Assembly: GCF_001592205.1 (NCBI RefSeq)
Contig: NZ_BCWM01000002.1
Location: forward strand, 186,001-250,000
Source: Brevundimonas vesicularis NBRC 12165
Lineage (GTDB): Bacteria; Pseudomonadota; Alphaproteobacteria; Caulobacterales; Caulobacteraceae
Length of the DNA: 64,000 nucleotides
Direction of reading: 5' to 3'
The translations under genes and the position numbers were made by a program. Below, in pieces: positions 1 to 64,000 of this stretch (its first letter is position 1; each line of letters opens with the position of its first letter). The notes below the pieces were generated by a model. That model saw nothing but the letters and a program-made list of their open reading frames with translations, ran no database searches and was not told where the DNA came from.

Positions 1-189
1 GACGTCAAGCAGACGCTCATCCTTGCGACGCGCCGTCACGACGACTTCATCAAGCTGCGTGGCCGCCTGCGGACTCTCCGGAGCCCGCGCGCTCCCAATG
101 GCGTCCTGCGCCATCGCAGAACCCGCCGAAGCCGCAGCCGCCAAAGCGACCCAGGCAGCACCGGCGCACAAATATGCCTTGCCTCTCAT
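1..189 (-). CDS. TonB-dependent receptor, N-terminal fragment (cut by window edge)
   Basis: Only the first 63 codons are inside the window; the gene continues off the left edge. The reading begins with a signal peptide (basic MRGK, hydrophobic Ala-rich stretch, Ala-Met-Ala cleavage site near residue 31) and then the motif LDEVVVTARRKDERLLDV. This is the TonB-box/plug entry typical of outer-membrane TonB-dependent receptors. GGAGG lies 5 bases before the ATG. It is divergent from the TetR gene at 382 and next to a catabolic operon, so import of that pathway's substrate is a reasonable inference. The ligand cannot be inferred from this fragment. Confidence 0.85.
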   Translation of the reverse strand, partial: MRGKAYLCAGAAWVALAAAASAGSAMAQDAIGSARAPESPQAATQLDEVVVTARRKDERLLDV

Positions 190-270
190 TTCATCCTCCC
201 AGAACGCCGGTTTGGCCCAGCTTATGATGGCCAAGTTAGAGCTCCGATTAAGGCGAAGGTCAAATTCTTT

Positions 271-284
271 TAATCGATTGATTA
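271..284. promoter_or_regulatory. Candidate TetR operator (near-palindrome TAATCG-AT-TGATTA)
   Basis: This imperfect palindrome lies between the divergent TonB-receptor and TetR genes. It differs at one arm position from the perfect palindrome TAATCG-CT-CGATTA found just upstream of the second TetR gene (9749-9762). A further half-site CGATTAA begins at 245. The assignment as an operator is inference. Confidence 0.45.
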
Positions 285-381
285 CATGTTTCGTGAGCTG
301 CGTGGGATGCGTGTCGAGACGGCGCGCTTGAGCCCGCCGCCGCGAGATGCGAAGAGGGGTCTTTGCATTTGAGGATTGAAC

Positions 382-1056
382 TTGGCGCGTCCTTCCACGC
401 CGCTCATCTCTAGAGACGGGGCCGCCAAAGCCGCCTTGGACGTCATCGACGAAGTCGGCCTGGCGAGCCTGAGTTTGGATCGCGTGGCGAAGAAGCTGAA
501 GGTGCGCCCGCCGTCCCTGTACCATTACTTCAAGGACAAGGCCGAGCTTCTGGAAGAGGTCGCGCGGCTCCTGTTGTCCAACCTGGCCATGACGGGCGAT
601 CCGGACATGTCCTACGAAGAACGTCTTGTGGCTATGTGCCTGGAGACCCGGCGCGCCCTGCTTGGGCACCCGAATGCGGCGATGCTGATCTTACAGTTCT
701 TTCCGCGACACATGCTGCTGAACGCCTATGAGGCCGTAGCCAACGCAGACCCCTACCCGCCCGAATTCCATATGGCGGTCATCGAAGGGACGGAAAAGCT
801 GACGTTCGGCTCAGCCCTGTTCGCTGCGGCGGCGCACGCACGCGATGCTGCCCCCTTCCCTCCCTTCGACCCCAGCCGGTTTCCGGCCGTGGCGCGCGCG
901 GTGGACCGCAACCCCTTCGACGAGGAACACCTGTTCGAAGAAACACTGCGAATGTTCCTCGCCGGCGTGGCCGACCGCTACAGGCGCGGCGCGCTGGGAC
1001 AGCGCGTGGTGGAGAGCAAGCACCTGTTCAAGGCTGAGGTCGACCCCGCCGGCTAG
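382..1056 (+). CDS. TetR/AcrR family transcriptional regulator
   Basis: A 224-residue one-domain repressor. Residues about 10-55 form the TetR helix-turn-helix: a Leu-rich first helix, then LDRVAKKLKVRPPSLYHYF, the usual recognition-helix motif. The rest is the variable ligand-binding domain. I chose the TTG at 382 because GAGG (371-374) sits 7 bases before it; a TTG at 376 is in frame but too close to that site. The gene is divergent from the TonB receptor and its end nearly abuts the convergent P450 gene. It probably controls one or both in response to the pathway substrate, which is inference. Confidence 0.85.
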   Translation: MARPSTPLISRDGAAKAALDVIDEVGLASLSLDRVAKKLKVRPPSLYHYFKDKAELLEEVARLLLSNLAMTGDPDMSYEERLVAMCLETRRALLGHPNAAMLILQFFPRHMLLNAYEAVANADPYPPEFHMAVIEGTEKLTFGSALFAAAAHARDAAPFPPFDPSRFPAVARAVDRNPFDEEHLFEETLRMFLAGVADRYRRGALGQRVVESKHLFKAEVDPAG

Positions 1057-1072
1057 GCCGACCGGCGGTCAA

Positions 1073-2290
1073 TCAGTTCGGCCGGTCCCATTCCAGGGGA
1101 AGGGTTTCCAGGGCCATCACCGTGCCGATGCGGAAGCGGCGAGGTTCGCCCGACTTGATGCGGAACGACGGCACGCGCTTGATCCACTCCTCCGTCAGGA
1201 TCCGGAGTTCCGCGCGCCCCAGGACGTGTCCGATGCAGAGGTGAGGTCCCGACGAGAAGGTCAGGTGCTGCGCCCTTTTCCGATCCAGGTTGAAGGTGTT
1301 CGGCGCGTCGAAACGCCTGGGATCCCGACTTCCCACGCACAGCACATTGAGGACCATCTCGCCTTCGCTGAACTGGACATCGCCGATCTGTCGTTCCTTG
1401 ACGACAAGCCGCGGGGTGTTGACGACGCCGAACAGCCGGACCGCCTCATCGGTGAAGGCCGGGATCAACGTCGGGTCCGCCGCCAATCGGGCCTGGACTT
1501 CCGGCATCTGCGCCAGCTGCTGGTAGGCGAAACCGGTGACGTTCGTCACCGTGTCCATGCCGCCTAGGAACAGCACGAAGCTCATCGCCAGGATCTCGTC
1601 CTCGCTCATCTGGCGTCCGCCGACATCGACGGTGATGAAGTGGCTCATCAGCTTGCCGTCAGGATTGGCGCGCTTCTCGTCGATCAGGGCCTTGAGCGTC
1701 CCGAGGATGAGGCCCGACAGGCGTCCGAGTTCAGCGGCGTTGTTCTGGTTTTCGAAGAAGCCTTCGGCGAGGGCGCGGAACTCCTGCAACCGCGACAGGT
1801 CCATGCCCATCAGTTCCATGAACACGGTGACCGGGAAAAGCTTGGCGACCTCGGCCTGAAAGTCGCATGCGCCGTTCGCGACGACCCGATCCACGATCTG
1901 CGCCGCCCACTCCCGAATGCGAGGCTCCAGGGCCTTGATGGCCACGGGTCCGAACATGGGGATCATGGCCTGGCGGTACGGCAGGTTCTCTGGTGGATCC
2001 AGGCTTAGTGGGATGAAGAAGGGCGGGTTCTCGACCCGCGGAATCTGCATCTCCCTGACCGAGAAATGTTCGGGATCGGTCACCACCTGAGTGATGGCCT
2101 CGAACCCCTTGACGATCCAGTGCCCGCCGTTCTGCGGCGTCCAGAAGATGTCCGGCGCATCGGCAAGCGTGAGGGCGTAGGTGCCCTGGACATCCTCCTT
2201 GACGCGCGGGTCGCGATAGATGTCGAAGTCGAACACCAGGTGATCGGGAATGTGCGCCGGGCGTTGGCCGTAATGGGCGGTGGCGGTCAT
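1073..2290 (-). CDS. Cytochrome P450 monooxygenase
   Basis: A 405-residue soluble bacterial P450. The I-helix oxygen-binding region reads GGMDTVTN, the K-helix ExxR is in DEAVRLF, and the haem loop is FSSGPHLCIG with the axial ligand at about Cys352. AGGAAAC precedes the ATG. It is the last gene of the minus-strand catabolic operon, 9 bases after the acyl-CoA ligase stop. P450s of this class need a ferredoxin and a ferredoxin reductase; the reductase at 5160-6389 is the likely electron source, but no ferredoxin gene is visible here. Substrate unknown; hydroxylation of a hydrophobic intermediate is inferred. Confidence 0.95.
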   Translation of the reverse strand: MTATAHYGQRPAHIPDHLVFDFDIYRDPRVKEDVQGTYALTLADAPDIFWTPQNGGHWIVKGFEAITQVVTDPEHFSVREMQIPRVENPPFFIPLSLDPPENLPYRQAMIPMFGPVAIKALEPRIREWAAQIVDRVVANGACDFQAEVAKLFPVTVFMELMGMDLSRLQEFRALAEGFFENQNNAAELGRLSGLILGTLKALIDEKRANPDGKLMSHFITVDVGGRQMSEDEILAMSFVLFLGGMDTVTNVTGFAYQQLAQMPEVQARLAADPTLIPAFTDEAVRLFGVVNTPRLVVKERQIGDVQFSEGEMVLNVLCVGSRDPRRFDAPNTFNLDRKRAQHLTFSSGPHLCIGHVLGRAELRILTEEWIKRVPSFRIKSGEPRRFRIGTVMALETLPLEWDRPN

Positions 2291-2299
2291 GAGAGTTTC

Positions 2300-3799
2300 C
2301 TATCGAACCCGAGGAAGGGTCTCGTGGGCATGCGCATAGGTTTGGCGCACAGCAGGCTTTGACAGCTTTCCCGTCGCCAGCCTTGGAAGCGGCTCCGGCG
2401 AGAAGGCGACGTATCGGGGGACCTTGTAGTTGGCGAGATTGACATCGCAGTGCCGGATAAGATCGGCGACATCGACCTCGGCGCGGGCGTGATAGACGGC
2501 CAGGGGCGTCTCGCCGAACTTCGAACAGGGGGCGGCTATCACCAGAGCCTCGATCACCCCGGGGAACTCGCAGACGACACGTTCGACTTCGGCGGCCGAG
2601 ATGTTGAGGCCGCCCGAGATGATCAAATCCTTCATCCGATCCACGAAGGTCAGCAGGCCCTGATCGTCCAGCACGCCGATGTCGCCCGAATGAAGCCAGC
2701 CGTCGCGCAGCGTCTTTGCGGTCTCTTCGGGGTTGCGCCAGTATTCCTTCATCATGCCCGGCGACCGGATCAGGATTTCGCCGTGCTCGCCCGGTGCGCA
2801 ATCCAAGCCGTGCGGCCGCACCACACGAATATCCATGAAGGCGCCGCCCCAGCCGCATTTCTCCGGCGCACCCATGGCCAGATGTTCCGGCATGATCGTG
2901 GCGTTGCCGCCGGCTTCTGTCTGACCATAGATCTGGCGGATCGTGACGCCCTTGGCCTTGTAGGTCTCCAGCAGCGTCTGGCTGACGCGCGCGCCGCCGC
3001 AGGTGGCCAGCGTCAATGACGAGAGATCGGCGCTTGCGAACTCGGGAAGGGCGGCGATCGCTTCAAAGAAGACCGGCACGGCGCCGAAGCAGTTGATCCG
3101 CTTGTCCACGATCAGTTGCAGCGTTTCAGCCGGCACAAACTGCGGCTGCATGTACACGGTGCATCCCTGCGTCGTGTAATGCATCAGCTGGACGAAACCG
3201 GCCGAGGTGTTTAACGGCGCCAAGCTGATGATGCGCGCGCCTGGCGAAGACGCCGTCTCCTCAAGCGCCCAGTTGGCGGCATAGGCCGTCATCGATCTGT
3301 GGGTCAGCACGACCCCCTTGGGACGCGCCGTCGAGCCGGAGGTGGCGATGATCACCACGGGCGCCTCGGGATCCACGTCGCGCGTGACCTGGGCCGCAGC
3401 GCCCGACCTTAGGGCCTCGATCTCAGCCATCGGACGCACCGACAGGCCCGCAGCCTGGACCTTATCGAGGAAGTCCGCCCCGACGAAGGTGAAGCGCGGC
3501 TCGGTGGATTCACACAGCTCGGCGATTTCGCGCGTCGTGTATCGGAAGTTGATGGGGCTGACGATGCCGCCCGCACGAATGACGCCCATGATCAGGGCGC
3601 AGTAGGCGAGGCTGTTGAGGGCGCAGACGGCCACACGATCGCCAGCTTCCAGGCCGTCTTCGATCAGGCGTGCAGCGACACGATCGGACCACGCCTTGTA
3701 GTCTCCGTAGGTCAGTTCGTCGCCGGCCAGGACGATGGCGGGCTGATCTGGCCGCATTCGCGCCCACCAAGCATTCACGCTCGAAAGCGTTTGCGCCAT
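2300..3799 (-). CDS. Acyl-CoA synthetase / AMP-dependent CoA ligase
   Basis: A 499-residue ANL-superfamily enzyme that would adenylate a carboxylic acid and transfer it to CoA. The P-loop-like motif reads TSGSTARPKGVVLTH, followed by YGQTEAGG and then the hinge SGDIGVLDDQG with VDRMKDLIISGGLN. The C-terminal catalytic Lys is in LATGKLSK. The ATG at 3799 has GAGG 7 bases upstream; an in-frame TTG at 3805 is less likely. It lies between the Rieske oxygenase and the P450, so it probably activates a pathway acid for the thiolase/DUF35 step. Acid chain type cannot be read from sequence. Confidence 0.93.
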   Translation of the reverse strand: MAQTLSSVNAWWARMRPDQPAIVLAGDELTYGDYKAWSDRVAARLIEDGLEAGDRVAVCALNSLAYCALIMGVIRAGGIVSPINFRYTTREIAELCESTEPRFTFVGADFLDKVQAAGLSVRPMAEIEALRSGAAAQVTRDVDPEAPVVIIATSGSTARPKGVVLTHRSMTAYAANWALEETASSPGARIISLAPLNTSAGFVQLMHYTTQGCTVYMQPQFVPAETLQLIVDKRINCFGAVPVFFEAIAALPEFASADLSSLTLATCGGARVSQTLLETYKAKGVTIRQIYGQTEAGGNATIMPEHLAMGAPEKCGWGGAFMDIRVVRPHGLDCAPGEHGEILIRSPGMMKEYWRNPEETAKTLRDGWLHSGDIGVLDDQGLLTFVDRMKDLIISGGLNISAAEVERVVCEFPGVIEALVIAAPCSKFGETPLAVYHARAEVDVADLIRHCDVNLANYKVPRYVAFSPEPLPRLATGKLSKPAVRQTYAHAHETLPRVR

Positions 3800-3896
3800 T
3801 CTCAATCCTCCCGTCGCGCCCTTGCGCTCAGAACCGCTCTGCCGGCGGCTTTTGCTCTGTGTGTTGTTGTGAGAGACCGCACTGTACGGCGGTCGT

Positions 3897-5090
3897 CTAT
3901 CGGTTGGCGGTCAGCAGTTTTTCCAAGGCGTCGTAGTAGCGGACGATGTTTTCTTCCAAGCCACAGTAAACCGTTGTTTCCGGCACCCCGGCGTTCAGGC
4001 CTTCCTGACTGATCTCGGCTGCACGGAAGTCTTCACCGCCGAAGACCTGGACGATCAACTCGTAGGAGCGTTTGAACACTTCCTCGGCCTTCGGCGTGGT
4101 CGCAGGTTCGGGCGTCAGCATGAAATAGTGAACCGTGGTGCGATCGACGTCGCGCGGCTTCAACAGCATCACGCTGGTGTAATACTGGCTGGTCACAACC
4201 ACGCAGTTGGGGAAGGCGGTATAGGCGTGGGTCACCAGCTTGTGGACATTGCCGGACGGGTCTTCGTCCAGCATGGCTGGCGAATAGCCGACGCGACCGG
4301 AAAGCTGGCGGACATTGGCGCCGAAGGTGTCGACGATGTTCGGGGCATCGACGAACAGGTCGCCGATGGAGGCGGCGTGAAGCCGCTGCACATGATAGCC
4401 CTCAAGGAAGGGCTCCAGCACCACCTTCCAGTTCGCCTTCAGTTCGAAGCTCTTGCGGCCATAGACATGGGCGGTCGGGATGCCGAGGGACTCGAAATCG
4501 TCCGCGATCTGGTCGGACAGCTGAGACCAATCGGCCTCGCCGCCATCCAGTTGGACATAGATCACCCCGCCCCACTCCCGCGTCGGCAAGGCCTTCAGGC
4601 CGCGCTTGTCCTTTTCCAGGCCGTCGAACATGTCCGCCCGAGCGACCCCGACGAGCTTGCCGTCCAGACCGTAGGTCCAGGCGTGATAGGGGCAGGTCAG
4701 TCGGCCCTGTTTGTGGACTTCGCAGTCCTCAAGCAGCTTTGAACCCTTGTGCTGACAGGCGTTGATGAAGGCCCGCACTTCACCGTCTCGCCCGCGCGCA
4801 ATGATCAGGGGCAGGCCGTACCCGTCGTCGGCGACCACCATCCCCGGCTCCGACAGCAAGGCCGACAGCGTCACCGGCACCGGATAGCGGCGGAAGATCT
4901 TGGCCTGTTCGAGGTCGAAATGATCGCGGCTGGTGAAGATCGCATTGGGCCGGGTGGCTGCGATCGGATCCGTCGTCGCGTCCTTCTCGGCCGGGATGCG
5001 ACGGATGGCCGCCTGCAGGTTGGGATTGAGCATGGCCAACGTCGTGACCCTGCGGTTCGAAGGTTTTTCGATTGTAGCGGCCGAGCTCAT
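3897..5090 (-). CDS. Rieske non-haem iron oxygenase, alpha subunit
   Basis: A 397-residue ring-hydroxylating-type oxygenase. The N-terminal Rieske [2Fe-2S] domain has Cys112/His114 (ACQHKGSKL) and Cys133/His136 (LTCPYHAWTYG). The C-terminal catalytic domain has the mononuclear-iron motif EPFLEGYHVQRLH. The ATG at 5090 follows GGAGG by 7 bases; the frame stays open upstream but that part is not needed. No beta subunit is present, so it is of the alpha-only type, like demethylases and other alpha-subunit monooxygenases. Electrons probably come from the ferredoxin reductase encoded just upstream (5160-6389). Substrate unknown. Confidence 0.92.
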   Translation of the reverse strand: MSSAATIEKPSNRRVTTLAMLNPNLQAAIRRIPAEKDATTDPIAATRPNAIFTSRDHFDLEQAKIFRRYPVPVTLSALLSEPGMVVADDGYGLPLIIARGRDGEVRAFINACQHKGSKLLEDCEVHKQGRLTCPYHAWTYGLDGKLVGVARADMFDGLEKDKRGLKALPTREWGGVIYVQLDGGEADWSQLSDQIADDFESLGIPTAHVYGRKSFELKANWKVVLEPFLEGYHVQRLHAASIGDLFVDAPNIVDTFGANVRQLSGRVGYSPAMLDEDPSGNVHKLVTHAYTAFPNCVVVTSQYYTSVMLLKPRDVDRTTVHYFMLTPEPATTPKAEEVFKRSYELIVQVFGGEDFRAAEISQEGLNAGVPETTVYCGLEENIVRYYDALEKLLTANR

Positions 5091-5159
5091 GCGCCTGCCT
5101 CCTTGCCGATTTAACCGCACAATTAGCACGGCTTTATCTAATGACAATAGGTTATGACT

Positions 5160-6389
5160 TCACGCCGCTGAAAAGGCCTTCAGCGGGATTTCGGGATCGG
5201 CAAGACGCTCCAGATCAGGCCGCGCACCCTCAAGGATCAGCTTGCGGGCCTGGACGTAGTCCTTGACCGCCGCCACGCAGTCGATGGCGATGACCCGCCC
5301 ATCGCGCAGATAAACGACAGAGAAGCTGCGGTCCTCGGGTCGCCCCCGAATGACGAAGGTGTCATGCCCCGCCGACAGGCCCATGGTCTGAAGCTTGAGG
5401 TCATACTGATCCGACCAGAACCACGGCACGGCATCATAGGGCTGCGGCTTGCCGAGAATATCCTGCGCCACGGTCTTGGCCTGGTCATTGGCGTTCTGGA
5501 CGGATTCGAGCCGCACGAGAGCGCCGTCCGCAAAGCGGTTCGGATGCAGGGCGCAGTCGCCGATGGCGTAGATGTCGGCAAGGCTGGTCCGGCAGAGGTC
5601 ATCGACCAGGACGCCGTTTCCGCCCTCAGCGCCGGCGGCCAGCAAGGGCTCCACGGCCGGGATCACGCCAATGCCGACGATCACCAGATCCGCCGCCAGA
5701 GCAGCGCCATCCGCCAATCGCACCCCCACGGCGCGTCCCGCCTCGCCCAAGATGCAATCCACGCCGACGCCCAGACGAACATCCACCCCTTGGGCGCGAT
5801 GTTCATCCTCGAAGAAGCGTGACAGCGGTTCGCCCGCGACGCGCGCCAGAACGCGATCCAGCGCCTCCAGCAAGACCACCCGCTTGCCGAACTTCGTCAG
5901 CACCGCCGCGGCCTCCAGACCGATGTAGCCTCCGCCGATCACCACGACCTGGTTCACTTTGGGCAACTCCTCGGCGATGCGGTCGACGTCGTCGCGCGTG
6001 CGTACAGCATGAACGCCAGCGAGATCGGCCCCGTCACAGGTGAGCCGACGCGGCGCGCCGCCCGTGGCCCAGATGAGCCGGCCGTAGCCCACGGTCTCAT
6101 GCTCCGCTGTCGTGACCGCATGGCGATCCGCATCGACCTGCACGACGGTCTGACCCAGCAAAAGGTCGATCCGTTTTTCCGCCCAGAAGGCGTCAGGCCG
6201 GATCAGAAGACGATCGAACGTCTTGTCGCCCGCCAGATAGTCCTTCGACAGCGGCGGCCGCTCATAGGGCGCGTGGGGCTCGGCGCTCACGATCGCGACG
6301 GACCCGTCATAGCCGCCCTGTCGCAGGGCTATGGCGACGGCCGCGCCGGCATGGCCGCCGCCCACGATCAGAATGTCATAATGGTTCAT
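5160..6389 (-). CDS. FAD/NAD-dependent ferredoxin reductase
   Basis: A 409-residue two-dinucleotide-fold flavoprotein. The N-terminal FAD motif is [10 protein letters not shown], followed by [12 protein letters not shown], typical of ferredoxin/rubredoxin reductases of oxygenase systems. The NAD motif is [16 protein letters not shown], the second FAD contact is YAIGDCALH, and a C-terminal reductase domain starts around residue 320. It lies just upstream of the Rieske oxygenase and in the same operon as the P450, so it is the probable electron donor for one or both. The partner [2Fe-2S] ferredoxin is not encoded in the cluster. A paralogue lies at 42218-43426. Confidence 0.92.
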
Positions 6390-6394
6390 GGGCT

Positions 6395-6574
6395 TCAGCG
6401 GCTCTGTTGGGCGTCGTCCAAGACGGCGCGCGTCCCGGTCACGAAGTCACGGGCGGGATCGACGAGATGGAGAAGGGCGCGGTTCAGAAACTCGGGCTCA
6501 CCGATCCGACGGCGCGACAGCAGGGTGTCGCCCACTCGAGCGATGGCGTCGAGGTTGATCAGATCAGCGCTCAT
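6395..6574 (-). CDS. Small hypothetical protein in catabolic operon
   Basis: A 59-residue reading that exactly fills the space between the hydrolase and the ferredoxin reductase. Its ATG overlaps the hydrolase stop (TGATG) and its stop lies 5 bases before the reductase ATG. AAGG is 7 bases upstream. The protein is charged, has no Cys (so it is not the missing ferredoxin), no membrane segment and probably helical content ([20 protein letters not shown]). I do not recognise a family. Operon-like packing argues that it is translated; chance is possible in GC-rich DNA. Confidence 0.45.
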
Positions 6575-7431
6575 CACGCGGCCTTGGGCGACATACGTCG
6601 TTCCAGGAAGGCGATGACGCCCGCATTGAAGGCGTCGTTGCGGTCGCCGGCCACCATATGACCGGCTTCGGCCACATCGACGACGTCCAGGGCCGGAAAC
6701 AGCCGTCGACAGGCCGCTACGCCCCGGTCGCTGACGACGTCGCTGTGCAATCCTCGCACCAGCAGGATCGGCGGCGGCCGATCCGCCGCGACGTCTTCTG
6801 CGGAGCGCTGGACGATGACGCGATGCAGGTCGCCGTCCGCCAAGATGCGCGGATCCCAGTGCCAGTAGAGCCGACCATTCTCGCGTCGCCGCAGATTGCG
6901 CATCAGACCGCTGGGATCGGCGGGGCGCGGGCGCTCGGGATTATAGGCCGCGACCGCATCCACGGCGTCGTCCAGGCAGGCGAACCCGTTCACCCCGCTG
7001 CGCATGAAGTCGACGATGCGCTCGACCCCCTGCGGCTCCGGCTCGGGAACGATGTCGACCAGAACGACGGCTGCGGGCTTCAATCCCAAAGCCATCGCGC
7101 GGATGGCAGTCGCCCCGCCCAGCGAGGCGCCGACCAGGGCGAAGGGGGTCTTCGTGTCGCCCAATACCGCGCGCAGATCGTCGACCCGGTCATCCAGACT
7201 ATAGGCGCCGGTCGGGGACCAGCCGCTGTAGCCATGCCCACGCGCATCGTAGTTGATGACCCGATAACCGCGCGCGGTCAGCGCCGTCATTGCGCCCGAC
7301 CAGCTATGGCGTGTCTGGCCGCCGCCATGCAGCAAGACCACCGTGGGCGCGTCCGCCGGCCCCGCCACATCGGCTTCAAGCCGAAGACCGTCGCGGGAAA
7401 CATAGCTGCGCCGCTCGATCTCCACGACCAT
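6574..7431 (-). CDS. Alpha/beta-fold hydrolase
   Basis: A 285-residue alpha/beta hydrolase. The oxyanion region is LLHGGGQTRHSW, the nucleophile elbow is VGASLGG (Ser), the acid is probably the Asp in LLVRGLHSD, and the catalytic His is in EAGHMVAGD. The ATG lies 5 bases after the thiolase stop, so the genes are cotranscribed. In the operon it could hydrolyse an ester, lactone or ring-cleavage product, or act as a thioesterase; the sequence does not decide between these. Confidence 0.88.
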   Translation of the reverse strand: MVVEIERRSYVSRDGLRLEADVAGPADAPTVVLLHGGGQTRHSWSGAMTALTARGYRVINYDARGHGYSGWSPTGAYSLDDRVDDLRAVLGDTKTPFALVGASLGGATAIRAMALGLKPAAVVLVDIVPEPEPQGVERIVDFMRSGVNGFACLDDAVDAVAAYNPERPRPADPSGLMRNLRRRENGRLYWHWDPRILADGDLHRVIVQRSAEDVAADRPPPILLVRGLHSDVVSDRGVAACRRLFPALDVVDVAEAGHMVAGDRNDAFNAGVIAFLERRMSPKAA

Positions 7432-7436
7432 CGTGC

Positions 7437-8603
7437 TTACTCCGCATCGACCGAGAAGATGGCCGAACTGACCGTCGGCGCGCCTGGTCCGCCGGCAAGC
7501 AGACAGTAGCGCGCGTCGGGCACGGGATTGGCCGATGTGCCTCGCAACTGCTCGACCGCCTCGACCGCCACGCCGATGCCGTGGATGAATCCCTGCGCCA
7601 AGTTGCCGCCGCCCGTATTGACCGGCAGCTTGCCCGTCGGCGCGATCAGGTTCTCGTAGCGAACGACCTCTCCCACGCTCTCGTAGTCGCAGAAGCCATG
7701 GTCGATCAGGGAGGCGACCCCTTGGGCGCTGAAGTTCTCGTACAACTGAACCACGTCGATGTCCGACGGCTTCAAGCCCGTCTGGGCCCACAGCCGACGC
7801 GCCACGGATTCAAAGCCCGCCGAGGCGTAGTGGACGTCGTTCTGAAGCAGGTCGCCCCACCCCCGCCCGGTGCCCTGGGCCACGCCCTTGAGATAGACAG
7901 GCTTCTGACGCAGATCACGGGCGCGCTCGGCCGATGTCAGGATCAGAACGCCAGCGCCATCGTTCTCTCGGCTGCAATCGAACAGGCGGAACGGCTCGGC
8001 GATCATCCGCGAGGACCGATAGGCTTCCAGATCGAGTTCCCGGCCGTAGCTGATCGCCTTGGGATTGCGCGAGCCATGATAATAGGCCGCCCGCACAAGG
8101 TCCTCCAAGCACTGGCGGGGCACCCGGTGATGCTCCAACAGCCGCTGCGCTCGCATTGCGCATTCCACGGCCGGCGCCACCAGCCCGACCCCGGTGATGT
8201 GGTCGTTCAGATGGTGCGCCATGACGGCTGCGGACAGACGCCCACTGTTGTCCTGAACCAGCGCCCTGAACACCGCGACCGTCGTGGCCTGGCCGCTGAT
8301 GATGGCCCCCGCCGCCGGGCCGAAGGCCGCCGCCAGGCCGCCGCCGCCGCCGCCGAAGACCTGTGTCGACCACGTCAGTTCGCGCGTGCCCAAATCCGGC
8401 ATCAGGCGAACGGGTTCATTCTTGTCGTCGCCATAGGTCACGAAGCCGTCGATGTCGGCAGGGTCGATGCCGGCGTCTTCGCAGGCGTCGACGATGGCGC
8501 GAACCAGCGTGCCTTGTTCCGGCAACGGCGCACCGCCGCGCTTGTATTGGCGCACACCCAGGCCCACGACCGCCGTGCTCACAGGAAAGCGAGGCGCCCT
8601 CAT
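7437..8603 (-). CDS. Thiolase-fold enzyme, lipid-transfer (SCPx/Ltp) type, no nucleophilic Cys visible
   Basis: A 388-residue thiolase-superfamily protein of the kind encoded beside DUF35/OB-fold partners. Family landmarks include AVVGLGVRQYKR near the start, LYENFSAQGVASLIDHGF, and NTGGGNLAQGFIHGIG near the C-terminus. Where ordinary thiolases have the acylated Cys, this protein reads TWSTQVFGGGGGG without Cys. In characterised Ltp2-DUF35 pairs from steroid degradation, such Cys-less enzymes are aldolases that cleave a beta-hydroxyacyl-CoA, so retro-aldol cleavage is more likely here than thiolysis. The ATG overlaps the stop of the DUF35 gene (ATGA), which fits a two-protein complex. Confidence 0.88.
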   Translation of the reverse strand: MRAPRFPVSTAVVGLGVRQYKRGGAPLPEQGTLVRAIVDACEDAGIDPADIDGFVTYGDDKNEPVRLMPDLGTRELTWSTQVFGGGGGGLAAAFGPAAGAIISGQATTVAVFRALVQDNSGRLSAAVMAHHLNDHITGVGLVAPAVECAMRAQRLLEHHRVPRQCLEDLVRAAYYHGSRNPKAISYGRELDLEAYRSSRMIAEPFRLFDCSRENDGAGVLILTSAERARDLRQKPVYLKGVAQGTGRGWGDLLQNDVHYASAGFESVARRLWAQTGLKPSDIDVVQLYENFSAQGVASLIDHGFCDYESVGEVVRYENLIAPTGKLPVNTGGGNLAQGFIHGIGVAVEAVEQLRGTSANPVPDARYCLLAGGPGAPTVSSAIFSVDAE

Positions 8604-9007
8604 GACGCTGCAGTCCAGCGTATCGCCGCCGTTTCCTGACCGAACGGGCGGGTCTTGCAAACCCGGCCCACGACCGGAAGTCCGATCTCCGCCCGGTCGC
8701 CTGGCTCCAGCAGCCCGAACAGTCTTATGCCGTCTGCCTGAGGCAGCGCGACCGATGCGGTGACATAGGGCTTGTCCAGGTCCTCGGCGCCCCCGAAGGG
8801 ATGCCAGACCCGCGTCCACGAATAGACGACGCCTGTCATGGGCAGCGAAACCCACTCGAACGTCCATCCGCCGCAACTGCCGCACCGAAAGGGCGCCGGC
8901 CAACACCAGCGGCCACACGAGGTGCAGCGCGGCAGCGCCAGCTCTCCTCGATCCAGCGCCTCCCAGTAGGGCGCATCAGCTCCCAATCCCTTCACGGCAT
9001 CCTCCAT
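8600..9007 (-). CDS. Zn-ribbon/OB-fold protein (DUF35), partner of thiolase-fold enzyme
   Basis: A 135-residue protein. The N-terminal rubredoxin-like zinc ribbon has CTSC and CGSC pairs at about residues 28-48, followed by an OB-fold (GVVYSWTRVWHPF onward). Members of this family bind and support SCPx-type thiolase-fold enzymes, and the 4-base overlap with that gene supports the pairing. The ATG at 9007 is preceded directly by an in-frame GTG, so the start may be one codon earlier. It is the first gene of the operon after the TetR gene. Confidence 0.88.
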   Translation of the reverse strand: MEDAVKGLGADAPYWEALDRGELALPRCTSCGRWCWPAPFRCGSCGGWTFEWVSLPMTGVVYSWTRVWHPFGGAEDLDKPYVTASVALPQADGIRLFGLLEPGDRAEIGLPVVGRVCKTRPFGQETAAIRWTAAS

Positions 9008-9066
9008 CACGGCCTTGTCCCGGCCCTTTGGAAAAGCCTAATGCCGTTAGATTATGCTCGCAAGGG

Positions 9067-9082
9067 CCGTCGTTCGCGACGG
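9067..9082. other. Hairpin after the TetR gene
   Basis: A perfect 6-base stem CCGTCG/CGACGG with a TTCG loop lies right after the TetR stop and before the catabolic operon. No T-run follows on the minus strand, so it is a poor intrinsic terminator. It may still reduce read-through. Confidence 0.4.
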
Positions 9083-9083
9083 T

Positions 9084-9719
9084 TTATGGCTTCGCCAGAA
9101 GACCGCCGAAGCACAGATCGATCACATGCTGCGCATAGGCCTGTTTGGTCTCTTCGGTGAGGCGCGCGATGCCGAGAGTGGTCGGGATCGAATAGGAGGC
9201 GTAGAAGATGTGCTCGCAGGCCCCGACGGTGCTGTAATACAGCATGCCCGGATCCACAGGCCGGAAACGCCCTTCTTCCACTCCCTGGCTGACGATCCGT
9301 CGGTAGGCGTCGATCATCGGCTCGACAAAGATCTTCGCGACTCTCTGGGCGGAATCCGGCTGGCCTTGGACGATCATGTAGTTGATCAGCCGGTTGATAT
9401 AGGGCGACCTGTAGTAGGTGTTGATGATCCCCTTAATGTGGATCTTCAGCTTCTGATCGGCCGATATCGGCATATCGACCAGATCCGACAGCGCCGCCAT
9501 TGACGCCTCAGCGTCGCGCTCCAGGACAGCCATGAACAGGCCCTCCTTGCTGCCAAAATAGTATTTGATCAGCGCGGAATTCAGACCGGATCGAACGGCG
9601 ATCTCGCTCAACGAGGTATCGGGAATCGACTTCTCGGACAGCAGTTGGGCGGTCGCAGAAATCAAGGCCAGCCGCGACTCGGACTTGGCCGCCTTGTCCG
9701 ACCTGCTCTTCACCGCCAT
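9084..9719 (-). CDS. TetR family transcriptional regulator of the catabolic operon
   Basis: A 211-residue TetR protein. The helix-turn-helix covers about residues 15-62 (LISATAQLLSEKSIPDTSL, then SGLNSALIKYYFGSKEGLF). The C-terminal domain would bind an effector. It lies upstream of and in the same direction as the catabolic operon, with 76 bases between its stop and the DUF35 gene. A perfect 14-base palindrome sits 30 bases upstream of its ATG, which suggests autoregulation. Effector unknown; a CoA thioester or the substrate would be typical. Confidence 0.9.
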   Translation of the reverse strand: MAVKSRSDKAAKSESRLALISATAQLLSEKSIPDTSLSEIAVRSGLNSALIKYYFGSKEGLFMAVLERDAEASMAALSDLVDMPISADQKLKIHIKGIINTYYRSPYINRLINYMIVQGQPDSAQRVAKIFVEPMIDAYRRIVSQGVEEGRFRPVDPGMLYYSTVGACEHIFYASYSIPTTLGIARLTEETKQAYAQHVIDLCFGGLLAKP

Positions 9720-9748
9720 TGCATCGCCAACTCCGTTCAGCCTTGGCG

Positions 9749-9762
9749 TAATCGCTCGATTA
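9749..9762. promoter_or_regulatory. Candidate TetR operator (palindrome TAATCG-CT-CGATTA)
   Basis: A perfect inverted repeat with 6-base arms, 30 bases upstream of the TetR ATG at 9719. One similar site occurs at 271-284 in front of the other TetR gene. The rest of the roughly 300-base gap to dusA holds no gene I can support. Confidence 0.5.
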
Positions 9763-10029
9763 AATTAGGTCAACCATACGAGCGAGTGAACGACGACTGT
9801 TGCAGTGACATCCCTTAAAGGCGCAGCGAGGGCCGCTGTCTGTGAGCTTTCGATCTCATCCCGCCGTATGCGTGCAAATTGGCGCTCAGGTTTGATGCAG
9901 AGGCAGCTCTCTCTCGGTTCCGGCGACCTAGCAGAGCGGATGATCGCGTTTCAGGGCGGTCTCGCCTATATAGCGCCTTCTTCCTGATCGAGCGCCCACG
10001 TCAGCCGCCACTGTTTGATGCCTTCCACA

Positions 10030-11061
10030 ATGTCGATAAATCAAGCACGCACGCTGTCCATCGCCCCGATGATGGACTGGACCGATCGGCATTGTCGGGC
10101 GTTCCACAGGGCGCTGACGCGCAAGGCGCTGCTTTATACCGAGATGGTGACGGCGCCGGCGGTGTTGCACGGGGATCGCGAGCGGCTGCTGGGGTTCGAT
10201 GCGCTGGAGCATCCTGTCGCCTTGCAACTGGGCGGATCGGATCCTGCGCAGTTGGCCGAGGCCGCCAAGGTCGGCGAGGCGTTCGGCTATGACGAGATCA
10301 ATCTGAACGTCGGCTGTCCGTCGGACCGGGTGCAGTCGGGTCGGTTCGGCGCCTGTCTGATGCGCGAGCCCGAGTTGGTGGCCGACTGTATGGCGGCGAT
10401 CAAGGGGGCCGTCAGCGTGCCGGCGACCGTCAAATGCCGCATCGGCGTGGACGATCAGGATCCGACCGTCAGCCTGTTCGCCACGGTGGACGCCTGCGCC
10501 GCCGTCGGGATCGAGGTCTTCGTCGTCCATGCGCGCAAGGCCTGGCTGAAGGGGTTGTCGCCCAAGGAGAACCGCGACGTGCCGCCGCTGGACTATGATC
10601 TGGTGCGCCGGCTGAAGCACGAGCGGCCGGATCTGAACATCTCGATCAATGGCGGCATCGCCTCCATGGACGCGGCCGAGGCGCATCTGGCCGAGGTCGA
10701 CGGCGTCAAGCTGGACGGGGTCATGCTGGGCCGCGCCGCCTATCACGAGCCGGCCATTCTGGGGCACGCGGATCGTCGCCTGTTTGGCGCGCCGGTCGAG
10801 GACACCGACGCCTTCGCCGCGCTGGCGCGTTATCGGCCCTATATGGCCGCGCGTCTGGACGAAGGCGTCGCCCTGCCCGCGATGGCGCGGCATATGCTGG
10901 GGTTGATGCACGGCCGGCCGGGCGCGCGGGCGTTCCGTCGCATTCTGACGGTCGAGGCGATCAAGCCCGGCGCCGGGCTGGAGGTGCTGGACCGCGCGGC
11001 GGAGGCCGTGCGCGATGCCGAGGCGAGGCGCGACACGGCGCCCGGCGACTGGGCGGCGTAA
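10030..11061 (+). CDS. dusA: tRNA-dihydrouridine(20/20a) synthase DusA
   Basis: A 343-residue FMN TIM-barrel enzyme that reduces uridine in the tRNA D-loop with NADPH. Motifs are APMMDWTDRHCR, the active-site loop NLNVGCPSDRVQSGRFGACLM with the catalytic Cys, and GGIASMDAAEAH. Length and motifs fit DusA rather than DusB/C. No clear Shine-Dalgarno site is present. I took ATG 10030; ATG 10018 in the same frame is equally possible. It stands alone between the catabolic cluster and an outer-membrane protein gene. Confidence 0.93.
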   Translation: MSINQARTLSIAPMMDWTDRHCRAFHRALTRKALLYTEMVTAPAVLHGDRERLLGFDALEHPVALQLGGSDPAQLAEAAKVGEAFGYDEINLNVGCPSDRVQSGRFGACLMREPELVADCMAAIKGAVSVPATVKCRIGVDDQDPTVSLFATVDACAAVGIEVFVVHARKAWLKGLSPKENRDVPPLDYDLVRRLKHERPDLNISINGGIASMDAAEAHLAEVDGVKLDGVMLGRAAYHEPAILGHADRRLFGAPVEDTDAFAALARYRPYMAARLDEGVALPAMARHMLGLMHGRPGARAFRRILTVEAIKPGAGLEVLDRAAEAVRDAEARRDTAPGDWAA

Positions 11062-11080
11062 CCCAATCTTCAGAGCTGGC

Positions 11081-11105
11081 CGGCAGGGTTAAGAGAACCC
11101 TGCCG
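11081..11105 (+). terminator. Hairpin between dusA and the outer-membrane protein gene
   Basis: A perfect 10-base stem CGGCAGGGTT/AACCCTGCCG with an AAGAG loop, followed only by TTT. It could terminate dusA. It also ends just 17 bases before the next ATG, so it might instead sit in the leader of the next mRNA. Confidence 0.5.
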
Positions 11106-11122
11106 TTTCGGACCCGCACGCC

Positions 11123-11791
11123 ATGAAGACCCTGCTGATCGCCGCCGTCATCGCGGCCACCCTGCCCGCCACCTCGGCCCTGGCGCAGGCCGACGGCCGG
11201 TTCGCCGTCGGCGCTCAGGTCGGCACGCCGGGCGCAGGCCTGCAGGCCCAGTTCGCGCTAAGCCCGGTCGTGGTGCTGCGCGGCGGCTATGACGTGCTGA
11301 AATGGGATCGGGACCAGACCTACAAGGGCATCGATTACGACGCCAAGATCGACTTCAAGTCGCCGGGCGCCTTTGTGGACCTGCATCCGTTCCGCAACGG
11401 CTTTCTGATCTCGGGCGGGGCCTATTTCGGCGATCGCAAGATCGATCTGGATGCGACGCCCACCGGAAACGTCAATGTCGGCGGCGCGACCTTCACTCCG
11501 GCCCAAGTCGGAACCTTGACCGGCCGCATCGACCTGGAGAGCACCGCGCCCTTCGTCGGCCTAGGCTATGACAACACCTTTACGCGCGGCGGAAGGCTCG
11601 GCTTCCGCATGCTGGCCGGCGCGGCCTTTGGCGATGCGCCGCAAGTGGATCTGGACGCTCGCGGCGGCACGCTGTCGAACGACCCTACCTTCCGTTCGCG
11701 TCTGGATCAGGAAGAGCGTGAAATTCAGGCCGAGGCCGATGATTACAAGGTCCTGCCGGTGCTTCAGGCGGGGCTGAACTTCAAGTTCTGA
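11123..11791 (+). CDS. Outer-membrane beta-barrel protein
   Basis: A 222-residue exported protein. The N-terminal signal peptide is MKTLLIAAVIAATLPATSALA with cleavage near residue 21. The mature part alternates hydrophobic and polar residues, ends in a C-terminal aromatic (LNFKF), and has GYDVLK/YDNTF-like strand turns, as in 8-stranded outer-membrane barrels. I do not recognise a specific family or ligand. No strong ribosome binding site is seen before the ATG. Confidence 0.75.
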   Translation: MKTLLIAAVIAATLPATSALAQADGRFAVGAQVGTPGAGLQAQFALSPVVVLRGGYDVLKWDRDQTYKGIDYDAKIDFKSPGAFVDLHPFRNGFLISGGAYFGDRKIDLDATPTGNVNVGGATFTPAQVGTLTGRIDLESTAPFVGLGYDNTFTRGGRLGFRMLAGAAFGDAPQVDLDARGGTLSNDPTFRSRLDQEEREIQAEADDYKVLPVLQAGLNFKF

Positions 11792-11976
11792 AGCGCGGAG
11801 CGTCGTCCCCAAGCGCGAAGGCTGGGGATAAATAGGTTATGCAAAACAAGTCGTTAACCTAGAAACAAATCGTAAAAGACGGCGTCAAGGCGGGTTTCGC
11901 CACTTTTCCGCCACAGGTTAACGCGACAAGGCCAGCGCCGGCGGCGTTGGGAGCCGGTGTCTCCTGAGCGAAACTC

Positions 11977-12534
11977 ATGATCGGCGCCTCCGCTGCTATC
12001 GCCATGCTTTGGGCTGCCGTATCGTCTGTGACGAGCGGGCCTGTCCCCTACAATGACGTCGTAGCGGCGGATCAAGTCAGGACTGAAACCCCTGCCGCCA
12101 TCGTCGGTTCCGATGAAGTCGAGACCGCCCTGAACGCCGAACAGGCCGAGCTGATGGCCTCCGATCCGGACTGGCGCGCGTCGGCGCGCCTCTATCACGC
12201 AGGCGGCGGCGGCGCGACGGGCAACGATTCGCTGGGTTGCCGTCCGATCGCCATGCGCACCGTCGCGGTCGATCCACGCGTGATCCCGCGCCGCACCAAG
12301 CTGTTCATCCGCGAAACGGTCGGCATGCGCCTGGCCGACGGTTCGATCCACGACGGCTACTGGTACGCCTCGGACACCGGCGGCGCGATCAGGGGCCAGA
12401 AGATCGACCTCTATACCGGCAACGGTCGCGGCTCGATGAACCAGGCGCAGCGCCTGAACATGCGCACCCTGACGATCGTGGACGCCGGCGACTTCGACGG
12501 TTGCCCCCCGGCTTGGACCACCGCTTCCAACTGA
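11977..12534 (+). CDS. Exported 3D-domain protein (MltA/RlpA-like fold)
   Basis: A 185-residue protein with a hydrophobic N-terminus acting as signal or anchor. Its C-terminal 3D domain has the conserved Asp residues in VDPRVIP, ASDTGGAIRGQKIDLY and VDAGDFDGC. This double-psi barrel occurs in the lytic transglycosylase MltA and related peptidoglycan-active proteins. An in-frame stop four codons upstream fixes ATG 11977 as the first possible start. A role in peptidoglycan turnover is inferred; no separate catalytic domain is present. Confidence 0.8.
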   Translation: MIGASAAIAMLWAAVSSVTSGPVPYNDVVAADQVRTETPAAIVGSDEVETALNAEQAELMASDPDWRASARLYHAGGGGATGNDSLGCRPIAMRTVAVDPRVIPRRTKLFIRETVGMRLADGSIHDGYWYASDTGGAIRGQKIDLYTGNGRGSMNQAQRLNMRTLTIVDAGDFDGCPPAWTTASN

Positions 12535-12554
12535 TCAGACCGATCATGAAAAAC

Positions 12555-12586
12555 GCCGGCTGACCGCGAAGGTCAGCCGGCTTTTT
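12555..12586. terminator. Bidirectional intrinsic terminator
   Basis: An 11-base perfect stem GCCGGCTGACC/GGTCAGCCGGC with GCGAA loop, flanked by TTTTT on the plus side and AAAAA before it. It can therefore end both the 3D-domain gene and the convergent secreted-repeat gene. Confidence 0.9.
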
Positions 12587-12608
12587 CGTGTCTGAAGCCT
12601 TGCGCCGA

Positions 12609-13499
12609 TCAGTCAAGTTCGGACACTTCCAGCGTCGACTGCACCATCGAGCCGTTATAGGTGCCGACCCAGATGTCGTAGCGGCCGCTCTGCGGATTGG
12701 TGATCGTCACCTTCGGATCGACGCCGCCCGCGCCGTCGTCGTCGCAATAGAAGCGGCCGTTGGGCGTATTGATCAGCAGGGTCGTGTCCTCGTCCGCGCG
12801 AACGCGGAAGGTCAGATCGGCGTCGCCGGGCTCGAAGAAGATCTGGATGTCCGGGGCTGAACTGACCGAACCTTCGCAGCCCGACTTGGCGGCCGAGGCG
12901 GGCGACGAACCGCCGGCCAGGATCGACTTGGTCCAGGGGTCGGGCGTGAAGCCGCCGCGGAGATTGGCTGTGCCGTAGTTGGGCTCTAGGTCGATGTTGG
13001 GCGCCGCGCCCGCCGTCGTGTCCGTGCCGCCCAATTCGCTGATCTGCAGCGTCGACTGGACCATGTTGTCGTTATAGGTGCCCAGCCAGATGTCGTAGCG
13101 ACCGCTCTCGGGGTTGGAGATCGTCACCATCGGGTCCAGGTCGCCGCCGCTGTCGTCGTCGCAGTACCAGCGGCCGCCGGGGCTGTTGACCAGCAGCGTC
13201 GTGTCCTCGCTGGCGACCGCCTTGATGGTCAGGTCCAGATCGCCGGCTTCAAAGTTCAGTTGCAGATCGGGCGCAGCGCTGACCTTGCCCTCGCAGCCCG
13301 ATTGGGCGGCCGAGGCGGCGATCGAACCGCCCGCCAGGATGGACTTGGTCCAGGGATCGGGCGTGAAGCCGGTCTCCAGCCGCACCGAACCGTAGTTGGG
13401 GTCCAGGGTGAAGTCGGGCTTGGCTCCGCTCTTCTGGGCCAGGCTGACGCCAGGGGCGAGCAGCACGGACGCAGCGGCGATGACGGCGATGGATTTCAT
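12609..13499 (-). CDS. Secreted protein with two tandem pre-peptidase-like repeats
   Basis: A 296-residue exported protein with a signal peptide of about 21 residues ending in SLAQ. The mature protein consists of two homologous copies of about 139 residues, each with LxPNYGxxxL, GFTPDPWTKSILAGGS, SGCEG, a D-rich YCDDD turn and SGRYDIWxGTYN, ending in STLxxSEL. The architecture resembles beta-sandwich domains of the PPC type. One Cys pair per copy (SGCEG and WYCDD/FYCDD) suggests a disulphide in each. Function unknown. Confidence 0.8.
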   Translation of the reverse strand: MKSIAVIAAASVLLAPGVSLAQKSGAKPDFTLDPNYGSVRLETGFTPDPWTKSILAGGSIAASAAQSGCEGKVSAAPDLQLNFEAGDLDLTIKAVASEDTTLLVNSPGGRWYCDDDSGGDLDPMVTISNPESGRYDIWLGTYNDNMVQSTLQISELGGTDTTAGAAPNIDLEPNYGTANLRGGFTPDPWTKSILAGGSSPASAAKSGCEGSVSSAPDIQIFFEPGDADLTFRVRADEDTTLLINTPNGRFYCDDDGAGGVDPKVTITNPQSGRYDIWVGTYNGSMVQSTLEVSELD

Positions 13500-13581
13500 G
13501 ATGCTCCCTCCAGCAGCGGCGCAACGCCGCAGGCGGAGACTATTCCGTTTCGGCGAACCGTGCAGCTTGAAATGCGGTCCT

Positions 13582-13905
13582 TCAGAAGCGGCGCTTGCCC
13601 GTCACCGTCTCGAAGAACAGGCGAAAGTCGCCCATCAGGCTCCACAGCGGATATTTGAACGTCGCGGGCCGGTTCTTTTCGAAGAAGAAATGCCCGACCC
13701 AGGCGAAGCCGTAGCCCAGCAGCGGCATGGCCAGCAGCCACCAGGCGTTCCGCGTCGCCACGAAGGCGACGAAGGCCGAGATCACCAGAAAGGTGCCGAC
13801 GACGTGGATGCGCCGACACGTCCGGTTGGAATGCTCGTGGATGTAATAGGGATAGAAGGCCTCGAACGAGGCGTAACGGCCCTCGGGTGCGGACGGCGTG
13901 CTCAT
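13582..13905 (-). CDS. DUF962/Mpo1-like membrane protein
   Basis: A 107-residue protein with at least two membrane segments (VVGTFLVISAFVAFVA and WWLLAMPLLGYGFAWVGHFF). The Mpo1/YGL010w-family His motifs are YYIHEHSNRTCRRIHVVG and VGHFFFEKNRPATF. The yeast homologue is an iron-dependent alpha-dioxygenase acting on 2-hydroxy fatty acids. Bacterial members are mostly uncharacterised, so fatty-acid oxidation here is a family-based inference. Confidence 0.85.
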   Translation of the reverse strand: MSTPSAPEGRYASFEAFYPYYIHEHSNRTCRRIHVVGTFLVISAFVAFVATRNAWWLLAMPLLGYGFAWVGHFFFEKNRPATFKYPLWSLMGDFRLFFETVTGKRRF

Positions 13906-13952
13906 GGGCGGAGGGTGCGCCTCCGCCCACGATCAGGCAAGTGCCGGCATGA

Positions 13953-15866
13953 TCAGCCCTTGGGCTTGCCTTTGAAGCCGTCCTTCTTGAAGCCCGGCTT
14001 GGCCTTGAAAGGCTTCTTGGCATAGGGCTTGTCGCCCGCGGCGTTCGAGCGCGGATTGGCGCCGCCGTCAGCCCCCGACTTGCCGGAATGGGGCGCCCAA
14101 GGTTTCTTCTTGAACGGCGGGCGGGCGTCGCCCTCTCCGCCATCGGCGCGCTTGTAGGGGGTCTTCTTGAAGGGGCGGTCGCCATCCTCGCGAGGCTTGC
14201 CGGCGAAGCGGCTGGCCTTCATCGAGCCGGGCGTCGGGGCTTCCGACGGCGTGATCTTCACCTCGTCCTTGGAGGCGGCGACGGCTTCGCGGAAGGCCTT
14301 CTCGTGGGTCTTGGCGACCTCGAACCGCGTCTCTTCGGGGAAGGTGCGGATGGCGCCGATCTGAGGCTTGGAAATGCCGCCGATGCGGCAGATCAGCGGG
14401 ATAAGCCATTTGGGGTCGGCGTTCTTGTTGCGGCCCACGTCCAGACGGAACCAGACCACATCATCGGCGCCCAGGCGGTCGCCCGGCCAGGGCTGGGCCG
14501 CCGTGCCGTCGTCGTTGCGCACGGTGCGTTCGCGCTTGGCAGGACCGCGGTCCGAACCCGGATCGGACAGTTCTTCCGGCGCCGGTTGTTCCTTGCGCAG
14601 CAGGCGCACCAGGGCGGCGGCGATCTCGTCGGGCGTGCGCTCGGCGATCATCCGCTTTGCGACGACCATGTCCTCGTCGGAGACGTCGGCCTCAAAGAAC
14701 TCGGGCGACAGCAGACGGCCTTCGTCGGCCTTGCGGATTTCATCGAAGGTCGGGGCGCCGGTCCAGACGGCGTCAACGCCGGCCTCGTCCATCAACCGCT
14801 CAGCCTTGCGACGGCGCGAGTGCGGGACCAGCATGACCGAGATGCCCTTCTTGCCCGCCCGGCCCGTCCGGCCCGAACGGTGCAGCAGGCCGGCGCGGTT
14901 CATCGGCAGTTCGGCGTGAATGACCAGACCCAGGTCCGGCAGATCCAGACCACGTGCGGCGACGTCGGTGGCGACGCAGACGCGGGCGCGGCCGTCACGC
15001 AGCGACTGCAGCGCGTCGGTGCGCTCGCGCTGACCCATTTCGCCCGACAGGCTGACGGTCGAGAAGCCGCGTTCCAGCAGAGAGGATTGCAGGTGACGCA
15101 CGCTGTCGCGGGTCGAGCAGAAGACCATGGCGCGCGGCGCCTCGAACCAGCGCAGGGTGTTGACCACCGCGTGCTCGATCTCGTTCGGCGCAATGCGATA
15201 GGCGCGGTATTCGATGTCGGCGTGCTGGCGCGTCTTGTCGGTCGCGTCGATGCGGACCGCGTCCTTCTGATAGCGTTTGGCCAGGGTGGCGATGTCGCGC
15301 GCGATGGTCGCCGAGAACAGCAGGGTGCGGCGTTCGGCCGGCGCCTGGTCCAGGATGTGCTCCAGGTCCTCGCGGAAGCCCATGTCCAGCATCTCGTCGG
15401 CCTCATCGAGGACGGCGACCTTCAGCTCGGACAGGTCCAGGTTGCCCCGGTCGATGTGGTCCTTCAGGCGGCCGGGCGTGCCGACGACGATGTGGACGCC
15501 GAAGCTGAGCGCGCGGGCTTCACGGCGCGCATCCATGCCGCCGACGCAGGTGGCGATCTTGGCCCCGGAGTCGGCGTACAGCCATTGCAGCTCGGCCGCG
15601 ACCTGCATGGCCAGTTCGCGCGTGGGGGCGATGGCCAGGCACAGCGGCGCGCCGCCGGGGCCGAAGATCGGCTTGTCGCCCAGCAGGGTCGGCGCAGCGG
15701 CCAAACCAAAAGCCACGGTCTTGCCCGAACCCGTCTGGGCCGAGACCAGAAGGTCGCGATCCGCATGCTCCGCCTCCAGGACGGCGGCCTGAACCGGAGT
15801 GGGTTCGGCATAGCCCTTGTTAATCAGGGCGCGGTCGAGCGCGGGATGGACGGCGGGAAAGGGCAT
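13953..15866 (-). CDS. DEAD-box ATP-dependent RNA helicase (DbpA/CsdA type)
   Basis: A 637-residue RNA helicase. RecA domain 1 has AQTGSGKT, PTRELA, VLDEADEML and LFSATIAR; domain 2 has RGLDLPDLGLVIH and HRSGRTGRAG. These are followed by a DbpA-type RNA-binding domain (about residues 460-545, WLIPLICRIGGISKPQIGAI) and a Lys/Gly-rich unstructured tail. Such enzymes act in ribosome assembly and cold adaptation. The leader between 15867 and about 15945 has two strong hairpins, so post-transcriptional control is possible. Confidence 0.95.
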   Translation of the reverse strand: MPFPAVHPALDRALINKGYAEPTPVQAAVLEAEHADRDLLVSAQTGSGKTVAFGLAAAPTLLGDKPIFGPGGAPLCLAIAPTRELAMQVAAELQWLYADSGAKIATCVGGMDARREARALSFGVHIVVGTPGRLKDHIDRGNLDLSELKVAVLDEADEMLDMGFREDLEHILDQAPAERRTLLFSATIARDIATLAKRYQKDAVRIDATDKTRQHADIEYRAYRIAPNEIEHAVVNTLRWFEAPRAMVFCSTRDSVRHLQSSLLERGFSTVSLSGEMGQRERTDALQSLRDGRARVCVATDVAARGLDLPDLGLVIHAELPMNRAGLLHRSGRTGRAGKKGISVMLVPHSRRRKAERLMDEAGVDAVWTGAPTFDEIRKADEGRLLSPEFFEADVSDEDMVVAKRMIAERTPDEIAAALVRLLRKEQPAPEELSDPGSDRGPAKRERTVRNDDGTAAQPWPGDRLGADDVVWFRLDVGRNKNADPKWLIPLICRIGGISKPQIGAIRTFPEETRFEVAKTHEKAFREAVAASKDEVKITPSEAPTPGSMKASRFAGKPREDGDRPFKKTPYKRADGGEGDARPPFKKKPWAPHSGKSGADGGANPRSNAAGDKPYAKKPFKAKPGFKKDGFKGKPKG

Positions 15867-15891
15867 AGGAAACCTGGGACAACGGACAAGG

Positions 15892-15942
15892 GCGGTCGCC
15901 GAAACGACCGCGCCCGGCCGAGGTCAGACCTCAGGCCGGGCG
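15892..15942 (-). promoter_or_regulatory. Structured 5' leader of the DEAD-box helicase mRNA
   Basis: Two consecutive hairpins lie upstream of the helicase start: GCGGTCG/CGACCGC (15892-15911) and CGCCCGGCC+GAGG/CCTC+GGCCGGGCG with one bulged A (15911-15942). Neither is followed by a T-run in the minus direction. A TATAGA element lies just beyond, near 15953-15960, as a possible -10. Both hairpins would then be in the transcribed leader. Confidence 0.45.
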
Positions 15943-16072
15943 AATGATGGCGCTCTATACATCAATAAGGGCGCAAGCGGGGCGGAAAACGCCGTTCACC
16001 CTGTTCCTTCAGGCGACGTTGACCTGAAAGACGCAGTCTGGCGATCAAACCCACCGCGTCCGGAGCTTCGCC

Positions 16073-16282
16073 ATGCAAGCGCTTTCTATCGCCGCCGCCG
16101 GAATGACGACCGCGCAGAACCGGTTCGACAACAGCGCGCGCCGCACCGCCACCGCGCCGTTGGACAATCTCGCCGAGGAAACCGTGGAGCGGATCCAGGC
16201 CAAGACCGCCTTCAACGCCAACGCCGCCGTTCTGCGCACCGCGGACGACATGACCGGCACGCTGCTGGACATGCTGGCCTGA
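16073..16282 (+). CDS. Tiny flagellar rod/hook-like protein
   Basis: A 69-residue protein. Residues 1-22 (ALSIAAAGMTTAQNRFD) match the N-terminal helix of flagellar axial proteins, and the C-terminal half (ETVERIQAKTAFNANAAVL, then DMTGTLLDM) matches their C-terminal helix. The central domain of FlgC/FlgG-type proteins is missing, so only the coiled D0-like parts remain. CGGAG lies 7 bases before the ATG. No flagellar genes are nearby. It may be a remnant, a mini axial component or a regulator; function unknown. Confidence 0.65.
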   Translation: MQALSIAAAGMTTAQNRFDNSARRTATAPLDNLAEETVERIQAKTAFNANAAVLRTADDMTGTLLDMLA

Positions 16283-16286
16283 AGCC

Positions 16287-16970
16287 TCAGACCGGCGCCT
16301 TCTCCGGCAGGTTGAAGAGGCCCGCGAAGCGGTCGAACACGGCCCGGTCGCCGGTCATGGTCATCAGGCCGTCGGCCTCGAAGGCGGCGGGCGGGACCTT
16401 GCCGTAAACGCACGCGGCGACCAGCGGAGGTTGGGTCGTCAGGACGACGTCGGCGGCGTCTGTGACGCCGCGGCGGGTCGTGATCGTCCCCTTTTCGATC
16501 TGAACGACGAAAGGTTCGTCGCCGAAGACGAAGCCGACCGTCATCGCGGAGTCTCCGGCCAACGCCGGATCGAACATGGTCTCGAACGACTGCATGATCG
16601 ACACCGCACTGATCGGCAGGGTCGGGTCGTGGCGAGGGGAGCGCGCGGCCCAGCCGCCCAGCACCATGAAGACCGGCTTGATCTCGTATCCCCAAGGCGT
16701 CAGCTCATAGACCTGAACCGAGGCGGGCGGCGGCAGTTTGCGGCGGGTCACGATGCCCGAAGCCTCCAGCCCCTCCAGTCGCTGGGTCAGCACGTTGGCG
16801 GAAATGCCGTGCAGATCCTTTCTCAGATCACCGAACCGGCGCGGGCCCATCATCAGTTCGCGGATCACCAGCAGAGCCCAACGCTCGCCGATCAGGTCCA
16901 GTCCGTGCGCAGCGCCACAGGCGTCATGGTATTTTCGGCCCGCCTTATCGGTTATCTTTTCTAACTTCAT
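16287..16970 (-). CDS. HxlR-family transcriptional regulator with C-terminal SCP2-like domain
   Basis: A 227-residue regulator. The N-terminal winged helix is of the HxlR type (LIGERWALLVIRELMMGPRRF, then LTQRLEGLEASGIVTRR). The C-terminal half (about residues 125-220) resembles an SCP2 sterol-carrier fold and could bind a lipophilic ligand. It is divergent from the VOC/SRPBCC operon at 17029. A palindrome at 16968-16981 covers its own start codon, so autorepression and control of that operon are likely inferences. Confidence 0.88.
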   Translation of the reverse strand: MKLEKITDKAGRKYHDACGAAHGLDLIGERWALLVIRELMMGPRRFGDLRKDLHGISANVLTQRLEGLEASGIVTRRKLPPPASVQVYELTPWGYEIKPVFMVLGGWAARSPRHDPTLPISAVSIMQSFETMFDPALAGDSAMTVGFVFGDEPFVVQIEKGTITTRRGVTDAADVVLTTQPPLVAACVYGKVPPAAFEADGLMTMTGDRAVFDRFAGLFNLPEKAPV

Positions 16971-16981
16971 AGTTGACTATG
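16968..16981. promoter_or_regulatory. Candidate HxlR operator (palindrome CATAGT-TG-ACTATG)
   Basis: A perfect inverted repeat with 6-base arms between the divergent HxlR gene and the VOC operon. The left arm contains the HxlR start codon. The centre provides TTGACT, a possible -35 element for the rightward operon. Confidence 0.5.
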
Positions 16982-17028
16982 GTAATCATTGGAGTCAGGT
17001 TTCGCAAATAACAAGGAGAGGAAACACC

Positions 17029-17472
17029 GTGGCCCAGCTGATTTTCATCAACCTGCCGGTCGCCGACCTGCCCCGATCGATCGCCTTCTACGAAGCCGTC
17101 GGCGCGACCAAAAACCCGATGTTTAGCGACGACACGGCCGCCTGTATGGTGGTTTCGGATGTGATCCACGTCATGCTGCTGACCCACGACAAGTGGCGCA
17201 CCTTCACCGACCGGGCGATCCCCGACGCCCATGCCTCGGCGCAGATGTCGCTGTGCATTTCTTTCGACAGCCGAGAGGCTGTGGACTCGGTGGTCGAACG
17301 CGCGGGTGCGGCAGGCGGCCTTATGGATCCAAACCCGATTCAGGATCACGGCTTCATGTATGGGCGCGGCTATGCCGATCCGGACGGCCATATCTGGGAA
17401 CCGATGTGGATGGACCCGGCCGCCGTCGCCGCCGGTCCCGAAGCCTTCGCTGCCGACGCCATGGTGTCGTGA
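17029..17472 (+). CDS. VOC-family (glyoxalase/bleomycin-resistance-like) protein
   Basis: A 147-residue single VOC module pair with beta-alpha-beta-beta-beta motifs: FINLPVADLPRSIAFYEAVG at the start and YADPDGHIWEPMW at the end. The latter carries the usual metal-binding Glu. The GTG start has AAGGAGAGG 7 bases upstream; the frame is open further up but only overlaps the regulator. It is the first gene of a four-gene operon. Substrate unknown; small VOC proteins often detoxify or bind reactive compounds. Confidence 0.88.
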   Translation: MAQLIFINLPVADLPRSIAFYEAVGATKNPMFSDDTAACMVVSDVIHVMLLTHDKWRTFTDRAIPDAHASAQMSLCISFDSREAVDSVVERAGAAGGLMDPNPIQDHGFMYGRGYADPDGHIWEPMWMDPAAVAAGPEAFAADAMVS

Positions 17473-17933
17473 TGGCTGACGTTCGTGAACTGAGCATCAG
17501 CCGTCTGATCAAGGCCTCGCCGGAGACGGTGTGGAAGATCTACACCGAGCGCACCGGCGAGTGGTTCTGCCCCCGCCCGTGGACCACGCCGGTCGTGGAT
17601 TGGGACCTGCGCATCGGCGGGCGGGCCAATGTCGAAATGGCGTCGCCAGAGGGCGAGCGGCATCCCTATTCCGGCGTGTTTCTGGAGGTGGTTCCGGGCC
17701 GCAAACTGGTCTCGACCGGCGCCTTCACCGAGGGCTGGGTTCCGCAGGCCGGCGACATGAACTTCGTGCGGATCGACACCTTCGAGCCCGAGGCCGGCGG
17801 AACCCGCTACACCGCCACCGCTCGGCATTGGGACGAAAAAGCCGCCGAAACCCACAAGGCCATGGGCTTCGAACAGGGCTGGGGCGCCGTCGCCGATCAA
17901 CTGGCGGCGTTGGCGCAGGGAGATGCGGCATGA
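17472..17933 (+). CDS. SRPBCC / AHSA1-like domain protein
   Basis: A 153-residue START-fold protein of the activator-of-Hsp90-like (AHSA1) group. Evidence is the N-terminal strand ISRLIKASPETVWKIYTE, the WDLRIGGRANVEM strand and the long C-terminal helix FEQGWGAVADQLAALA. The ATG overlaps the preceding stop (TGATG). Such proteins bind hydrophobic ligands, and their genes often sit beside PhnB-type VOC genes, as here. No specific reaction can be assigned. Confidence 0.87.
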   Translation: MADVRELSISRLIKASPETVWKIYTERTGEWFCPRPWTTPVVDWDLRIGGRANVEMASPEGERHPYSGVFLEVVPGRKLVSTGAFTEGWVPQAGDMNFVRIDTFEPEAGGTRYTATARHWDEKAAETHKAMGFEQGWGAVADQLAALAQGDAA

Positions 17934-18412
17934 GCGACAAGATCATTCCCTGCCTATGGTTCGACAGCGAAGCCGAGGCTGCGACCGCCTTTTATGTCAG
18001 CCTCCTGCCCGACAGCCGCATCACCGCCGTCAACCGCTCGCCGGTCGATACGCCCTCCGGCGCTGAAGGCACGGTCCTGACGGTGCAGTTCGTGCTGGCG
18101 GGTCGTCAGTATCTGGCGCTCAATGGTGGACCGAACTTTCACTTCACCGAAGCCGTCTCCTTCATGGTGATGACCGAGGATCAGACCGAGACGGACCGGC
18201 TGTGGGACGCCCTGCTCGCCGACGGCGGCAGCGAAAACGCCTGCGGCTGGTTGAAGGACCGCTGGGGTCTGTCGTGGCAGATCACGCCTCGTCGCCTGAT
18301 GGAACTGACCACCGATCCGAACCCCGCGCGCGCCAAGGCCGCCATGCAGGCCATGATGGGCATGATCAAGATCGACATCGCGGCGCTGGACCGCGCCGTC
18401 GCCGACGTTTGA
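17930..18412 (+). CDS. VOC-family protein, PhnB/3-demethylubiquinone methyltransferase-like
   Basis: A 160-residue protein that starts IIPCLWFDSEAEAATAFYV and contains YLALNGGPNFHFTEAVSF and WGLSWQITPRRL, hallmarks of the PhnB-type VOC family. Despite the family name used in databases, no methyltransferase motif is visible. The ATG overlaps the SRPBCC stop by four bases (ATGA), so the two are translationally coupled. Confidence 0.88.
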   Translation: MSDKIIPCLWFDSEAEAATAFYVSLLPDSRITAVNRSPVDTPSGAEGTVLTVQFVLAGRQYLALNGGPNFHFTEAVSFMVMTEDQTETDRLWDALLADGGSENACGWLKDRWGLSWQITPRRLMELTTDPNPARAKAAMQAMMGMIKIDIAALDRAVADV

Positions 18413-18434
18413 ATCCAGAAAGAGGAGACGACCG

Positions 18435-18788
18435 ATGACCTATGTGACCGGCTTCCTGACCCCCGTGAAAACCGAGGACAAGGCGCGCTACGTCAAGTCC
18501 GCCGAGGCCTCCTGGCCCCTGTTTCAGAAATACGGCGCCCTGTCCCAGGTCGAGACTTGGGGCGAAGACGTGCCCGACGGCGCCCTGACCAGCTTTCCGA
18601 TGGCGGTGAAGCTGCTAGAGGGCGAGGTCGTCGTCTTCTCCTGGGTGACCTGGCCCGACCGCGCCACCGCCGACGCCTGTTTCGGCAAGATGCAGGACGA
18701 CCCCGACTTTGCGAACATGGACATGCCCTTCGACGGCAAGCGCATGATGTGGGGCGGTTTCAGCGTCGCCTTCGAAGGCAAGGCCTGA
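18435..18788 (+). CDS. DUF1428 family protein
   Basis: A 117-residue protein of the ferredoxin-like DUF1428 family, recognised from YVTGFLTPVKTEDKARY at the start, VVVFSWVTWPDRATAD and FDGKRMMWGGF near the end. AGAGGAG lies before the ATG. It closes the operon that starts at 17029. No biochemical function is established that I know of. Confidence 0.87.
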   Translation: MTYVTGFLTPVKTEDKARYVKSAEASWPLFQKYGALSQVETWGEDVPDGALTSFPMAVKLLEGEVVVFSWVTWPDRATADACFGKMQDDPDFANMDMPFDGKRMMWGGFSVAFEGKA

Positions 18789-18855
18789 GCCTGGCGGCGG
18801 CCCTGTTCGAACGCAAATCGCCCTGACGCATTGTCACGGATCGAGGAGAACCGAC

Positions 18856-19722
18856 ATGGCCGCCCGCCCCACCTGGCAAGGACATCTGAAGCTGTCGCTG
18901 GTCACCTGTCCGGTGGCCCTCTACACGGCGACAACCAGCACGAACGACGTGCGGTTTCACCTGATCAATCCTGACACCAACAATCGCATCCGCATGGTGC
19001 CGACCGACCCGGACGCCGGGCCCGTCGAGCGCAGTGATCTGGTGCGCGGCTATGAGGTGTCCAAGGACGAATACGTCCTGTTCGACGACGCCGACTTCGA
19101 CAAGGTGAAGCTGGAGAGCACCAAGACCATTTCGATCGACAAGTTCGTCGACGAGGACGACATCGACCGGCTGTATTGGGACGATCCGTTCTTCGTGGTC
19201 CCGGAAAAAGGCGCGGGCGTCGAAGCCTTCGCCGTCATTCGCGACGCCATGAAGAAACAGGGCAAGGTGGCGCTGGGCCAGCTGGTCCTGCGCGGCAAGG
19301 AGCGTCAGCTGGCGCTGGAGGTCCGGGGCAAGGGGCTGATCGCCTACACCCTGCGCGCCCACGACGAGGTGCGCGATTCCGACGAATATTTCGACGACAT
19401 TCCGACAGTGAAGGCCGATCCCGACATGGTCGAGATCGCCGCGCGCATCATCGGTCAGAAGGAGGCGGACTTCGACCCGACCGACTTCAAGGACGGCTAC
19501 GACGACGCCTTGCGCGCGATGATCAAGGCCAAGTCCGAGGGCGGCAAGGGCGTGGTCGATGTCGTCGAACCCGACGACACCAATGTCATCGACCTGATGG
19601 CCGCATTGCGAAACAGCCTGAAAGGGTCGGCGACGAGGACGAAGAAGCCGGCCGCCAAGAAGACCCCGGCAAAGAAGGCGGCGCCCAGGAAGGCTGCGGC
19701 AAGGAAGAAGACAGCGGCCTAG
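18856..19722 (+). CDS. ku: Non-homologous end-joining protein Ku
   Basis: A 288-residue bacterial Ku, the homodimeric DNA-end ring that recruits LigD. The start is WQGHLKLSLVTCPVALYTAT, and the barrel region has YWDDPFFVVPEK and RGKERQLALEVRGKGLIAYTL. The C-terminus is a Lys/Ala-rich tail (from about residue 258), which in other bacterial Ku proteins helps DNA binding and threading. AGGAGAACCGAC precedes the ATG. The gene is convergent with ligD, and both stop codons lie in the same CTAG. Confidence 0.95.
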   Translation: MAARPTWQGHLKLSLVTCPVALYTATTSTNDVRFHLINPDTNNRIRMVPTDPDAGPVERSDLVRGYEVSKDEYVLFDDADFDKVKLESTKTISIDKFVDEDDIDRLYWDDPFFVVPEKGAGVEAFAVIRDAMKKQGKVALGQLVLRGKERQLALEVRGKGLIAYTLRAHDEVRDSDEYFDDIPTVKADPDMVEIAARIIGQKEADFDPTDFKDGYDDALRAMIKAKSEGGKGVVDVVEPDDTNVIDLMAALRNSLKGSATRTKKPAAKKTPAKKAAPRKAAARKKTAA

Positions 19723-22280
19723 ACGCCCATCGCTTTCAGCGCCGATTTCAAACTGACCGCCGAGGCGCGGAAATCGGCCCAGGGATCGGGCTTCTTCAGC
19801 AAGGCCGCATAGGTCCAAAGGTTGAATGCGGCGGGGTCCAGCCCGGCCTTTACCTGCCCCCACGACAGCGGGAAGGCGATCCCGGCGCCCGGCCGTGCTC
19901 GCGGCGACCAGGGCGCGACCGCCGTCGCCATCCGCCCGTTGCGCAGATAGTCGATGAAGATCTTTCCGCCCCTCGCCTTCTTGGCCAGGGTCGTGGTGAA
20001 CCGGTCTGGCGCCTCGGCGCGTATGGCCTCGGCCACCGCCTTGGCGAAGGCCTTGTTCTGATCCCAGGTAACGCGCGAGCGGGCGTCGGTCTTGATCGGC
20101 ACGACGACGTGCAAACCCTTCCCCCCGGTCGTCTTGACGAAGGCGGCCAGACCCAGCGCCTCGATCTTCGCCTTCACGACCTTGGACGCGGCAATGACGT
20201 CGGCGAAGTCCAGCCCCTCGTCCGGATCCAGGTCGAAGGTGATCTGCTCGGGGATTTCCGGCTGGCCGGGCGCACAGCCCCAGGGGTGCAGTTCCAGCCC
20301 GCCCGACTGGGCGATGGCGACCAGGCCGCCGACATCGACGGCGGCGACATAAGGGGTGCGGGCCTTGACGTCGATCAGCTTCAGCCGCGGGTTCGACCCC
20401 GCCATGGCGTGCCGCTGGAAGAAGGTCTCGCCGGCGATCCCCTCGGGCGCCCGGATGATCGAGGTCGGCCGGTCCGCCACATGGGGCAGGATCCGCTCGG
20501 CCGCCGCCTCGTAGTAGCGCGCCAGATCGGCCTTGGTGATCGCCGGCCGGTCGCCGACGGCGGGCCACAACACCTTGTCAGGGCTGGAGAGGGTCACGCC
20601 CGCCACGACCACCTTGCCCGGCTTTCCGGCCGGTCGCACCGTGGTCGTGGTCTTTTTGGCTTCGCCCATATCCGTGGGCGGTTGCGGCGCCTGGGTGACC
20701 TCTGCGGCCGTCTTGTCTTCGCGCAACCCTTTGAACGCCGCCTGCCGCAGCGATCCGGATTCGGTATAGCCGCCGTGCTCGACCTCGGCGACCAGCAACG
20801 GCTTGACCCAATGGATGTCCTTGGCCGCCTTTGGCGCGCCCGCCCCGGCGAAGGGAGATTTCTGCGCCGCCACGCCCTTTAACGCCGGAACAAGCGTCTT
20901 CGTCACGGCCTCGCCATAGCCGGTCCCGACCCTTCCCAGATAGCGAACACCGCCCTTTTCCCTGACCCCGACGAGCAGAGAGCGGAACCGCGTGCCACCC
21001 TCGGACGACCAGCCGCCGATCACCACTTCGTCGCGCCCCCGGCATTTGGACTTCAGCCAGGTCGATGACCGCCCGGCATGATAGGGGGCGTCCAGTTTCT
21101 TGGAGATCACGCCTTCCAGATCCATGCGACAGGCGCTCTCCAGCACCGCCTGGCCGGTCGAGGCGAAATGCTCGACGTAGCGCAGCCGCGCCCCGGCCGT
21201 TTTGCCGATCCGGTCCACATAGGCCTGCAGCCGCGCCTTGCGATGCGACAGCGGCAGCTTGCGCAGATCCTCCGCCCCCTCGGACAACAGGTCGAAGGCG
21301 AAATAGACCAGGGCTTCCGTCTTCTCGTCCGAAATGGCGGCCTGCAACGCCCCGAAGTCCGGCATGTGATCGTCGTCCAGCGCGCACAGCTCGCCGTCGA
21401 TCACGGCGTCGGGCCAGGTCGCCGCATCCGCCGCCAGATCCGAGAACTTGTCGCTCCAGTCCAGACCCTTGCGGGTCCTCAGGACCGCCCGCCCCCCGCC
21501 CACGCCGATCTGGATGCGATAGCCGTCGAATTTGATCTCGTGCGCCCAGCCCGTCCCGCCCGGTGGATGGTCGGTCACCTTGCACAGCTGGATCGGCACG
21601 AAGGCCGGCGGCTTCTTGTCCTTCTCCGCCGCTTTCGAGGGCGTGGGCTTGGCCGGGCCTTTACGCCCCGTCGGCTTGGACGCCGTCCATTCCGTCGTTC
21701 CATCCGCGATTTCAGCCAGAGACCGCCCGGTCGTCACAGAGGCGTCGATTTCGGCGAGCGCATCGCCCTCTCCCGCCACGGCGAAGTCGTCCTTCTCCTT
21801 CAGCAGCAGCCAGTTGTTTCTCTTGGACGGCTTGCCTCGGTCGCTCTTCAACCGGATCAGCGCCCATTTGCCCTTCAGCCGTTCGCCGTGAAGGATCATC
21901 TTGATCTGACCCTTGGCCCAGGCCGCCTCCAGGTCCGGCTCCTGCGGCTCCCAGGTCCCGACGTCCCACATCTGCACCGTGCCGGCGCCGTAGTTGCCGT
22001 CCGGGATCGTGCCCTCGAACGACCCGTAATCCAGCGGATGATCCTCGACCTCGACCGCCAGCCGCTTGACCGCTGTGTCGCGCGACGGCGCCTTGGTCAC
22101 GGCCCAGGATTTCAGCACCCCGTCCGCCTCGATACGGAAATCGTAGTGCAGCCGCGTCGCCGCATGGCGCTGGATCAGATAGCGGAAGCCGCTCTTGGCG
22201 CGCTTTGCCTTGGCGCCCTTCGGCTCGGGCGTTTCGCCGAACCGGCGCTTGGCCTGATAGGTCTTCAGTTCACCGCGCAT
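19719..22280 (-). CDS. ligD: Multifunctional DNA ligase D (phosphoesterase-ligase-polymerase)
   Basis: An 853-residue NHEJ enzyme. The order is 3'-phosphoesterase domain (about 30-165; RHAATRLHYDFR, GSFEGTIPDGNYGAG), ATP-dependent ligase (nucleotidyl motif KFDGYR with catalytic Lys250; DGELCALDDD, EGVISKK, WLKSKCRGRDE), and archaeo-eukaryotic primase-type polymerase (about 565-853; SSPDKVLWP, DLDPDEG, TTGGKGLHVVVP). I chose ATG 22280, which avoids overlap with the upstream lipoprotein gene; its ribosome site is weak. It works with Ku encoded convergently. Confidence 0.95.
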   Translation of the reverse strand: MRGELKTYQAKRRFGETPEPKGAKAKRAKSGFRYLIQRHAATRLHYDFRIEADGVLKSWAVTKAPSRDTAVKRLAVEVEDHPLDYGSFEGTIPDGNYGAGTVQMWDVGTWEPQEPDLEAAWAKGQIKMILHGERLKGKWALIRLKSDRGKPSKRNNWLLLKEKDDFAVAGEGDALAEIDASVTTGRSLAEIADGTTEWTASKPTGRKGPAKPTPSKAAEKDKKPPAFVPIQLCKVTDHPPGGTGWAHEIKFDGYRIQIGVGGGRAVLRTRKGLDWSDKFSDLAADAATWPDAVIDGELCALDDDHMPDFGALQAAISDEKTEALVYFAFDLLSEGAEDLRKLPLSHRKARLQAYVDRIGKTAGARLRYVEHFASTGQAVLESACRMDLEGVISKKLDAPYHAGRSSTWLKSKCRGRDEVVIGGWSSEGGTRFRSLLVGVREKGGVRYLGRVGTGYGEAVTKTLVPALKGVAAQKSPFAGAGAPKAAKDIHWVKPLLVAEVEHGGYTESGSLRQAAFKGLREDKTAAEVTQAPQPPTDMGEAKKTTTTVRPAGKPGKVVVAGVTLSSPDKVLWPAVGDRPAITKADLARYYEAAAERILPHVADRPTSIIRAPEGIAGETFFQRHAMAGSNPRLKLIDVKARTPYVAAVDVGGLVAIAQSGGLELHPWGCAPGQPEIPEQITFDLDPDEGLDFADVIAASKVVKAKIEALGLAAFVKTTGGKGLHVVVPIKTDARSRVTWDQNKAFAKAVAEAIRAEAPDRFTTTLAKKARGGKIFIDYLRNGRMATAVAPWSPRARPGAGIAFPLSWGQVKAGLDPAAFNLWTYAALLKKPDPWADFRASAVSLKSALKAMGV

Positions 22281-22314
22281 AGGGGCGTAATCCGCCCCGC
22301 GCCAAAGCGTTGCC

Positions 22315-23055
22315 TCAGCGACAGAAGCGCGTGTCTGTCGCCTCAAGGTGCAGGTGGTCGTAGTGGACGGCGTTGTAATCGGGGCTCAGCGTCGTGCCGA
22401 AGATGCGGCAGGCGTCGTCGCGGATACGCTTCAGGAAGCGGGCCTCGGGCGTGTCGCCGTTCCAGTCCCTGGTCACGGTGATGCGCTGCCCGTCCCTCAG
22501 CCGCACCCCGGCGAAGTCCAGCGCCGCCGCTTGGGAATGGGCGCTGATGCGGTTCGAGCCCACGCCGTTGTTCACGTTGCGGCAGGCGTAGGCCCCCATG
22601 TGGTCGATCTGCACGACGTCAGAGCCCAGGATCTCGCGCGCCGCCGGCTCCAGCGACTGGCGACGCCAGATGCTCAGCGCCAGCGCGGTCTGGCAGGTCA
22701 TCTCCACATCGCCCGGCGCCATGCGCGCCACCGTCCCTAGGTCGGCGCCCAGCACCCCGCCCTGGCTCAGGCCGCAGGTCGCGGTGTTCTGGCGATCCGG
22801 CACGGGACTGAACCGCACGCGTGCGGCGGTCAGCTCGGCCATGCAGCGCCCCAGATCACTCCCCTCGCGCACGACCAGCGCCTGGGTGCCGCCGTCGATG
22901 GCGCGATCCACAAGCCCCCCGACCAAGGGCGCCTCGGTGCGGGACGGATAGGGCGACGGCCACAACGGCTCGGGCGGCCGCCGTACGCAGCCGCTGAGGA
23001 TCAGCAGGACGCCGAGCCCGATGAGAAAGGGAGAGACGCGCGACACGGAAGACAT
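22315..23055 (-). CDS. Extensin-family lipoprotein
   Basis: A 246-residue protein with a lipobox (LILSGC) giving an N-terminal lipoprotein anchor. The C-terminal two thirds match the bacterial extensin-like family (CGLSQGG, IDHMGAYACRNVNN, ISAHSQAAALDFAGVRL, HYDHLHLE). The His/Asp pattern resembles D-Ala-D-Ala peptidase-type metal sites, so peptidoglycan cleavage is conceivable but unproven. It ends 34 bases before ligD, and cotranscription is possible. Confidence 0.87.
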   Translation of the reverse strand: MSSVSRVSPFLIGLGVLLILSGCVRRPPEPLWPSPYPSRTEAPLVGGLVDRAIDGGTQALVVREGSDLGRCMAELTAARVRFSPVPDRQNTATCGLSQGGVLGADLGTVARMAPGDVEMTCQTALALSIWRRQSLEPAAREILGSDVVQIDHMGAYACRNVNNGVGSNRISAHSQAAALDFAGVRLRDGQRITVTRDWNGDTPEARFLKRIRDDACRIFGTTLSPDYNAVHYDHLHLEATDTRFCR

Positions 23056-23111
23056 GGTTGCGACGCTTAGCTGATTCCCGCCGCCGCCGTGGTCACGAGG
23101 CGGAGAGCCGT

Positions 23112-23291
23112 CTATCGGCGCTCTTCGGACGCGCCTTTGGCCCGGCACCGATCCGAGCAGAATCGTACCTGATCCCAGTCCCGCGCCCACTTCTTGCGCC
23201 AAGCGAACGGCAGACCGCAGGCGGCGCAGCGCTTTTGCGGCAGGTCGGACTTGGCCGGCGCCGTACCGAGATTGACGTGCTTTCGAGCCAT
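23112..23291 (-). CDS. DUF2256 small Cys-rich protein
   Basis: A 59-residue protein with the DUF2256 signature [18 protein letters not shown] followed by FCSDRCR. The four Cys form a probable zinc knuckle. Charged ends flank it and there is no signal peptide. ATG 23291 is preceded by an in-frame GTG. It lies 57 bases upstream of the extensin gene. Function unknown. Confidence 0.85.
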
Positions 23292-23373
23292 CACTTCTTC
23301 AAATCAGATACCGGAGACCACATCCACCCTGTCTCCAAAAGCGGTTGGCGATCCTGAGACTCTTCCAAAAATG

Positions 23374-23396
23374 ATCTTGCGAGTGGGTCGCAAGAT
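23374..23396. promoter_or_regulatory. Palindromic operator candidate with core TTGCGA-N5-TCGCAA
   Basis: Nine-base arms ATCTTGCGA and TCGCAAGAT flank GTGGG between the divergent DUF2256 and DUF2798 genes. The 6-5-6 core is identical to two sites upstream of the iron TonB receptor (38016-38032 and 38062-38080). A common regulator is inferred, with Fur as the first suspect. Confidence 0.55.
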
Positions 23397-23531
23397 TGCT
23401 AAACGCCTTTTGTCGCTTCGGCGGCCGTAAGCGTCTCACGTCAGGCAACGCATCCATCCCGGTCCTTCGGCCGGGGGCCGGACTTTCCGGTGGATGCCCC
23501 ATTGCCGAAGACCCAATCGAGAGACGCACAG

Positions 23532-23795
23532 ATGCACCCTCACCCTGCGATCATCCAGTTTCGCCGACTCCCGGCCCGCTATGCGCCGGTCGTCATGCCG
23601 CTGATCCTGTCGCTGTTCATGACCTTCGTGGTCTCGGCCATCGCCACCGCGCGTAATCTGGGCTTCGTCCCGGCCTTTCCCGCAGCCTGGATGCAGGCCT
23701 GGGGCCTGTCCTGGCTGATCGCCTTTCCGGTCCTGCTGCTGATCCTGCCGCTGGTCCGGCGCATCGTCGGGCTGATCGTGGAGACCGAGCGCTGA
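23532..23795 (+). CDS. DUF2798 small membrane protein
   Basis: An 87-residue protein with two membrane helices (VVMPLILSLFMTFVVSAIAT and WLIAFPVLLLILPLVRRIVG), the usual DUF2798 layout. I chose ATG 23532 because homologous sequence begins at about this Met; an upstream ATG at 23490 is in frame. The ribosome site is weak. The gene ends just before the rpoD terminator. Function unknown; the palindrome upstream hints at metal-linked control. Confidence 0.8.
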   Translation: MHPHPAIIQFRRLPARYAPVVMPLILSLFMTFVVSAIATARNLGFVPAFPAAWMQAWGLSWLIAFPVLLLILPLVRRIVGLIVETER

Positions 23796-23799
23796 CATG

Positions 23800-23829
23800 A
23801 AAAAAGGGCGGCCCGTCGGGGCCGCCCTT
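23800..23829 (-). terminator. Intrinsic terminator of rpoD
   Basis: On the minus strand, a 10-base stem AAGGGCGGCC/GGCCGCCCTT is followed by six T. It starts 8 bases after the rpoD stop codon. Confidence 0.88.
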
Positions 23830-23836
23830 GATCGTA

Positions 23837-25783
<1,947 letters not shown>

Positions 25784-25857
25784 AGTCAGTCTGTCTCCGG
25801 CCGAGGGGGTGATCAGTCCGCCCCGGCGAAAAATACAATGCTTGGCGTGCCGTAAGG

Positions 25858-27717
25858 TTACGTGCCCGCGCTGTCTTCCCAAATCGTCCCGGCTTTGATC
25901 GCACGGCGAAGCGCATCCCGCTCGGCCTTCAGCCGGCGGAACGCCTCATCCTGCCCAGGCACATCACGTGCATGGGCCAAGGCGTCCTCCAACGCGGCGA
26001 CCCGCGTCGAAGCGTCGAACGCCTGCGACCATCGGACCCTTGCCTCGGCGAGGGGCGCATTTGCGGCCAGGAATGGCGCGCCGGACTTTGCCGCCGCCTT
26101 CTCGACCTCGCGCACTAAGGCATCATGACCCGATTGCGCCAGATGGCGTCGCAGGGCGGCGGAGTCAAGGCTATGTCCCGACAGACGCAGGCGAACCAGC
26201 TCCTGCGCCAGTCCATCCAGCCCCTTGTCGCCGAATCCGTGGGCGGCGATTTCCTCCAGATGGTCGTCCATCCGTTCGGGGTCGTCGATGGCGCCGTGGG
26301 CCAGGGCGGCCGGAACGGGCTCGATGGCGCGAAACAACGACTGCATCGCCTGGGCGCCCTCCGCCGTCTGACCCAGTTTGGGGGGCGGGCCGAAACCGCG
26401 CTTGCCCTGCCCCGGCGTCCAGGGCGCGCGTTGGGGGCTGCGCGGGAACAGGGCGTCGAAACGGTCGAACAGGTCGCGGCGGTATTGCTCGGCCAGATCC
26501 TTGTCCTGAATGGCCGAGGCGGTGTTCCTCAGCCGCGCCTTGAAGCCGGCCTTGCGCTCCGGCGTGTCCAGCGGCTCCAGATCCTGTTCGCGGCGGAACA
26601 GCACCTCGGCGAACACATGAGTTTCGGCCAAGGCCTGACGCAGCGCGGGCGCGCCCTTGTCGCGCAGAATGTCATCGGGATCCTGACCCGCCCCAAGCAG
26701 CGCAAACCGGAACGAGCGCCCTGGCTTCAGCAGCGGCAGCGAGCGTTCGATGGCGCGATAGGCGGCGCGCAGTCCCGCCGCATCGCCGTCGAAGCAAAGG
26801 ATGGGCTCGTGCGACACGCGCCACAGCCGTTCCATCTGCTCCTCGGTCAGGGCCGTGCCCATGGGCGCCACGGCCGGCAGGCCCGCGCGCTGGCAGGCGA
26901 TGACGTCCATATAGCCTTCGACCACGATGATGGCCTGGTCGTTCTTGGATTCCGCCCCCAGGATGCGCCGCGCCTCGGGCAGGCCGTAGAGGGTCGCGCC
27001 CTTGTGGAAGAGCGGGCTTTCCGGGCCGTTCAGATATTTCGCCCGGTCGTCGGGGTTCATGGCCCGACCGCCGAAGCTGACGATCCGGCCGCGCGCATCC
27101 AGGATCGGGAACATCAGCCGGTCGCGGAACCGATCGTAAGGCTGGCCGCCGCTTTCGGGCGAGATCAGCAGCCCGGCCTCGACCAGTTCGGCGGGCTTGG
27201 CGCCGCGCTGGACCAAGGCCTGTTTCAACCCCTCGCGGTCATTGGGCGCATAGCCCAGGCCGAACCGCTCCCACTGATCCTCGGGCAGGCCGCGCTTGTC
27301 CAGATATTCCCGCGCCGCCTTGCCCGGCGTGCGGCGCAGGTTTGCGGCGAACCATTTCTGGGCCAGGTCCATCCAGTCCGACAGACCCGCCCGCTTCTGC
27401 TCGCGCTCGGCCTCCTTGGGGTCTTCGGCGGGAAGCTGCATCCCCGCCTCCCCGGCCAGACGCTGCACAGCCTCGACGAAACTCAGCCGCTCGGTTTCCT
27501 GCAGGAAGGAGATGATGTCGCCATGCTTGCCGGACGAGAAGTCGTGGAAGAAGCCCTTGTCGTCGTTGACGAAGAAGGACGGCGACTTCTCCTTCGAGAA
27601 GGGCGACAGCCCCACGTATTCGCGGCCCTGGCGTTTCAGCTTCACCGTCCGCCCGATCACGTCGGACGGCCGAAGGCGGGCCTTCAGTTCATCGATGAAT
27701 CTCTCGTCGAAACGCAC
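25858..27717 (-). CDS. dnaG: DNA primase DnaG with degenerate zinc-binding site
   Basis: A 619-residue primase. The order is an N-terminal CHC2-type fold (1-100), a TOPRIM catalytic core ([25 protein letters not shown]) and a C-terminal DnaB-binding domain. The usual zinc ligands are replaced: GLSPFS instead of GLCPFH, and FHDFSSG instead of YHCFGCG, so all four metal-binding residues are Ser or Asp. As far as I recall this loss is shared by many alphaproteobacterial primases. The gene precedes rpoD. The 265-base gap upstream presumably holds its promoter, but no clear box is visible. Confidence 0.95.
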
Positions 27718-27982
27718 CCTCGATCCTTAAGCCCTGCGGCCCTCAACGTCGATGGATGGGAAGACGATCAGGCGGCTCGTCCGGGCATCCCCCGATATCC
27801 GAACGAACCGCCGCATCGCAGAAGGCGCAAACCGCAGCGTCCCCCAACGCCTTGGCTAACGAAGTCCTAACGCCTCGCGGACCGGCATCTGAGGTCAGGA
27901 CCGGCGTTCTGTCGAGAGGCGGGCGAGCTTGCCCTAGCGAATAGAGGCGAGACTGTGTCCTTTTCGTCGCGCGTCGTTCGCC

Positions 27983-28819
27983 TTACGGGCGACCGAAGGG
28001 GACAACCTTATTGGCGGCGTCATGCCCGATATCGGCGCTTCCCAGAAAGGGTATGCCCGAACGCAGGCACCAGTATCGAACGATTTCCTCCGGAGTCTGA
28101 CCAAAATCGGGATCGTTTGGCGTAACGTCCGAGACTCGCCCCAGGCGAATCCCGGCCACGCGACGGATGCTGGCCTGGCTGGTCAAGTGAAACATCATTC
28201 TATCGATCCGGTAGGCGGCCTCGGACACCTCCTCCAACATCAGGACGTGGTCGGACAGATCGGGCTCCAGAGACGTGCCGGTCAGTTCGTTCAGGATGGT
28301 CAGGTTGAAGGCGACGGCCGGGCGCGGATCGGTCGCCAGCGACGGCTCGATCCAGTCGGTGCGTCCCGTGGTCAGCCAGTACAGGGCGCCGCGCGCGGTC
28401 GCGTCGTCGCGCACCGAATCCGAGGCCATCGGTCCGTGCGCCAGATGCTGGAACCCGGCCTTGTACATTCCGGCCAGCAGGCTGCCGGCATCGGAATAGC
28501 CCATGTAGCGCTTCTTGCGGGCGACCGCGTCCAGGCGCGGGATCACCGCATCGGCGATGCGACAGGAGCCGTATCCGCCGCGTGCGAACCAGATGGCGTC
28601 GATGCGGGGATCGTTGGCGAACTCCACGAAGGCGTCGGCGCGCGCCCGGTCGTCGCCGGCGAAATGGCCGTGTTTCAGAAAACATGCGGGGTGGAAGACG
28701 ACGGCGACATCGCGGTCGGGATGGTTCTGCGCCATCAAGGCCTCGACCGCCTCGGCGCGCTCTCTGGAAAACCGCGAACTGGCGCAGACGACGCCGATCT
28801 TGAAGCTATTGGTGGTCAC
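27983..28819 (-). CDS. ldcA: LD-carboxypeptidase (peptidase S66)
   Basis: A 278-residue cytoplasmic S66 serine peptidase that removes the terminal D-Ala from murein tetrapeptides during cell-wall recycling. Motifs are ARGGYGS, the nucleophile in MGYSDAGSL, the Glu in MLEEVSEAAYRIDRM, and the His in IGHDAANKVVPFG. It is divergent from the mpl-like gene at 28889, which uses the tripeptide product. The functional link between the neighbours supports both calls. Confidence 0.9.
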   Translation of the reverse strand: MTTNSFKIGVVCASSRFSRERAEAVEALMAQNHPDRDVAVVFHPACFLKHGHFAGDDRARADAFVEFANDPRIDAIWFARGGYGSCRIADAVIPRLDAVARKKRYMGYSDAGSLLAGMYKAGFQHLAHGPMASDSVRDDATARGALYWLTTGRTDWIEPSLATDPRPAVAFNLTILNELTGTSLEPDLSDHVLMLEEVSEAAYRIDRMMFHLTSQASIRRVAGIRLGRVSDVTPNDPDFGQTPEEIVRYWCLRSGIPFLGSADIGHDAANKVVPFGRP

Positions 28820-28888
28820 GTCCGTCTTCTTCGTCGTTTTTGCGATCCCCTACTGGCGGACCGGCCCGATCCCCTGTTCTAAGGGGGC

Positions 28889-30286
28889 ATGAACCAAGAC
28901 GCCTCCTATTTCTTCTGCGGCATCGGCGGGTCGGGCATGCTGCCTCTGGCCATGATCGTCCAGGCGCGCGGCGCCGTGATCGAAGGGTCGGACCGCGCGC
29001 TGGACCAGGGTCGCACGCCCGAGAAATTCAACTGGTTGCGCGCCCACGGCGTAACCCTGCACCCCCAGGACGGATCGGGCGTCACCCGCGCGGATCAGAC
29101 CGTCATCGCCACCGGCGCCATCGAGGAGACGGTGCCCGACATCGGGGCGGCCAGGCGAGCGGGCGCAACCATCAAGACCCGGCCCGAGTTGCTCAGCGAA
29201 CTCTTCAACGCCGCCCCGACCTCGGTCGGGGTCGCGGGCACCAGCGGCAAGTCCACCATCACCGGCATGATCGCCTGGATCCTGCATCAGACGGGTCGCC
29301 AGCCGACCGTCATGAACGGGGCGGTGATGAAGAACTTCGCCGACGCCGACCATCCGTTCGCCAGCGCCCTGATCGGCGGGCCAGACCTGTTCGTGTCGGA
29401 GGTGGATGAAAGCGACGGCTCCATCGCCCGCTACGACCCGACGGTGGCGGTGGTGTCCAACATCTCGCTGGACCACAAGTCGATGGAGGAGCTGCGCGAC
29501 CTGTTCGGCGGCTTCACCGCGCGGGCGACGACGGCCGTGTTAAACCTGGACAATCCCGAGACGGCGGCCCTGGCCCAGACCTTGCCGGCGGGCAAGGCGA
29601 TCACATTCGGTCTAGGCGAAGAGAAGGCCGACCTGTCCGCCCATGATCTTCAGCCCCTGCCGACAGGCATGCGGTTCCGCCTGATCGAGGGCTGGAGCGA
29701 GCACGACGTCGTCCTGAACGTGCCCGGCGCGCACAATGTCGCCAACGCCCTGGCCGCGCTGGGCGCGACCCGGGCGCTGGGCGTGCCGACGGCCGAGGCG
29801 GTCAAGGCGCTGGAGACCTTCGCCGGCATCCGTCGCCGGATGGAGGTCGTCGGGACGGCCGGCGACATCACCGTCATCGACGACTTCGCCCACAACCCGG
29901 ACAAGATCGCGGCCACGCTGAAGACCCTGCACGCCTTCGACGGCCGGCTGCTGATCCTGTTTCAGCCGCATGGGTTCGGGCCGCTGAAGCTGATGAAGTC
30001 CGAGTTCATCGACGGTTTCGCCGGCCTGATGCGCGAGGACGACGTGCTGCTGATGCCCGAGCCGGTCTATTACGGCGGCACCACTGACCGCAGCGTGGGA
30101 TCGGAAGACATCGCCTCCGGCGTCCGCGCCGCCGGCCGTCAGGCCGAGGCGCTGGCGACGCGCGCCGACTGCGGCGACCGGATCGTGGCGATCGCCAAGC
30201 CGGGCGACCGGATCATCGTCATGGGCGCGCGCGACGACACCCTGTCGACCTTCGCAGCGGAACTGTTGGGCCGACTAGGGCAGTAG
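28889..30286 (+). CDS. mpl: UDP-N-acetylmuramate:L-Ala-gamma-D-Glu-meso-DAP ligase-like Mur ligase
   Basis: A 465-residue Mur ligase. The N-terminal UMP-binding domain starts [16 protein letters not shown]. The ATP site is [14 protein letters not shown], followed by [36 protein letters not shown] and the C-terminal [10 protein letters not shown]. Length and the MurC-like N-terminus fit Mpl, which ligates recycled tripeptide to UDP-MurNAc. A second MurC-type ligase is the alternative. The adjacent LD-carboxypeptidase favours recycling. The gene is convergent with the flavoreductase at 30309, 22 bases away. Confidence 0.87.
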
Positions 30287-30308
30287 CCCCCATCGGCAAA
30301 GACGGGGT

Positions 30309-31673
30309 TCAGTATACGTCGCGGCGGTAGCGGCCGTCTTCCAGCATGGTAAGCACCACGTCCGCTCCGAGGGCGCTTTCCAGCGCGGCATGGACGCCTT
30401 GCGACATGCCTTCCAGACTGCCGCAGACGTAGATCGCCGCGCCGCGCGCGACCCAGGCACGCAGTTCGTCGGCTGCAGCCGCGACCAGATCCTGCACATA
30501 TCGGCCGTCGCCGGCGTCGCGCGAGAAGCTCCGGTCCAGCCGCCGCAGCACGCCCGACGCCAGCCAGACCTGCAACTCCGCATCGAAGAAGGCGTCATGC
30601 GCCTGCGTGCGTTCCCCGAACAGCAGCCAGGCTCCTCCCGCGTCGGTGCGCGACTTCAAATGCGCGCGCAAACCGGCGATGCCTGTTCCGTTGCCGATCA
30701 GGATCATCGGCGTTTCGTCCGCCGGGCCGTGGAAGCTGCGGTTGGTGCGCAGGCGCATTCCAGCCTGATCGCCCAGCGAAAGATCTTGCGTCAGCCAGCC
30801 CGACGCCAGACCCGGGGCGCCGTCGGGATGGCGCATCAGGCGGATCAGGAACTCGACCCGGCCGTCCGACGGCAGGGAAGCGATAGAGTATTCGCGCGAA
30901 CCCGGCGTGACGCCATCACGCTCAGGCAGGCCGACTTCGGCGATGTCGCCCGCCGACCAGTCAGGCGCCGCGCCCACGGCCTCGAACGCCAGATGATAGG
31001 CCTCGCCGCCGGGACTGCCCGGATTGACCAAGGTGCGTTCGACCAGCCGCCAGGGGTCGTAGGCGGGCGGAGTCCAGTCGGGAGCCGTCACGCTGCCGGT
31101 GATCTGGTTGAGTTGATGCTGCCAGTGGCGGATGGCGCCGGCCTCGCCGTTGTCGACCTCGACCATGTCGAACAGGGGTTCGGCGCCCACGCGTCGCAGC
31201 CAGCCGTCCACCGCATGGCCGAAGCCGCAGAACTGATCATAGCTGCGATCGCCCAGCGCCAGCAGGCCGAAGCGCAACCCCGATAGATCCGTCGCCTCGC
31301 CCATGACCTTACGCACGAACCGAGCCGCGCTGTCGGGCGGATCCCCCTCGCCGGTCGTCGAGACGATCAGCAATGTGCGGTCCGTAAATTTCAGCGTCTG
31401 CACATCCAGATCGGCGAAAGACAGCACCCGCGCACCCAAGCAGCCATCGCCCAGAGACCGCGCCGTCATCCACGCCAGTTCCTCGGCGAAGCCCGTCTGG
31501 CTGGCGAAGGCGATCAGCACCGGTTGGCCCTCGCCTGCGCCCGCCAGGGCATCAAACCGCGCACGCGCCGCCGCCATCGCCTTGCGTTCGCGCCAGACGA
31601 CGACGGCGATCAGGGCCAGCCAAAGCGCCAAGGCCCCGACCGCCAACAGCCAGCGCTGCGGATCGGCTGTCAC
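30309..31673 (-). CDS. Membrane-anchored flavodoxin/ferredoxin-reductase-type flavoprotein
   Basis: A 454-residue diflavin reductase. One N-terminal helix (WLLAVGALALWLALIAVVVW) is followed by a flavodoxin FMN domain (about 45-185; IAFASQTGFAEELA, STTGEGDPPDSA), an FAD-binding part (REYSIASLPSDG) and an NADPH-binding part (ILIGNGTGIAGLRAHL, YVCGSLEGM). This resembles sulfite-reductase/P450-reductase flavoproteins seen in PepSY iron-reductase clusters. The GTG start overlaps the apbE stop (GTGA). It probably passes electrons to the PepSY protein or to imported ferric siderophore; this is inference. Confidence 0.87.
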   Translation of the reverse strand: MTADPQRWLLAVGALALWLALIAVVVWRERKAMAAARARFDALAGAGEGQPVLIAFASQTGFAEELAWMTARSLGDGCLGARVLSFADLDVQTLKFTDRTLLIVSTTGEGDPPDSAARFVRKVMGEATDLSGLRFGLLALGDRSYDQFCGFGHAVDGWLRRVGAEPLFDMVEVDNGEAGAIRHWQHQLNQITGSVTAPDWTPPAYDPWRLVERTLVNPGSPGGEAYHLAFEAVGAAPDWSAGDIAEVGLPERDGVTPGSREYSIASLPSDGRVEFLIRLMRHPDGAPGLASGWLTQDLSLGDQAGMRLRTNRSFHGPADETPMILIGNGTGIAGLRAHLKSRTDAGGAWLLFGERTQAHDAFFDAELQVWLASGVLRRLDRSFSRDAGDGRYVQDLVAAAADELRAWVARGAAIYVCGSLEGMSQGVHAALESALGADVVLTMLEDGRYRRDVY

Positions 31674-32776
31674 CCCGGACGATCTCCGTCGTCGTCAAGC
31701 AGGGCGGCGAAGGCTGAAGACATCCGCTCGACCGGCCCGCGCTCGGTGCGTTCGACGAAATGGGCCATCAGACCCACTGCCTCGGCGTAGTCCGGTCCGT
31801 CGAATGGTCCCATAACGGTCAGGGCCGTGGCGTAGGCGTCGGCCATCATGGCTGAGGGGTGCAGGACGGTGACCGAACTCAGGTTATTGCTGACCGGCCG
31901 ACCGGTCGATCCGTCGATGGTGTGGGGATAAAGGCGCCCCTCATGGCGGAACGCGCGGCGGTAGTCGCCGCTGGTCGCGACGGCGAGGTCGAACAGGGCC
32001 GCCACGGTGTGGGGCGCTGGCGAACCCTCGACCCGCTCGATCTCGACCCACCACGGCTGGGCGTCCGGCTTGACGCCGCGCCCTTTCAACTCGCCCCCGA
32101 TCTCGATCAGGTGCGAGGTCGCGCCCATGGCCATCAGCCGGTCGGACACGCGGTCCACCGCATGACCCTTGGCGATGCCGGAGAAGTCCAGCCTCATCCC
32201 GCCCATCTGCATCACCGCGCGCGCATCGCCGTTCAGCCGCAGCTTCTGCCAACCCGACACGGCCGCAGCCGCCGCGATCTCGTCCTCGGCCGGGACGGGC
32301 AGCAAGGCCGAGCGCGGTCCGGGCGGGCCGAACCCCCACAGATCGACCAGTGCGCCCAGGGTCGGATCGACCGCGCCGTTGGCCTCGTCACCCAGGGTCA
32401 TCGCCGCATCCAGCAGATCCCAGAACGGCTGGGACACCGCCCAGACGCCGGCCGGCGCGGTATTGAAGCGGCTGATTTCGCTGGACGGCTCCCACGGGCT
32501 GAACAGACCGACGACGGTCGCCAGTTCCTCTTCGATCGCAGACCGGATCTCCGCCTCGCCCACGCCTGGCGGGGCGATGACGCGCGCGCTCCAGGTCGTG
32601 CCCATGGTCTGACCGCCCAGCGAACGGATCAGGTCGCTGGGCGGACGGGGCGGCGCGCCTTCGATCGCGGGCACGAGGACGCGGTTGTCGGCGCGGTCGC
32701 CCAGAGGGGCGGCGTCGCCGATATTGACCGTGGGCGGGGCGGCGCGTGAACCGCGCGAGGGGGGAATGTCGGACAT
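31670..32776 (-). CDS. apbE: FAD:protein FMN transferase ApbE
   Basis: A 368-residue flavin transferase that attaches FMN to Thr/Ser of target proteins using FAD. Motifs are GGQTMGTTWSARV, DFSGIAKGHAVDRV, IEIGGELKGRG, HTIDGSTGRPVSNN and MMADAYATALTVMG. Unlike periplasmic lipoprotein ApbE, the N-terminus has no signal peptide but about 55 Pro-rich residues, so the protein may act in the cytoplasm. An internal start near the MGTT motif is a less likely alternative. It sits between the DUF4198 and flavoreductase genes. Confidence 0.9.
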   Translation of the reverse strand: MSDIPPSRGSRAAPPTVNIGDAAPLGDRADNRVLVPAIEGAPPRPPSDLIRSLGGQTMGTTWSARVIAPPGVGEAEIRSAIEEELATVVGLFSPWEPSSEISRFNTAPAGVWAVSQPFWDLLDAAMTLGDEANGAVDPTLGALVDLWGFGPPGPRSALLPVPAEDEIAAAAAVSGWQKLRLNGDARAVMQMGGMRLDFSGIAKGHAVDRVSDRLMAMGATSHLIEIGGELKGRGVKPDAQPWWVEIERVEGSPAPHTVAALFDLAVATSGDYRRAFRHEGRLYPHTIDGSTGRPVSNNLSSVTVLHPSAMMADAYATALTVMGPFDGPDYAEAVGLMAHFVERTERGPVERMSSAFAALLDDDGDRPG

Positions 32777-32786
32777 GGCCCTTCGC

Positions 32787-33587
32787 TTAGGGCAGGACTT
32801 CCATCGCCGCCACATAGCTGGCGTTGGAACCCAGCGTTTCACCCTGGCCTTCGGTGCGGACGGAGGCGTTCAGCCAATACATGCCGGCTTCCGGCCAGGT
32901 GATGGTGAAGGCGCCCTCGGCGTTGGTCTTGAGCGTCGATTCCTCGGGGTTGTCGCGGTAGCGCAGGCCGCCGCGCGCCACGGTGACGTCGATGTCCGCC
33001 GCCGGCTGGCCATTGTTCAGCAGTTTGAAGGTGGCGGGTTCGCCCACCACCAGGTCGTTCGGGTGGGTGACGGGAACCAGTTCAAGCCCCTCGCCGGTCG
33101 TCTTGAACACGGTGTCGGTCGGATTGTTCAGGGTGACGAAGGTCTCGATGCGGCTGGCGGTGCGGGTCGCCTGAACATTGGTCGCGCCCTCGGGCAGGCC
33201 CGCCGGGTAGTCCGAGGCCGCGCCGCGCCAGCGCTTCTGTTCGCCGTTCAGGGTGTAGCTGGCCATCACGCCGTTCATGACGTTGGCGATCTTGTAGGTG
33301 CCGTTCTGCGTCAGATGGGCGTCGAAGGTGGAGCGATACTGACCCTGCATGGCATGCTCGGGCTGAACCGCCGAACCGTCCGGCGCCGTGATGGTGAGGC
33401 CGGTCATCCGCATGGCGGCGTGGTCGGGATCGAACACCTTGTTGGACATGCCGGCGTCGAATCCGACCCAGGCGTCCGTGCCCGACAGGGTCGTGGCGGT
33501 GGGCGCCAGCCAGGCGCGGTGGGCCTGGGCGGCCATGGGGGCGGCCAGTGCTGCGGCCAGCGTCAGCAGGGCGATCGTCTTCTTCAT
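32787..33587 (-). CDS. DUF4198 periplasmic protein
   Basis: A 266-residue exported protein with a signal peptide (MKKTIALLTLAAALAAPMAAQA) followed at once by HRAWLAP, the typical N-terminal His of DUF4198 proteins. Inner repeats resemble beta-sandwich domains (FVTLNNPTDTVFK, ITWPEAGMYWLNASV). AAGGA is 8 bases before ATG 33587; an ATG at 33593 lies in frame but too close to it. Family members occur in metal and iron uptake operons. A periplasmic metal- or siderophore-handling role is inferred. Confidence 0.85.
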   Translation of the reverse strand: MKKTIALLTLAAALAAPMAAQAHRAWLAPTATTLSGTDAWVGFDAGMSNKVFDPDHAAMRMTGLTITAPDGSAVQPEHAMQGQYRSTFDAHLTQNGTYKIANVMNGVMASYTLNGEQKRWRGAASDYPAGLPEGATNVQATRTASRIETFVTLNNPTDTVFKTTGEGLELVPVTHPNDLVVGEPATFKLLNNGQPAADIDVTVARGGLRYRDNPEESTLKTNAEGAFTITWPEAGMYWLNASVRTEGQGETLGSNASYVAAMEVLP

Positions 33588-33598
33588 GGTCATGATCC

Positions 33599-34111
33599 TT
33601 AGCGAGAGACGGCGACGCGCACGGCGCCCAGTTCGGTGGAGCCGGTCCCGGCGCCGGTGTTGGCCGCGCCCCAGCGGAAGGGCACGCGCACGACTTCGCG
33701 TCCGCCCAGTTCGCGGGCCGCCTCGACGACAATGTTGTACTGGCCGGGCTGAAGGTTGCGCAGCCGGGCGGCGGGCACGGTGACGGTCTGGCGGCCCGGC
33801 GCGCGCGTGGCGCCGGATACGCCGTCGGCTGGCAGGCTCATGGCCCGGCCACCCTTGCGCCACCAGGTGCGCAAATCCTTCAGCCAGTCCTTGCCGTCGC
33901 CCTCGTTGTTGCGGGTCTGCTGATACCAGACCGCCAGGGTGCGTTCGGCGGACTGGTCCGGCTTTTCGATCCACACCGCGACATAGGGGCGATGATACGA
34001 GGCGGTGTTCAGACGCGGAATCTCGACCGACACCGTCAGGTCGGCGGCCATGGCGGGCGCAGCGGCGGCGGCCAGGCCGACGGTGGTGATGACGACGGGA
34101 AGAAGGCGCAT
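33599..34111 (-). CDS. DUF2271 periplasmic protein
   Basis: A 170-residue exported protein with a signal peptide ending near AMAADL. The mature domain has the DUF2271 landmarks PYVAVWIEKPDQS, RTLAVWYQQ, WWRKGGRAMSLPADGVSGAT and GQYNIVVEAARELGGRE. It lies between the PepSY and DUF4198 genes with gaps of 11 bases on both sides, so it is part of the iron-reductase operon. Its exact biochemical role is unknown. Confidence 0.85.
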   Translation of the reverse strand: MRLLPVVITTVGLAAAAAPAMAADLTVSVEIPRLNTASYHRPYVAVWIEKPDQSAERTLAVWYQQTRNNEGDGKDWLKDLRTWWRKGGRAMSLPADGVSGATRAPGRQTVTVPAARLRNLQPGQYNIVVEAARELGGREVVRVPFRWGAANTGAGTGSTELGAVRVAVSR

Positions 34112-34122
34112 CGGAAAACTCG

Positions 34123-34800
34123 TCAGTGAATGAAGATCAGGGCGATGACGACGGGGATCAGCAGGCCCAGAGCCGCCAGCGGCCAGGTCGAGGGCCGACC
34201 TTTGGCGTGCAGGAGCATCAGACCTAGGCCCGTGACGGCGAAGATGACGCAGGCCGCCGCGAACACGTCGATGAACCAGAACCAGACCACGCCGGCGTTG
34301 CGACCCTTGTGCAGGTCGTTGAGGTAGGCGATCCAGCCGCGCGTCGTCTTCTCGTGCAGGGTCTCGCCGGTCGAACGGTCGATAGTGAGCCATCCGTCGC
34401 CGCCAGGCATGGCCAAGGCGACATAGACCTCTTGCGCCGTTGTCTCGGTCGGCTTGCCGGCGATCTCGACCTTGAGCGCCTCGGACGCCCAGCGCGCGAC
34501 AGCCTCAGGGACAGGATCGGTCGTCTCCTGCGGGAAGCTGGCCAGCCGCTGCAGCAGGGGCGCCGGCAAGGTCGCGGTCTGTTCGACCGTGACCGGATCG
34601 CCGGGGATCGAGGCCGCGTGGTTCAGGGTGATGCCGGTGACCGCGAACAGGATCATGCCGACCAGGCTGACCGCCGCGGAAATCCAGTGCCAGCTATGCA
34701 GCTGCTTCAGCCAGAACGACCGTGCGCCGTTCAGCGCCGCCTTGGGTTTGGGCCCCTTGGCTGCGGTTTCGGCCTGACGCTGTGTGGCGAGTTCGGTCAC
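34123..34800 (-). CDS. PepSY-associated membrane protein (putative ferric/siderophore reductase)
   Basis: A 225-residue membrane protein with three hydrophobic segments: HWISAAVSLVGMILFAVTGI, FWFIDVFAAACVIFAVTGLG and WPLAALGLLIPVVIALIFIH. Conserved His near the first and second helices (LHSWHW, LNDLHKG) are candidate haem ligands. The periplasmic loop has the PepSY-like TGETLHEKTTRG. The start is GTG with a weak ribosome site. It heads the sub-operon pepSY-DUF2271-DUF4198-apbE-flavoreductase, and a TTGCGA-type palindrome lies 19 bases upstream. Confidence 0.83.
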   Translation of the reverse strand: MTELATQRQAETAAKGPKPKAALNGARSFWLKQLHSWHWISAAVSLVGMILFAVTGITLNHAASIPGDPVTVEQTATLPAPLLQRLASFPQETTDPVPEAVARWASEALKVEIAGKPTETTAQEVYVALAMPGGDGWLTIDRSTGETLHEKTTRGWIAYLNDLHKGRNAGVVWFWFIDVFAAACVIFAVTGLGLMLLHAKGRPSTWPLAALGLLIPVVIALIFIH

Positions 34801-34818
34801 GGGCTCGCTGTGCCATTG

Positions 34819-34835
34819 TTGCGAACGGGTTGCAA
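34819..34835. promoter_or_regulatory. TTGCGA-N5-TTGCAA site upstream of the PepSY operon
   Basis: This sequence matches the TTGCGA-N5-TCGCAA palindrome of the TonB-receptor promoter in 11 of 12 fixed positions. It lies 19 bases upstream of the GTG start at 34800. An iron-responsive operator is inferred. Confidence 0.5.
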
Positions 34836-34867
34836 TAGCATTTAGCGGCGTCGTGGCGCCTTGGGCG

Positions 34868-35554
34868 TCAGACCTCGGTCCAGCGCCGCAGCAGATTGTG
34901 ATAGACGCCGGTCAATTCGATCACCGCCTGATCCTTCGGTCCCCTCTCGGTCGCCACGCGCTGGGTGGCGATGTCCAGACGGAACAGGGTCTCGCGATCG
35001 GAGTCGTCGCGGACCAGGCTCTGCATCCACATGAAGGACGACACCCGCGCGCCACGCGTCACCGGCGTGACCCGGTGCAGGCTCTTGGAGGGATAGAGGA
35101 CCAGATCGCCAGCCGGCAGCTTGATCGCCTGGGACCCGTACATCTCCTCGATGATCAGTTCGCCGCCGTCGTAGTCCTCGGGCTCGGACAGGAACAAGGT
35201 CGCCGACAGGTCGCTGCGAATGCGGATCGCCCCGCCGTTGCGGGACTGGCGGATGGCGTTGTCGACGTGCAGTCCGAACTCACCCCCGGCTTCGTAGCGG
35301 TTGAACAAGGGCGGAAAGATCGTGTGCGGAAGGGCCGCCGCCACAAACATCGGATTGGCGTTCAGAGCCTGGACGACGAGGGCCGAGACCTCCTTCGCCA
35401 CGTCCGACTCTTCGGGCAGTTGAAGGTTCTTCTTCGCCGTCGCCGATTGATGGCCCGAGGTGGCGTTGCCGTCCGCCCACGGCCCGGCGTCCAGCCGCGC
35501 GCGCAAAGCCTTGACCTCGGCCTTGGAGAAGACTTCCGGAATCTGCAGCAGCAC
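34868..35554 (-). CDS. piuC: Fe(II)/2-oxoglutarate-dependent PKHD-type hydroxylase (PiuC/YbiX family)
   Basis: A 228-residue dioxygenase. Iron ligands are in [11 protein letters not shown] (HxD) and [13 protein letters not shown] (distal His), with the Arg that would bind 2-oxoglutarate in the same segment. PiuC/YbiX genes typically follow a catecholate TonB receptor, as here. The GTG start lies 75 bases after the receptor stop. A role in siderophore modification or in receptor-linked iron release is suspected from the family, but the substrate is not established. Confidence 0.9.
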
Positions 35555-35577
35555 GGGCGTTCTCGATGAAAGACGAA

Positions 35578-35605
35578 ACGGCCCCGCGGGGGATCGCGGG
35601 GCCGT
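35578..35605 (-). terminator. Hairpin between TonB receptor and piuC (possible partial terminator)
   Basis: An 11-base stem ACGGCCCCGCG/CGCGGGGCCGT with a 6-base loop is followed on the minus strand by TTTCGTCTTTC. It is a fair intrinsic terminator for the receptor gene. Because piuC follows in the same direction, it could lower rather than abolish piuC expression. Confidence 0.65.
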
Positions 35606-35629
35606 CAGACTAGGCCGTGAAAACGGCCT

Positions 35630-37990
35630 TTAGAAGCGCAGGTTCAGGGCCAGGATGGCCTGGCGACCTGCGGCCACGTCGGCGTGGTGAACGCCGTTGG
35701 TGCGCATGATGTATTCCTCGTCCGTCGCATTCTTGACGTTCAGCTGAAGCGTCGCGCGATCCGTCAGATCATAGGCGGCGAAGGCGTCCACGCGGGTCCA
35801 TTCGGGCGCATAGATGCGGTTGTTCCCGCCGCCCGCGCCGCCCTGGTTCCCGCCCAGAGATTTGGACGTGTAGTAGACGCCGCCGCCGACCGTCAGCCGG
35901 GGCAGGACGCGATAGGTGGTGAACAGGCTCGCGCTGTGCTTGGGCGTATTGGCCAGCGGCAGGCCTTGCAGCGGATTGACCGTTGCGACCGGCGTCGTGC
36001 CCGACACGACCACGGCCGCCTTGGTCAGTTCGGAGTCCATGTAGGTATAGCCGCCGAACACGGTCCACTTCGGCGTGATGCTGCCCGACACGCCCAGCTC
36101 GAAGCCGTTGACCTCGACCTCGCCCTCCTGACGGAAGACATTGGGCTCAACCAGGATCAGCGCGTTCTTGCGGGTCAGATGGAAGGCGGCCGCCGACAGG
36201 GCGAGACGGTCGTTCAGGACATTGGCCTTGGCGCCGATCTCGAAGCTTTCGGTGTCTTCCGGATCCAGAACGGTGTTGGCGACGCCATCGACCGTGCCCG
36301 TGCCGCCCGAGGCGTTCTGATCGCCCGCCGAGATGGTCGGCGGCGTCGAAGAGGTGGACCAGGACGCATAGACGCTGCTGTTCTGCGTCGGCTTGAACAC
36401 CAGACCGACCTGATAGTTGGTGAACTCCCAGGTCTGTTCCGGAACGGCCGTATAGCCCGTTGTCGTCCAGACGCCGGCCGACTGGGTCGCGGTCGCATTC
36501 ACGCCCTTGACCGAATACTGGTCCCAGCGAACGCCCAGGTTCAGGATCAGTCGCTCGGTCAGGGTGATGCTGTCGTTCGCATAGACGCCGATGGCCTCGG
36601 TCGTGTTCGAGCTGGTCGGGCCGCGGTTGATCACGCCGGTCCAGGCGTCGTCGGAATTGGGATTGTAGACCGGGGTGCAGTCGCCGGCGCCCAGCGCCCC
36701 GGCGGCGGTCGGATACGACCCGGTGACGGTCGTCAGACCGGTCGGACAGGCCGAGCCCGAAGTGGTGTAGGTCGAATAGGAGGCGTTCTTGTTGTGCTCG
36801 CGCGACAGCTCCACGCCGACGTCATAGCTGTGCTTGATCGAGCCGGTGGCGAACTGTCCGAAGACATCGGTCACATTGGCCAGGGTGGTGACCGGGTTCC
36901 AACGGGTCTTGGTGCCCCGCTTCATCCAGTAGGTGCCGTCCGCCGCCCGTCCGACATAGCCGCCGTCGCCGGGGTTGGTGACGATGTAGTCATTCAGCGT
37001 CTGCGAATAGCGGCTCACGTTGCGGATCGTGGCGAAATCGTTGAGGCGATGCTCGGCCTTGAAGGTGAACGCATCGACCTCATTGGTCAGGTAGTCGCGC
37101 GCCTTCAGCCCATAGAAGCTATCATAGGGCACATCCAGAACGCCGCTGTCGGTTGTGCGCGACTGGATCTTGGTGAACAGCGGGATGCCGTAGTCGGGCA
37201 TCTGGTCGCTCGTCAGGTGGTAGTAGCTGAAGACCATCGACGACGGCGTGCCCAGGCCGGCGCCCAGGCTGATGGCCGCACCCCATTTGTCGTAATCGAC
37301 GGCGTCGCGGCCGGGCACGTCGCCCTGGGCGCCCATCAGGTTGATGCGCAGGGCGGCGGTCTCGCCCAGCGGCAGGTTCGCGTCGACCGTGCCGCGCAGA
37401 TAGCCGTCGGTGCCCGCGCCCGCGCTGACATTGGTGAACGCGTTCAGCTTTGGCGATTTGGAGGCCAGGTTGATACTACCGCCGCCCGAACCGCGTCCCG
37501 AATAGACGGCGTCCGGCCCCTTGATGACCTCGACCTGTTCCAGGTTGAAGACCTCCCGCTGCTGGCCGCCCGTGTCGCGAATGCCGTCTACGAAGATGTT
37601 GTTGCCCGACGATTGCCCCCGGATGAAGGGGCGATCGGCCAGGGGCTGACCGCCCTCGCCCGCCCCGAAGGTGATGCCGGGGGAGTTGGCCAGCAGGTCC
37701 TGCAAGGACGAGGCCGAGGTCTGTTCGATAATGGCCTGGGGGATGACCGTCACGGCGCGCGGGGTATCCACCAAGGGCGCGACGAACTCGGGACTGACGG
37801 GCGCCGGCTTCTTGAACTGACCGTTGACATCGATCGTGCCCAGATTGGCGGGCTGGGACTGGTCAGCCGTGACGACCACGCCGTCCTCGGCGGTCACGTC
37901 AGCGGCGATGGCGGGAGCGGCGACCAGCATGCCGGCGGCGCTGGAGGCGAACAGAAGCGAGCGGAGCGCGGCGGCGCGGGATTCGGACAT
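35630..37990 (-). CDS. TonB-dependent siderophore receptor (Fiu/PiuA-like)
   Basis: A 786-residue outer-membrane receptor with a signal peptide ending near APAIAAD. The plug domain starts TPRAVTVIPQAIIEQ and contains RPFIRGQSSGNNIFVDGIRD and EVIKGPDAVYSGRGSGGGSIN, the siderophore-receptor signature. The 22-strand barrel ends in LALNLRF. The piuC and PepSY neighbours suggest catecholate-type ferric siderophores. ATG 37990 was chosen over an upstream in-frame start because the signal peptide begins there. Two palindromes with core TTGCGA-N5-TCGCAA lie within 90 bases upstream. Confidence 0.93.
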   Translation of the reverse strand: MSESRAAALRSLLFASSAAGMLVAAPAIAADVTAEDGVVVTADQSQPANLGTIDVNGQFKKPAPVSPEFVAPLVDTPRAVTVIPQAIIEQTSASSLQDLLANSPGITFGAGEGGQPLADRPFIRGQSSGNNIFVDGIRDTGGQQREVFNLEQVEVIKGPDAVYSGRGSGGGSINLASKSPKLNAFTNVSAGAGTDGYLRGTVDANLPLGETAALRINLMGAQGDVPGRDAVDYDKWGAAISLGAGLGTPSSMVFSYYHLTSDQMPDYGIPLFTKIQSRTTDSGVLDVPYDSFYGLKARDYLTNEVDAFTFKAEHRLNDFATIRNVSRYSQTLNDYIVTNPGDGGYVGRAADGTYWMKRGTKTRWNPVTTLANVTDVFGQFATGSIKHSYDVGVELSREHNKNASYSTYTTSGSACPTGLTTVTGSYPTAAGALGAGDCTPVYNPNSDDAWTGVINRGPTSSNTTEAIGVYANDSITLTERLILNLGVRWDQYSVKGVNATATQSAGVWTTTGYTAVPEQTWEFTNYQVGLVFKPTQNSSVYASWSTSSTPPTISAGDQNASGGTGTVDGVANTVLDPEDTESFEIGAKANVLNDRLALSAAAFHLTRKNALILVEPNVFRQEGEVEVNGFELGVSGSITPKWTVFGGYTYMDSELTKAAVVVSGTTPVATVNPLQGLPLANTPKHSASLFTTYRVLPRLTVGGGVYYTSKSLGGNQGGAGGGNNRIYAPEWTRVDAFAAYDLTDRATLQLNVKNATDEEYIMRTNGVHHADVAAGRQAILALNLRF

Positions 37991-38015
37991 AGTCTTGCGA
38001 CCTTTTGGTCTGATT

Positions 38016-38032
38016 TTGCGATGCGCTCGCAA
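38016..38032. promoter_or_regulatory. Palindrome TTGCGA-TGCGC-TCGCAA upstream of TonB receptor
   Basis: A perfect 6-5-6 inverted repeat 26 bases upstream of the receptor ATG, in the likely promoter or leader. It shares its fixed bases with sites at 38062-38080 and 23374-23396. A Fur-type iron repressor is the likely ligand; this is inference. Confidence 0.6.
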
Positions 38033-38061
38033 TAACCAGCTCCACAGGAAGGCACAAGATA

Positions 38062-38080
38062 ATTGCGAACAAATCGCAAT
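38062..38080. promoter_or_regulatory. Palindrome ATTGCGA-ACAAA-TCGCAAT upstream of TonB receptor
   Basis: A perfect inverted repeat of 7-base arms, 19 bases in total, the usual length of a Fur box. It is the second copy of the motif upstream of the receptor and ends 6 bases before the stop codon of the Anbu gene. Confidence 0.6.
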
Positions 38081-38085
38081 CTTAA

Positions 38086-38871
38086 TTAGCCGACGGCGCT
38101 GATGCTCCTCTTAGGCGCCGACGTGTCGATATCCAGCCAGGTCGGATCGGGCATGGCGCGGTGGGCGGCGGCCAAGGCTTCGGACCAACGCCGGCCCAGA
38201 TCGCGGAAATAGGGATCATCCGCCTCGATGCGCCGCGCCGTGCCGGTCAGTTGGTCGCGCGGCATGACGATCAGGTCCAGCGGCGGGCCGACGGCGATGT
38301 TCGAGCGGATGGTCGAATCGAACGAGATCAGCCCCAGCTTCACCGCCTCGGACAGGGAGGTGGAGCTGTGCAGGGCGCGATCTAGAATGGGCTTGCCGTA
38401 TTTCAGCTCGCCGATCTGCAGATAGGGCGTATCGGGCCCGCATTCGATGAAGTTGCCCTGCCCGTAGATCAGATACAGCCCCATCTTGCCGCCGGCGATC
38501 TGACCGCCCAGCAGCATCGAGGCTGTGACATTCAGCCCGTCGGCGGTCGGCGTCGGCGGGGTATTGATGCTGGCGCGCACGCTGGCCATCGCATGACCCA
38601 GAAGTTGGGCGGCGCGGAACAGGGTCGGGGCGGTCTGGAGCGTTTCAAGCTCGGTGGAGTCCGGCAGTTTGACCCCGGCTGCGACCATGGCCAGCGCCGT
38701 CTGGGTGACCGACAGATTGCCCGCCGTCGCAACTGCCAGGATCCGCTCGCCCGGCGACTTGTAGATGTGCAGTTTGCGATAGGACGAGATGTTGTCCACG
38801 CCCGCATTGGTGCGCGTGTCGGCGATCATCGCCAACCCGTCGTCCACCAGCATGCCTACGCAATAGGTCAC
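38086..38871 (-). CDS. Anbu/HslV-related proteasome-type peptidase
   Basis: A 261-residue Ntn-hydrolase of the Anbu (bacterial proteasome homologue) family. The first residues MTYCVGMLVDDGLAMIADTR put Thr2 at the N-terminus after Met removal, the expected nucleophile. SDTRTNAG-type Asp and SSYRKLHIY match the HslV/beta-subunit Asp and Lys region. Structural work on Anbu from other bacteria shows open ring or spiral assemblies; the substrate is unknown. It is the last gene of the ATP-grasp/alpha-E/transglutaminase operon. Confidence 0.9.
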   Translation of the reverse strand: MTYCVGMLVDDGLAMIADTRTNAGVDNISSYRKLHIYKSPGERILAVATAGNLSVTQTALAMVAAGVKLPDSTELETLQTAPTLFRAAQLLGHAMASVRASINTPPTPTADGLNVTASMLLGGQIAGGKMGLYLIYGQGNFIECGPDTPYLQIGELKYGKPILDRALHSSTSLSEAVKLGLISFDSTIRSNIAVGPPLDLIVMPRDQLTGTARRIEADDPYFRDLGRRWSEALAAAHRAMPDPTWLDIDTSAPKRSISAVG

Positions 38872-38932
38872 TTCGCTCTATTCGCTCCCCGCGTTGCGAA
38901 TCCCCAGACGCTAACAGATTCGCGCGTCATGC

Positions 38933-39775
38933 CTATCGGGGCCATCCACTGGATTGCAGTTGTTGCTGGCTCTGTTGCACCGGCCGCACATTCAGGGCGA
39001 CGGTCAGTTGCTCCTGGCCGCCGCCATAGCTCGTGCCCCGGATCGGGGTGGCGCCGCGCGCGTCCAGGCCGACCGCGACCCGGACATAATGTTCGGTGGG
39101 ACAGATGCCGTTCGCCGGATCGAACCCGACCCAGCCCAGATTCTCGACCCAGGCCTCGGCCCAGGCATGGGCGGCGTCCTGATCGTGGCGTCCGTCCTGG
39201 CGGCTGAGGTGGCCCGAAACATAGCGGGCCGGCACGCCCAGCAGGCGTGCGGCTGAGATGAAGATCTGCGAATGGTCCTGACAGACGCCGCGCTTCTGGG
39301 CGAACGCTTCGGCGGCGGTGTGGGAGGCGGAGGTCGAGCCGACCTCGAACGCCACCGTATCCTTCAGCGCGCCCATCAACTGATGCATCCGGCCCAGCGT
39401 CGCGCCCTCAGGGATGGATCGGGCGAAATCGATGATGCCGGCGTCGGCCTTGGTCATCGGGGTGTCGCGCAGATAGACGATGGGCGACAGGCGTTCGGCC
39501 TGCCCTTTCACGACGCCGCCCGTCTCGACGGTCGAGACCTCGCCGGTGACGCGGATGGTCAGGGCGTCGGTCGGCCGCTCGGTGTAGAGGCTGTGAACGA
39601 TGTTGCCGAACGCGTCCTCGCTGCGCCGCAGCCGGGCGTCCACATCGGTTTCGATCCGCCAGTCGCGGACCTGCTGGCTCTCACACGACTTGGGCGTCAG
39701 GCGCAGCATCTGGACGATGAACCGCGCGGGCCGGGCGTAGGCGTAGCGGGTGGAATGATCGATCCGGATCCGCAT
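38933..39775 (-). CDS. Transglutaminase-like Cys peptidase-fold protein
   Basis: A 280-residue protein. The N-terminal beta domain (Bact_transglu_N type; RYAYARPARFIVQMLRLTPK) is followed by a transglutaminase core with catalytic Cys in RGVCQDHSQIFISAARL, His in DAAHAWAEAWV and Asp in GWVGFDPANG. No signal peptide is visible, so it acts in the cytoplasm. Such genes form a conserved cassette with alpha-E, ATP-grasp and Anbu genes. Peptide cleavage or amide transfer on a product of the ATP-grasp enzyme is the usual prediction. Confidence 0.9.
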   Translation of the reverse strand: MRIRIDHSTRYAYARPARFIVQMLRLTPKSCESQQVRDWRIETDVDARLRRSEDAFGNIVHSLYTERPTDALTIRVTGEVSTVETGGVVKGQAERLSPIVYLRDTPMTKADAGIIDFARSIPEGATLGRMHQLMGALKDTVAFEVGSTSASHTAAEAFAQKRGVCQDHSQIFISAARLLGVPARYVSGHLSRQDGRHDQDAAHAWAEAWVENLGWVGFDPANGICPTEHYVRVAVGLDARGATPIRGTSYGGGQEQLTVALNVRPVQQSQQQLQSSGWPR

Positions 39776-39777
39776 GG

Positions 39778-40716
39778 TCAGACCAGATACTGTTCGTGGA
39801 CGGCCGCGGCCAGGGCGTTGTTCTCGTTCAGGAAGCCCTGAATGTATTCGTGCAGGCCGGACTGGAAGATGTCCTCGATCTTGGCCTCGTTAAACTGGCT
39901 GAGGCGATTGGAGGCCAGCCGTTGCGCGGGGCCGCGCCGACCGTAGTCGGTCGCCAGCTTCTCCAGATAGCTGACGATCATGCCCTGACATGAGGCCAGC
40001 GAGCGCGGCATCTGGCGGTTCAGCACCAGCAGGTCCGCCACCAGCCAAGGCCGCACGCTTTCGCGGTAAACCCAGCGATAGGCGGTCAATGCCGAAACCT
40101 CGCGCAGAAGGGTCGTCCACTGGAAGTAGTCCAGTTGCCCCCCCACCCGTTCGCCGGGCGGCAGCAGCAGGTGATATTTAACGTCCAGCAGGCGTGCGGT
40201 GTTGTCGGCCCGCTCGATCGCCATGCCCAGTCGCAAGAACCAGTAGGCGTCGTTGCGCAGCATGGTCCGCGACGAGGCGCCTTCGACCGCCAGGGACGTC
40301 GATTTCACGAAGTCGAGGAAGTTGGTGAAGTCGTCGCGCTTGGTCGGTTCGCCCAACTCGTTCAGACCGTTCCAGGCGCCGTTGATCGCCTCCCACAGTT
40401 CGATGGTCAGGGCGGTGCGCACCGAGCGCGCGTTGGTCCGCGCCTTGGTGATGCAGGCCTTGATCGAGGTCGGATTGTCGAAGCCGAAGGCCAGATATTC
40501 TCGCACGGACTTTTCCGACACGGTGCGTCCGGTCGCATCAAAGCCGGCCTTGACCCCCGACGAGGCGATGGCCCCGGCCCAGGCGGTCACGGCGGCCTGA
40601 TCTTTCGCCGGCAGGGCGGCGAGACGGATCGCCGCCTCCAGAATGCGGGCGAGGAAGTCCGCCCGCTCCATATAGCGTCCGGTCCAATAGAGGCTGTCTG
40701 CGGTGCGTGAAAGCAT
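39778..40716 (-). CDS. Alpha-E domain protein (DUF403)
   Basis: A 312-residue all-helical protein that starts LSRTADSLYWTGRYMERADF, the alpha-E hallmark. Further conserved segments are RNDAYWFLRLGMAIERADNT and RWVYRESVRPWLVADLLVLN. Its start overlaps the ATP-grasp stop by one base (TGATG), and the transglutaminase gene follows 2 bases after its stop. It probably forms a complex with the ATP-grasp protein. No reaction is known. Confidence 0.9.
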   Translation of the reverse strand: MLSRTADSLYWTGRYMERADFLARILEAAIRLAALPAKDQAAVTAWAGAIASSGVKAGFDATGRTVSEKSVREYLAFGFDNPTSIKACITKARTNARSVRTALTIELWEAINGAWNGLNELGEPTKRDDFTNFLDFVKSTSLAVEGASSRTMLRNDAYWFLRLGMAIERADNTARLLDVKYHLLLPPGERVGGQLDYFQWTTLLREVSALTAYRWVYRESVRPWLVADLLVLNRQMPRSLASCQGMIVSYLEKLATDYGRRGPAQRLASNRLSQFNEAKIEDIFQSGLHEYIQGFLNENNALAAAVHEQYLV

Positions 40717-42137
40717 CAGTTGTCCAGCACCCAGGTGTCCTTGGTTCCGCCGCCCTGGCTGGAGTTCACCACCAGCGACCCTTCCTTCAGCGCCACCCGC
40801 GTCAGGCCGCCGGGCGCGACGCGCACGCCGGCCGGGCTGGACAGCACGAACGGCCTAAGATCGACGTGGCGGGGCGACAGGGCGCCGCCGTTCAGCGTCG
40901 GCGCCGTCGACAGGCTCAGCGTCGGCTGGGCGATGAAGTCGTCGGGATCGGCGATCAGCTTGGCGCGGAAATCTTCGATCTCGGCCTTGGTCGAGGTCGG
41001 ACCGACCAGCATGCCGTAGCCGCCCGATCCGCCGACTTCCTTGACCACCAGTTCCGGCAGCTTATCCAGCACTTCCTTCAGGGAGTCCGGCTCGCGACAG
41101 CGCCAGGTCGGCACGTTCTGCAGGATCGCATCCTCACCCGTGAAGAAGCGGATGATCTCGGGCATGTAGGTATAGACGGCCTTGTCGTCGGCCACGCCCG
41201 TCCCGACCGCATTGGCCAAGGTCACCCGCCCGGCGAAATAGGCCGACATCAACCCCGGCACCCCAATGGTAGAGTTGGGCATAAAGGTCAGGGGATCGAG
41301 GAAGTCGTCGTCGATGCGGCGATAGATGACATCGACGCGCTTGGGCCCCTCGGTCGTGCGCATGAAGACCGTGTCGTCATTGACGAACAGGTCCGTGCCC
41401 TGGACCAGCTCGACGCCCAGCTTGTCGGCCAGGAAGCTGTGCTCATAGTAGGCCGAGTTAAAGGGGCCAGGCGTCAGCACGACGATGGTCGGATCCGCCC
41501 CCGCCCCTGCCGGCGCCGAGGCCTGCAGCGAGCGCAGCAGCATATCGGTGTAGATTTCGACGGGACGCACGGCGTGTTCCGCGAACAGGTCGGGGAACAG
41601 CCGCATCATCATCTCGCGGTTCTCCAGCATATAGGAGACCCCCGACGGCGTGCGGCAGTTGTCTTCCAAAACGTAGAAGCCGTCCTCGCCCGTGCGCACC
41701 AGATCCACACCCGAAATATGACACCAGACGTCGCCCGGTGGACGACGCCCCTGCATCTCCGGCCGATAATGCGGATTGGTCAGGATCAGATCGGCCGGGA
41801 CGATGCCCGCCTTGATACAGTCCTGCGGGCCGTAGATATCTTTCAGGAAGGCGTTGATGGCGGTGACCCGCTGCTTCAGCCCCTTTTCCAGACCGCCCCA
41901 TTCGTCCGCGCCGATGATGCGCGGCACGACATCGAAGGGGATCAGCCGCTCATTGGACTCCTCGTCGCCATAGACGGCGAAGGTCACGCCCATGCGACGG
42001 AAGAACAGCTCCGCCTGGCGCGAGCGCGCTTGCAGCAGATCGGCCGGCGCGTTTTCCAGCCACGCCGCCAGCGTCTTGTAGCTGTCGCGGATCGCACCCG
42101 ACCCGCCGCCATTCATTTCGTCGAAAGCTCTCGTCAT
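40716..42137 (-). CDS. Circularly permuted ATP-grasp protein (type 2)
   Basis: A 473-residue ATP-grasp amide ligase candidate. Landmarks are MGVTFAVYGDEESNERLIPFD, PRIIGADEWGGLEKG, GVDLVRTGEDGFYVLEDN-type metal and ATP residues, TPGPFNSAYYEHSFLAD, and KEVGGSGGYGMLVGP, whose Lys and Gly-rich loop bind ATP. It starts the four-gene cassette ending in Anbu. A peptide-bond-forming reaction is the family-based prediction; neither acceptor nor donor is known. Confidence 0.9.
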   Translation of the reverse strand: MTRAFDEMNGGGSGAIRDSYKTLAAWLENAPADLLQARSRQAELFFRRMGVTFAVYGDEESNERLIPFDVVPRIIGADEWGGLEKGLKQRVTAINAFLKDIYGPQDCIKAGIVPADLILTNPHYRPEMQGRRPPGDVWCHISGVDLVRTGEDGFYVLEDNCRTPSGVSYMLENREMMMRLFPDLFAEHAVRPVEIYTDMLLRSLQASAPAGAGADPTIVVLTPGPFNSAYYEHSFLADKLGVELVQGTDLFVNDDTVFMRTTEGPKRVDVIYRRIDDDFLDPLTFMPNSTIGVPGLMSAYFAGRVTLANAVGTGVADDKAVYTYMPEIIRFFTGEDAILQNVPTWRCREPDSLKEVLDKLPELVVKEVGGSGGYGMLVGPTSTKAEIEDFRAKLIADPDDFIAQPTLSLSTAPTLNGGALSPRHVDLRPFVLSSPAGVRVAPGGLTRVALKEGSLVVNSSQGGGTKDTWVLDN

Positions 42138-42217
42138 CCGCCCCCGCCGCGTTGAAGTCGCAGCTTGAACGGTCACGAACGTAAAGCGCAACAGTTTTGT
42201 TGCACTGCGGCGACGCC

Positions 42218-43426
42218 TTATCCGACGGCCACCGTCTTCATCGACACCGTCGGATCGGCCAGCTTGTCCACGTCCACAGGCGTCGCCTTGGCGATCAACT
42301 GTTTGCCGGCCATGAACTCGGGCGGAGCGTTGACGGCCTCGACGCAGACGATGCGATCGCCGTTCAGATGAAAGACCGCAAAGCCCGACGCCGTCGGATC
42401 GCCGCGCACCACCTGTCGGTCGGCGTCGAACGGCAGGCCGGCGATCTGAAGCTTGACGTCATACTGATCCGACCAGAACCACGGCACTTCCGGCGTCGGT
42501 CCGGCCCGTCCGACGATGGCGGCCGCCGCCTGTTTGGCCTGCTCCAAGGCGTTGGGCACGCTCTCTAGCCGATGATGCACGCCGCCGTGGACCGGAATGG
42601 GTCGTCGCGTCATGTCGCCGATGGCGAAGATGGCCGGATCGCTGGTGCGCGCCTCGCCGTTCACCACCACGCCGTCGTCGCAGTTCAGGCCGGCTGATCG
42701 CGCCAGGGCGTCGCACGCCAATGCGCCGACCCCCACCAACACCGCATCCGCCGACACCATCGATCCGTCGGCCAGGGTCACGCCGTCGCGGGCCACGGCG
42801 ACCACCTCCGCATCCGTCAGGATTTCGACGCCGTGCGCCCGGTGCTGCGCCGTGAAGAAGGCCGACAGGGTTTCGGACGCCACCCGCGCCAGCACGCGCG
42901 GCGCGCGCTCGATCACCACCGCCTCGGCGCCCAAGGCCCACGCCGAGGCCGCCGCCTCCAGCCCAACATAGCCGCCGCCGACGACCGCCAGACGCTTGCC
43001 GGGCCCGAGGACCGCCTTCAGTCGCTCGGCGTCCTTCATCGTGCGGAGTTCCAGCAGATCGGGATGGTCCCCGCCCGGAACCGGCAGCTTGCGCGCCGTC
43101 GATCCGGTCGCCAGCACAAGGATGTCGTAGCTCTCCGACGAGCCGTCATGGAAAACGACCGTCTTCGCGGCAGGGTCCACCGCCACGGCGACTACCGAGG
43201 CCCGAAAGTCGATGTCCTGCTCGGCGTAGAAACTCAGAGGCCGCAGCAGCAGCGCCTCCAGATCCGCCTCTCCCTTCAGCCAGGCCTTGGACAAGGGCGG
43301 CCGCTGATACGGAGGCGCATCCTCCTCGCCCGCCAATACAATGGGGCCTTCATGCCCATACTGCCGCAGGAACGCCGCGACGGAGCCGCCAGCGTGTCCC
43401 GCGCCGATGATGAGAACCTTGGTCAT
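42218..43426 (-). CDS. FAD-dependent ferredoxin reductase-like oxidoreductase
   Basis: A 402-residue flavoprotein similar over its whole length to the one at 5160-6389. The FAD motif is IIGAGHAGGSVAAFLRQYG followed by PYQRPPLSKAWLKGE. The NAD motif is AVVGGGYVGLEAAASA, then FAIGDMTRRP and a C-terminal reductase domain with [12 protein letters not shown]. It is not next to an oxygenase, so the electron acceptor is unknown. It precedes the ATP-grasp cassette on the same strand by 80 bases and diverges from the his operon. Confidence 0.9.
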   Translation of the reverse strand: MTKVLIIGAGHAGGSVAAFLRQYGHEGPIVLAGEEDAPPYQRPPLSKAWLKGEADLEALLLRPLSFYAEQDIDFRASVVAVAVDPAAKTVVFHDGSSESYDILVLATGSTARKLPVPGGDHPDLLELRTMKDAERLKAVLGPGKRLAVVGGGYVGLEAAASAWALGAEAVVIERAPRVLARVASETLSAFFTAQHRAHGVEILTDAEVVAVARDGVTLADGSMVSADAVLVGVGALACDALARSAGLNCDDGVVVNGEARTSDPAIFAIGDMTRRPIPVHGGVHHRLESVPNALEQAKQAAAAIVGRAGPTPEVPWFWSDQYDVKLQIAGLPFDADRQVVRGDPTASGFAVFHLNGDRIVCVEAVNAPPEFMAGKQLIAKATPVDVDKLADPTVSMKTVAVG

Positions 43427-43473
43427 GGGACGCAGATAGTGCGCCAGGCACGATCTGTCTCCTCCCCCTTGAC

Positions 43474-43501
43474 CGTTCCACCGTTACAGCATAGTGGAAC
43501 G
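43474..43501. promoter_or_regulatory. Inverted repeat CGTTCCAC-N12-GTGGAACG before yerC-his operon
   Basis: Perfect 8-base arms around a 12-base spacer, ending 3 bases before the yerC ATG. The position suits an operator for the TrpR-like YerC protein, or a leader hairpin covering the ribosome binding region. Confidence 0.5.
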
Positions 43502-43504
43502 CGC

Positions 43505-43795
43505 ATGACGACCCCGCCCGCCCGTGACGACCTGCATGACGCCTTGCTGTCGATGCAGACGCGCGCCGAGATCGACGCCTTTCTGGCCGATCTTTGCACG
43601 CCTGCGGAACTGCGCGCCTTCTCCGAGCGCTGGCAGGTCGCGCGCCTGCTCGACGCCGGCGGCAAATCCTATCGCGAGATCGCCGCCGAGGCCCATGCCA
43701 GCCCCACCACCGTCGTCCGCGTCGCCCGCTATCTGAAAGACATGCCGCATCAGGGCTATCGCCTCGCTCTGGACCGCCTGAAGAACAAGAACTGA
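43505..43795 (+). CDS. yerC: YerC/YecD TrpR-like transcriptional regulator
   Basis: A 96-residue TrpR-superfamily protein. The helix-turn-helix is AFSERWQVARLLDAGGKSY, then EIAAEAHASPTTVVRVARYL. It starts at ATG 43505 and ends 10 bases before hisG, in the same direction. TrpR-like YerC proteins have been proposed as regulators of histidine genes in other bacteria, so control of this his operon, probably with histidine as co-repressor, is a sensible inference. No clear Shine-Dalgarno site is visible; the inverted repeat occupies that region. Confidence 0.85.
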   Translation: MTTPPARDDLHDALLSMQTRAEIDAFLADLCTPAELRAFSERWQVARLLDAGGKSYREIAAEAHASPTTVVRVARYLKDMPHQGYRLALDRLKNKN

Positions 43796-43805
43796 GTATC
43801 CGAAC

Positions 43806-44687
43806 ATGAGCACCGTGCAGGGCCGGCTTCGCATCGCCGTCCAGAAATCCGGCCGTCTGGCCGACCGCAGCCTCGACCTGATCCGCGACGCGGGCCTGAA
43901 ATGGGTCAAGGGTCACAACGACCTGCTGTACCGGGTCGAAAACTATCCGATCGACCTGCTGCGCGTCCGCGACGACGACATTCCCACCTTCGTGGCGGAC
44001 GGCGTGTGCGATCTGGGCATCGTCGGCGAGAATGTGCTGGAGGAGGGCCGCAACGGCGGGCCGAACGCCTCGATCGTCATGCCGCTGGGCTTCGGTCGCT
44101 GCACGCTGAAGATCGCCACGCCTCCGACCCTGGCCTATGACGGTCCGGCCTCGCTGGACGGTCTGCGCATCGCCACCTCCTACCCGAAGATCCTGCGCCG
44201 CTTCCTCGACGAACGCGGGGTCAAGGCCGACATCGTGGTCATGCGCGGGGCCGTCGAGGTCGCCCCCCGGCTGAAACTGGCCGCCGCCATCTGCGACCTC
44301 GTCTCGACCGGCGCGACGCTGGAGGCCAACGGCCTGGGGGCCAAGGATACGGTTCTGGAAAGCCAGGCCGTGCTGATCCAGTCGCCCGTGGCGCCCGAGC
44401 CCGCCTTGCAGCAGCTGTTGGACAGCGTCATCGAGCGGATGGCGGGCGTGGTGTCCTCACAAGGCGCCAAATACGTCATGCTGAACGCCCCGCGCTCGGC
44501 CCTGGACGAGATCACCGCCATCCTGCCCGGCGCCGGCTCGCCCACTGTCATGCCCCTGATGGGTCGCGACGATGCGGTCGCCGTCCACGCCGTCTGTCAG
44601 GAGGCCGTCTTCTGGGAGACGCTCGAGAAGCTGAAGGCCGCCGGCGCCTCGGCCATCCTGGTCCTGCCGATCGAGAAGATGATGTGA
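43806..44687 (+). CDS. hisG: ATP phosphoribosyltransferase, long form HisG
   Basis: A 293-residue enzyme catalysing the first step of histidine synthesis (ATP + PRPP). It has the C-terminal ACT-like regulatory domain of the long form, so no HisZ is needed. Segments such as RIAVQKSGRL, RVRDDDIP, LGIVGENVLEE, RIATSYPK, SVEVAPR-like VEVAPRLKL, VSTGATLEANGL and ILVLPIEKMM are very close to E. coli HisG. Many alphaproteobacteria instead use the short HisG. The stop overlaps the hisD ATG. Confidence 0.95.
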   Translation: MSTVQGRLRIAVQKSGRLADRSLDLIRDAGLKWVKGHNDLLYRVENYPIDLLRVRDDDIPTFVADGVCDLGIVGENVLEEGRNGGPNASIVMPLGFGRCTLKIATPPTLAYDGPASLDGLRIATSYPKILRRFLDERGVKADIVVMRGAVEVAPRLKLAAAICDLVSTGATLEANGLGAKDTVLESQAVLIQSPVAPEPALQQLLDSVIERMAGVVSSQGAKYVMLNAPRSALDEITAILPGAGSPTVMPLMGRDDAVAVHAVCQEAVFWETLEKLKAAGASAILVLPIEKMM

Positions 44688-45994
44688 TGAAACGCATCGA
44701 CTGGTCTTCCCTCGACGCGGCCGGCAAGACGGCCGCCCTGGCCCGCCCCGCCCAACGCACCGCCGGCGACGTGACCGAGGTCGTGCGCACCATCCTGGAC
44801 GACGTGCGCCAGCGCGGCGGCGAGGCCGTGACCGACTGGTGCCTGAAGCTGGACAAGGCGCCGCCCCGTCGCATCGCCATCACGCCCGAGACTGTGGCCG
44901 AGGCGCGCAACGCCCTGCCGCCCGGCGACGTGCGCGCCCTGCGCATGGCCGCCGACAATGTGCGCGTCTTCCACCAGGCGACCCGGCCCGAGGACACTCC
45001 CTTTATCGAGACGACGCCCGGCGTGCGGTCCAAACTGGCCTGGCGTCCCATCGCCTCGGCCGGCCTCTACATTCCCGGCGGCACCGCGCCGCTGTTTTCT
45101 TCGCTGCTGATGCTGGCCATTCCGGCCGGCGTCGCGGGCGTGGGCCAGCGCGTCGCCGTCACGCCGCCGAACAAGGAGGGCGGCATCCACCCCGCCATGA
45201 TCCTGGCCGCCGCAGAGGCGGAACTGGACGCCATCTGGTTGATGGGCGGCGCCCAGGCCATCGCCGCCCTGACCTTCGGCGTCGAGTTGGAAGACGGGGT
45301 CATTCCGGCCTGTGACAAGTTGTTCGGACCCGGCAACGCCTATGTGGCCGAGGCCAAGAAGCAGGCCTCCGCCCTGCCAGGCGGTCCCGCCGTCGACATG
45401 CCGGCCGGCCCGTCGGAGTTGATGGTCATCGTCGATCGCGACGCCGCGCCCGAGATCGCCGCCGCCGACCTGCTCAGCCAAGCCGAACACGATGCGGATG
45501 CGCAGGTTCTGCTGGTCTCCACCAGCCGCGCCACCATCGACTACATCCTGAGCGAGGTGGAGGTGCAGGTCGCAACCCTGCCCCGCGAAGCCATCGCCCG
45601 CGCCTCTCTGAACGAAGCCCGCGCCATCCTGGTGCGCGACCTCGACGCGGCCGCAGAAGTCGCCAACCTCTATGGTCCCGAACACCTGGCGATCCAGATC
45701 GACGATCCCGAGCCGCTGGTCGATTCGATCAAGGCCGCCGGGGCCGTGTTCGTCGGCCGGTTCGCCGCCGAGACGCTGGGTGACTACGCCGCTGGTCCCA
45801 GCCACGTCCTGCCGACCGACGGCGGCGCCCGCACCCTCGGCGGCGTCACCACCGCCAGCTTCATGACCACCATGTCGGTCCAGTTGGTGACCGAGGCCGG
45901 CGCCCGTCAGCTTGCGCCCATCGCCGCCCGTCTGGCCCGGATGGAGGGCCTGGAAGCCCACGCCCGCGCCGCCGATCTAAGGGCCGAAGGATGA
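44687..45994 (+). CDS. hisD: Histidinol dehydrogenase
   Basis: A 435-residue NAD-dependent zinc enzyme that oxidises L-histidinol to L-histidine. Motifs are GLYIPGGTAPLFSSLLMLA, FGPGNAYVAEAKKQ, DMPAGPSELMVI and LLSQAEHDADAQVLLV, with the zinc-binding Gln and His, and GPSHVLPTDGGART. ATG 44687 overlaps the hisG stop (TGATG). Its own stop overlaps the next ATG (ATGA), so translation is coupled along the operon. Confidence 0.96.
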   Translation: MKRIDWSSLDAAGKTAALARPAQRTAGDVTEVVRTILDDVRQRGGEAVTDWCLKLDKAPPRRIAITPETVAEARNALPPGDVRALRMAADNVRVFHQATRPEDTPFIETTPGVRSKLAWRPIASAGLYIPGGTAPLFSSLLMLAIPAGVAGVGQRVAVTPPNKEGGIHPAMILAAAEAELDAIWLMGGAQAIAALTFGVELEDGVIPACDKLFGPGNAYVAEAKKQASALPGGPAVDMPAGPSELMVIVDRDAAPEIAAADLLSQAEHDADAQVLLVSTSRATIDYILSEVEVQVATLPREAIARASLNEARAILVRDLDAAAEVANLYGPEHLAIQIDDPEPLVDSIKAAGAVFVGRFAAETLGDYAAGPSHVLPTDGGARTLGGVTTASFMTTMSVQLVTEAGARQLAPIAARLARMEGLEAHARAADLRAEG

Positions 45995-47427
45995 CCCTGC
46001 CTGCCCCTTATCCGCCGCTGGTTTCCGGCAGCGAAGGTCTGGATCGCTATCCCGACGACGCCTCCGCCCTCGCCGCTCGCATGGCCGCCGTCTATGGCGT
46101 GCCTGCCGAACAGGTGCTGCCGGTGCGCGGCCTGACCCACGGACTGGAACTGGCCTGGCGCCTCGCCGCTCGCGACGGGGGATCGGTCGAGGCCCCGAAG
46201 GCCGAACCCTATGCCAGTCTTGCCGCCATCTATCCGGCCAAGGGCGAAACGGCCCCAGAGAAAAGTATCGTCGTCATCCGCGCTCTGGGCTCGCCCGAAG
46301 CCGTCGGCGAAATGGCCGCCCGCGTCGCCCCCGCCCTGCTGGTGGTGGACGAGGGACTGATTGAATTCTCCGACAGCGCCTCGGCCGTGACGGTCGTTAG
46401 CGATCAGCCGAACTTGGTCGTGCTGCGCAGCCTGTCCCTGGCCTATGGATTGGCCGGCGCCCGCGTCGGCGCGGCGATCGCCCAAGCCCAGACCCTGGTG
46501 CGTCTGGCGTCAGTGCTGGAACCCTATGCCCTGCCCGAACCGCTGGTTCGGCTGGCGATGCAGGCGCTCGATCCGTCGCGGATGATCGAGACTGCCGAGC
46601 GGATCGCCTCGGTCCGGCGCGAGCGCGAACGGGTTGTGCGCGAACTGGGTCGCCAGATGCCAGTCGAACCGGGCGTCGGTCCCATCATCATGGCTCGCCC
46701 AGAGGAGCCTGCCGCCGCCCTGGCTGGTCTGAAAGCCTACGGCGTCGAGGCCGATCTGTCCGGCGAGCGTCTGCGCCTGCCGATCTCGATCAAGTCCGAG
46801 GTCAACGACCGGCTGCTCGCCGCCTTCGGCCTGACGCCCGCCAAGCGCCGCCCCGCCCGCGTTGGTCAGGCGGTGCGCGACACCAAGGAAACCCGGATCG
46901 TCTGCGCCGTCGATCTGGATGCGCCCGGTCCGGTGAAGATCGAGACCGGCGTCGGCTTCTTCGATCACATGCTGGAGCAGATCGCGGCCCACGGCGGCTT
47001 CTCGCTGCGTCTGCAATGCGAAGGCGACCTGCACACCGATCCGCACCACACGATCGAGGACAGCGCCATCGCTCTTGGCCAGGCGTTGAAACAGGCGTTG
47101 GGCGAGCGCAAGGGCATCGCTCGCTATGGCTTCGTCCTGCCGATGGACGAGGCCAATGCCACGGTCTCGATCGACCTGTCCGGCCGCCCCTATCCGCTGT
47201 TCGAGGGCACGTTCGAGACCCCCTTCATCGGCGACTACCGCACCGACCTGACCGCCCACGTCTTCCGGTCTCTGGCCGAGGCCATGGGCGCGGCCGTGCA
47301 CATCAAGGTCACGGGCCAGGACGACCACCACAAGACCGAAGCCGTCTACAAGGCCTTCGGCCGCGCCCTGCGCCAGGCCATCCGGGTCGAGGGCGACGCC
47401 GTGCCGTCGACTAAAGGTGTGCTGTGA
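45991..47427 (+). CDS. hisB: Fusion: degenerate HisC aminotransferase domain + HisB imidazoleglycerol-phosphate dehydratase
   Basis: A 478-residue two-part protein in one uninterrupted frame. Residues about 15-283 align with histidinol-phosphate aminotransferase (LDRYPDDASALAARMAAVYG, VVDEGLIEFS, LVVLRSLSLAYGLAGARVG), but the PLP Lys of SKA is Leu150. The NPNNPTG loop is absent, the Tyr of DEAY is Leu, and the GADE/GSDE segment reads GLTH. Residues 288-478 are a normal HisB dehydratase: GFFDHML (322-328), HHTIED (352-357), DDHHKTE (444-450) and PSTKG. It sits exactly where hisC and hisB stand in E. coli. The first half should not transaminate; a structural or allosteric role is possible. Confidence 0.93.
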   Translation: MTLPAPYPPLVSGSEGLDRYPDDASALAARMAAVYGVPAEQVLPVRGLTHGLELAWRLAARDGGSVEAPKAEPYASLAAIYPAKGETAPEKSIVVIRALGSPEAVGEMAARVAPALLVVDEGLIEFSDSASAVTVVSDQPNLVVLRSLSLAYGLAGARVGAAIAQAQTLVRLASVLEPYALPEPLVRLAMQALDPSRMIETAERIASVRRERERVVRELGRQMPVEPGVGPIIMARPEEPAAALAGLKAYGVEADLSGERLRLPISIKSEVNDRLLAAFGLTPAKRRPARVGQAVRDTKETRIVCAVDLDAPGPVKIETGVGFFDHMLEQIAAHGGFSLRLQCEGDLHTDPHHTIEDSAIALGQALKQALGERKGIARYGFVLPMDEANATVSIDLSGRPYPLFEGTFETPFIGDYRTDLTAHVFRSLAEAMGAAVHIKVTGQDDHHKTEAVYKAFGRALRQAIRVEGDAVPSTKGVL

Positions 47428-48026
47428 CCGAGGTCGCCGTCATCGCATACGGCGCCGGCAATGTCGCCTCGGTCCAGTTCGCGCTGGAGCGGCTGGGCGC
47501 GACCGTGCGCCTGACCGACGATCCCGCCGTCATCGCCGAGGCTGAACGGGTGATCCTGCCTGGCGTCGGCGCGGCCGGATACGCCATGAAGCGTCTGTCG
47601 GACCTGGGTCTGATCGCGCCGATCCGCGCCTTCCCGCGCCCCCTGCTGGGTGTCTGCCTGGGTCAGCAACTGCTGTTCGGATTGAGCGACGAGGGCGACG
47701 GCGTCGATCTGCTGGGTCTCATTCCCGGCGCGGTGACCCGGCTGAAGCCTGCGGGCGATCTGCCGGTGCCGCACATGGGCTGGAGCCGGTTGATGCGCGA
47801 CCGCGACGACCCCTTGCTGGAGGGCGTCGCCGACGGCGCCTATGCCTATTTTGTCCACGGCTTCGTCTGTCCCGACGGACCGGCGACCCTGGCGCGCGCC
47901 GACTATGGCGGCGTCGTTCCGGCTGTGGTTCGATCCGCCAACCGCTGGGGCTGCCAGTTCCACCCCGAACGCTCGGCCGAGGCCGGGGCGACCATCCTCA
48001 AGAACTTCCTGGGCCTGTCATGCTGA
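47424..48026 (+). CDS. hisH: Imidazole glycerol phosphate synthase, glutaminase subunit HisH
   Basis: A 200-residue class I glutamine amidotransferase that feeds ammonia to HisF. The start is VAVIAYGAGNVASVQFAL, the nucleophile Cys lies in LLGVCLGQQLLF, and the His-Glu pair in CQFHPERS. The GTG start overlaps the hisB stop (GTGA), and the end overlaps hisA by 7 bases. Confidence 0.95.
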   Translation: MTEVAVIAYGAGNVASVQFALERLGATVRLTDDPAVIAEAERVILPGVGAAGYAMKRLSDLGLIAPIRAFPRPLLGVCLGQQLLFGLSDEGDGVDLLGLIPGAVTRLKPAGDLPVPHMGWSRLMRDRDDPLLEGVADGAYAYFVHGFVCPDGPATLARADYGGVVPAVVRSANRWGCQFHPERSAEAGATILKNFLGLSC

Positions 48027-48757
48027 TCTACCCCGCCATCGACCTGAAGGACGGCGTCTGCGTGCGCCTGATGCACGGCGACTTCGCCCAGGTGACGCAT
48101 TACGACCAGCAGCCGGCTGCCCGCCTGACGACCTTTGCGGCCGAGGGCGCGGAGTGGATCCACATCGTCGATCTGGACGGAGCCGAGGCGGGCGAGGCGC
48201 GTCAGCACGCCCTGATCGGCGAACTGACCCAGGCCATCGACGTCAAGGTGCAGTCGGGCGGCGGCGTGCGCAGCGCCGACGATGTGAAAAAGCTACTGGA
48301 CGCCGGCGTGTCGCGCGTCGTCGTAGGCTCCTTGGCGGTGACCCAGCCTGAGGCGGTGGCCAACTGGCTGGAAACCTTCGGCGTCGAGCGCATCACCCTA
48401 GCCCTGGATGTCAAGATCGAGGACGGCGTGCCGGTGCCTGCACTGAAGGGTTGGACCCAGTCCTCGGGCATGACGCTTTGGGAGGCGCTGGATCGGTATC
48501 CCAAGGGGACGGCCAAACACCTGCTGGTGACCGATGTCGGTCGTGACGGCGCCCTGACCGGGCCGAACCTGGACCTGCTGGCCGAGATCCGCAGCCGTCG
48601 GCCGGATCTGGTGTTGCAGGCCTCGGGCGGCGTTTCCTCGCTGGACGATATCGCCGCGGTCAAGGCGCTGGGCTGTCACGGGGCCATCGTCGGACGCGCG
48701 CTCTACGAGAACTGCTTCACCCTGCCCGAGGCGATCGCGACGGCCAAACGGTCGTGA
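48020..48757 (+). CDS. hisA: ProFAR isomerase HisA
   Basis: A 245-residue (beta/alpha)8 barrel that isomerises ProFAR to PRFAR. The acid/base Asp residues are in [19 protein letters not shown] and [15 protein letters not shown]; phosphate loops are VQSGGGVRS and LQASGGVSS. It overlaps the end of hisH, and a 31-base gap leads to hisF. Confidence 0.95.
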
Positions 48758-48788
48758 CGGCCCATCCTGCATCAAGCGGGGCGGTCGA

Positions 48789-49556
48789 ATGACCGCCCGG
48801 CGCATCATCCCCTGCCTGGACGTGAAGGACGGCCGGGTGGTCAAGGGCGTGAAGTTCGTCGGTCACACCGACATGGGCGATGCGGCCGAGCTGGCCGCCC
48901 GCTATCGCGATGCGGGCGCCGACGAACTGGTTTTCTACGACATCACCGCCAGCCCCGAAGGGCGGACGCTGGACTACGGCTGGATCAAGGACATCGCCCG
49001 ACTGCTGGACATTCCGTTCTGCGTCGCCGGCGGCATTCGCACCGTGGATCAGGCGGCGCGCTGCCTGGACCACGGAGCGGACAAGGTCTCGATCAACTCC
49101 CCGGCCTTGGAACGGCCCGAACTGATCGCCGACATGGCTGCGCGGCTGGGCAGCCAATGCGTCGTCGTCGGCGTCGACAGCCGGTTTGAGGACGGCGACT
49201 GGGTGGTCCACAAATATACCGGCGACCCCGATGCACGCCGTCATGCCGGCAAAGGCACGCTGGACTGGCTGGACGAGGCGCAGAGCCTGGGCGCAGGAGA
49301 GATCGTGCTGAACTGCATCGATCAGGACGGGGTCCGACGCGGCTATGACATCGAACAACTGTCCGCTGCCCGCGCGCGCCTGACCATCCCCCTGATCGCG
49401 TCGGGCGGCGCCGGCGCGCCGGAACATTTCAAGGCCGTGTTCGAAAAGGCAGACGTTTCCGGCGCTCTCGCCGCCAGCGTCTTCCACACCGGCGCCATCG
49501 CCATTCCGGACCTGAAACAATACCTGGCCGACGAAGGCCTGGAGATGAGACTGTGA
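48789..49556 (+). CDS. hisF: Imidazole glycerol phosphate synthase, cyclase subunit HisF
   Basis: A 255-residue (beta/alpha)8 barrel that pairs with HisH to form IGP and AICAR. Catalytic Asp residues are in [19 protein letters not shown] and [14 protein letters not shown]; phosphate-binding segments are [11 protein letters not shown] and [12 protein letters not shown]. It follows hisA by 31 bases, and its stop overlaps the hisIE GTG. Confidence 0.96.
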
Positions 49557-50176
49557 TCGACCCGAACACCATCGACTTCGCCAAGGGCGCCGGCCTGGTC
49601 CCCGTCGTGGTTCAGGACGCCGCCACGCTGCAGGTCCTGACCCTTGCCTATATGGATCGCGCGGCGCTGGACGAGACGATCGCATCCGGCGAGGCCACCT
49701 TCTTCTCGCGCTCGCGCGGGGGGCGTTGGAGGAAGGGCGAGACCTCGGGCGACCGGCTTTACGTCGTCTCCATCACGGCCGACTGCGACGCCGACGCCAT
49801 CGTGTTGGGCGTCAGGCCGGTCGGAAACGCCTGCCACCTGAACCGGACGAGCTGTTTCGGAGAGGCCGACGCGCCGGGCTTGGGTCGGATCGCCCGGCTG
49901 GAGCGAACCATCGCCGAACGGGCCGCCGCCGATCCTTCCGAAAGCTGGACCGCCCGACTGATCGCACAGGGACCCAAACGCATCGCCCAGAAGGTCGGCG
50001 AGGAGGGCGTGGAGACCGCTTTGGCCGGCGTCGCCGGCCCTGACGAGGAACTCGCCAGCGAGGCTGCGGATTTGATCTATCACCTGCTCGTTCTTCTCCA
50101 TGCCCGTAACATGGTGTTTCAGGACGTGCTGGACGTGTTGGCCTCGCGAGCGGAAGCGGCCAAAGACAGCGGCTAG
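49553..50176 (+). CDS. hisI: Bifunctional phosphoribosyl-AMP cyclohydrolase / phosphoribosyl-ATP pyrophosphatase HisIE
   Basis: A 207-residue fusion of steps two and three. The HisI part (about 10-110) has [38 protein letters not shown] and the zinc Cys/His in [12 protein letters not shown]. The HisE part (115-200) has [18 protein letters not shown] and [14 protein letters not shown]. From general knowledge, alphaproteobacteria usually encode hisI and hisE as separate genes, so this fusion supports a foreign origin of the operon. It is the last his gene; zwf follows 48 bases later. Confidence 0.95.
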
Positions 50177-50224
50177 ACCGTAAAGGCGTGCGTCCCGACA
50201 AATGGGATCATCGAGGGACAAGAC

Positions 50225-51677
50225 ATGGCGGCTCTCATTCTGTTTGGCGGCGGCGGCGATCTGGCGATGCGCATGCTCCTGCCGTCGCTCTATTTCCTCG
50301 AACACGACGGCCTGCTGCCTGAAGGGCTGAAGATCATCGGCGCCGCGCGTTCCGAAGAGAGCGCCGACGACTATATCGCCAAGGTGCACGAGGCGGTGAA
50401 GGCGCGCGCCGAGGCGGACAAGGTTTGGGACGAAGCCAGCTGGTCGCGGATGAAGGCCCGCCTGGACTATCTGGCGGTCGACGCCACCTCGCCCGAAAGC
50501 CTAAAGCCGCTGAAGGACAAGGTCGGCGACGGCGAGGTCACCTCCTTCCTGGCCGTCTCCCCCTCGCTCTATGCCCGCATTGTCACGGCGATGAAGGCGG
50601 CGGGTCTGGCCGAAAAGAACTGCCGCATCGTACTGGAAAAGCCGGTTGGGCGCGACCTGAAGTCCTTCCTCGAAATCGACGACGCCGTGGCCCACGCCTT
50701 CAGCGAGAACCAGGTCTTCCGCATCGACCACTATCTGGGCAAGGAGACAGTCCAGAACCTGATCGCTCTGCGTTTCGGCAACACGATCTTCGAACCGTTG
50801 TGGAACAACCTGTCCATCGACCACGTGCAGATCACGATCGGCGAGACGGTGGGGGTCGGCGATCGCTGGCCCTACTATGACGAATACGGCGCCCTGCGCG
50901 ACATGCTGCAGAACCACATGCTGCAGCTGCTGTGTCTGGTGGCGATGGAGCCGCCGAGCGACCTGGACCCCGACTCGGTGCGCAACGAGAAGGTCAAGGT
51001 GCTGCGGTCGCTGCGGCCCGTCACGGTGGACGAGGTCGAGCGCGTGACCGTGCGGGGTCAGTATGTGTCGGGCGTCTCGGAGGGCAAGCCGGCCAAGGGC
51101 TATGACGAGGAGCGCGGTCAGCCGTCGGACACCGAAACCTTCGTCGCCGTTCGGGCCGACATCGACAATTGGCGCTGGGCCGGCGTGCCCTTCTTCATGC
51201 GGACCGGCAAGCGCCTGCCCGAGAAGCGCACCGAGATCGTCATCCAGTTCAAGCCGGTGCCCCACTCGATCTTCGATCGCGACGACCGTGGAGAAGTGCA
51301 GGCCAACCGCATGATCATCGAACTGCAGCCCGAGGAAGACATCTCACTGACGGTGATGAACAAGCGACCCGGCCTGGATCAGCGCATGCAGTTGCAGCCG
51401 ATCAAGATGAGCCTGTCGTGGGGGGTGGACGGCAAGTCCGCCGCTCCGCCGCGTCGCCGCATCGCCTATGAGCGTCTGCTGCTGGACGCGATGGCGGGCG
51501 ACTCGACGCTGTTCGTGCGGCGCGACGAGGCCGAGCAGGCCTGGAAATGGGTAGACGAGGTGTCCGAGGCCTGGGCCGAATCCGGCCTGAAGCCCGACGA
51601 CTACGTCGCCGGAACCTGGGGCCCCGACAGCGCCGACATGCTGATGGCCCGCACCGGCCGCGACTGGAACACGACCG

Positions 51678-51685
<8 letters not shown>
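50225..51685 (+). CDS. zwf: Glucose-6-phosphate 1-dehydrogenase
   Basis: A 486-residue NADP-dependent enzyme opening the Entner-Doudoroff route. The N-terminal dinucleotide loop is FGGGGDLAMRML, the active site is FRIDHYLGKETVQNL with the substrate-binding His and Lys, and EKPVGRDL precedes it. GAGGG lies before the ATG. The gene overlaps pgl by 8 bases. The 48-base distance from hisIE leaves room for little more than a minimal promoter, so partial co-transcription with the his genes is possible. Confidence 0.96.
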
Positions 51686-52394
<709 letters not shown>

Positions 52395-52395
52395 A

Positions 52396-54285
52396 ATGGC
52401 GCTTCATCCCACCGTGGCGGCTGTCACCGCCCGCATCATCGAAAAAAGCCGCGAGACACGCGCCGACTACATCCGTCGCATGGACGCCGCGCGCGACAGC
52501 GGCGCCGGCCGCGCCAAGCTGAGCTGCGCCAACTGGGCCCACGCCTTCGCGGGCCAGACGATCGCCGATAAGCTGACGGCGATGGACGGGTCCAAGCCCA
52601 ACCTCGGCATCGTCACCGCCTATAACGACATGCTGTCGGCTCACCAGCCGTTCGAGCGCTTCCCCGACGTAGTGCGCAAGGCCGTGCGCGAGGTCGGCGC
52701 CACGGCTCAGGTCGCCGGCGGCACCCCCGCCATGTGCGATGGCGTCACCCAGGGTCGTCCCGGCATGGAGCTGTCGCTGTTCAGCCGCGACCTGATCGCC
52801 ATGTCGGCGGGCATCGCCCTGACCCACGACGCCTTCGACGCCGGCCTGATGCTGGGCGTGTGCGACAAGATCGTTCCGGGCCTGTTCATGGGCGCCCTGG
52901 CCTTCGGCCATCTGCCGGTCGTCTTCGCACCCGCAGGTCCGATGCCGTCGGGCATTCCGAACGCGGAAAAGGCCCGGGTCCGGGCCGAATATGCGCAGAA
53001 CAAGGTCGATCGTCAGACCCTGCTGGAAAGCGAGATCGGCAGCTATCACTCGCCCGGCACCTGCACCTTCTACGGCACGGCCAACTCCAACCAGATGATG
53101 ATGGAGCTGGGCGGCCTGCACATGCCGTCCACCGCCTTCGTCCATCCCGACACCGGCCTGCGCGACGCCCTGACGGCGGCGGCGGCGAAACGGGCGGTCG
53201 AACTGGCCCGCAGCGGCGAGTGCCGCATGGCCGACGTCATCGACGAGAAGTCCATCGTCAACATGATCGTGGCCCTGCTGGCCACCGGCGGCTCGACCAA
53301 TCACGCCATCCACCTGGTCGCCATGGCGCGGGCGGCGGGCGTGCTGATCGACTGGACTGACATGGACGAGCTATCGTCGGTCACGCCGCTGCTGGCGCGG
53401 GTCTATCCCAACGGCTCGGCCGATGTGAACGCCTTCCAGGCCGCCGGCGGCGTCGCCTTCATAGCCCGTGAGCTGGCGATGGCGGGCAATATCCACACCG
53501 ACGTGACGACCATCATGGGTCAGGGCATCCAGGCCTATTTCCAGGAACCGTCGATGGTGGACGGCGAACTGGTCTGGCGCGATGGGGTCCAGGAAAGTCT
53601 CGATCTCGCTATCCTGCGCCCGGCCTCGGATCCCTTCGACAAGGAGGGGGGCCTACGTCTGGTTCAGGGCGACCTGGGTCGTGCGGTCATCAAGATCTCC
53701 GCCGTCAAACCCGAGAACCGCATCGTCGAGGCGCCTGCCGCCGTGTTCGAGACCCAGGAAGATGCGCTCCAGGCCTTCCGGGACGGCAAGCTGTTCCGCG
53801 ACGTCGTCGTGGTCCTACGCTTCCAGGGGCCCAAGGCGAACGGCATGCCGGAACTGCACAGCCTGTCGCCGGCCCTGTCCGTCATTCAGGACAAGGGGTT
53901 TAAGGTCGCCTTCGTCACCGACGGCCGCATGTCGGGCGCCAGCGGCAAGACGCCCGCCGCAATCCACGTCTCTCCCGAGGCCCTGGCCGGCGGTCCGCTG
54001 GCTCATGTTCAGGACGGCGACATCATCCGCCTGGACGCCGAAGCTGGCGTTCTGACCACCGTCGGCGTTCCCGACCTGACCGCCCGTCCGCTGGCCGCCC
54101 GGTCCGCCGCCAACGCCGAGGGTTCGTCCTGGGGCTATGGCCGTGAACTGTTCGGCGCCTTCCGCCATGTGGTCACGACGGCCGAGCAGGGAGCGACGGT
54201 CTGTTTCGCCCTGCCGACCGGCTCGCGCGGCAACGACGACACCCCGCCCAATCCCAACTTCGTCGATCGGACTGTGGACGCCTGA
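52396..54285 (+). CDS. edd: Phosphogluconate dehydratase
   Basis: A 629-residue IlvD/Edd-family iron-sulfur enzyme that makes KDPG from 6-phosphogluconate. Motifs are [57 protein letters not shown] and [19 protein letters not shown], with the cluster Cys residues. GGAGGAAGG is 5 bases before ATG 52396, which I preferred to an in-frame start inside pgl. Its product goes to the KDPG aldolase, encoded apart at 59750. Confidence 0.96.
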
Positions 54286-54315
54286 TCCACCGAACCGAGC
54301 GCAGGAAACGCCCCA

Positions 54316-55287
54316 ATGAATGACAAGACCCTTCTCGTCGGCGATGTCGGCGGCACGAACGCCCGCTTCGCCGTGGCCCGAATGGTGGACGGCAAGCCCG
54401 TGCTGGACCACCACGAGAGCTTCCCGGCCGAGACCTATCCGACCTTCCTCGAAGGCGTCGCCGCCTTCATCGACGGCTGCGAGGTCAAGCCGACGGGCGG
54501 CGTGATCGCCGTCGCCGGCCCGGTCACGGACGGCGCCATCGACCTGACCAACTCGCCCTGGCAGGTGTCGGAGGCGGAGCTTCAGACCCTGGGCCTGAAG
54601 CCCGTCAAGCTGATCAACGACTTCGAGGCCCTGGCCTGGGGCGCGCCCATCGTGCCGGAAGACCAGCTGGAAAGTCTGGGCGGCCCGGTCGACGGCGATC
54701 CGCACTGCACCGTCGCGGTGCTGGGCCCCGGCACCGGCTTCGGGGTCTCGGCCCTGGTGCGGGATGCGGCCGGTAAGGAGATGGCCATGCCGTCCGAGGG
54801 CGGGCACGCCTGCTTCCCCCCCGGCGATCCTGTCGAGGACGAAATCCTGCGCATCCTGCGTCGCCGCTATGACCGGGTGTCGATCGAGCGTCTGATCTGC
54901 GGGCCCGGGCTGCTGAACATGCACCGGGCCCTGGCCGAGATCGACGGGCGCGAGACCCACATCGACGATCCGGCTCAGATCACCGCAACGGCCCTGGCCG
55001 ATCCGAACAGCCCGTGCGGCGCGACCCTGGCCCGCTTCTGCGCCATCTTGGGCGCGGTCGCCGGCGACATCGCCCTGACCACCGGCGCGCGCGGCGGCGT
55101 CTATATCGCCGGCGGCATCGTTCCGCGCATCCTGCCCTTCATCAAGGCCAGCCCTTTCCGCCAGCGGTTCGAGCGCAAGGGCCGGTTCAAGGAATATATG
55201 CAGGACATTCCGACCAAGGTGATCATGCACAAACACGCCGCCCTGCTGGGCGCTGCGCGGGTCGCCTTCGCCCAGTCGGAGGGCTGA
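54316..55287 (+). CDS. glk: Glucokinase
   Basis: A 323-residue ATP-dependent glucokinase of the E. coli Glk type. It has the phosphate loop VGDVGGTNARFAVARM, AVAGPVTDGAIDLTN, the glucose-binding NDFEALAWG and MPSEGGHACF, and GGVYIAGGIVPRI near the end. It ends the zwf-pgl-edd-glk operon, so incoming glucose is phosphorylated and sent to the Entner-Doudoroff route. Confidence 0.95.
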   Translation: MNDKTLLVGDVGGTNARFAVARMVDGKPVLDHHESFPAETYPTFLEGVAAFIDGCEVKPTGGVIAVAGPVTDGAIDLTNSPWQVSEAELQTLGLKPVKLINDFEALAWGAPIVPEDQLESLGGPVDGDPHCTVAVLGPGTGFGVSALVRDAAGKEMAMPSEGGHACFPPGDPVEDEILRILRRRYDRVSIERLICGPGLLNMHRALAEIDGRETHIDDPAQITATALADPNSPCGATLARFCAILGAVAGDIALTTGARGGVYIAGGIVPRILPFIKASPFRQRFERKGRFKEYMQDIPTKVIMHKHAALLGAARVAFAQSEG

Positions 55288-55377
55288 CGCGGCGGGCGAT
55301 CACGAAAATCTCACGGCGGCGTGAACCGAACCGTTACCGTAGCGTTTGAGAGTTTCCACCTAGGAGAGGAAACTCAA

Positions 55378-55683
55378 ATGAAAAAGTTCGCCATCGCCGC
55401 CGCTTCGGTCTTCATGCTGGCCGGCGTCGCCGCCTGCGGTGAAAGCGCCGCCGACAAGGCCGCTGAAAAGCAAGCCGACGCCATCGAAGCGACGGGCGAA
55501 GCCCGCGCCGACCAGCTCGAATCGCAAGCCGCGACCGCTCCGACCGCCGCTCAGGCCGACGCCCTGAACGCCCAGGCCGACCAGGTCGAGAAGAACGCCG
55601 ACCGCAAGGCCGACATGGTCGAGCAGCAAGCCGGCAACGCTGATGGCGGCGCTACGACGGCCAACACGCCTTCGACCCACTAA
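55378..55683 (+). CDS. Small Ala/Asp-rich lipoprotein
   Basis: A 101-residue protein with lipobox LAGVAAC at residues 14-20, followed by a low-complexity helical region with repeated ADQ/AEKQAD/NAQADQVEKNAD units, probably an amphipathic helix or coiled coil. AGGAGAGG stands before the ATG. It lies just downstream of glk and ends at a strong terminator. No family recognised; an entericidin-like or spacer-type envelope lipoprotein is possible. Confidence 0.78.
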   Translation: MKKFAIAAASVFMLAGVAACGESAADKAAEKQADAIEATGEARADQLESQAATAPTAAQADALNAQADQVEKNADRKADMVEQQAGNADGGATTANTPSTH

Positions 55684-55720
55684 GATCTGGCGACCGACTA
55701 AATCCGTTTACGGATGGATC

Positions 55721-55750
55721 AGCCCCCGTCGTTCGCGACGGGGGCTTTTT
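55721..55750 (+). terminator. Intrinsic terminator after the small lipoprotein gene
   Basis: An 11-base GC-rich stem AGCCCCCGTCG/CGACGGGGGCT, closed by a small TTCG-type loop, is followed by TTTTT. It stops transcription towards the convergent lipoprotein and hmgA genes. Confidence 0.88.
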
Positions 55751-55763
55751 CGTGCCTGCGACC

Positions 55764-56126
55764 TCAGTCGATGCACAGGGTCGGGCCGGCCTTGCCGTCC
55801 TCGACCGTCGTATTGCAGCCAAAACGGTCGCTGGTCGCTTGGCAGACGCCGGTCGCCGCCGTCCCCGGCGTCACGCCGCTGTTGCCCTCGATGCGGCAGT
55901 CGCCCTGACACTGATCGCCGTCGGTGCAGCGCTTGCCGGCGTCGGCATAGTTGATGACGCACTGCCAGGATTGCATCCGTCCGACCTGTTTCATCGTGCC
56001 GCCGCGCGTGGCGCAGGACGCGGCGTCGGCGCTTTGCATCGGCGCATCCGACGCCGCTCCCGTGGTCTGGGGCGAGCAAGCGGCGGCCAGAAGCGCGACG
56101 GCGGCGATGAGGGAAATGCGGATCAT
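55764..56126 (-). CDS. Cys-rich lipoprotein of unknown function
   Basis: A 120-residue protein with a signal peptide and lipobox (LLAAAC, Cys22). The mature part has eight further Cys, for instance [28 protein letters not shown] and RFGCNTT, which suggests several disulphides. Its ATG overlaps the hmgA stop by four bases (ATGA), so it is co-translated with hmgA, although no functional link is obvious. Confidence 0.8.
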
Positions 56127-57418
56127 GAGATCTGTCCTTTGGTGAAGCCTGACCAGACGTCGTCGTAGTCGAGCTGCATCTGCGGTGATTCCGACGCCCA
56201 TTTCGTGACGCGGATCGGCATGCGCGTCTCGAACATGAAGGCCAGGGTGTTTTCGATCTTGTGGGGCTTGAGTTCGGCCTTAATCGCGCCGTCATAGCTG
56301 GCCTGATCGGGGCCGTGGCCGCTCATGCGGTTGTGCAGCGATGCGCCGCCTGGCGCGAATCCGCCCGCCTTGGCGTCATAGGCGCCGGTCACTAGACCCA
56401 TGAACTCGCTCATCACGTTGCGATGGAACCACGGCGGGCGGAAGGTGTCCTCGGCCACCATCCAGCGCGGCGGGAAGATGACGAAGTCGATGTTGGCGGT
56501 CCCCGGCGTCTCGGACGGACTGGTCAGGACCGTGAAGATCGACGGATCAGGGTGGTCGTAGCTGACGGTGTTGATCGTGTTGAACCGCGCCGTGTCATAG
56601 CGGCAGGGCGCCAGATTGCCATGCCAGGCGACCACATCCAGCGGGCTGTGATCGAAGGTCGTGGTCCAAAGGCGACCGCCATATTTCTGCACGCATTCGG
56701 TCGGGCGATCCACGTCCTCATAGGCCGCGACCGGCGTTTCGAAGTCGCGCGGATTGGCCAGACCGTTCGACCCGATGGGGCCGAGATCGGGCAGGCGGAA
56801 CGGGCTGCCGTAGTTCTCGCAGACATAGCCGCGCACCGGCCCGTCCACCACGACACGGAACCGCACGCCGCGCGGGATCAGGACGATGTGACCCGGCCGG
56901 GCCTCGATGACGCCGAACTCGGTGACGAAGCGGTGGTCTCCTTCTTGAGGCACGATCAGCAGTTCGCCGTCGGCGTCATAGAAGACCCGGTCGGTCATCG
57001 ACCGGTTGGCGACATACAGGTGAATGCCGGCCCCGGCCCCGCCGTCCGGTTCGCCGTTGCCGCCATAGGTCGTCAGCCCCTCGACCCAGTCGGTCGCAGC
57101 CTGCGGCATCGGAAGCGGGTCCCAGCGCATCCGGTTGGGATTGGGCGGCGTCTCGTCGAACGGACCGGAGCGGACCCGCCCCTGATCGAAGGGGGTGTAA
57201 GGTCCATGCTGGGCCGAGGGACGGAGGCGATAGAGCCAGCTGCGCCGGTTCTCGGCGCGCGGCGCGGTGAAGGCGGTGCCGGACAGCTGTTCGGCATACA
57301 GGCCCATCGGCGTCTTCTGCGGCGAGTTTCGCCCCACCGGCAGGGCGCCGGGCGCGGCCTCGGTCGCGAAATGATTGCCGAAACCGGTCATGTAGGCGGG
57401 CGCGTTGGATCGCGTCAT
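56123..57418 (-). CDS. hmgA: Homogentisate 1,2-dioxygenase
   Basis: A 431-residue non-haem iron dioxygenase that opens the ring of homogentisate in tyrosine/phenylalanine breakdown. It starts with the typical [13 protein letters not shown]. The iron ligands lie in [15 protein letters not shown] (His, Glu) and [11 protein letters not shown] (His). Further matches are RGVRFRV and [16 protein letters not shown]. No other gene of the pathway is in the window. Confidence 0.96.
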
Positions 57419-57532
57419 GTCGTGTCTCCCTATGCCCCTCGTTTAGCCGTCCCCGGCGCCAGCGTCACCCTTTGCCCGTCAGGCAACAGCTTGGCGGTTG
57501 GCGCGTTGCTGTGGCCTCGCGGAGGGATTTCC

Positions 57533-58036
57533 ATGACCTATCTGACCCGGGCGGTGTTCGCCTTCGCCAGCCTGCTGCTGTTGCTGGCGGCCATGGCCCT
57601 GATCGGGTTCGGGGTGAAGGATGCGCTGCACGGCATCGGCTCGCCCGACAAGTCCGGCGCCGACGCGGTTTTGGACGTGCTGGGCTATGTAATCGTCGCC
57701 ATCGCCGTCTTCGACGTGGCCAAATACATCTTCGAGGACGAGGTGCGGCGCGGCAACGAAAAGCGCAGCGCCGCCGAGGCCCGGCGCAGCCTGACCAAGT
57801 TCCTGTCGACCATCGTCATCGCCCTGTTCCTCGAAGCGCTGGTCGTGGTGTTCAAGACGGCGCGCGAGGACGTGGCGCAGCTGCTTTATCCCACCGCCCT
57901 TCTGATCGCCTCGGTGCTGGTGCTGGTGGGCCTGGGCGTCTTCCAGCGCCTGTCGGCCACGGTCGAGGAAAAGGTCGGCGACGACGACGAGGCCGAGGAC
58001 CGCAAGGACAAGGTTAGGCGAAAGGCCGCGCCCTAG
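57533..58036 (+). CDS. Three-helix membrane protein of unknown function
   Basis: A 167-residue protein with membrane segments at about residues 7-28, 48-66 and 92-112, a possible fourth at 120-140, and a charged C-terminal tail (VGDDDEAEDRKDKVRRK). GGAGGG is 6 bases before ATG 57533. It is divergent from hmgA. Its TAG stop is shared in a CTAG with the convergent gene. I recognise it only as a conserved hypothetical type. Confidence 0.78.
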   Translation: MTYLTRAVFAFASLLLLLAAMALIGFGVKDALHGIGSPDKSGADAVLDVLGYVIVAIAVFDVAKYIFEDEVRRGNEKRSAAEARRSLTKFLSTIVIALFLEALVVVFKTAREDVAQLLYPTALLIASVLVLVGLGVFQRLSATVEEKVGDDDEAEDRKDKVRRKAAP

Positions 58037-58287
58037 CCTTTGCTCGGCAGGAAGGGCGAGAAGGTAATGACCGTGAAGGTGTCGCGCACGTGCGGCCGCG
58101 TCTGGACCTGTTTCGTCACGAAGGTGCCGATGTCGGCGTCACGCGGCAGGTTGAACTTGGCCAGCAGGTCGTGCTGACCCGAGGTGGAATAGACCTCCGA
58201 GACGTTCTCGACATTGTCCACGATATCGGCCGCCACGTCGTTGGCGTAGCCCAGCTCGCATTTGATGAAGACGAAGATGGCGGTCAT
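58033..58287 (-). CDS. Stand-alone Lrp/AsnC ligand-binding (RAM) domain protein
   Basis: An 84-residue protein consisting only of the AsnC/Lrp C-terminal alpha-beta domain (TAIFVFIKCELGYANDVAAD, STSGQHDLLAKFNLP). No helix-turn-helix is present, so it cannot bind DNA alone. Such single-domain proteins may bind amino acids or assemble with full Lrp proteins. Two adjacent ATGs are possible starts. Both lie against the ATG of the divergent hydrolase, and its stop shares CTAG with the convergent gene. Confidence 0.85.
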   Translation of the reverse strand: MTAIFVFIKCELGYANDVAADIVDNVENVSEVYSTSGQHDLLAKFNLPRDADIGTFVTKQVQTRPHVRDTFTVITFSPFLPSKG

Positions 58288-58288
58288 C

Positions 58289-59143
58289 ATGGCGGATCAG
58301 TCCTCTGGTTCGAGGGCGCTTCTAGCGGACGAAGACGTGACGGGTAAGCCGCAAGACACAGACGCCGTGCTGGAGGCGCAATACAACAACCGCGCCCTGG
58401 TGCCCGACCATCCCGCCGTGATGGCGCGCTGGAAGACGGGATCGGAGACCGCCCGCGCCGCCCATCCGCCCCAATTCCTGAAATACGGCCCAGGCGAGCG
58501 CGAGCGGATCGACTGGTTCGACGCCGGGGACGGCGCGCCGGTCGTGGTCTTCCTGCACGGCGGATACTGGCAGGCGCTGGATGCGAGTTGGTTCAGCTTC
58601 GTGGCTCCGCCCCTGCTGGCCCACGGCGTCAGCGTCGCCATCCCGACCTATGACCTGGCGCCCAGCGTGCGGCTGGGCCGGATCGTCGATCAGGCGCGGG
58701 CGGCGGTCGACCTGATCCATGCCCGCACCGGCGATGCGCCGGTCGTCAGCGGCCATTCGGCAGGCGGGCATATGGCGGCCTGCCTGCTGGCGGACGGGCG
58801 GGCCTCGGCGGCGGTCGCCATCTCGGGCGTGTTCAATCTGGAGCCGCTGATCCCCACCTCGCTCAACATCGCCCTGGATCTGAATACGGCCGAGGCCGAG
58901 GCCCTGTCGCCTATCCGCTGGCCGGCGCCGGCCAGCGCAGTTCTGGACTGCATCGTCGGCGGCGCCGAAAGCGACGCCTTCGTGGACCAGAGCCGCGCCA
59001 TGGCCGTGCGCTGGGGCGACGCCGGGGCCGAGACGCGGTTCGAGGCCCTGCCCGACCTGAACCATTTCACGGTTCTGGATCCGCTGTTCGATGCGCAGAG
59101 CACCTTGGTCCGGCGGCTGGCCGACCTGGCCCATCGACGCTGA
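58289..59143 (+). CDS. Alpha/beta hydrolase, arylformamidase-like
   Basis: A hydrolase of up to 284 residues. The HGGYW oxyanion motif (VFLHGGYWQALD) is that of kynurenine formamidases; the nucleophile is in VSGHSAGGHMA, the acid near GGAESDAFVDQ, and the His in DLNHFTVLD. The start is uncertain. ATG 58289 lies against the divergent start of the RAM-domain gene, while GTG 58337 or 58358 would begin near the first conserved residues (EAQYNNRALVPDHP). A formamidase or ester hydrolase role is suggested by family only. Confidence 0.83.
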   Translation: MADQSSGSRALLADEDVTGKPQDTDAVLEAQYNNRALVPDHPAVMARWKTGSETARAAHPPQFLKYGPGERERIDWFDAGDGAPVVVFLHGGYWQALDASWFSFVAPPLLAHGVSVAIPTYDLAPSVRLGRIVDQARAAVDLIHARTGDAPVVSGHSAGGHMAACLLADGRASAAVAISGVFNLEPLIPTSLNIALDLNTAEAEALSPIRWPAPASAVLDCIVGGAESDAFVDQSRAMAVRWGDAGAETRFEALPDLNHFTVLDPLFDAQSTLVRRLADLAHRR

Positions 59144-59167
59144 GCGACAATCAGACCCGGCGGCGAA

Positions 59168-59182
59168 AATTAGAGTCTAATT
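59168..59182. repeat. AT-rich palindrome AATTAGA-G-TCTAATT with extra half-site
   Basis: A perfect 7-1-7 palindrome lies in the gap between the convergent hydrolase and secreted-protein genes. A third copy of TCTAATT follows at 59185-59191. It is strikingly AT-rich for this genome and is not followed by a T-run, so it is not an ordinary terminator. A protein-binding site is possible. Confidence 0.45.
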
Positions 59183-59244
59183 CGTCTAATTCGTATGAAA
59201 TCCCCCGCTCCCCTCCCTGACAGATGGGCTTGAGCGGCGAGGCT

Positions 59245-59601
59245 TCAAGAGGGGCGGTCGGCGCGCCAGATGAAGACGAAGTTGCGGTGTTCGGCCCAGG
59301 TCTGACCCTCGACATGGTCGCCCGCTAGGCAGGCCGCCGTGTGATAGGGGCCTGCGCCGTCGGCGGTGCGGAACGAGACGCACAGCCGGCCGTGCTGGCG
59401 CTTCCATCGGCCCGCCTCGATGCGGCTGTTGTAGAAGTCGCCCGTCACGACGCCGTCGGGCTGGAGCGTCAGGTTCATGGGTTGGCGATAGGGCTGGGCC
59501 GGATCGGTCGCCAGATCGACGGACCAGGCGCCGTCCATGTCGGCGGCGGTCGGCGGGTCCTGAACGGTCAGAAGGGCGACGACGGCGAGGGCGGCGAACA
59601 T
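59245..59601 (-). CDS. Hypothetical small exported protein
   Basis: A 118-residue protein with a short hydrophobic N-terminus (MFAALAVVALLTVQD) as probable signal peptide. A small beta-rich domain follows (DMDGAWSVDLATDP, LTLQPDGVVTGDFYNSRIE, GRLCVSFRTADG), reminiscent of lipocalin-like folds. Two Cys could form a disulphide. GGAG is 7 bases before the ATG. No family recognised. Confidence 0.7.
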   Translation of the reverse strand: MFAALAVVALLTVQDPPTAADMDGAWSVDLATDPAQPYRQPMNLTLQPDGVVTGDFYNSRIEAGRWKRQHGRLCVSFRTADGAGPYHTAACLAGDHVEGQTWAEHRNFVFIWRADRPS

Positions 59602-59749
59602 CCCGCTTCTCCAAGAGGGGATTGAGCGAACGACGGTCCGCCTTTCGTCACACGCCGTCAAGAGAACGCCCGCGCTAACGCGGTTTGACTTGACCTTGCG
59701 TTCGCGACAGCGGAGGTCGGACGCAAACCTATCGCAGAGGAACCCGTCC

Positions 59750-60430
59750 ATGGCCCATGATCGCGTCAGCGTGCTTCAGGCGCTTCAGACCCAGGGCGTG
59801 TGCCCGGTCTTCTACCATCCCGACGCCGATGTCAGCCTGAACGTCATTCGCGCCTGCGCGCGCGGCGGGGCGCCGGTGGTCGAGTTCACCAATCGCGGCG
59901 ACTTCGCCTGCGACCTGTTCGGCGAGATCAATCGCGAACTGATCAAGACCGACCCGAACGTGGTGCTGGGCATCGGCTCGGTCGTCGATACTGGAACGGC
60001 GTCGCTTTACCTGAACCGAGGCGCCCGGTTCGTGGTCAGCCCCTGCCTGATCCCCGACGTGGCCAAGGTCTGCAACCGCCGCATGGTCGCCTATTTCCCC
60101 GGCTGCGGTTCGGTTACCGACATCGGCGAGGCGCACGAGCTGGGCTGCGACATCGTCAAACTGTTCCCCGGCTCGTCGGTCGGCGGACCGGACTTCGTCA
60201 AGGCGGTCAAGGGCCCGATGCCTTGGGTCAAGATCATGCCCACCGGCGGCGTCGATCCGGACGAGGCGTCCATCGCCAAATGGTTCGGCGCGGGCATCGT
60301 CGCAGCGGGTATGGGCTCCAAACTGGTGACGGATGACGCCGTGAAGTCGGGCGACTGGGCCGCCATCGAGGCGTCGGTGCGTTCGGCGGTGAACGCCGTC
60401 GCCGCCTTCCGCGCATCCAGAAAAGGCTAA
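59750..60430 (+). CDS. eda: KDPG/KHG aldolase
   Basis: A 226-residue class I aldolase that cleaves KDPG to pyruvate and glyceraldehyde 3-phosphate. The Schiff-base Lys is in CDIVKLFPGSSVGG, and the base Glu in PVVEFTNRG. Phosphate and substrate segments are VVSPCLIPDV and IMPTGGVDPDEAS. It supplies the last step of the Entner-Doudoroff route begun by zwf-pgl-edd, but is separated from that operon by more than 4 kb of unrelated genes. Confidence 0.92.
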   Translation: MAHDRVSVLQALQTQGVCPVFYHPDADVSLNVIRACARGGAPVVEFTNRGDFACDLFGEINRELIKTDPNVVLGIGSVVDTGTASLYLNRGARFVVSPCLIPDVAKVCNRRMVAYFPGCGSVTDIGEAHELGCDIVKLFPGSSVGGPDFVKAVKGPMPWVKIMPTGGVDPDEASIAKWFGAGIVAAGMGSKLVTDDAVKSGDWAAIEASVRSAVNAVAAFRASRKG

Positions 60431-60444
60431 GCGCTGAAGCGCCG

Positions 60445-60957
60445 TCAGCGGGGCGCGCGGTCGTCCGGCTGACGGTGATCCGGTCCGTGGGCTGCGGCGC
60501 GACGGGCGGCGCCCTTGCGCTGAAGGATCGGGGCCAGGGCCTTGCGCTCCTCGGGCGTCAGCGTCGCCAGCACGGCGACCGCGCCTTTTTCCAAACGGGT
60601 GCGACCCCGCATCTCGGCCGCTCTGGACTGCTCCAGCAAGCTTTCGACCCGGGCCGCGTCCAGAGCGGGCTGACCGGCGACGTCGATGGCCTCGCGCCGA
60701 GCGGCGCGGGCCGCCTCGAAATCAGGACGCGCCGCCAGGGCCGATTCTCGCAGCGAGGTGCGCACGCGCTGGCGCACGGCCGGATCCAGATCGGCCAGCA
60801 CCTCGGCCAGCGGTCCCTCGCGCCCCGGACGGCGTTGGTCCTCGATACGGCGTTCGATCCGGTCGCGATTGACGACATAGGTGACCCCGCCCGCCACGGC
60901 GAACAGGTTCAGGGCCACCGAGACGGCCAAGGCGATCTTCAGGCTCTTGGACGTCAT
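60445..60957 (-). CDS. Periplasmic heavy-metal-sensor/CpxP-like protein
   Basis: A 170-residue protein with an N-terminal membrane anchor (LKIALAVSVALNLFAVAGGVTYVV) and a helical, Arg/Glu-rich domain with AVLATLTPEERKALAPIL, as in the heavy-metal resistance (Spy/CpxP-like) family. Its ATG overlaps the anti-sigma stop (ATGA). It closes the sigma/anti-sigma operon, so a role in sensing envelope or metal stress is inferred. Confidence 0.82.
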   Translation of the reverse strand: MTSKSLKIALAVSVALNLFAVAGGVTYVVNRDRIERRIEDQRRPGREGPLAEVLADLDPAVRQRVRTSLRESALAARPDFEAARAARREAIDVAGQPALDAARVESLLEQSRAAEMRGRTRLEKGAVAVLATLTPEERKALAPILQRKGAARRAAAHGPDHRQPDDRAPR

Positions 60958-61355
60958 CCCAGCAGTTCCGTGTCATCCACGCCCGTCAGCGAGGATTGGT
61001 AAAGCACCGCATCGGCGCGCGCGTCGGCGGTCAGATGGGTGGTCAGGCCGACGCCGGCGACCACGCCCGCACAGGCCGCGGCGGCCCAACCGGCGCCGAG
61101 GTACCAGATCGCCTTGCCCAGACGGCTTTTCGCCCGGGGCGCAGCCGCAAGGATGCGCGCGGCCAGGGCGGCGGACGGGACAGGTCTGGGCGCGACGTCG
61201 AGCAGAGCGTCCAGCGCGGCCGCCTGATCCAGCACCGCCTTCAGCGACGGATCGGCGGCGATCAGGCTTTCGGCGAAGGCGCGCTCGGACGCGGGCCACC
61301 GACGCAGGTCGGCGCCATAGGCGTCCGCCAGTTCGTGCAACCGTTCCGCCTTCAT
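60954..61355 (-). CDS. Putative membrane anti-sigma factor
   Basis: A 133-residue protein. The N-terminal half is cytoplasmic (LHELADAYGADLRRWPASER), followed by one membrane helix (YLGAGWAAAACAGVVAGVGL) and a short periplasmic end. No zinc-binding HxxxCxxC is seen, so it is not a ZAS type. The stop overlaps the next gene and the start overlaps the ECF sigma stop (ATGA). That arrangement is the main reason for the call. Confidence 0.75.
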   Translation of the reverse strand: MKAERLHELADAYGADLRRWPASERAFAESLIAADPSLKAVLDQAAALDALLDVAPRPVPSAALAARILAAAPRAKSRLGKAIWYLGAGWAAAACAGVVAGVGLTTHLTADARADAVLYQSSLTGVDDTELLG

Positions 61356-61924
61356 CGTCCGTCTCCTCTAATCGACCCCGGACCGATGTCCGAAAGGGCC
61401 AGACGCAATGCGCGACGACCGCGCGACAACAAACTCTCCAGCGCCTCGACGCTGATCTCCATCAGGGCCGCCGCATCGATATTCGACAGCTCCTGATAAT
61501 GGCACAGGACGATGGCCTCGCGCTGTCGGTCCGGCAGACGTTTCAGGGCCGCCGTGACCCGCACGCCCGTCTCGGCCGCCAGCAGACCGCGATCCGGCGC
61601 CGGGCCTTCGTCGGGACGATCCGGCGGCGTGTCGGTCGGGATTTCGCGCCGACGCCTCAGCCGATCGTAACAGAGGTTCAGCGCGACCCGGTGCAGCCAG
61701 GTGTCGAACCGGGCCTTGCCGGGCGTCCATCTGGGCGCCTGACGCCAGGCCTTCAGCATCGTCTCCTGGGCCACGTCCTCGGCCTCGACCGCATCGCCCA
61801 GCATGCGCTGGGCCAGCGACAGGATGCGCGGCAGCTTGCGCGAGACGAGCGTCTGTGCCGCCGCCGGGTCGCCCTGCCCGACGCGCCGCACCAGATCCTC
61901 GTCGGGGTCGACGATCGCGACCAA
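61352..61924 (-). CDS. ECF sigma factor (RpoE-like)
   Basis: A 190-residue sigma-70 family protein of the extracytoplasmic function group. Region 2 is [20 protein letters not shown] plus [20 protein letters not shown]; region 4 is [20 protein letters not shown] followed by [17 protein letters not shown]. It starts at TTG 61924 with GAGG 5 bases upstream; no better start is near. It is followed by its probable anti-sigma factor. Confidence 0.9.
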
Positions 61925-61989
61925 ACCTGCCTCTTCCGCTGCTGACGAAAGGGACCGGTGCGTTCACGACGGCCGACCCCGACACCGTC

Positions 61990-62619
61990 TTACTCCGAAG
62001 CCGGGACGGGGGAAGCGGGTTGTTGCGCCTGGCGGGCCGCGCGGCGTTCCTGGCGATCCGCGCGTTGAGCGGACATGGCTGCCCGGCGCTCGTCGGCGGA
62101 GATCACGCCGTCGCGGTTGGCGTCCATCTTGTCGAACCGCTCGCCCAGCTTGGCGGAGGCTTCGGCGATCACCACCGGCCCGCGTTCGCGTCCTTGTCCG
62201 CGCATGGCGTGATGCGCGCCCCCGCGACGTCCCTCACGATGACCGGCGCGTTCGGCGCGCGGACCGCGATCTGGGCGTGCGGCATGGCCGGCGTCGAACT
62301 CGGCGCGGCTGATGGAGCCGTCGCCGTTCGCATCCAGCTTGGCGAAGCGGTCGCCCGCGCGTTCGGCGCGACGGGCCTGCATGGCGGCGGCACGCTCTTC
62401 TGGGCTGACAACGCCGTCGCGGTTCGTATCGAGCGCGGTCAGACGCGCGATGCGCGCATCGACGAACTCGGCGCGGGTGATCTGGCGGTTTGGATCCGCG
62501 CGCGCATGATGCGGCGCAGCGGCGCCGGCGGCGGGGGCCGGGGGAACCTGTGCGGTCGCGGCGCCGGCGGCGGCGGCCAGAGCGATGACGCCCAGGCCGG
62601 TCAGAAAGGTGTTTCTCAT
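61990..62619 (-). CDS. Exported EF-hand calcium-binding protein
   Basis: A 209-residue protein with a signal peptide (residues 1-20, MRNTFLTGLGVIALAAAAGA) and three clear EF-hand loops: DTNRDGVVSPEE, DANGDGSISRAE and DANRDGVISADE. A degenerate one (DPNRQITRAEF) precedes them. Between loops it is rich in Arg, Ala and His. GGAG stands 9 bases before ATG 62619; GTG 62634 and ATG 62628 are also in frame. It is directly upstream of the ECF sigma operon and may be co-regulated. Confidence 0.85.
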   Translation of the reverse strand: MRNTFLTGLGVIALAAAAGAATAQVPPAPAAGAAAPHHARADPNRQITRAEFVDARIARLTALDTNRDGVVSPEERAAAMQARRAERAGDRFAKLDANGDGSISRAEFDAGHAARPDRGPRAERAGHREGRRGGAHHAMRGQGRERGPVVIAEASAKLGERFDKMDANRDGVISADERRAAMSAQRADRQERRAARQAQQPASPVPASE

Positions 62620-62666
62620 CTCGATCATCTCCACGGGCGCGTCTGGCGCCCTTTGACATTGCCCTG

Positions 62667-64000
62667 TCAGGAGATTGAACGCGGTCTGTCGGATTCTCCG
62701 TCGCGGCCTACTGGCACCGCCCGCTCGAAGGCCTTTCGGGCCCGCGCGCGCAGGTCGGTCAGTTCGGTCTTCAGCGTGTCGAAGTCCGGCGCGCCGGCGG
62801 CCTCGGCCAGGCGCAGCTGGAAGACGCCGGGCTCGCCCTCCGGATCGACCCGCCCCTCGAAGGCGGCGGCCAGAAGATGGGCCAGACGCTGCTGCACGCG
62901 CCAGGCCTCGGCTAGGACCGGGTCGTCGTGCAGGGCCTCAAGCGTCGACAGGGTCAAAGGCTCGCCGATGGCGGCGGCTTGAAGCTGGCGGAACTGGGCC
63001 GCGAACTCGGCGTCCACCTGCCCACCCGGCGACAGCTTCAAGTCCCAGAAGCCGTGCGGGCGACGCTCGCGATCCATCAGAGCGCGCATCTTTCGGATGT
63101 CGGCGGCGACATCGACGCCGGGACGCGGGCGACGCAGGGCGGCCTCGATAGCGGCCGAAACCTGGGTGCCGAACTTGGGATCGCTGGCCCAGACCACGCG
63201 AGCGCGAGTCAGAACCATGAACTCCCACGTCTCGGCCTCCTTGGCGTAATAGGCGTCGAACGCCTTCAGCCGCACCGAAACCGGCCCCTTGGAGCCGGTG
63301 GGGCGCAGGCGCATGTCCACCTCATAGAGGCCGCCTTCCGCCGTATGCGCCGACAGGGCCGCAATCAGCCGCTGGGTGAAGCGGGCGTAGAAGACGTCGG
63401 CGGTCCAACCCTTGATCTCGGACGTCGCCTCGGGCGGCGCCTCGTACAGCGTCATCAGATCAAGATCCGATCCGGCCGTCATCTCGCGCGATCCGGCCTT
63501 GCCCAAGGCGACCACCGCCACCGCGCCGGCGAAGGCGCCGCCCAACCGTTCGGTCTCGGCCAGCGCCGCCGGCGACAAGGTGCGCATGGCGGCGTCGGCC
63601 AGGGCGGCGTAGGCGCGGCCCGCCGCCTCGGCCCCCGCCCTGCCGGTCAGAGCGTGGATGCCGATGCGGAACATCTGCTCGCGGTGCAGGCGGCGCACGG
63701 CGTTCATGGCCCCTTCGAAGTCCTCCGTCTCGCCGGCCTCGCGCAGCATCTGCTCGGTCAGGCCGGTCTCTTCGGACAGATCGACCAGGAAGCGGGCGTC
63801 CAGCACACCGTCCAGCGCCGCCGGTTGCCGGCCAAGCGTCCGGGCGAGACGCGGCGCGAATGCCATGACGCCCAGCACCATCTCGAACAGTTTGGGCTGG
63901 TTCAGGAACAGGGCCTGGACCTGCACGCCCGCCGCCAGGCCGGAGAAGAAGACCGCGAAACGGCGAAACGCATCGTCCGGCGCACCGGATCGGGCCAGAG
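62667..64000 (-). CDS. glnE: Glutamine synthetase adenylyltransferase/deadenylase GlnE, C-terminal part (cut by window edge)
   Basis: The visible 444 residues are the C-terminal adenylyltransferase half. The nucleotidyltransferase motif is GKAGSREMTAGSDLDLMTLY; other segments are YEVDMRLRPTGSKGPVSV, ETWEFMVLTRARVV and DIRKMRALMDRER. The frame stays open to the right edge, where AAGVQVQALFLNQPKLFEMV matches the linker of full GlnE. The complete enzyme adjusts glutamine synthetase activity by adding or removing AMP. A 47-base gap separates it from the EF-hand gene. Confidence 0.93.
   Translation of the reverse strand, partial: LARSGAPDDAFRRFAVFFSGLAAGVQVQALFLNQPKLFEMVLGVMAFAPRLARTLGRQPAALDGVLDARFLVDLSEETGLTEQMLREAGETEDFEGAMNAVRRLHREQMFRIGIHALTGRAGAEAAGRAYAALADAAMRTLSPAALAETERLGGAFAGAVAVVALGKAGSREMTAGSDLDLMTLYEAPPEATSEIKGWTADVFYARFTQRLIAALSAHTAEGGLYEVDMRLRPTGSKGPVSVRLKAFDAYYAKEAETWEFMVLTRARVVWASDPKFGTQVSAAIEAALRRPRPGVDVAADIRKMRALMDRERRPHGFWDLKLSPGGQVDAEFAAQFRQLQAAAIGEPLTLSTLEALHDDPVLAEAWRVQQRLAHLLAAAFEGRVDPEGEPGVFQLRLAEAAGAPDFDTLKTELTDLRARARKAFERAVPVGRDGESDRPRSIS

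Follow-up and report, generated by a model that had tools for sequence, protein, structure and literature searches.

A PepSY-like flavinylation operon in Brevundimonas vesicularis with an exported-looking DUF2271 protein and a linked ApbE that lacks a recognisable export signal

Described systems and the Brevundimonas operon

The flavinylated DUF2271 protein is an idea that has been in print, for the family, since 2021 (PMC8238504). When the DUF2271 protein of Amantichitinum ursilacus was co-expressed with its ApbE it was flavinylated, and a Thr-to-Ala variant lost the modification (PMC8238504). Of 3220 PepSY-like clusters counted in the same study, 2833 encode a DUF2271 protein and 1500 a DUF4198 protein, and iron reduction was proposed as their function. 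Two bis-His haem sites have been described in a PepSY-like protein of Pseudomonas, and the same paper offers an AlphaFold prediction for a DUF2271 protein (PMC11334425). DUF2271 is not mentioned in the part of the Brucella flavoproteome paper that was covered (PMC9045290).

The operon described here lies in a stretch of 64,000 nucleotides of Brevundimonas vesicularis NBRC 12165 (contig NZ_BCWM01000002.1, positions 186,001 to 250,000), hereafter the window; the host genome measures 3.36 Mb. On the minus strand, the gene order is receptor, PiuC, PepSY, DUF2271, DUF4198, ApbE and a CysJ-like reductase, with the following features.

35630..37990, minus strand: Fiu/CciT-like TonB-dependent siderophore receptor; probable start ATG 37990; NF007349 (Fiu) 420.9 bits, below its cut-off; TIGR01783 above cut-off
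34868..35554, minus strand: PiuC/CciO-type Fe(II) dioxygenase; NF003973 351.8 bits, above cut-off
34123..34800, minus strand: PepSY_TM_like_2 membrane protein; PF16357 257.9 bits; conserved H38, H61, H164 and H198
33599..34111, minus strand: DUF2271 protein, 170 aa; PF10029 156.8 bits; stop codon within the coordinates
33806..33826, minus strand: flavinylation motif DGVSGAT, DUF2271 residues 96-102; predicted FMN acceptor Thr102, codon 33806-33808
32787..33593, minus strand: DUF4198 protein; PF10670 189.8 bits; N-terminal leader by eye; probable start 33593
31670..32776, minus strand: ApbE flavin transferase; PF02424 255.7 bits; probable start ATG 32776, GTG 32842 also open
30309..31673, minus strand: CysJ-like flavodoxin/NAD(P)H reductase; PF00258 and PF00175; TIGR01931 205.6 bits, below its cut-off

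The adjacent genes for PepSY (PF16357), DUF2271, DUF4198 and ApbE, each over its cut-off, reproduce the published PepSY-like flavinylation set, in which PF16357 or PF03929 is accompanied by the other three (PMC8238504). The operon is thus an ordinary, well-explained member of that system and its Brevundimonas counterpart. The same neighbourhood recurs in relatives: around 225 stand-alone DUF2271 genes, PepSY occurs in 214 stretches, DUF4198 in 211, ApbE in 184, the CysJ-like reductase in 138, the receptor in 124 and PiuC in 78.

A close counterpart is in Caulobacter crescentus, where CC_3059-CC_3063 (CCNA_03155-03159) encode the same five products in identical order, namely a PepSY membrane protein labelled 'Transporter', DUF2271, DUF4198, ApbE and a sulfite-reductase-like flavoprotein (PMC3751524). 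These genes are iron-responsive, and the table in which they are listed gives them two columns of values between 12 and 51 (PMC3751524). Genes of this operon rise upon deletion of cciT or cciO, and cells with insertions in them are less fit under EDTA (PMC11870441). The two organisms differ in arrangement: in the window the PiuC and Fiu-like receptor genes precede the five on the same strand, whereas the Caulobacter cciT-cciO pair (CCNA_00028-00027) forms a separate locus. The A. ursilacus DUF2271 protein shares with that of the window its Pfam family, a motif ending in Thr and an ApbE in the cluster (PMC8238504). The PepSY siderophore reductases FoxB and HiuB, and also VciB, resemble the window PepSY in being membrane proteins with conserved His residues and a proposed electron transfer to ferric iron. 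The texts covered, however, name no flavinylated partner of FoxB or HiuB, and VciB is said to be unassociated with flavinylation components, whereas the window PepSY has a predicted partner of this kind in DUF2271.

Flavinylation motif of DUF2271 and its conservation

A first-pass annotation had assigned 33599..34111 to a minus-strand DUF2271 gene two genes upstream of apbE, and both points hold. The PF10029 match spans residues 25-162 of the 170 and lies above the Pfam gathering cut-off (156.8 bits against a cut-off of 27.3), and apbE follows two genes downstream in the same orientation, with DUF4198 between. The ApbE-type motif noticed in that annotation is present as well: DGVSGAT at residues 96-102 satisfies D-x-x-[ST]-G-A-[ST]. 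Its proposal that FMN sits on the Ser needs correction, because FMN attaches to the final residue of the motif (PMC12052999), which makes Thr102 the predicted acceptor. In 200,000 shuffles of the mature protein, the pattern first suggested, with its last place widened to [ST], arose in 0.15%, and D..[ST]GAT in 0.07%. A chance origin of the motif is ruled out by these shuffle rates together with the invariance of the motif in homologues. A second motif-bearing protein within the operon was also considered, but the remaining six proteins contain no D..[ST][GS][AP][ST].

A genome-wide search returned one ApbE and one DUF2271 protein, and zero matches to FMN_bind or DUF3570. DUF2271 is therefore most likely the target of this ApbE, being the only candidate found in a search that covered three families and the operon proteins. 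By analogy with the homologue for which the modification has been published, we infer covalent FMN on the terminal Thr of the window protein. The earlier suggestion that DUF2271 may be a flavinylated electron carrier gains from both lines: a homologue is flavinylated in print (PMC8238504), and the genome's sole ApbE adjoins its sole DUF2271. The AlphaFold model of the window protein has a mean pLDDT of 77.5 but is weak near the motif, with a mean of 60 over residues 91-100. A fold search with this model gave no PDB match at E <= 0.001, and weak matches to FlgD profiles carry no weight.

The conservation of the motif was followed in 261 stretches, an unbalanced sample made up of the window, 120 places from a family and phylum survey, 80 best matches to the window protein and 60 hand-picked from three surveys. 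A profile caught 250 DUF2271 proteins in 249 of them, or 247 distinct sequences with three identical ones counted once; 183 are paired with a linked ApbE, 22 are fused to one and 42 are unpaired, among them L180, where the ApbE match stops short of the column used for pairing. The 12 stretches missed by the profile, 10 of which hold PF10029 members over cut-off, stand outside all counts.

In an alignment of 28 homologues, D96 and T102 do not vary; in a second set (n=38) T102 is invariant and D96 is kept in at least 90%. All 225 stand-alone proteins caught by the profile have S or T at the acceptor position (T in 216), the first D is found in 202, and [ST]GA[ST] in 124. The 183 paired proteins likewise all carry an S or T acceptor; 101 of them have [ST]GA[ST], and 95 have the complete D..[ST]GA[ST]. 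Even within the genus the core varies, as 24 Brevundimonas proteins have SSAT (12), SGPT (6), SGAT (5) or TGPT (1). From these three sets of counts it follows that the acceptor residue is conserved and the G-A core is not, so that the motif is looser than the published one. Conservation next to apbE, on which the first annotation had staked its proposal, thus holds for the acceptor (183/183) and fails for the strict pattern (95/183). Many proteins, such as those with SGPT or SSAT, would escape a search that looked for ApbE targets only through [ST]GA[ST].

Two groups depart further from the window protein. The ApbE-DUF2271 fusions (22 sequences in L062, L064, L066-L077, L079, L152, L154, L155 and L157-L159) have an altered motif, [RKH]-P-[TS], in 15 of 22, and the catalytic His of ApbE is kept in only 11 of 22; it is kept in 183 of 183 paired ApbEs. 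These fusions may work without flavinylation or with a different one. A divergent group (L160-L163 and L167-L169) has a linked ApbE and the motif [DN]G[IVL][ST]GASVG. None of its seven stretches has a PepSY match, and its electron donor is likely to be something other than PepSY.

Electron path and regulation

The window PepSY has four histidines whose conservation among 175 proteins is high (H38 in 175, H61 in 170, H164 in 175 and H198 in 158). By eye, they flank two hydrophobic stretches on either side, the placement that one would expect of two bis-His haems, and the protein is probably a di-haem electron conduit. No solved chain was matched by its sequence at E <= 1. The CysJ-like reductase shows an N-terminal membrane anchor by eye and is the probable cytosolic electron donor. 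Direct transfer from PepSY to DUF2271 is supported because a PepSY-DUF2271 fusion has been noted in Alteromonas (PMC7190382).

In the mechanism that we propose, the membrane-anchored reductase would draw electrons from cytosolic NAD(P)H, and PepSY would carry them over the inner membrane via two histidine-ligated haems. DUF2271 would act as a periplasmic electron shuttle, its Thr102 carrying a covalent FMN attached by the ApbE from two genes downstream, and would pass the electrons to ferric iron that the Fiu-like receptor imports, so that Fe(II) is released. A ferric siderophore that enters through this receptor is the probable substrate, to which DUF2271 would deliver the electrons. For the window, we infer the haem binding, the order of the carriers and the ferric substrate; taken as a whole, the path from reductase through PepSY and DUF2271-FMN to ferric iron is an explanation in which we have high confidence.

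A palindrome recurs upstream of these genes, at the following places.

34819..34835, no strand: TTGCGANNNNNTCGCAA palindrome, one mismatch, 19 bp ahead of the PepSY start
38016-38032 and 38063-38079, no strand: two perfect TTGCGANNNNNTCGCAA palindromes, upstream of the receptor gene

Copies without mismatch number five in the genome, three of them within the window and two of these upstream of the receptor. At one mismatch the genome has 9, against 2 for a reversed control, and at two mismatches the window has 4, against 3.5 expected by chance. In 24 Brevundimonas stretches, sites with up to two mismatches precede 14 of 24 PepSY genes and 8 of 36 receptor genes, compared with 181 of 4800 random windows. 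The palindrome is a possible operator for an iron regulator and, by analogy with Caulobacter, Fur would be the likely one. A copy at 23377-23393 lies near an rpoD-like gene, and the remaining two perfect copies in the genome are close to genes named by eye as Rieske-type and cytochrome oxidase subunit II-like.

Compartment of the transferase and its target

The window DUF2271 protein begins with a Sec-type signal peptide, MRLLPVVITTVGLAAAAAPAMA/ADL, with a cut after A22 by eye. The window ApbE starts with MSDIPPSRGSRAAPPTVNIGDAAPLGDRADNRVLVP if ATG 32776 is its start, and neither from this codon nor from GTG 32842 is there a signal peptide or a hydrophobic stretch ahead of the domain. Its catalytic triad is complete (S291, H307 and D335 in 390-aa numbering) and has the spacing of S241-H257-D285 in Vc_ApbE (PMC12052999). 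A home-made leader measure, which is not SignalP, gives 2.27 for DUF2271 and no leader for ApbE. It takes the best 10-residue uncharged segment shortly after the start codon, with a cut-off of 1.4, and is the third form that was used. The first form separated poorly, with a DUF2271 median of 1.89 and a PiuC 95th percentile of 1.93, and with 11 of 183 linked ApbEs at 1.9 or more. The second was badly anchored for DUF2271, 74% of which passed at 1.4, alongside 92% of DUF4198 proteins and 20 of 183 linked ApbEs. The PiuC and unlinked-ApbE controls given below come from the second form, and the pair and fusion counts from the third.

For 21 of the 183 pairs the reported measure had no anchor, and these were dropped; by eye, 20 of their ApbE N-termini have no leader and that of L250 is doubtful, while a DUF2271 leader is visible in 12 and the other 9 lie beyond the part viewed. 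In the 162 anchored pairs, DUF2271 passes the cut-off in all 162 and ApbE in 15, seven of which have convincing lipoprotein or Sec leaders by eye. This leaves 147 pairs in which DUF2271 looks exported and its ApbE has no leader. The cytosolic control PiuC passes in 0 of 80 cases in the earlier form of the measure. Among the fusions 20 of 22 pass, 19 of them convincingly by eye (one of the two in L073 is not convincing); those that do not pass are L079, cut by a contig end, and L070, which has no leader. Twenty genomes were tested from those behind the 42 unpaired DUF2271 sequences, and all 20 have an ApbE outside the stretch. A five-residue pattern, R-[VIAT]-[LAFVI]-[VIL]-[PS], occurs in 109 of 183 linked ApbEs, at a median of 21 residues before the domain, and in 9 of 915 control slices; in the window ApbE it lies at 32669-32683, where a leader would be expected.

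Because the linked ApbE has no leader and its target has one, the cytosol seems to be where transferase and substrate meet, short of another export route for ApbE. This arrangement points to a flavin that is attached in the cytosol, ahead of Sec export. In the fuller version of this idea, the linked ApbE of these widespread iron-reduction operons would be a cytosolic enzyme that loads FMN from cytosolic FAD onto the unfolded DUF2271 precursor, which would then pass through Sec with its flavin attached; we put it forward tentatively, as a reading whose chances fall a little short of even. Cytosolic ApbEs are known, and those named in a review serve targets that stay inside (PMC12052999). The enzyme for the soluble fumarate reductase of Klebsiella pneumoniae is like the window ApbE in having no signal peptide, but its target remains in the cytosol, whereas the window target has a Sec signal peptide (PMC12052999). 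Export of pre-loaded DUF2271 by the Tat pathway was considered and rejected, as only 1 of 162 leaders has a Tat-like pattern (RR occurs within 50 residues in 40 of 162), and so was a remote periplasmic ApbE serving the window DUF2271, since the genome has one ApbE; for the 20 tested genomes with unpaired DUF2271 sequences a remote ApbE does hold.

The main competitor to cytosolic loading is that the linked ApbE is periplasmic after all, leaving the cytosol without a recognisable signal or starting at a codon whose leader the measure missed. Classic ApbEs are periplasmic lipoproteins, and one that was confined to the cytosol did not complement a knock-out, so a periplasmic location was needed (PMC12052999). 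Seven linked ApbEs do have convincing leaders by eye (L125, L238, L303, L306, L308, L309 and L314), and the methods of PMC8238504 call the cognate apbE construct of A. ursilacus 'signal peptide-truncated', whereas the window ApbE has no visible signal peptide. We nevertheless judge a periplasmic location unlikely for the linked enzymes, given the 147 of 162 pairs above. The distance from the DUF4198 stop codon to the ApbE domain, whose median over 163 cases is 96 nt (the window has 164), leaves little space for a leader and linker. In its earlier form the measure found a strong leader, at 2.27 or more, in the best-scoring unlinked ApbE locus of 19 of 20 genomes, the exception being L357. The mismatch in compartment speaks against the classic periplasmic arrangement and not against flavinylation itself.

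Flavinylation itself would be in question if DUF2271 were an unmodified periplasmic scaffold or a metal or siderophore binder with an Ig-like fold, its motif loop serving another purpose. The family has been assigned to a superfamily whose fold is an Ig-like beta-sandwich (PMC7190382), a T-[RK] pair often persists where G and A are lost (for example in fusions with R-P-T), and among the 10 divergent PF10029 members missed by the profile the regex [DNE]G[VIL][ST]GA[ST] finds a motif in 5 and none in 5. All the same, a homologue is flavinylated at the motif Thr (PMC8238504), and the genome retains one triad-bearing ApbE with DUF2271 as the only candidate target found in three families and the operon; we regard the unmodified protein as highly improbable. 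A different idea accepts flavinylation and reads the drift of the motif from SGAT to SGPT or SSAT as half of a specificity code, matched by a change at Y294 of ApbE, three residues after the triad Ser (codon 31961-31963 in the window). Tyr fills this column in 96 of the 101 ApbEs whose partner has a G-A core against 17 of the 82 whose partner has another core, in 0 of 21 readable fusions, and in all five solved ApbE chains listed, out of 14 matches. Changing G to A or A to V in a canonical target reduced flavinylation to about half (PMC12052999). This strong raw association is not significant once phylogeny is taken into account: 8 independent pairs gave on average 2.5 for, 0.0 against and 5.4 showing no difference, with a median p of 0.25 in a sign test. 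Among 285 columns this one ranks 8th, and in a smaller set used earlier 4.3 of 9 pairs were for (p 0.125). The covariation is unproven, and a code of this kind is possible but on balance doubtful.

Cytosolic loading of an exported target is not stated in the text passages of the flavinylation literature covered, and PMC8238504 may already show such linked ApbEs as unsecreted. The feature that these passages do not describe is a linked ApbE without an evident export signal for an exported target; the flavinylated DUF2271 protein itself was already known. If loading before export is true, DUF2271 would be a covalent flavoprotein that matures before it passes through Sec, and no FAD exporter would be needed. 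Such a route, if real, would matter for how cells provide their periplasmic flavoproteins with FAD and for the cargo that the Sec channel accepts.
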